A DNA stretch of 16,019 bases from Methylovirgula sp. (GTDB lineage Bacteria; Pseudomonadota; Alphaproteobacteria; Rhizobiales; Beijerinckiaceae). Below are positions 1 through 16,019 of the stretch, one piece after another. The notes under the pieces were generated by a model. The model had not been told where the DNA came from. It made no database searches and saw nothing but the letters and a program-made list of their open reading frames with translations. The DNA lies in contig JASHSW010000030.1 in the NCBI GenBank assembly GCA_030038595.1, forward strand, positions 1 through 16,019, read 5' to 3'. Position 1 is the stretch's first letter, and each line of letters opens with the position of its first letter. Both the position numbers and the translations under genes were made by a program.

Positions 1-270
1 CGCGCTGAGCGCGACGTAGATCGTCATCAGCTTGGTGAGCGAAGCCGGATACCAGGGTTCGTTCGCGTGGTTCTCGTAAAGGACGTTGCCGGTCGCGACG
101 TCGACGACGATTGCCGGGCTCGCTGCGGCATTGGCGATAATACCCAGCGTCGCGACGAGGATTCCGCAAAGCTGCAGCCAAAGGCGGTTCGGGCGCCTGG
201 GGGAACGTTGCGGATAGGAACCGTCCATAGACGCGACCAGCTGGAACCCAAGAACTTGGTTCGACATCAT
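1..270 (-). CDS. Penicillin-binding-protein-type D-alanyl-D-alanine carboxypeptidase, N-terminal part
   Basis: This is the first 90 residues of a gene that continues past the left edge. It should be a periplasmic peptidase S11 (DacA/DacF-like) enzyme that removes the terminal D-Ala from peptidoglycan stem peptides. A hydrophobic segment at about residues 31-47, followed by ANAAA, looks like a Sec signal peptide. The mature start SPAIVVDVATGNVLYENHAN and the catalytic motif in PASLTKLMTIYVALSA (SxxK, Ser77 and Lys80) are typical of the family. The start is uncertain. ATG at 270 (or 267) has only a very close AGGA upstream. ATG at 228 has no clear ribosome site but gives a more normal signal-peptide n-region. 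The KTG and SxN motifs lie outside the window, so the exact subfamily cannot be read. Confidence 0.82.
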   Translation of the reverse strand, partial: MMSNQVLGFQLVASMDGSYPQRSPRRPNRLWLQLCGILVATLGIIANAAASPAIVVDVATGNVLYENHANEPWYPASLTKLMTIYVALSA

Positions 271-400
271 TCCTAGCCCGCAACGCGTCGTCTGCAAAGC
301 GCAACCACGCCGCTTTGCCCTTGCAAAACGCAGCGTGATCTTAGTTCTTTGGAGTTGCGGCAGTTTCATGACGAGCGGTGCGCGACGCCCGCTGCGACAC

Positions 401-697
401 TCATTCGCCCGGCGCCTTGGCCTCGATCGCCAGGGCGTGCACTCCATCGGCAATCTCGGCATGCAACGCCGCATTGACCATGCGGTGCCGATCGATGCGG
501 TTCTTGCCCTTGAACGCTTCGGACACCATCTTCACGGTAAAGTGAGTCTCGCCCGCCTGCGCGGCTTTCCCCAGACCTCGCATCGACGCATGCCCGAGAT
601 GTCTGCGGGAATCGTCGATCACTTCGAGCGAAAGCGGCGCAAACGCGGCGTTGAGTTTTTCGCGAATACGCTGCGCGATGCTGGCCTCGACGCTCAT
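401..697 (-). CDS. bolA: BolA family protein
   Basis: A 98-residue protein of the BolA/IbaG family, whose members act with monothiol glutaredoxins in iron-sulfur cluster handling and stress responses in the cytoplasm. The core is visible: ETHFTVKMVSEAFKGKNRI followed by RHRMVNAALHAEI, with the conserved histidine and the F-x-G-x-x-R segment of the family's helix-turn-helix-like surface. The length is normal for a short BolA. The ATG is preceded by GAGG at a spacing of about 8 nt. The gene diverges from the J-domain gene across 89 nt, so the two may share a control region. The family assignment is secure; whether it is the BolA1 or IbaG type cannot be settled here. Confidence 0.9.
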   Translation of the reverse strand: MSVEASIAQRIREKLNAAFAPLSLEVIDDSRRHLGHASMRGLGKAAQAGETHFTVKMVSEAFKGKNRIDRHRMVNAALHAEIADGVHALAIEAKAPGE

Positions 698-735
698 TCA
701 AGCCCCTCGAGCTGGTCGCACCCGCGGCCGCATTT

Positions 736-765
736 TTGACGGATCGCGTAGCTTGCAGCGACAAT
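736..765 (+). promoter_or_regulatory. Candidate promoter of the J-domain gene
   Basis: TTGACG at 736-741 and GACAAT at 760-765 are separated by 18 nt, which suits a housekeeping sigma factor, and would give a leader of about 15 nt. A second pair, TTGCAG (753-758) and TAATAC (777-782), also spaced 18 nt, would start transcription at or inside the ATG and so give a leaderless message. Both are pattern matches only. Confidence 0.3.
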
Positions 766-786
766 AAAGACCTTCATAATACCCCG

Positions 787-1383
787 ATGGATCTCAATTC
801 ACCGCTCTTCGATCGAATCAGGATCGCCTCGAAACACCGGCAGCAGTTGGGCAGCGCGGCGCTGCGCTGCGACCGGCCTGGCTGCAACGAGCCCGGCACA
901 TTTCGCGCTCCGAAGGGATGGCAATCGGAAGGCGAATATTTCTGCTTCTGCCTCGACCACGTCCGCGCCTACAACGCTTCCTATAATTATTTCAGCGGCA
1001 TGGCACCCGAGGCCGTAGCCCTCTATCAGCGCGATGCGAGCATTGGTCACCGTCCCACCTGGACGATGGGCGGCAACGGCGGTTTTCGATTCCGCAGCGA
1101 CGATCCGTCGCGATTCGTCGATCCCTTAAGGATTTTCGGACGTGGAAGCGGACCAAAGATGGCCGAGGAGCCGAAAATGCCGCGTTGCGGAATCGCCGCA
1201 AAACGGGCCCTCGACCAGCTAGGCCTCGACGAAACAGCGGATTCCTCTGTTATCAGAATGCGTTATAAGGATATGGTGAAACGTCTTCACCCGGACGCCA
1301 ATGGCGGAGACCGATCTCTCGAAGATAAATTGCGGGAAATCATTCACGCCTATAATTACCTGAAGTCCGTCAAACTCGCCTAA
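787..1383 (+). CDS. J-domain (DnaJ-like) protein with N-terminal cysteine motif
   Basis: A 198-residue protein whose last 60 residues form a J domain: a helix ending in [10 protein letters not shown], the invariant HPD at residues 168-170 and a following helix [19 protein letters not shown] domains stimulate the ATPase of a DnaK/Hsp70 partner. The N-terminal part is not DnaJ-like. It holds a cysteine/histidine cluster ([12 protein letters not shown], then [12 protein letters not shown]) that could bind a metal. There is no Gly/Phe linker, no classical zinc finger and no membrane segment. ATG at 787 is preferred over the in-frame TTG at 736, because the extra residues look non-coding and the start matches the divergent promoter region. 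It lies 53 nt upstream of cobS, in the same direction. The client and the exact role are unknown. Confidence 0.85.
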
Positions 1384-1436
1384 GGACCCTCCGCCGCACG
1401 CCGGCTTCCGCCGGGCGCGGCCGGATTGGAGGATCG

Positions 1437-2441
1437 ATGTCAAACATCTCGCTTGCCGGCGACGGTCAGGCCAACCAGGCCGTTCCCGACATGAAAATTT
1501 CGGTCCGCCAGGTTTTCGGGATCGATGCGGATATGGAAGCGCCGGCCTTCTCGACGCCGGATCTGCATGTACCGGAGACCGATCCGGATTATCTCTTCGA
1601 TCGCGACACGACGCTGGCGATCCTCGCGGGGTTCGCCAAGAACCGCCGCGTGATGGTTACCGGCTATCACGGGACCGGCAAGTCGACGCATATCGAACAG
1701 GTCGCCGCGCGGCTCAACTGGCCTTGCGTGCGAATCAATCTCGACAGCCATGTGTCGCGCGTCGACCTCGTCGGCAAGGATGCGATCGTCATCAAGGACG
1801 GCAAACAGGTGACCGAGTTCCGCGACGGCATTCTGCCTTGGGCGGTGCAGCACAACATCGCGCTCTGTTTCGACGAATATGACGCCGGGCGCCCCGATGT
1901 GATGTTCGTCATTCAACGCGTGCTCGAAGTGCAGGGCCGTTTGACGCTGCTCGATCAGAGCCGGGTGATCACCCCGCATCCTGCCTTTCGGCTGTTTTCG
2001 ACGACCAACACGATCGGGCTCGGCGATACCTCGGGTCTCTACCACGGCACGCAGCAGATCAACCAGGGACAAATGGACCGCTGGTCGATCGTCACCACCT
2101 TGAACTATTTGCCGCATGACAAAGAGGTGGGCATCGTGCTCGCCAAGGTGAAATCCTATCAGGCGACCAAGGACGGCCGCGATCAGGTCGGCAAGATGGT
2201 GCGCGTCGCCGATCTGACCCGCAACGCTTTCATGGCCGGCGACCTTTCGACCGTGATGAGCCCGCGCACCGTGATCACCTGGGCGGAGAATGCCGAGATC
2301 TTCCACGACATCGGCTTCGCCTTCAGGCTGACCTTCCTCAACAAATGCGACGAGCTGGAACGTATGCTCGTCGCCGAATTCTATCAGCGCTGCTTCGGCC
2401 AGGAACTGCCGGAAAGCGCCGTCAACGTCGCCATAAGCTAG
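1437..2441 (+). CDS. cobS: Cobaltochelatase subunit CobS (AAA+ ATPase)
   Basis: A 334-residue AAA+ ATPase. Together with CobT it forms the chaperone-like ring that drives CobN to insert cobalt into hydrogenobyrinate a,c-diamide in aerobic cobalamin synthesis (cytoplasm). Visible motifs are Walker [11 protein letters not shown] (residues 75-84), Walker B LCFDEYDA (Asp146, Glu147), a sensor-1-like STTNT (Asn191) and an arginine in QMDRWS (Arg215). The N-terminal segment [18 protein letters not shown] is characteristic of CobS. A strong ribosome site, GGAGG at 1428-1432, precedes the ATG. Its TAG stop overlaps the GTG start of cobT by one base (TAGTG), implying translational coupling. cobN is not in the window. 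Confidence 0.96.
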
Positions 2442-4357
2442 TGACCGGTTCGAACCAAAAGCCTGCTTCCAGGGCGGACGCCCCGCAGGAGCCGTTGAAA
2501 CGCGCCGTCGCCGGCTGCATGCGAGCGCTTGCGCACATGCCGCAGCTCGAAGTCGTCTACGCCGCCGAGAAGCCGGGCCTTACCCGCAATGGCGGCGCGA
2601 CCAAAGCGCGCCTGCCGGAGCCGCCCCGCAAGCTCGGCAAGCGCGATGCGGCGGTGCTGCGCGGCCAGGCCGACTCGATGGCATTGCGGCTTGCCTGTCA
2701 TAGCGTCGACGTACATCGGCGTCTGGCGCCGCGTACGCCCGCCGCCCGCGCCGTGTTCGAGGCGGTGGAGCAGGCGCGAGTCGAAGCGATCGGGGCGCGC
2801 CGCATGGAGGGCGTCGCGCAAAATATCGACGCGATGATCGAGCAGCGCTTTCAACACAGCCGTTACGCCGACATTCGTGAACGCGCCGAGGCGCCGCTCG
2901 AACAGGCCATCGCGCTGATCGTACGTGAGCGCTTGACCGGCCAGAAGCCGCCGAAGAACGCCCAGAAACTGGTTGAACTTTGGCGGCCGAGCATCGAGCA
3001 GCGCGCCGGGCGCGATCTCGACAGACTCGCTGCCGCCATCGAAGACCAGCGCGGCTTTGGCCTCTCGGTACGCCGGCTCCTGGCCGCGCTCGACATGGCC
3101 GAGGATCTTGGTTCCGACGAGAACGGCGAGAGCGAGCCGAACGAAGAAGTCGAGGCGGGCGCGGAGGACGGCGAAACGTTCCAGGGCCAACGCGACGAAG
3201 GCGTCGATGCGGAGGAAACGCAGAGCGCCGAGGCGGCCGAAGCGGCGGGCGAAACGACGATCGACGCCAGCGAGGCCGCGGCCGGCGAATTCGAAGCCGA
3301 GGAAGAAGGTGAAGCCGCCGAAGGCGAGCAGCCCGGCGAATCGCGCCGCCTGCCGGGCAAGGCGCGCGCCGAGCCGCGCGGCCCCGACTACCGCGCCTTC
3401 AGCAAGAAGTTCGACGAGATCGTCGCCGCCGAATCGCTTTGCGAGCCGGATGAACTCGACCGGCTGCGCGCCTATCTCGACAAACAGCTGCAGAATCTTT
3501 CCTCGATCGTGGGGCGTCTCGCCAATCGCCTGCAACGCCGGCTGATGGCGCAGCAAAGCCGCTCGTGGGAGTTCGATCTCGAAGAAGGCATGCTCGATCC
3601 GGCGCGGCTCGCGCGCATTATCGTCGATCCGCAGCAGCCGCTCTCCTTCAAGCGCGAGAAGGATACCGACTTCCGCGATACGGTCGTAACGCTGCTGCTC
3701 GACAATTCCGGCTCGATGCGCGGTCGGCCGATTACCGTCGCGGCGACCTGCGCCGACATTCTCGCCCGCACGCTGGAGCGCTGCGGCGTCAAGGTCGAGA
3801 TTCTGGGCTTTACGACGCGCGCCTGGAAGGGTGGTCAATCACGCGAAGCGTGGCTGCAGGCCGGCAAACCGCCGGCACCCGGTCGGCTCAACGATCTGCG
3901 CCACATCATCTATAAGGCGGCCGATGCGCCATGGCGCCGGGCCCGCAAGAATCTCGGCTTGATGATGCGCGAAGGCCTGCTCAAAGAGAACATCGACGGC
4001 GAAGCGCTCGATTGGGCGCACCGCCGCCTGCTTAACCGGCCGGAGCAGCGGCGCATTTTGATGATGATTTCGGACGGTGCTCCGGTCGATGATTCGACGC
4101 TTTCCGTCAATCCCGGCAATTACCTCGAACGCCATCTGCGACATGTGATCGAAGAAATCGAAACGCGATCGCCGATCGAATTGATCGCCATCGGCATCGG
4201 CCACGACGTGACGCGCTACTACCGGCGCGCGGTGACGATCGTCGATGCCGAGGAACTCGGCGGGGCGATGACCGAGAAACTGGCCGAGCTTTTCGACGAG
4301 AAAGCGGAACCGGCCCCGCTGCCCAGGCCAGAGCGCCGGCCCGCGCTGCTACATTGA
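2441..4357 (+). CDS. cobT: Cobaltochelatase subunit CobT (VWA domain)
   Basis: A 638-residue CobT, partner of CobS in the aerobic cobaltochelatase. The N-terminal part (about residues 15-225) is helical and starts with [20 protein letters not shown], as in known CobT. A highly acidic low-complexity linker, rich in Glu/Ala/Gly, spans about residues 225-310. The C-terminal von Willebrand A domain carries the metal-ion-dependent adhesion motif DNSGSM at residues 421-426 and a later [14 protein letters not shown] at 2441 is chosen because it overlaps the cobS stop and keeps the conserved N-terminus; a later in-frame ATG would cut it off. No strong ribosome site is visible, consistent with coupling to cobS. 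Length and domain order are normal. Confidence 0.96.
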
Positions 4358-4364
4358 TGTAGCA

Positions 4365-4402
4365 TCCCCTCGCTCCGGGAGCGGAGCGAACGGCGAGAGG
4401 GA
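4365..4402. terminator. Hairpin between convergent cobT and rpmB
   Basis: An inverted repeat fills the 46-nt gap between the two stop codons. The outer arms are TCCCCTCGC and GCGAGAGGGA, pairing with a single bulged A. An inner stem is GCTCCG (4372-4377), loop GGAG, CGGAGC (4382-4387). It is well placed as a bidirectional terminator, but there is no clear T-run on either strand, so rho-independent function is inferred. Confidence 0.55.
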
Positions 4403-4403
4403 A

Positions 4404-4691
4404 TCAGTTCGCCGCCCGCTTCTTCAAGATCTCGCGTTTCAGTGCCAGCGCGCCCGGCGAGAGCTGGTTGTCGCGCGCCTTCAAGAGAAAGGCATCGAGC
4501 CCGCCGCGATGTTCGATCGAGCGCAGCGCGGCGACGGCGACGCGCAAGCGCACGCGCCGATTCAACGCCTCGGAGATCAGTGTCGCCGTCTTAAGATTGG
4601 GCAGGAAGCGCGTGTTCGTCTTGTGGTTCGAGTGGCTGACCACGTGCCCGGTCTGCACGGACTTGCCGGTCAATTCGCAGCGGCGCGTCAT
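4404..4691 (-). CDS. rpmB: Large-subunit ribosomal protein bL28
   Basis: A 95-residue ribosomal protein L28 of the 50S subunit. The N-terminus [20 protein letters not shown] and the following [13 protein letters not shown] are diagnostic, and the longer C-terminal tail ending [11 protein letters not shown] is usual in alphaproteobacteria. The start is the ATG at 4691. The reading frame stays open upstream but that part does not resemble L28. No clear Shine-Dalgarno sequence precedes the ATG. Instead a perfect 8-bp hairpin lies 18 nt upstream in the leader. The gene converges on cobT and diverges from the outer-membrane protein gene. Of the four zinc-ribbon cysteines of some L28 proteins, only one is seen, so this is a zinc-independent form. 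Confidence 0.96.
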
Positions 4692-4709
4692 GGCTTTCGG
4701 CTCGCGGGG

Positions 4710-4729
4710 GGAAATCGGAGGCGATTTCC
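4710..4729 (-). promoter_or_regulatory. Hairpin in the rpmB leader
   Basis: GGAAATCG (4710-4717) and CGATTTCC (4722-4729) are perfectly complementary around a 4-nt loop. On the rpmB strand the hairpin is followed by a run of C and then the ATG 18 nt downstream. Its position in the 5' leader of a ribosomal protein gene without a clear ribosome site suggests a translational control element. That role is inference only. Confidence 0.4.
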
Positions 4730-4846
4730 TAGGGGAGGCACGCGGCCGCGTCAAGCGCGCCCGCTTTTGCTCCCTTCTCGGCTGCAAGGGATCACAACAG
4801 CAATGAGCCAAGTGCGAATCGGCAAATAGGGGCCGCAAGAATCGTG

Positions 4847-4875
4847 TTCACAGAAGCTGTGTATTGCTGTATATA
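4847..4875 (+). promoter_or_regulatory. Sigma-70-type promoter of the outer-membrane protein gene
   Basis: A -35-like TTCACA (4847-4852) and a -10-like TATATA (4870-4875) are separated by exactly 17 nt. Transcription would begin near 4882, leaving a leader of about 24 nt that contains the G-rich ribosome site just before the ATG at 4906. The local AT content is much higher than in the surrounding DNA. Confidence 0.55.
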
Positions 4876-4905
4876 GGATTGCCAATTGCAGACGCCGGGG
4901 GGCAC

Positions 4906-5886
4906 ATGAAAAGCGACACGGAAAATCGTGGCGGTCGATTGAAAATTCGACGGCTGGGGGTGGCGGCCGGAGCGGTGATCTTGCTCTTGCCTGTTTGCGC
5001 ATACGCTCAGTCGCTCCCGACGCCGCCGCCAAATGGTTATCTATTTTCCGGGGCGCCGTTCGCCTCCTGGCTCGACATGGTTTCGGCCACCCAGGCGGCC
5101 CAACCCAGTTGGATGACGCCGCTCGTCACCGTCACGCCGCGCCTCGAACAAGAGTTTCGGTTCGATTTCTACGACCAGCAAAACGCGACGGGCAGCCAAG
5201 GAAACGGCCAACATATCGTCAATTACGGCGGCCCTGGCGGTGCAAGGGTGGAGTTCATCCCCGCATGGCCTTTGGAAGTCATTTTGGCGACTCCTCCGTA
5301 CGAGACAGCCACCGGCCCGAAAGGGAACGCGCAGGGTTGGGGCGATTGGCCGGCGTTTCTTGTCAAATACCGTTTCCTTGCCGCCAACAAGGAAAACGGC
5401 GATTTCATCTTTACCGGCTTCTTCCAGATGTCAGACCCGCTCGGCACGCCGGGGAAAATTTCAAACAACGTTCTAACCGCGCAGCCGACGCTCGCAGCCG
5501 GCAAAGGCTTTGGCGATTTTGACGTTCAATCGACGGTCAGCGTGCAAATTCCGGTCAGCGCGCTGGCTTCCCCTGGCAATACGCCTCAAGTCAATATGAC
5601 GAACTACGGCGATCCCATACTTTGGAACACCGCCTTCCAGTATCATTTCATGCAGTATTTTTGGCCGGAACTCGAGGTCAATTACGAGTACTGGCCGAAT
5701 GGGGAGCACATCGGCCTCAACCAAGTCATGTTGACGCCGGGAATCATATTCGGGCGCTTCAAGATCGGCCAAGACAGCCCGACCCGGGCGGTCAACCTGA
5801 TCTTCGGCGTCGGTTATCAGGTGGCGGTGACGCAGAATCCGGTCATCCAGAACAATCTCGTCGCCACCGCACGGCTCACTTTCTAG
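4906..5886 (+). CDS. Predicted outer-membrane beta-barrel protein, family not recognised
   Basis: A 326-residue exported protein. A basic n-region, the hydrophobic stretch LGVAAGAVILLLPV and a cleavage site CAYA|Q after residue 34 form a clear signal peptide. The mature part is rich in alternating aromatic/polar strands (RLEQEFRFDFYD, FLVKYRFLAA, DFIFTGFFQM, NTAFQYHFMQYF, ELEVNYEYW). It ends in a strand terminating with Phe (LVATARLTF), the usual C-terminal signal for BAM-dependent insertion. It lacks the typical rhizobial porin signature. I cannot name its substrate; a channel or transport-accessory barrel is likely. ATG at 4906 is chosen over the ATG at 4864 because a GGGGGG ribosome site precedes it and the signal peptide then has normal length. 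It is monocistronic, with its own promoter. Confidence 0.8.
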   Translation: MKSDTENRGGRLKIRRLGVAAGAVILLLPVCAYAQSLPTPPPNGYLFSGAPFASWLDMVSATQAAQPSWMTPLVTVTPRLEQEFRFDFYDQQNATGSQGNGQHIVNYGGPGGARVEFIPAWPLEVILATPPYETATGPKGNAQGWGDWPAFLVKYRFLAANKENGDFIFTGFFQMSDPLGTPGKISNNVLTAQPTLAAGKGFGDFDVQSTVSVQIPVSALASPGNTPQVNMTNYGDPILWNTAFQYHFMQYFWPELEVNYEYWPNGEHIGLNQVMLTPGIIFGRFKIGQDSPTRAVNLIFGVGYQVAVTQNPVIQNNLVATARLTF

Positions 5887-5916
5887 CCACGGCGCGGCCT
5901 CTTCGAGTGCTCTCGG

Positions 5917-5948
5917 GCGCCGGCTGAAGGCAATCGAGACACCGGCGC
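5917..5948. terminator. Possible terminator hairpin downstream of the outer-membrane protein gene
   Basis: GCGCCGG (5917-5923) and CCGGCGC (5942-5948) form a 7-bp perfect stem with an 18-nt loop, in the 111-nt gap between the convergent outer-membrane protein gene and leuD. The loop is long and no adjacent T-run is present, so this is a weak call. Confidence 0.25.
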
Positions 5949-5997
5949 AGTTGCCACCGCCGATGTTTTTCCCACTCCCCCGAAACCGGGCCTGGCG

Positions 5998-6603
5998 TCA
6001 GTGCCACGGTCGCTCGGCTTTGACCTTTGCTTCGAAACGCTCGATCTTCTCGGCCTTTTTCAGGCTGAGGCCGATGTCGTCGAGTCCATTCAAAAGGCAA
6101 TGTTTGCGGAACGGTTCGATGTCGAAACGAACGACGCCCCCGTCCGGGCCGCGGATCTCTTGACGTTCGAGATCGACGGAGATCGTCGCGTTGGCGCCAC
6201 GCCGCGCGTCGTCGAGGAGCTTTTCGAGATCTTGCGGCGAGACAACGATCGGCAGAATACCGTTCTTGAAGCAATTGTTGTAAAAAATGTCGGCGAAGCT
6301 CGTCGAGATCACGCAGCGGATGCCGAAATCGAGCAGCGCCCAAGGCGCGTGTTCGCGCGATGAGCCGCAACCGAAATTATCCTCGGCGACGAGAATCTTG
6401 GCATTGCGATAGGCGGGTTTGTTCAAGACGAAATCGGGATTTTCCGAACCGTCGTCTTTGTAGCGCAGCTCCGCGAAGAGGCCGGTCCCGAGCCCGGTGC
6501 GCTTGATCGTCTTCAGATATTGTTTCGGGATGATCATGTCGGTGTCGACATTGCGGATTTCGAGCGGAGCCGCGACGCCGGTCAACGAGGTAAATTTCTG
6601 CAT
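5998..6603 (-). CDS. leuD: 3-isopropylmalate dehydratase small subunit
   Basis: A 201-residue LeuD, the swivel-domain subunit of isopropylmalate isomerase, which with LeuC converts 2-isopropylmalate to 3-isopropylmalate in leucine synthesis. Diagnostic segments are [16 protein letters not shown] near the N-terminus, the conserved [20 protein letters not shown] and [20 protein letters not shown]. The length is normal (about 200 residues). The start is the ATG at 6603; the frame is open upstream but there it runs through the metallopeptidase gene in another frame. leuC is not adjacent, which is common in alphaproteobacteria. It follows the metallopeptidase gene by 14 nt, so the two are probably co-transcribed. 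Confidence 0.96.
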
Positions 6604-6617
6604 TTGCGTTTCCGGTT

Positions 6618-7028
6618 TTATTCCGCCGCCGCCTCGATCGCCGCCATGTCGGCGTCGGAGAGGCCAAAGTGGTGGCCGATCTCGTGCACCAAGACATGGG
6701 CGACGATGTCGCCGAGCCGCTCCTCGTTTTCGGCCCAATAGTCGAGGATCGGACGGCGGTAGAGCCATATCATATTCGGCAATTGGCCCGTCAAGGGAGT
6801 GGCGCCGCCTTGCGCCAGCCCGCGCCCGGTGAACAGGCCGAGTAAATCGAATTCCGTTTCGCAGCCCATCTCATCGAGGACCTCGTCGGTCGGAAAATCC
6901 GCCACCTGGACGACGAGCCCTTCGCAAAGCTTGCGAAAGCGCGCCGGGAGGCGGGCATACGCCGCCGCCGCGATCGCCTCGAAATCGGCGAGCGAAGGGG
7001 CGGTCGCCGCCGTCCAATCCTCGGGCAT
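6618..7028 (-). CDS. Zincin-like metallopeptidase family protein (DUF1025/Zincin_1 type)
   Basis: A 136-residue protein with the zinc-protease motif [11 protein letters not shown] (His115, Glu116, His119, Asp125), matching the HExxHxxGxxD pattern of the small Zincin_1 (DUF1025) family. The preceding helix [12 protein letters not shown] and the acidic start, with [11 protein letters not shown], also fit. There is no signal peptide, so it should be cytoplasmic. The physiological substrate is not known for this family. The ATG at 7028 is preceded by GGAG at a 6-nt spacing. The gene lies 14 nt upstream of leuD and probably shares its transcript; I know of no functional link to leucine synthesis. 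Confidence 0.85.
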
Positions 7029-7120
7029 CGCAAACTCCACTCTTGCGGCAATGCCGCTAACGCTGTTCGTTCCTCTCGCCGGAACCGGGGCGGGCACCAA
7101 AGCAAGATCAGGCGGCCGCG

Positions 7121-7249
7121 ATGACCTGGGATGCAGTGACTTGGATCGTCATTGCCAAAATTGCCCTCTGGTTCATCGCCGGGACGGGGATGATCGCCGT
7201 TTTCGCGATCCTCGTCGGCAAGAGCAAAGACGATGACGACGAGCGCTGA
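7121..7249 (+). CDS. Small single-span membrane protein, 42 residues
   Basis: A short open frame translating as MTWDAVTWIVIAKIALWF, continuing into a hydrophobic stretch and ending GKSKDDDDER. It has one obvious transmembrane helix (about residues 7-32) with a Lys at position 13, and a strongly charged Asp-rich tail, so the C-terminus is likely cytoplasmic. It fills the space between the divergent metallopeptidase gene and the convergent smr gene; its TGA ends at the base immediately before the smr stop codon. The ribosome site is weak (AGG about 8 nt upstream). No similarity is recognised. The composition (clean hydrophobic helix, charged tail, no stop in a GC-rich frame) argues for a real gene, but it is short enough that chance cannot be excluded. 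Confidence 0.6.
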   Translation: MTWDAVTWIVIAKIALWFIAGTGMIAVFAILVGKSKDDDDER

Positions 7250-7813
7250 TCACCGCTTGCGCCGCTCCTGGCGGCGCAGCCGGACGTAAAGCGCGCCGCC
7301 GCCGCCATGCGTGCGCGACGCCTCCTCGAACCCAACGATGAGATGGCGCCACTCCGGCGCATGCAGCCACAGAGGCACGGCGCGACGCAGCACGCCGGTC
7401 TCGATTCCTTCAGCCGAACGCCCTTCCCCTTTGCCGGTGACGACCAGCACGATCTTCGCCCCCTCGCGCTGTGCGCCGCTCAAGAACCCCAGCAGGGCGC
7501 GATGTGCCTCCTGCTGGCGCATCCCATGGAGGTCGATTGCGGCATCGACCGGGATCGCGCCACGCGCCAGCTTTTGCCGGGCACGCCGGTCGAGCGGCGC
7601 CAAGCCGGGCAGCCGGCGCGGCGCGGATGCGGGGTCCGATGTGCCCAGGGACTCCATTGATTTTATGATGTTTTCTGGTCTTTTCGGCGCGCCCTCGCGC
7701 GGCTCTGGCCGGCGGGCATCCCGGCTTGGCGCGACATCGCGCATCGCCGAGAGCCATAGCTCGACTTCCTCCGCCGAAAGGCGCCGCCGCGGAACGTCCT
7801 TTGCCAAACTCAT
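7250..7813 (-). CDS. Smr-domain protein
   Basis: A 187-residue protein with a C-terminal Smr (MutS2-related) domain. The motifs are IDLHGMRQQEAHRAL (DLHG at 94-97), VVTGKG (TGKG at 126-129) and THGGGGALYVRLRR near the end. Stand-alone Smr proteins are nucleases or nucleic-acid-binding proteins; some in other bacteria act on mRNA in ribosome rescue. The first 85 residues are charged and probably disordered. ATG at 7813 overlaps the mltA stop by 4 nt (ATGA), so translation is coupled to mltA. The gene ends base-to-base with the convergent 42-residue frame. The target of this protein is unknown. Confidence 0.9.
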   Translation of the reverse strand: MSLAKDVPRRRLSAEEVELWLSAMRDVAPSRDARRPEPREGAPKRPENIIKSMESLGTSDPASAPRRLPGLAPLDRRARQKLARGAIPVDAAIDLHGMRQQEAHRALLGFLSGAQREGAKIVLVVTGKGEGRSAEGIETGVLRRAVPLWLHAPEWRHLIVGFEEASRTHGGGGALYVRLRRQERRKR

Positions 7814-8925
7814 GCCGGTGCTTTTGGCAGCAGGACAACGAACTCGCAAGCATGTCGGACGGCGCCGGCTCGCTCCCCGGCAGCGGCGCCACTGCCGAAG
7901 AAAATATCGGCGCGCGCCGGTCCGAGAATTGCCGACCCGGTGTCCTGGGCGATCATCAGCCGGCTGAACGGCGTCGGCTCGTCGCCTTTCCAGGGCAACT
8001 CGCCGTCAAGCCAGAACGGCAAGCCGTAGGACCAGATCGCGCGATCGACCGCGATGGAACGTAGAGCCGTGAGGCTCACCCCGGCCCCACCGAGCGCCCC
8101 GTCCGCCTCGCGAAGATTGGAGTCGATGGCGAAAAACACGTAGGATTTGTTGGCCCGAAGAAGCGCGGCGCCGGCTTCGCCGGGACTCTGTCCGTGCTGC
8201 CGCACCCAGGCTTTGAGCGCCGCAAGCCCCATCTCGGAAGCGGCGATCTCGCCTCGTTCGATGAGGATACAGCCGACCGAAGTATAGGGCCAGCCGTTGC
8301 GGCCAGCATAGACGAGGCGGATCTGTCGCCCGTCCGGCAGCATGACGCGCGCCGAACCCTGCACTTGGACGAGGAAGACTTCGACCGGATCTTCGAGCCA
8401 GACGAGCGGCTGGAACTGATCCGCGTGCGCTTCGATTTCGGCGCGCTCGGGATAGGGAGCGAGCGTCTGATCGGACCGCCGACGCGCCGCCGACAGCTCC
8501 GGCCGGCCCGGCAATCCGGCACCCTGCGGCAGCGTGACGAGATCGTCGGGCCGGGCGAGAATCGGCGCGGTAAATTGCGCCGAAGGCGCCAGAGCGCCGG
8601 CGACGACAGGTTCGTAATAGCCCGTGACGAAGCCCGGTGTCGGCGCAACCGCGAAGGCTTCGAAATACTCTTCGAAAAAGCGCCGCGCCGCTTCTTGCGT
8701 GCGAACGGGTTCGGCGAGAGCGGCGCTGAAAACCGCGCTCAGCGCCGGCGAGGCGGCGCGCGCCGGGCGCAGCGGCAGACGGCGCTCGAGGATGGCCGCG
8801 GCCTGTTGGGCAAAAATGCGAAATGCTTCGAGATGATCCTCACCGGCAAATCCGTCGATCTCGGCAAAGCTACGCGGCGCGAGCGAGGCTCGCGGTACCG
8901 CGGAAGCGGCAAAAACCGTTCCCAT
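7810..8925 (-). CDS. mltA: Membrane-bound lytic murein transglycosylase A-like protein
   Basis: A 371-residue MltA-family enzyme that cleaves glycan strands of peptidoglycan, forming 1,6-anhydro ends. Family segments: GFVTGYYEPVVAG (about 98-110), VEVFLVQVQGSARVMLPDG (181-199), GWPYTSVGCILIE, and the C-terminal 3D domain RLMIAQDTGSAILGPARADI, in which Asp340 aligns with the catalytic aspartate of E. coli MltA (Asp308). ATG at 8925 is preferred; an upstream TTG at 8973 is also in frame. With either start I see no convincing signal peptide or lipobox, which is odd for a periplasmic enzyme. Downstream smr overlaps it by 4 nt. A Tim44-like gene lies 100 nt upstream on the same strand. Confidence 0.92.
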   Translation of the reverse strand: MGTVFAASAVPRASLAPRSFAEIDGFAGEDHLEAFRIFAQQAAAILERRLPLRPARAASPALSAVFSAALAEPVRTQEAARRFFEEYFEAFAVAPTPGFVTGYYEPVVAGALAPSAQFTAPILARPDDLVTLPQGAGLPGRPELSAARRRSDQTLAPYPERAEIEAHADQFQPLVWLEDPVEVFLVQVQGSARVMLPDGRQIRLVYAGRNGWPYTSVGCILIERGEIAASEMGLAALKAWVRQHGQSPGEAGAALLRANKSYVFFAIDSNLREADGALGGAGVSLTALRSIAVDRAIWSYGLPFWLDGELPWKGDEPTPFSRLMIAQDTGSAILGPARADIFFGSGAAAGERAGAVRHACEFVVLLPKAPA

Positions 8926-9025
8926 GAATCTCTCATGCCAATTGCGATGCGCACCCGCGCACCTTGGCAACAACTTAGCCGTATCCTAAGGCGCTTGCGA
9001 AGCAACCCGAGGGCGAAGGCACCGC

Positions 9026-9712
9026 TTAATGTCCGGTCTGCGTCGCGGCCAGTTTCCAGTTCGGATCGCGCGAGGAGACGTCGCGGGCAAACGTCCAGAC
9101 GTCGGCGATATCGATGCTCTTTTCGGGATCGCCGCTGATGACCGCGCCCGATTTGTCGCGAGTCGCAGTGATCAATTTTGCGAAAAAGCGCAGCGTGATC
9201 TGCGCGGATCCGCCATGCATGCCGGCATCCTCGATCGTCACCTGATCGATCGAAACGACGCGCGTCGTCATGCTCTCGCCGCGGTTTTCACGCCCCGCGA
9301 TCGCCGCCGAAAAACTGTCGAATACGTCCTTGTCGAGCAGGTTTCGTAGCGTCTGAAGATCGCCGGAGGCGAATGCCGTTACGATCATTTCATAGGCGGT
9401 CTTCGCGCCGGGCAGAAACGCCTCGAGGGTAAAGCCCGGGTTCGCGGCGACGATCGCGTCGAGACCCGCGGCCGCCTTCGAACCAGGCTCGGCATACGGT
9501 CGCCAACGATTCGGGTTGGTCTCGCTTGCCGGCTGCGCAGCCGCTCCCGGCAGCGGCACAACCTTGTTATCCTCGACCGCGCGGCGCAAAAAAGGAACCG
9601 GCGGAGGTTTTTCGTTGCCGGTACGCGTGCCGAGAACGGAGCGCAGCTTCCACAAGACGAAGATCGCCAGAAGCGCGAAGATGATCGTCGAAGCATCGAG
9701 CGGGTCGTGCAT
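9026..9712 (-). CDS. Tim44-like (TimA family) membrane-anchored protein
   Basis: A 228-residue protein with an N-terminal membrane anchor (about residues 8-22, ASTIIFALLAIFVLWKLRSV), a Pro-rich linker and a C-terminal Tim44-like domain (about 90-228). The domain shows FLPGAKTAYEMIVTAFASGD, LRNLLDKDVFDSF, a strand pair around IDQVTIEDAG and the final IADVWTFARDVSSRDPNWKL. In mitochondria Tim44 links the import channel to Hsp70. In alphaproteobacteria the relative is an inner-membrane adaptor of unsettled function, typically found near secB, as here. The ATG at 9712 is preceded by GGAA and a TATAAT; an in-frame TTG lies 12 nt further up. Confidence 0.88.
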   Translation of the reverse strand: MHDPLDASTIIFALLAIFVLWKLRSVLGTRTGNEKPPPVPFLRRAVEDNKVVPLPGAAAQPASETNPNRWRPYAEPGSKAAAGLDAIVAANPGFTLEAFLPGAKTAYEMIVTAFASGDLQTLRNLLDKDVFDSFSAAIAGRENRGESMTTRVVSIDQVTIEDAGMHGGSAQITLRFFAKLITATRDKSGAVISGDPEKSIDIADVWTFARDVSSRDPNWKLAATQTGH

Positions 9713-9723
9713 GCGCGGTTCCA

Positions 9724-9729
9724 ATTATA
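9724..9729 (-). promoter_or_regulatory. TATAAT -10-like element upstream of the Tim44-like gene
   Basis: A perfect TATAAT on the minus strand ends 11 nt before the ATG at 9712. No good -35 sequence is found 16-18 nt upstream, and transcription would start only a few bases before the ATG. Either the message is nearly leaderless or this is a chance match in the AT-rich divergent spacer shared with fxsA. Confidence 0.25.
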
Positions 9730-9804
9730 GCGTGCCGAAAGACTTCTAGCATATAGATTGGGCGGCCGCGAACCGCAGCCTCGCGGCGCCCGGGAGAGAC
9801 GACG

Positions 9805-10230
9805 ATGCCCTTTGCCGCGACCTTTCTTTTCGGACTGGGCTTATGGCTTTTCAGCGAGATTTTCGTCTTCGGACTGGTATCCGCCGCGATCGGCCTCGGC
9901 GGCGCGATCCTTGCCACGCTGCTGACCAGCTTGCTCGGCGCCGTGTTGCTGCGCCGGCTCGGCCGCACGGCACGTCAGGAACTCAAAGCGGTGCTCAAAG
10001 GCGGTGTCGTCCGGCTCGCGCCGGGCGCGCTGGAAAGCGGCGTTCTCGCCGCGCTCGGCGGCGTTCTGCTCGTTCTACCGGGCTTCCTTTCCGATTGCGT
10101 GGGGCTTGCTCTACTCGCGCCCGCGCTGCGTCGGCTGTCGACGCCCGCGCCCATGCCCGCCGACAAGCCCGACGTGATCGATCTCTCCCCGCAAGATTGG
10201 CAGCGCATCGAGGAACGCGACCGCAACTGA
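9805..10230 (+). CDS. fxsA: FxsA family membrane protein
   Basis: A 141-residue inner-membrane protein of the FxsA family, named for the E. coli protein that suppresses F-plasmid exclusion of phage T7. Hydrophobic segments lie at about residues 4-28, 30-50 and 78-104. The family signature LPGFLSD is at 91-97, and the C-terminal tail contains the conserved VID before [23 protein letters not shown] precedes the ATG at a suitable distance. The gene diverges from the Tim44-like gene and is followed 70 nt later by secB in the same direction. The cellular role in alphaproteobacteria is not known. Confidence 0.92.
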
Positions 10231-10300
10231 GCGGCGGCTTGTTCGCAACATCCATCCATGCTACCGGCGAACGCCGGATCGGCTCGGAGAAAGAAAAGAT

Positions 10301-10783
10301 ATGGCGGACGGGAACGGCGGCACGACCAACACCGCGCCCACGCTCAATGCGCTGGTGCAATATACCAAGGATTTTTCCTTCGAGAATCCGAACGCGCCCC
10401 GCTCGCTGGGGCCGCAGGCCAAGCCGCCGCAGATCTCCATCCAGGTGAACGTCAACGCCCGGCAAGTCGCGCCGACCGACTATGAAGTCGAACTCCTGCT
10501 CGAAGGTTCGGCCGGCGAAGGCGCCGATACCTTGTTCAAGTTCGAGCTGAATTACGCCGGGCTCTTCCGCGTCGCAAATATCCCGCAGAACGACGTCCAT
10601 CCGGTGGTTATGATCGAATGCCCGCGGCTTTTGTTTCCGTTCGCCCGACAGATCATCGCCGAGGCGGTACGCGGCGGCGGCTTCCCGCCGCTCTATATCG
10701 ACCCGATTGACTTTGCCACGCTTTATCGCCGCCGCATGGAAGAAATGGCCGCCAAGCCCGCCGCGCCCGCCGCGCAGACGTAA
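10301..10783 (+). CDS. secB: Protein-export chaperone SecB
   Basis: A 160-residue SecB, the tetrameric cytoplasmic chaperone that keeps preproteins unfolded and hands them to SecA. Typical segments are [17 protein letters not shown] near the N-terminus, INVNARQV-like [20 protein letters not shown], the strand [11 protein letters not shown], and [20 protein letters not shown] followed by [17 protein letters not shown]. The Ala/Pro-rich C-terminus is usual. A purine-rich GGAGAAAGAAAAG leader precedes the ATG. It converges on dnaQ with a 49-nt gap in which I see no strong terminator. Confidence 0.97.
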
Positions 10784-10832
10784 CGAGCGCCGCCGCGCCC
10801 AGAAGCGCGCCCGCCCCCTACAATCGATTTTC

Positions 10833-11594
10833 CTAAGACGCCGGAACGCCCGCATCGGGCGGCGCTTGCGCCGGCGGCATCGGCGGCGTTCCGCCGTCCG
10901 ACGTATGCGCCAGCGGGTAATTGCGCCAAATCGCCTTTTGCCCGAGGCGGGCGATGAAGGCCGCGTGCGCGACAAGTTCCGCGGCATCGATGCGGGGTGC
11001 CAGCGCCGCCGGACGGACGGGACGCGTCACGCCTTCGCCGTGGATCCGCGCCGCACCGGTCGCTTGCAACGCGAAACTCGCCTGGCGTCCGCCAGTCAGC
11101 TCGGCATAGACCTCAGCGAGAATTTCCGCATCGAGCAGCGCGCCATGTTTGGTGCGGCGGCTTACGTCGATTCCGTAGCGCTGGCAGAGCGCATCGAGAC
11201 TGTTGGGCGCGCCGGGATGGCGGCGGCGAGCCAACGCCAATGTGTCGACAACCCGTTCGAGACCGATGCCGGCGCGGCCGTGCGCGGCGAGCTCGGCGTT
11301 GAGGAAGCGGACGTCGAATTCGGCGTTATGGGCGACGAGTACTGCTTCGCCGAGGAAGGCGACAAAGCGCTCGGCGATGTCGCGGAATTTCGGCTTGCCG
11401 GCGAGAAATTCGGCGGAGAGCCCGTGGACGCGAAAGGCTTCGTCCGGCACGTCGCGCTCGGGATCGAGATATTCGTGGAAGGTCTGGCCGGTCGGGATTG
11501 CATTGAAGAGCTCGAGGCAGCCGATCTCGATGATCCTGTGGCCGTTGGCCGGATCAAGTCCCGTCGTTTCCGTATCGATGACGATTTCCCGCAT
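10833..11594 (-). CDS. dnaQ: DNA polymerase III epsilon subunit (3'-5' proofreading exonuclease)
   Basis: A 253-residue DnaQ, the proofreading subunit of the replicative polymerase core. The DEDDh exonuclease residues are visible: Asp7 and Glu9 in VIDTETTGLDP, Asp94 in AHNAEFDVRFL, and His150 and Asp155 in RTKHGALLDAE. After the exonuclease domain, RQASFAL (about 170-176) resembles the clamp-binding motif of E. coli epsilon (QTSMAF). The remaining 75 residues are a Pro/Ala-rich tail that would contact the polymerase subunit. ATG at 11594 lies 10 nt after the coaE stop. It is the last gene of the maf-aroE-coaE-dnaQ series. Confidence 0.95.
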   Translation of the reverse strand: MREIVIDTETTGLDPANGHRIIEIGCLELFNAIPTGQTFHEYLDPERDVPDEAFRVHGLSAEFLAGKPKFRDIAERFVAFLGEAVLVAHNAEFDVRFLNAELAAHGRAGIGLERVVDTLALARRRHPGAPNSLDALCQRYGIDVSRRTKHGALLDAEILAEVYAELTGGRQASFALQATGAARIHGEGVTRPVRPAALAPRIDAAELVAHAAFIARLGQKAIWRNYPLAHTSDGGTPPMPPAQAPPDAGVPAS

Positions 11595-11604
11595 CGCCTC
11601 GTCT

Positions 11605-12192
11605 CTATCGCGCCGCGCCGATCTTACGAAGCAGCTCGCCAATCTGCCGCTCCGTATCCTCCATTCCGGCGCTCGTGTCGATGCGGAAATCGGCGAACCG
11701 GCGTTTCTCGGATTCCGGCATTTGCCGCGCCAGTATGGCAGCGAGCTTTTCTTCCGTCATGCCCGGCCGCGCCGCGATCCGCGCCTTTTGCACTGCTTGC
11801 GAAGCGGTGACGAGCAGCACGGCATCGACCTCGCTCTCTGCGCCCGTCTCGAAGAGCAGCGGGATATCGAGGACGACGATGCGCTCGCCAGCAGCACGTG
11901 CCGCAGCGAGGAAGGCGGCGCGATCGGCCCGCACCAGCGGGTGAACGAGCGATTCGAGACGCGCCATGGCGGCCGAATCGCCGATGACGCGCGCCGCGAG
12001 CGCCGTGCGGTCGACGGCACCGTCGCGCACGGTGCCTGGAAAGGCGGCCTCGACGAGCGGCGCCGCCGCGCCGCGGTAGAGCGCATGGACGACCGCATCG
12101 GAATCGTGCACCCTGACGCCGGCGGCGCGAAACATCGCGGCCGCAGTCGATTTGCCCATGCCGATCGAGCCGGTAAGCCCGAGTATGAACAT
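11605..12192 (-). CDS. coaE: Dephospho-CoA kinase
   Basis: A 195-residue CoaE, which phosphorylates dephospho-CoA in the last step of coenzyme A synthesis. The P-loop GLTGSIGMGKST spans residues 5-16 (Lys14). Further family marks are VRVHDSDAVVHALY, the segment RLESLVHPLVRAD, and VVLDIPLLFETGAESEVDAVLLV, followed by the lid region RMPES-like ILARQMPESEKRRFADFRIDT. Its ATG shares one base with the aroE stop codon (TGATG), so the two are translationally coupled. Length is normal. Confidence 0.96.
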   Translation of the reverse strand: MFILGLTGSIGMGKSTAAAMFRAAGVRVHDSDAVVHALYRGAAAPLVEAAFPGTVRDGAVDRTALAARVIGDSAAMARLESLVHPLVRADRAAFLAAARAAGERIVVLDIPLLFETGAESEVDAVLLVTASQAVQKARIAARPGMTEEKLAAILARQMPESEKRRFADFRIDTSAGMEDTERQIGELLRKIGAAR

Positions 12193-13028
12193 CAGCCCTT
12201 GCCCTCGATATCGGCGGCGACGCGGGCGCGAAGTGCGGGCGTTACCCGCGGGCGTACGCCGAACCAGCGCTCGAACCCGGGCACTGCCTGGTGCAGCAAC
12301 ATACCGATACCGCCGGACGTCCTCAGTCCGCGGCGGCGCGCATTGGCGAGCAGCGTGGTTTCGAGCGGCACATAGACGATGTCGGCGACGACGGCGTGAC
12401 CCGGCAAAGGGGCAAGATCGATTTCGAGCGGCGGTTGGCCGGCCATGCCGAGCGAGGTCGTATTGACAAGAAGATCGGCGCCGGCAAGCGCGCCGGCCGG
12501 ATCGCCAGGATCGGCGAGCACGATCGAAGCGCCGAAACGGGAGCGCAGCTCTTCGCCCCGCGCCTGCGTTCGGTTGATGACGACGATGCGCCGCGCGCCG
12601 CGCGACAGGAGTGCGTAGAGAACGGCACGCGCCGCACCGCCGGCGCCGAGTACCGCCACTTTTTCGAGCGTTTTTCCCCAGCCCGGCACGTCATCATCGA
12701 GAGAAGCGAGAAAGCCCGCGGCATCGGTGTTGTCGCCGCATAGTTTTCCACCTTCCATCCACAAGGTATTCACAGCTTCTAGGCGCGCCGCCGTGGGCGT
12801 CGTCACAGCGCAGAGTGCGAAGGCTTTCTCTTTGTGGGGGATCGTCACGTTGCCGCCGACAAAACCGCCCTCGCCCAACGTCGAGAGAAAGGCTTCGATC
12901 TCCTGCGGCGGCAGCGCTAGGCGCTCGTATGTGCCGTTGATATGCAGCTCGTCGAGCCAAGTGCTGTGGATGAGCGGTGAGCGCGATTGCGCAACCGGCC
13001 AGCCGATGATGAAGGCGCGCGGCATCAT
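12192..13028 (-). CDS. aroE: Shikimate dehydrogenase
   Basis: A 278-residue NADP-dependent shikimate dehydrogenase (3-dehydroshikimate to shikimate, aromatic amino acid pathway). The substrate site is seen in GWPVAQSRSPLIHSTWL and VTIPHKEKAF; the catalytic pair is Lys66 and Asp102 (in DNTDAAGFL). The cofactor fold carries VLGAGGAARAVLYAL (GAGGAAR at 128-134), and VINRTQARGEEL fits the phosphate-recognising NRT segment of NADP enzymes. It starts ATGATG; the first ATG overlaps the maf stop by 4 nt (ATGA), and its own TGA overlaps coaE. The DNA coding for the AVNTLWMEGGKL stretch carries three DnaA-box-like 9-mers (see findings). Confidence 0.96.
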   Translation of the reverse strand: MMPRAFIIGWPVAQSRSPLIHSTWLDELHINGTYERLALPPQEIEAFLSTLGEGGFVGGNVTIPHKEKAFALCAVTTPTAARLEAVNTLWMEGGKLCGDNTDAAGFLASLDDDVPGWGKTLEKVAVLGAGGAARAVLYALLSRGARRIVVINRTQARGEELRSRFGASIVLADPGDPAGALAGADLLVNTTSLGMAGQPPLEIDLAPLPGHAVVADIVYVPLETTLLANARRRGLRTSGGIGMLLHQAVPGFERWFGVRPRVTPALRARVAADIEGKG

Positions 13029-13645
13029 CCGACGAGACTCCCTTCCCGGCGCAGAAATGCAAGCAGAGGCAGCAGCGGCAGGCCGAGGATCGTCGTTTGA
13101 TCGCCTTCGATCCTTTCGAAAAGCTGGATGCCGAGCGCTTCGATCTGGTAGGCTCCGACGCTATCCAGCGCCCGCTCGCCGACGGCGGCCAGGTAGCGTT
13201 CGATGAAATCGGCGCTAAGGACTCGGCAGGTAAGCGTCGCGCTGTCGGCCGTCTCGAACAGCACTTGGGCGGCGCGCGCGACCGCGACGGCCGAATGAAG
13301 CACGTGGCTGCGGCCGGAAAGGCACTCGAGCTGCGCCTTCGCTTCGGAAAGATTGCCGGGCTTGGCGAACGTCTCGCCATCAAGCGCCAGTACTTGATCC
13401 GCGCCGACAACGAGACGATCGGGATTGGCCGCCGCCACGACAAGCGCTTTGGCGCGCGCCAGATGCGCGGCGGTCGTGCCTGCCGCTTCTTCGCGCAGCC
13501 GCGTTTCGAGCCCCCGTTCGTCAATCTCGGCGGCGATGGCTTCGAAAGGAATGCCGGCGGCGACGAGAAGCGCCCGGCGCGCGGCGCTCTTCGAGGCGAG
13601 CAGAATCGGCCTTTTGCCGCGCCAAAGGTTGGCGGAAGTCATCAA
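13025..13645 (-). CDS. maf: Maf family nucleotide pyrophosphatase
   Basis: A 206-residue Maf protein, a house-cleaning nucleoside triphosphate pyrophosphatase. The N-terminal phosphate-binding motif is LLASKSAARRALL (residues 15-27). EIDERGLETRLREE and VVGADQVLALDGETFAKP follow, with the catalytic Asp in GADQ (81-84). GADQV, rather than GADTV, resembles the YceF branch, which prefers 7-methyl-GTP, over the dTTP/UTP branch; this subfamily call is inference. It heads the tightly packed maf-aroE-coaE-dnaQ series and overlaps aroE by 4 nt. The start is one of two adjacent ATGs (13645 or 13642). Confidence 0.93.
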   Translation of the reverse strand: MMTSANLWRGKRPILLASKSAARRALLVAAGIPFEAIAAEIDERGLETRLREEAAGTTAAHLARAKALVVAAANPDRLVVGADQVLALDGETFAKPGNLSEAKAQLECLSGRSHVLHSAVAVARAAQVLFETADSATLTCRVLSADFIERYLAAVGERALDSVGAYQIEALGIQLFERIEGDQTTILGLPLLPLLAFLRREGSLVG

Positions 13646-13699
13646 GATCCCGTTTATCGCATCGTTCGAGCGCGCGCCGCATCGTCAGGACGAGGCCGC

Positions 13700-13714
13700 A
13701 TAACGGTCCGTTAT
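13700..13714. repeat. Perfect 15-nt palindrome at the end of the DUF299 gene
   Basis: ATAACGGTCCGTTAT is a perfect inverted repeat around a single central base. It overlaps the stop codon of the DUF299 gene and lies about 55 nt upstream of the maf start, so it could be an operator for the maf series or a short hairpin. No T-run follows. Confidence 0.4.
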
Positions 13715-14535
13715 ACCGCCAGCCGGCCGCGATGCACCTTGTGAAGGTCGATGATCGCCGCCGCCGTTTCTTCGATCGAGCGGCGCGTCACATCGATTAC
13801 CGGCCAGCCGTGGTGAGCGAAGAGCTTGCGCGATTTGATGATCTCATCGTGTACCGCGACGGGATCGACGTAGGAAGGGTCGGCCATCGAATGCATGGAT
13901 TCAAGCCGGTTTTGGCGCACCTGTACGAGCCGTTCGGCCGAAGCGACAAGTCCGACAATCAGCGGCTTCTTCAGACTGAAGATCGATTTCGGCAGAGGCG
14001 TGTTCGGCACGATCGGAACATTGGCGGTTTTGATCCCGCGGTTGGCAAGATAGATGCTCGTCGGCGTCTTTGAGGTTCGGCTGACCCCGATCAGCAGAAC
14101 ATCGGCATCCTCGTAGTTTTCCCACATCTGCCCGTCGTCGTGCGCCATCGTGTAGTTCAGTGCGTCGATGCGACTGAAATAATGGGCGTTGAGCATATGC
14201 TGCGCGCCCGGCTTCGGATTGGCGGCAGCGCCAAGATAGGCCTGGAAGAGATTGAGGATCGGCTGCAATACCGAGAGAGACGGCGCGCCGACCGCCTGGC
14301 ACGCCGCCTCCAGCCGCTGCGCGAGTGCCGAATCGACAAGCGTATAGAGCACCACGCCCGGCGCAGCTCTAATCTCGGCGATCGCCCGTTCCAGCTGCGC
14401 TTGACTGCGCACCATCGGATAGAGGTGCTCGATGGATGAAACGCCGTCATATTGGGCGACGACGGCGCGGCTGACCGCGATCAACGTCTCGCCGGTTGCA
14501 TCGGAGATCAGATGAAGATGGAATCCGTGTTCCAG
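13711..14535 (-). CDS. Pyruvate, phosphate dikinase regulatory protein (DUF299 kinase/pyrophosphorylase)
   Basis: A 274-residue DUF299 (PF03618) protein, a bifunctional serine/threonine kinase and phosphorylase that switches pyruvate phosphate dikinase, or PEP synthase, off and on. The nucleotide-binding motif [15 protein letters not shown] starts near residue 150, and LRLES-like QNRLESMHS and the C-terminal [10 protein letters not shown] also fit. The family N-terminus, [20 protein letters not shown], is fully encoded, but there is no ATG, GTG or TTG in frame before it. The in-frame upstream stop is near 14576. A CTG at 14535 with GGAG 8 nt upstream gives the normal family length. The first standard start, TTG at 14484, would delete the conserved SDATGET segment. 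This is the RP001 homologue that flanks oriC in related bacteria. Confidence 0.9.
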
Positions 14536-14925
14536 ATGACGTTCTCCCGCGCCCGCCTGGGGATTGCCTGTGATTCACCGTGCACAATTCCGGTGTGTCG
14601 CCCTGCCTCGGTGGGTATCTCCCGCCTTTGCTTCGCGCTTGTCAACAAACCTCCGCCAATGAACAAGTAAAGGCACTGGAGGCTGATTTGACGGAAAGCC
14701 GGTCTGCCTGTGGAACAAAGCCGAATACCGGCGCAAAAGCCGTTGTGGGCGCTGCCGAAACGGAGGCGTTGACAATCAGCAGTGGCGATGTGGGTACGGT
14801 GCAAAGATCGATACCGAGACAAATGATTGTGAAAAATGCGGCAAGAGCCTAATCCCCTGTCTAATAAGAGGAGTCATAAATTCCCTTAGAAACAAGATTC
14901 TTTTTAATCGGCGGAATGACAAAGC
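14536..14925. other. Candidate chromosomal replication origin (oriC) region
   Basis: This 390-nt gap between the DUF299 gene and hemE holds no convincing gene. In Caulobacter and Rickettsia the origin lies between exactly these two genes. Four 7-of-9 matches to the DnaA box TTATCCACA (either strand) are TTGTCAACA (14639-14647), TGTGGAACA (14709-14717), TGTGGGTAC (14789-14797) and TGTGAAAAA (14828-14836). About one such match would be expected by chance, and no perfect box is present. GANTC sites (CcrM methylation) are at 14572, 14871 and 14896, with another at 14521 just outside. An AT-rich block lies at the hemE side. The call rests mainly on gene order. Confidence 0.6.
14861..14908. other. 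AT-rich block, possible origin-unwinding element and/or hemE promoter region
   Basis: Of these 48 bases 35 are A or T (73%), in a window that is otherwise clearly GC-rich. It includes CTAATAAG, CATAAATT and TTTTTAAT, with two GANTC sites. It lies directly upstream of hemE and beside the DnaA-box-like sites, where either an unwinding element or a hemE promoter would be expected. The two roles overlap in Caulobacter. Confidence 0.4.
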
Positions 14926-15957
14926 TTGCATACGAAACCGATCTTGCGTGTTCTTGACGGCGCGGCCCTCTCGCCGCCGCCGCTTTGGCTCATGCGGCAA
15001 GCCGGCCGCTATCTTCCGGAATATCGCGAACTCCGCGCCAAGGCTCCGTCATTTCTCGCCTTCTGCCGGACGCCGGAATTGGCGGCGGAAGCGACGTTGC
15101 AGCCGATTCGCAGGTTCGGTTTCGACGCCGCAATCCTGTTCAGCGACATTCTCATGGTGCCCGACGCGTTCGGCCAGGAAGTCTCGTTTGAGGGCGGCGC
15201 GGGCCCGCAGCTTACGCCGATCGCGGACGGAAAGGATCTAGCGCAGCTTCGTGAAACGATCGACCTCGAGCGCCTTGCCCCTGTGTTCGAGGCGATCGGC
15301 AGAGTAAAGGACGGACTGGCGGATGAGACGGCATTGATCGGCTTCTGCGGCGCGCCTTTCACGCTCGCTGCGTATATGATCGCCGGAAAGAGCGCGCCGG
15401 AACAGGCGCCGGCGCGGCTCTTCGCCTATCGTCATCCTGAGCTCTTTCAGGAGATCATCGACCGGCTGACCATGGGCTCGGTCGCCTATCTATCGCGACA
15501 GATCGATGCGGGCGTCGATCTCGTGCAAATCTTCGAAACCTGGGCAGGCGTATTGCCGGCGGCGGAGTTCGAGCGATGGTCGGTTGTGCCGCTGCGGCGC
15601 ATCGTCGATGGGCTGCGCAAACGACATCCCCATGCAAAGGTAATTGTCTTCGCGCGGCGCGCCGGGATCGCGCTTGATGAGTTGGCGGTGCGCACCGGTG
15701 CCGATGCGTTGGGTTTGGAGACCAGCATCGATCCCTACGCCGCAGCCGCGCAACTGGCGCCGGCAACGATCCTGCAAGGTAATCTCGATCCGCTGGTCCT
15801 TGTCGCCGGCGGCCAGGCGTTGCGGCGCGCGACCGAGCAAATCCTCGCGGCCTTTGGCGGCCGTCCGCATATCTTCAACCTCGGGCATGGGATTCTGCCC
15901 GAAACACCGATTGCGCATGTCGAAGCGCTTGTCGCGCAGGTGCGCGCCGCGTGTTAG
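14926..15957 (+). CDS. hemE: Uroporphyrinogen decarboxylase
   Basis: A 343-residue HemE, which decarboxylates uroporphyrinogen III to coproporphyrinogen III in haem synthesis. Active-site segments are WLMRQAGRYLPEYR (Arg24, Arg28), ILFSDIL (Asp74), GAPFTLAAYMIAG (Tyr150), IFETWAG (Thr205 at the usual Ser/Thr site) and FNLGHGILPETP (His321). The segment VIVFARRAG has Arg245 where the family usually has Gly, a small oddity. The start is a TTG at 14926: an in-frame TGA lies at 14917-14919, and KPILRVLDG must be included. GGCGG lies about 11 nt upstream. An out-of-frame ATG at 14916 opens a 13-codon frame across the start. Length is normal. Confidence 0.95.
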   Translation: MHTKPILRVLDGAALSPPPLWLMRQAGRYLPEYRELRAKAPSFLAFCRTPELAAEATLQPIRRFGFDAAILFSDILMVPDAFGQEVSFEGGAGPQLTPIADGKDLAQLRETIDLERLAPVFEAIGRVKDGLADETALIGFCGAPFTLAAYMIAGKSAPEQAPARLFAYRHPELFQEIIDRLTMGSVAYLSRQIDAGVDLVQIFETWAGVLPAAEFERWSVVPLRRIVDGLRKRHPHAKVIVFARRAGIALDELAVRTGADALGLETSIDPYAAAAQLAPATILQGNLDPLVLVAGGQALRRATEQILAAFGGRPHIFNLGHGILPETPIAHVEALVAQVRAAC

Positions 15958-15958
15958 C

Positions 15959-16019
15959 GTGTCGCGTTCCGGATGCGAATGCGGGGCTGAATCTTTGCCG
16001 AATTCCTACCTCTGGCTCA
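15959..16019 (+). CDS. hemJ: Probable HemJ (protoporphyrinogen oxidase), first codons only
   Basis: Only about 20 codons are inside the window. One base after the hemE stop, a GTG opens a frame ending SYLWL at the right edge; a TTG at 15995 gives a shorter start, MPNSYLWL. HemJ proteins begin with a segment like YLWLKALH, and hemJ commonly follows hemE in alphaproteobacteria. HemJ is the membrane enzyme that oxidises protoporphyrinogen IX, which would fit the haem context. With so few residues the call is tentative, and the choice between GTG and TTG is open. Confidence 0.42.
   Translation, partial: MSRSGCECGAESLPNSYLWL

Follow-up and report, generated by a model that had tools for sequence, protein, structure and literature searches.

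The 390-nt gap between a PPSR (DUF299/COG1806) gene and hemE is very probably the chromosomal origin of replication of its genome, an oriC of the known hemE-COG1806 (hemE-PPSR) class. We draw this from three observations taken together: the GC-skew minimum of three relatives falls in an interval holding hemE, dnaA lies elsewhere in two of them and lacks a cluster of DnaA-box-like sites in seven genomes, and the sites in the gap are conserved as a set. With it, a group of uncultured Beijerinckiaceae-like bacteria gains a well-supported oriC. An earlier sequence-only reading had taken the gap for an oriC using degenerate DnaA sites, and the skew in relatives and the conservation of the gap and its sites support it.

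The PPSR-hemE gap and its borders

The window, that is, the whole stretch of DNA analysed, is one entire contig (C152, 16,019 bp) of a draft genome (G000) of 1.85 Mb in 253 contigs, 81.8% complete. Among the matches listed for its HemE, the closest named relatives are Methylocella (64%) and Methylosinus/Methylocystis types, and we therefore call the genome Beijerinckiaceae-like. The neighbours that had been named from the letters (PPSR, maf, aroE, coaE, dnaQ and hemE) are borne out by NCBIfam matches, and the synteny around the gap is conserved among relatives. The features of the region are as follows.

13711..14535, minus strand: PPSR (DUF299/COG1806) gene, left border (NCBIfam NF003742, E 3.6e-99)
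14536..14925, no strand: predicted chromosomal origin (oriC), the PPSR-hemE intergenic region (synteny, GC skew in three relatives, box-like density in relatives, conservation)
14569..14577, minus strand: box-like site TGAATCACA, which differs from the Caulobacter G-box at two positions; relatives have similar sites there
14580..14588, minus strand: eroded box place, GTGCACAAT on the plus strand; several relatives carry TTATCC-type boxes here
14639..14647, plus strand: DnaA-box-like site TTGTCAACA, differing from TTGTCCACA at one position and one of the best conserved 9-mers in the gap
14709..14717, minus strand: DnaA-box-like site TGTTCCACA, a single mismatch away from TGATCCACA, the Caulobacter G-box; conservation 0.43, at background
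14752..14766, no strand: where the TTAA-N7-TTAA (CtrA-type) site of relatives aligns; none in the window (from the alignment)
14789..14797, minus strand: DnaA-box-like site GTACCCACA, aligned with CTATCCACA (1 mismatch) in the nearest relative
14827..14855, plus strand: conserved pair TTGTGA - 17 nt - TAATCC, promoter-like, towards hemE, with fixed spacing in relatives
14828..14836, minus strand: DnaA-box-like site TTTTTCACA, overlapping the promoter-like pair, inside the conserved block at 14825
14861..14908, no strand: AT-rich block, candidate unwinding element, 72.9% AT
14926..15957, plus strand: hemE with a TTG start, right border (TIGR01464, E 3e-116)

As in the hemE-COG1806 class, a few hundred base pairs separate the two border genes, and the AT content is above average (47% versus 37% for the window) with an AT-rich stretch. 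That stretch, earlier given as a 73% AT block, indeed ranks first among all 48-nt windows of the 16 kb.

The PPSR frame opens with CTG at 14533-14535 (minus strand) and has no ATG, GTG or TTG in frame upstream; this CTG is probably the start, with a GGGAG 8 nt ahead of it. The PPSR gene of one relative (G008, locus L112) keeps the same CTG and also has an in-frame ATG upstream. Among 13 relatives inspected, a start near the same place is TTG in nine and ATG or GTG in three. PPSR has no match in the fetched flanks of six Devosia loci and of the Methylocystis/Methylosinus loci (L034-L037, L039, L041, L045). In these seven methanotroph loci hemE faces maf across about 425-475 nt, so that the PPSR border has been lost there and the gap kept. 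The assembly of G001 breaks on both sides of the origin (C50, C137), truncating PPSR at residue 70 (contig end 5840) and hemE at residue 27.

The length of 390 nt given earlier for the gap is correct, and the accompanying description as gene-free is likely but imperfect, with two mechanical ORFs (90 and 104 aa) overlapping the gap. By tblastn, the 104-aa ORF, on the minus strand, resembles the homologous gaps of G008 (57% over 42 aa, E 3e-12, continuing in another frame) and of G005 (32% over 78 aa, E 9e-6). We consider coding in the gap unlikely, given that the similarity shifts frame and that the G008 gap holds no frame open for more than 68 codons on the same strand. We read the similarity as conservation at the level of DNA. 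A search of the gap against Rfam families returned no match, and an RNA element was dropped as a reading.

The three GANTC sites counted earlier are present, but their enrichment is not significant (1.4 expected; 15% of 2000 shuffles reach three); with a count this near chance they carry no weight. The IHF consensus, which we take to be WATCAANNNNTTR, a loose one, has no match with at most one mismatch in the window's gap, and 4 of the 12 aligned gaps have one.

Skew and DnaA-box-like sites

With its genome in 253 contigs, the window's own skew is uninformative; within the 16-kb contig, too short for such a test, it is flat within error. Skew was sampled at 20 places of 20 kb in three single-contig or near-single-contig genomes, two of the same genus (G004, G006) and one of the same family (G019). 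The cumulative GC-skew minimum fell in the interval holding hemE in all three: 1.00-1.16 Mb with hemE at 1.057 in G004 (best square-wave r 0.81), 2.26-2.43 Mb with hemE at 2.416 in G006 (r 0.90) and 0.65-0.86 Mb with hemE at 0.704 in G019 (r 0.89). The noisiest of the three was G004, where isolated samples at 0.50 and 1.82 Mb had the wrong sign.

The sequence-only reading had named a skew minimum at another locus, for example next to dnaA, as evidence that would count against it. The minimum is at the hemE locus in 3/3 relatives and not at dnaA in the two in which dnaA was located. An origin at dnaA, as in many bacteria, would be the general expectation and has only that behind it, but the distance from hemE to dnaA is about 0.81 Mb in G004 and 0.16 Mb in G006, which places dnaA beyond the skew interval, and the start regions of dnaA frames hold 0-1 box-like sites in 7/7 genomes (in G000 within only 225 nt upstream). 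Contradicted in two relatives, an origin at dnaA has a negligible chance of being correct. DnaA domain IV carries RDHTTV in 7/7 genomes (the frames were picked by that motif); this box-reading motif being kept, nothing points to a new DnaA specificity.

On a finer scale, in contiguous stretches of 400 kb, the GC-skew minimum and the homologous gap are 17.5 kb apart in G006 and 16.2 kb in G004; for a least-squares change point the distances to the gap are 1.6 kb and 16.4 kb, respectively. TA skew in the same stretches reaches its minimum farther off, at about 91 kb in G006 and 105 kb in G004. The GC-skew shift characteristic of the class is thus found in three relatives, in two of them to within 16-17 kb, and at this offset the skew points to the neighbourhood and not to the gap itself.

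Within the gap, four 7-of-9 sites to TTATCCACA and none better had been listed, and exactly these were recovered (14639 on the plus strand; 14709, 14789 and 14828 on the minus strand), versus 0.83 expected from 1000 first-order Markov shuffles, of which 0.5% reach four. The window's gap has no perfect or one-mismatch TTATCCACA, and the predicted DnaA-binding cluster therefore consists of weak sites. This is normal at PPSR-hemE origins: in a set of 83 such gaps, a perfect TTATCCACA occurs in 28 and is lacking in 55, and a match with at most one mismatch occurs in 65, the window being among the 18 with neither. The set was formed by dropping the duplicate loci L001, L002 and L004-L010; the pairs L017/L043 and L019/L044 remain, so that 81 gaps are distinct. 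Weak DnaA boxes at this origin are thus common among relatives, and the Caulobacter origin uses weak G- and W-boxes (PMC4468827, PMC4285127; published origins are described here and below from excerpts of the papers cited).

Alignment of the gap with eleven relatives, a check that had been suggested along with the origin reading, showed that the gap and its box-like sites are conserved. Compared with random 9-mers of the gap, the four sites as a set are more conserved (mean 0.70 versus 0.45, p 0.0014). The four candidates differ in quality: the site at 14709 is at background and that at 14828 overlaps the promoter-like pair. The three best conserved blocks of the gap are GATTGTGAA at 14825, GCCTAATCC at 14847 and TTGTCAACA at 14639. 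Nearer PPSR, conservation of the TGAATCACA site is not above background (tested as 14565-14574; 25% of windows reach it), and 7% of windows are as conserved as 14580-14588, where, judging from the alignment, the window has lost a TTATCC-type box.

The conserved pair ahead of hemE requires separate consideration. TTGTG-N18-TAAT occurs in 21 of the 83 gaps, 110-143 nt before the hemE end of the gap string, with variable sequence between its halves; it is found once in the window and once in 400 kb of G006. A consensus sigma-70 scan gave no promoter match and did not detect the TTGTG/TAATCC pair, whose fixed spacing is thus its one promoter-like property; the scan also gave 3 terminator-like sites versus 0.6 expected. 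From its sequence, it looks like a hemE promoter or two sites held in phase.

The gap might accordingly be just a divergent promoter for PPSR and hemE, with the true origin within about 20 kb, for example at a cluster of box-like sites in aroE. The resemblance of the best conserved pair to a promoter and the skew minima 16-17 kb off the gap fit this, as does the aroE box-like count, which equals that of the gap in the window and in G006. Within the 51 kb of G000 examined, 7 of 974 other windows equal the count of the gap, all inside aroE (about 12401-12820), and the origin of this genome could not be picked out by box count alone. However, across 800 kb each of G004 and G006, with 15,663 other windows per genome, the gap's count is not reached at all in G004 and only three times in G006, always at one place in aroE. 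Moreover, the aroE cluster lies in coding sequence and is restricted to near relatives: at least four box-like sites in aroE are found in 9 of 10 distinct loci of the window's genus and nearest neighbours (G000, G008, G004, G006, G007, G002, G019, bin_134 and Methylocella; G005 has two sites) versus 1 of the 60 other loci with a long enough aroE match. In addition, the second lowest point of the G006 skew curve is 1.7 kb from the gap, and in Caulobacter this class of origin has been mapped experimentally to the same gap (PMC1914354, in excerpt). We therefore regard a promoter-only gap as highly unlikely.

The aroE clusters lie 1.6-2.1 kb from the gap (2.1 kb in the window; the G006 copy is at L266 2500-2930), and three of the box-like sites are 11 nt apart both in the window and in G006. 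They could be due to coding constraint on a conserved AroE stretch or form a DnaA-binding cluster near the origin. The points that count against the gap as oriC are the lack of a perfect or one-mismatch box, the lack of an IHF match, the offset of the GC- and TA-skew minima from the gap, the wrong-sign samples of G004, the uninformative skew of the window's own genome, one unconserved site and this equal-sized aroE cluster.

The CtrA-type site in relatives

In the 450 nt before hemE, TTAA-N7-TTAA is found in 47 of 110 loci (58 sites) versus 0.48 expected from 50 shuffles; other spacings from 2 to 13 are found in at most 13 of 110. Between 100 and 330 nt before hemE, the site is present in 42 of 108 distinct loci and other spacings from 3 to 13 in at most 12; these 108 loci are interdependent and selected, and 42/108 is not an unbiased sample of the order. 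The loci came from the best 80 of at least 589 confirmed matches, 30 of the 59 entries of another listing and ten stretches. Left out of the counts were the duplicates L001, L002 and L004-L010 (108-locus count), the loci L003 and L114, and any locus with fewer than 400 nt ahead of hemE or with its hemE match beginning beyond residue 12, which left 110. Genome-wide the motif is rare: G004 has 13 in 3.3 Mb and G006 has 20 in 3.7 Mb, with one in the gap in each.

By groups assigned by hand from record titles, the site is present in 6/6 Devosia, 11/14 Microvirga/Enterovirga/Methylobacterium and 1/1 Chelatococcus loci, in 6/9 of the window's own genus and in 13/21 genomes of its GTDB family outside the genus. 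It is also present in 3/7 of Methylocella/Methylocapsa with Beijerinckiaceae or Rhizobiales MAGs and in 2/6 other Hyphomicrobiales MAGs. None was found in Methylocystis/Methylosinus (0/7), other Hyphomicrobiales (0/4), G054 (0/1), Sphingomonadales (0/21), or Rhodobacter-/Rhodospirillales and others (0/11).

The window and G008 lack TTAA-N7-TTAA in the 450 nt before hemE, where the best match has 3 mismatches and is worse than that of most shuffles. In G005 the only match, 50 nt before hemE, has one mismatch and is of a kind that 11% of 200 shuffles reach. In a PPSR tree, G005, G000 with G008, and G003 with G004 and G007 fall in one clade (support 100/98), and as the branching order among the three is not resolved, the origin site may have been lost once or twice.

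We give even chances to the proposal that a conserved CtrA site, similarly placed, is common at the oriC of Beijerinckiaceae, Methylobacterium/Microvirga and Devosia and was secondarily lost in the window lineage, which would release initiation from direct blocking by CtrA while GcrA, CcrM and ChpT remain. GcrA is present in 11/11 genomes of the genus, a CcrM-type RAMA domain in 8/11 (including G000 and G001, not G008 or G009), and CtrA at 83-84% identity in 6/11; G003, which is 60% complete, has just a relative at 38%. A complete ChpT domain is present in G000 and G009 and was not found in G001 or G008.

Loss of the ctrA gene together with its origin site is an unlikely alternative. The gene loss seemed strong at first (0/4 genomes): CtrA at E <= 1e-40 was absent from G000, G001, G008 and G009, whose best matches at E <= 1e-4 are 35-39% regulators, and in the two of these four drafts with an assembled gap, G000 and G008, the origin site is gone. 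It was weakened by contig ends at the expected place and by a missing neighbour. In G005 the gene order is chpT, cheA, cheW, cheY, cheR and ctrA, with mnmA about 2.6 kb on. The contigs due to reach ctrA stop short, C119 of G000 past cheW, C34 of G009 in cheA and C63 of G009 in cheR, which adjoins ctrA in the G005 order, and mnmA is missing from the same four drafts and from G003. With contigs breaking beside the expected place, loss of the gene is unproven, and a shared assembly or binning gap is the simplest reading. Further points against gene loss are the complete ChpT domain in G000 and G009, the absence of the origin site in G005, which has CtrA, and the lack of a genome-wide deficit of TTAA-N7-TTAA in the four drafts (13 in 1.85 Mb of G000 versus 13 in 3.3 Mb of G004). 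The four drafts are 1.6-1.9 Mb in size (73-84% complete) versus 3.1-3.7 Mb for four near-complete members of the genus, and they possibly represent a genome-reduced lineage.

A search of largely subscription-free literature turned up no paper that treats CtrA sites at the origins of Beijerinckiaceae, Methylobacterium or Devosia. A 2015 review, in the part available, states that such sites were not seen in origins besides Caulobacter and possibly Rickettsia (PMC4468827), a 2007 paper predicted them in silico for Wolbachia and relatives (PMC1914354), and the CtrA of B. abortus does not bind the origin according to the excerpt consulted (PMC2877005). Close relatives with and without a CtrA-type oriC site are a natural set for testing the role of CtrA at origins.

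Proposed initiation and known origins

If the gap functions as oriC, DnaA would assemble on several weak boxes, spread from the PPSR start to some 90 nt short of hemE; the AT-rich block adjoining hemE would open, and forks would depart both ways. Transcription at the hemE end matters for the function of the Caulobacter origin. Since the promoter-like pair lies between the boxes and the AT-rich block, hemE transcription may aid opening here as well; at Cori, CtrA activates a promoter (review PMC4468827, in excerpt). With no recognisable CtrA site, initiation is probably not blocked by CtrA bound at oriC.

Similar arrangements are known or predicted elsewhere. The oriC of Methylocystis sp. SC2, from the same wider group, was likewise placed away from dnaA genes by Ori-Finder, but it is a prediction only, with no clear skew in the account available (PMC3794950), and in Methylocystis loci hemE is beside maf with no PPSR match. 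Predicted origins of Wolbachia and Ehrlichia resemble the gap in having hemE as one border and in being predicted in silico, but their other border is COG1253; most have predicted CtrA boxes, with none described for one Wolbachia strain and E. ruminantium in the excerpt (PMC1914354). Hyphomonas neptunium is comparable as an alphaproteobacterial origin, and its CtrA ChIP-seq peak adjoins the origin (PMC7200025, in part), whereas the window has no CtrA site. The chromosomal origin of Sinorhizobium meliloti, also in Hyphomicrobiales, has no CtrA motif and no CtrA binding as far as the available text goes (PMC4433202), so that CtrA sites are not required for the class.

The closest parallels are the origins of C. 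crescentus and R. prowazekii, which are at the same place as the gap (PMC1914354). That of R. prowazekii (hemE / RP001) is like it in border genes and in size, 384 bp (PMC1914354). Unlike the gap, it is 82.6% AT. CtrA and IHF sites were reportedly found there by Brassinga in 2002. Cori differs in having five CtrA sites and an IHF site (PMC1914354), whereas the window has neither a CtrA site nor a match to the loose IHF consensus. In its hemE and COG1806 borders, its AT-rich stretch and its weak DnaA sites (two G-boxes and five W-boxes; PMC4468827, PMC4285127), Cori is like the gap described here.
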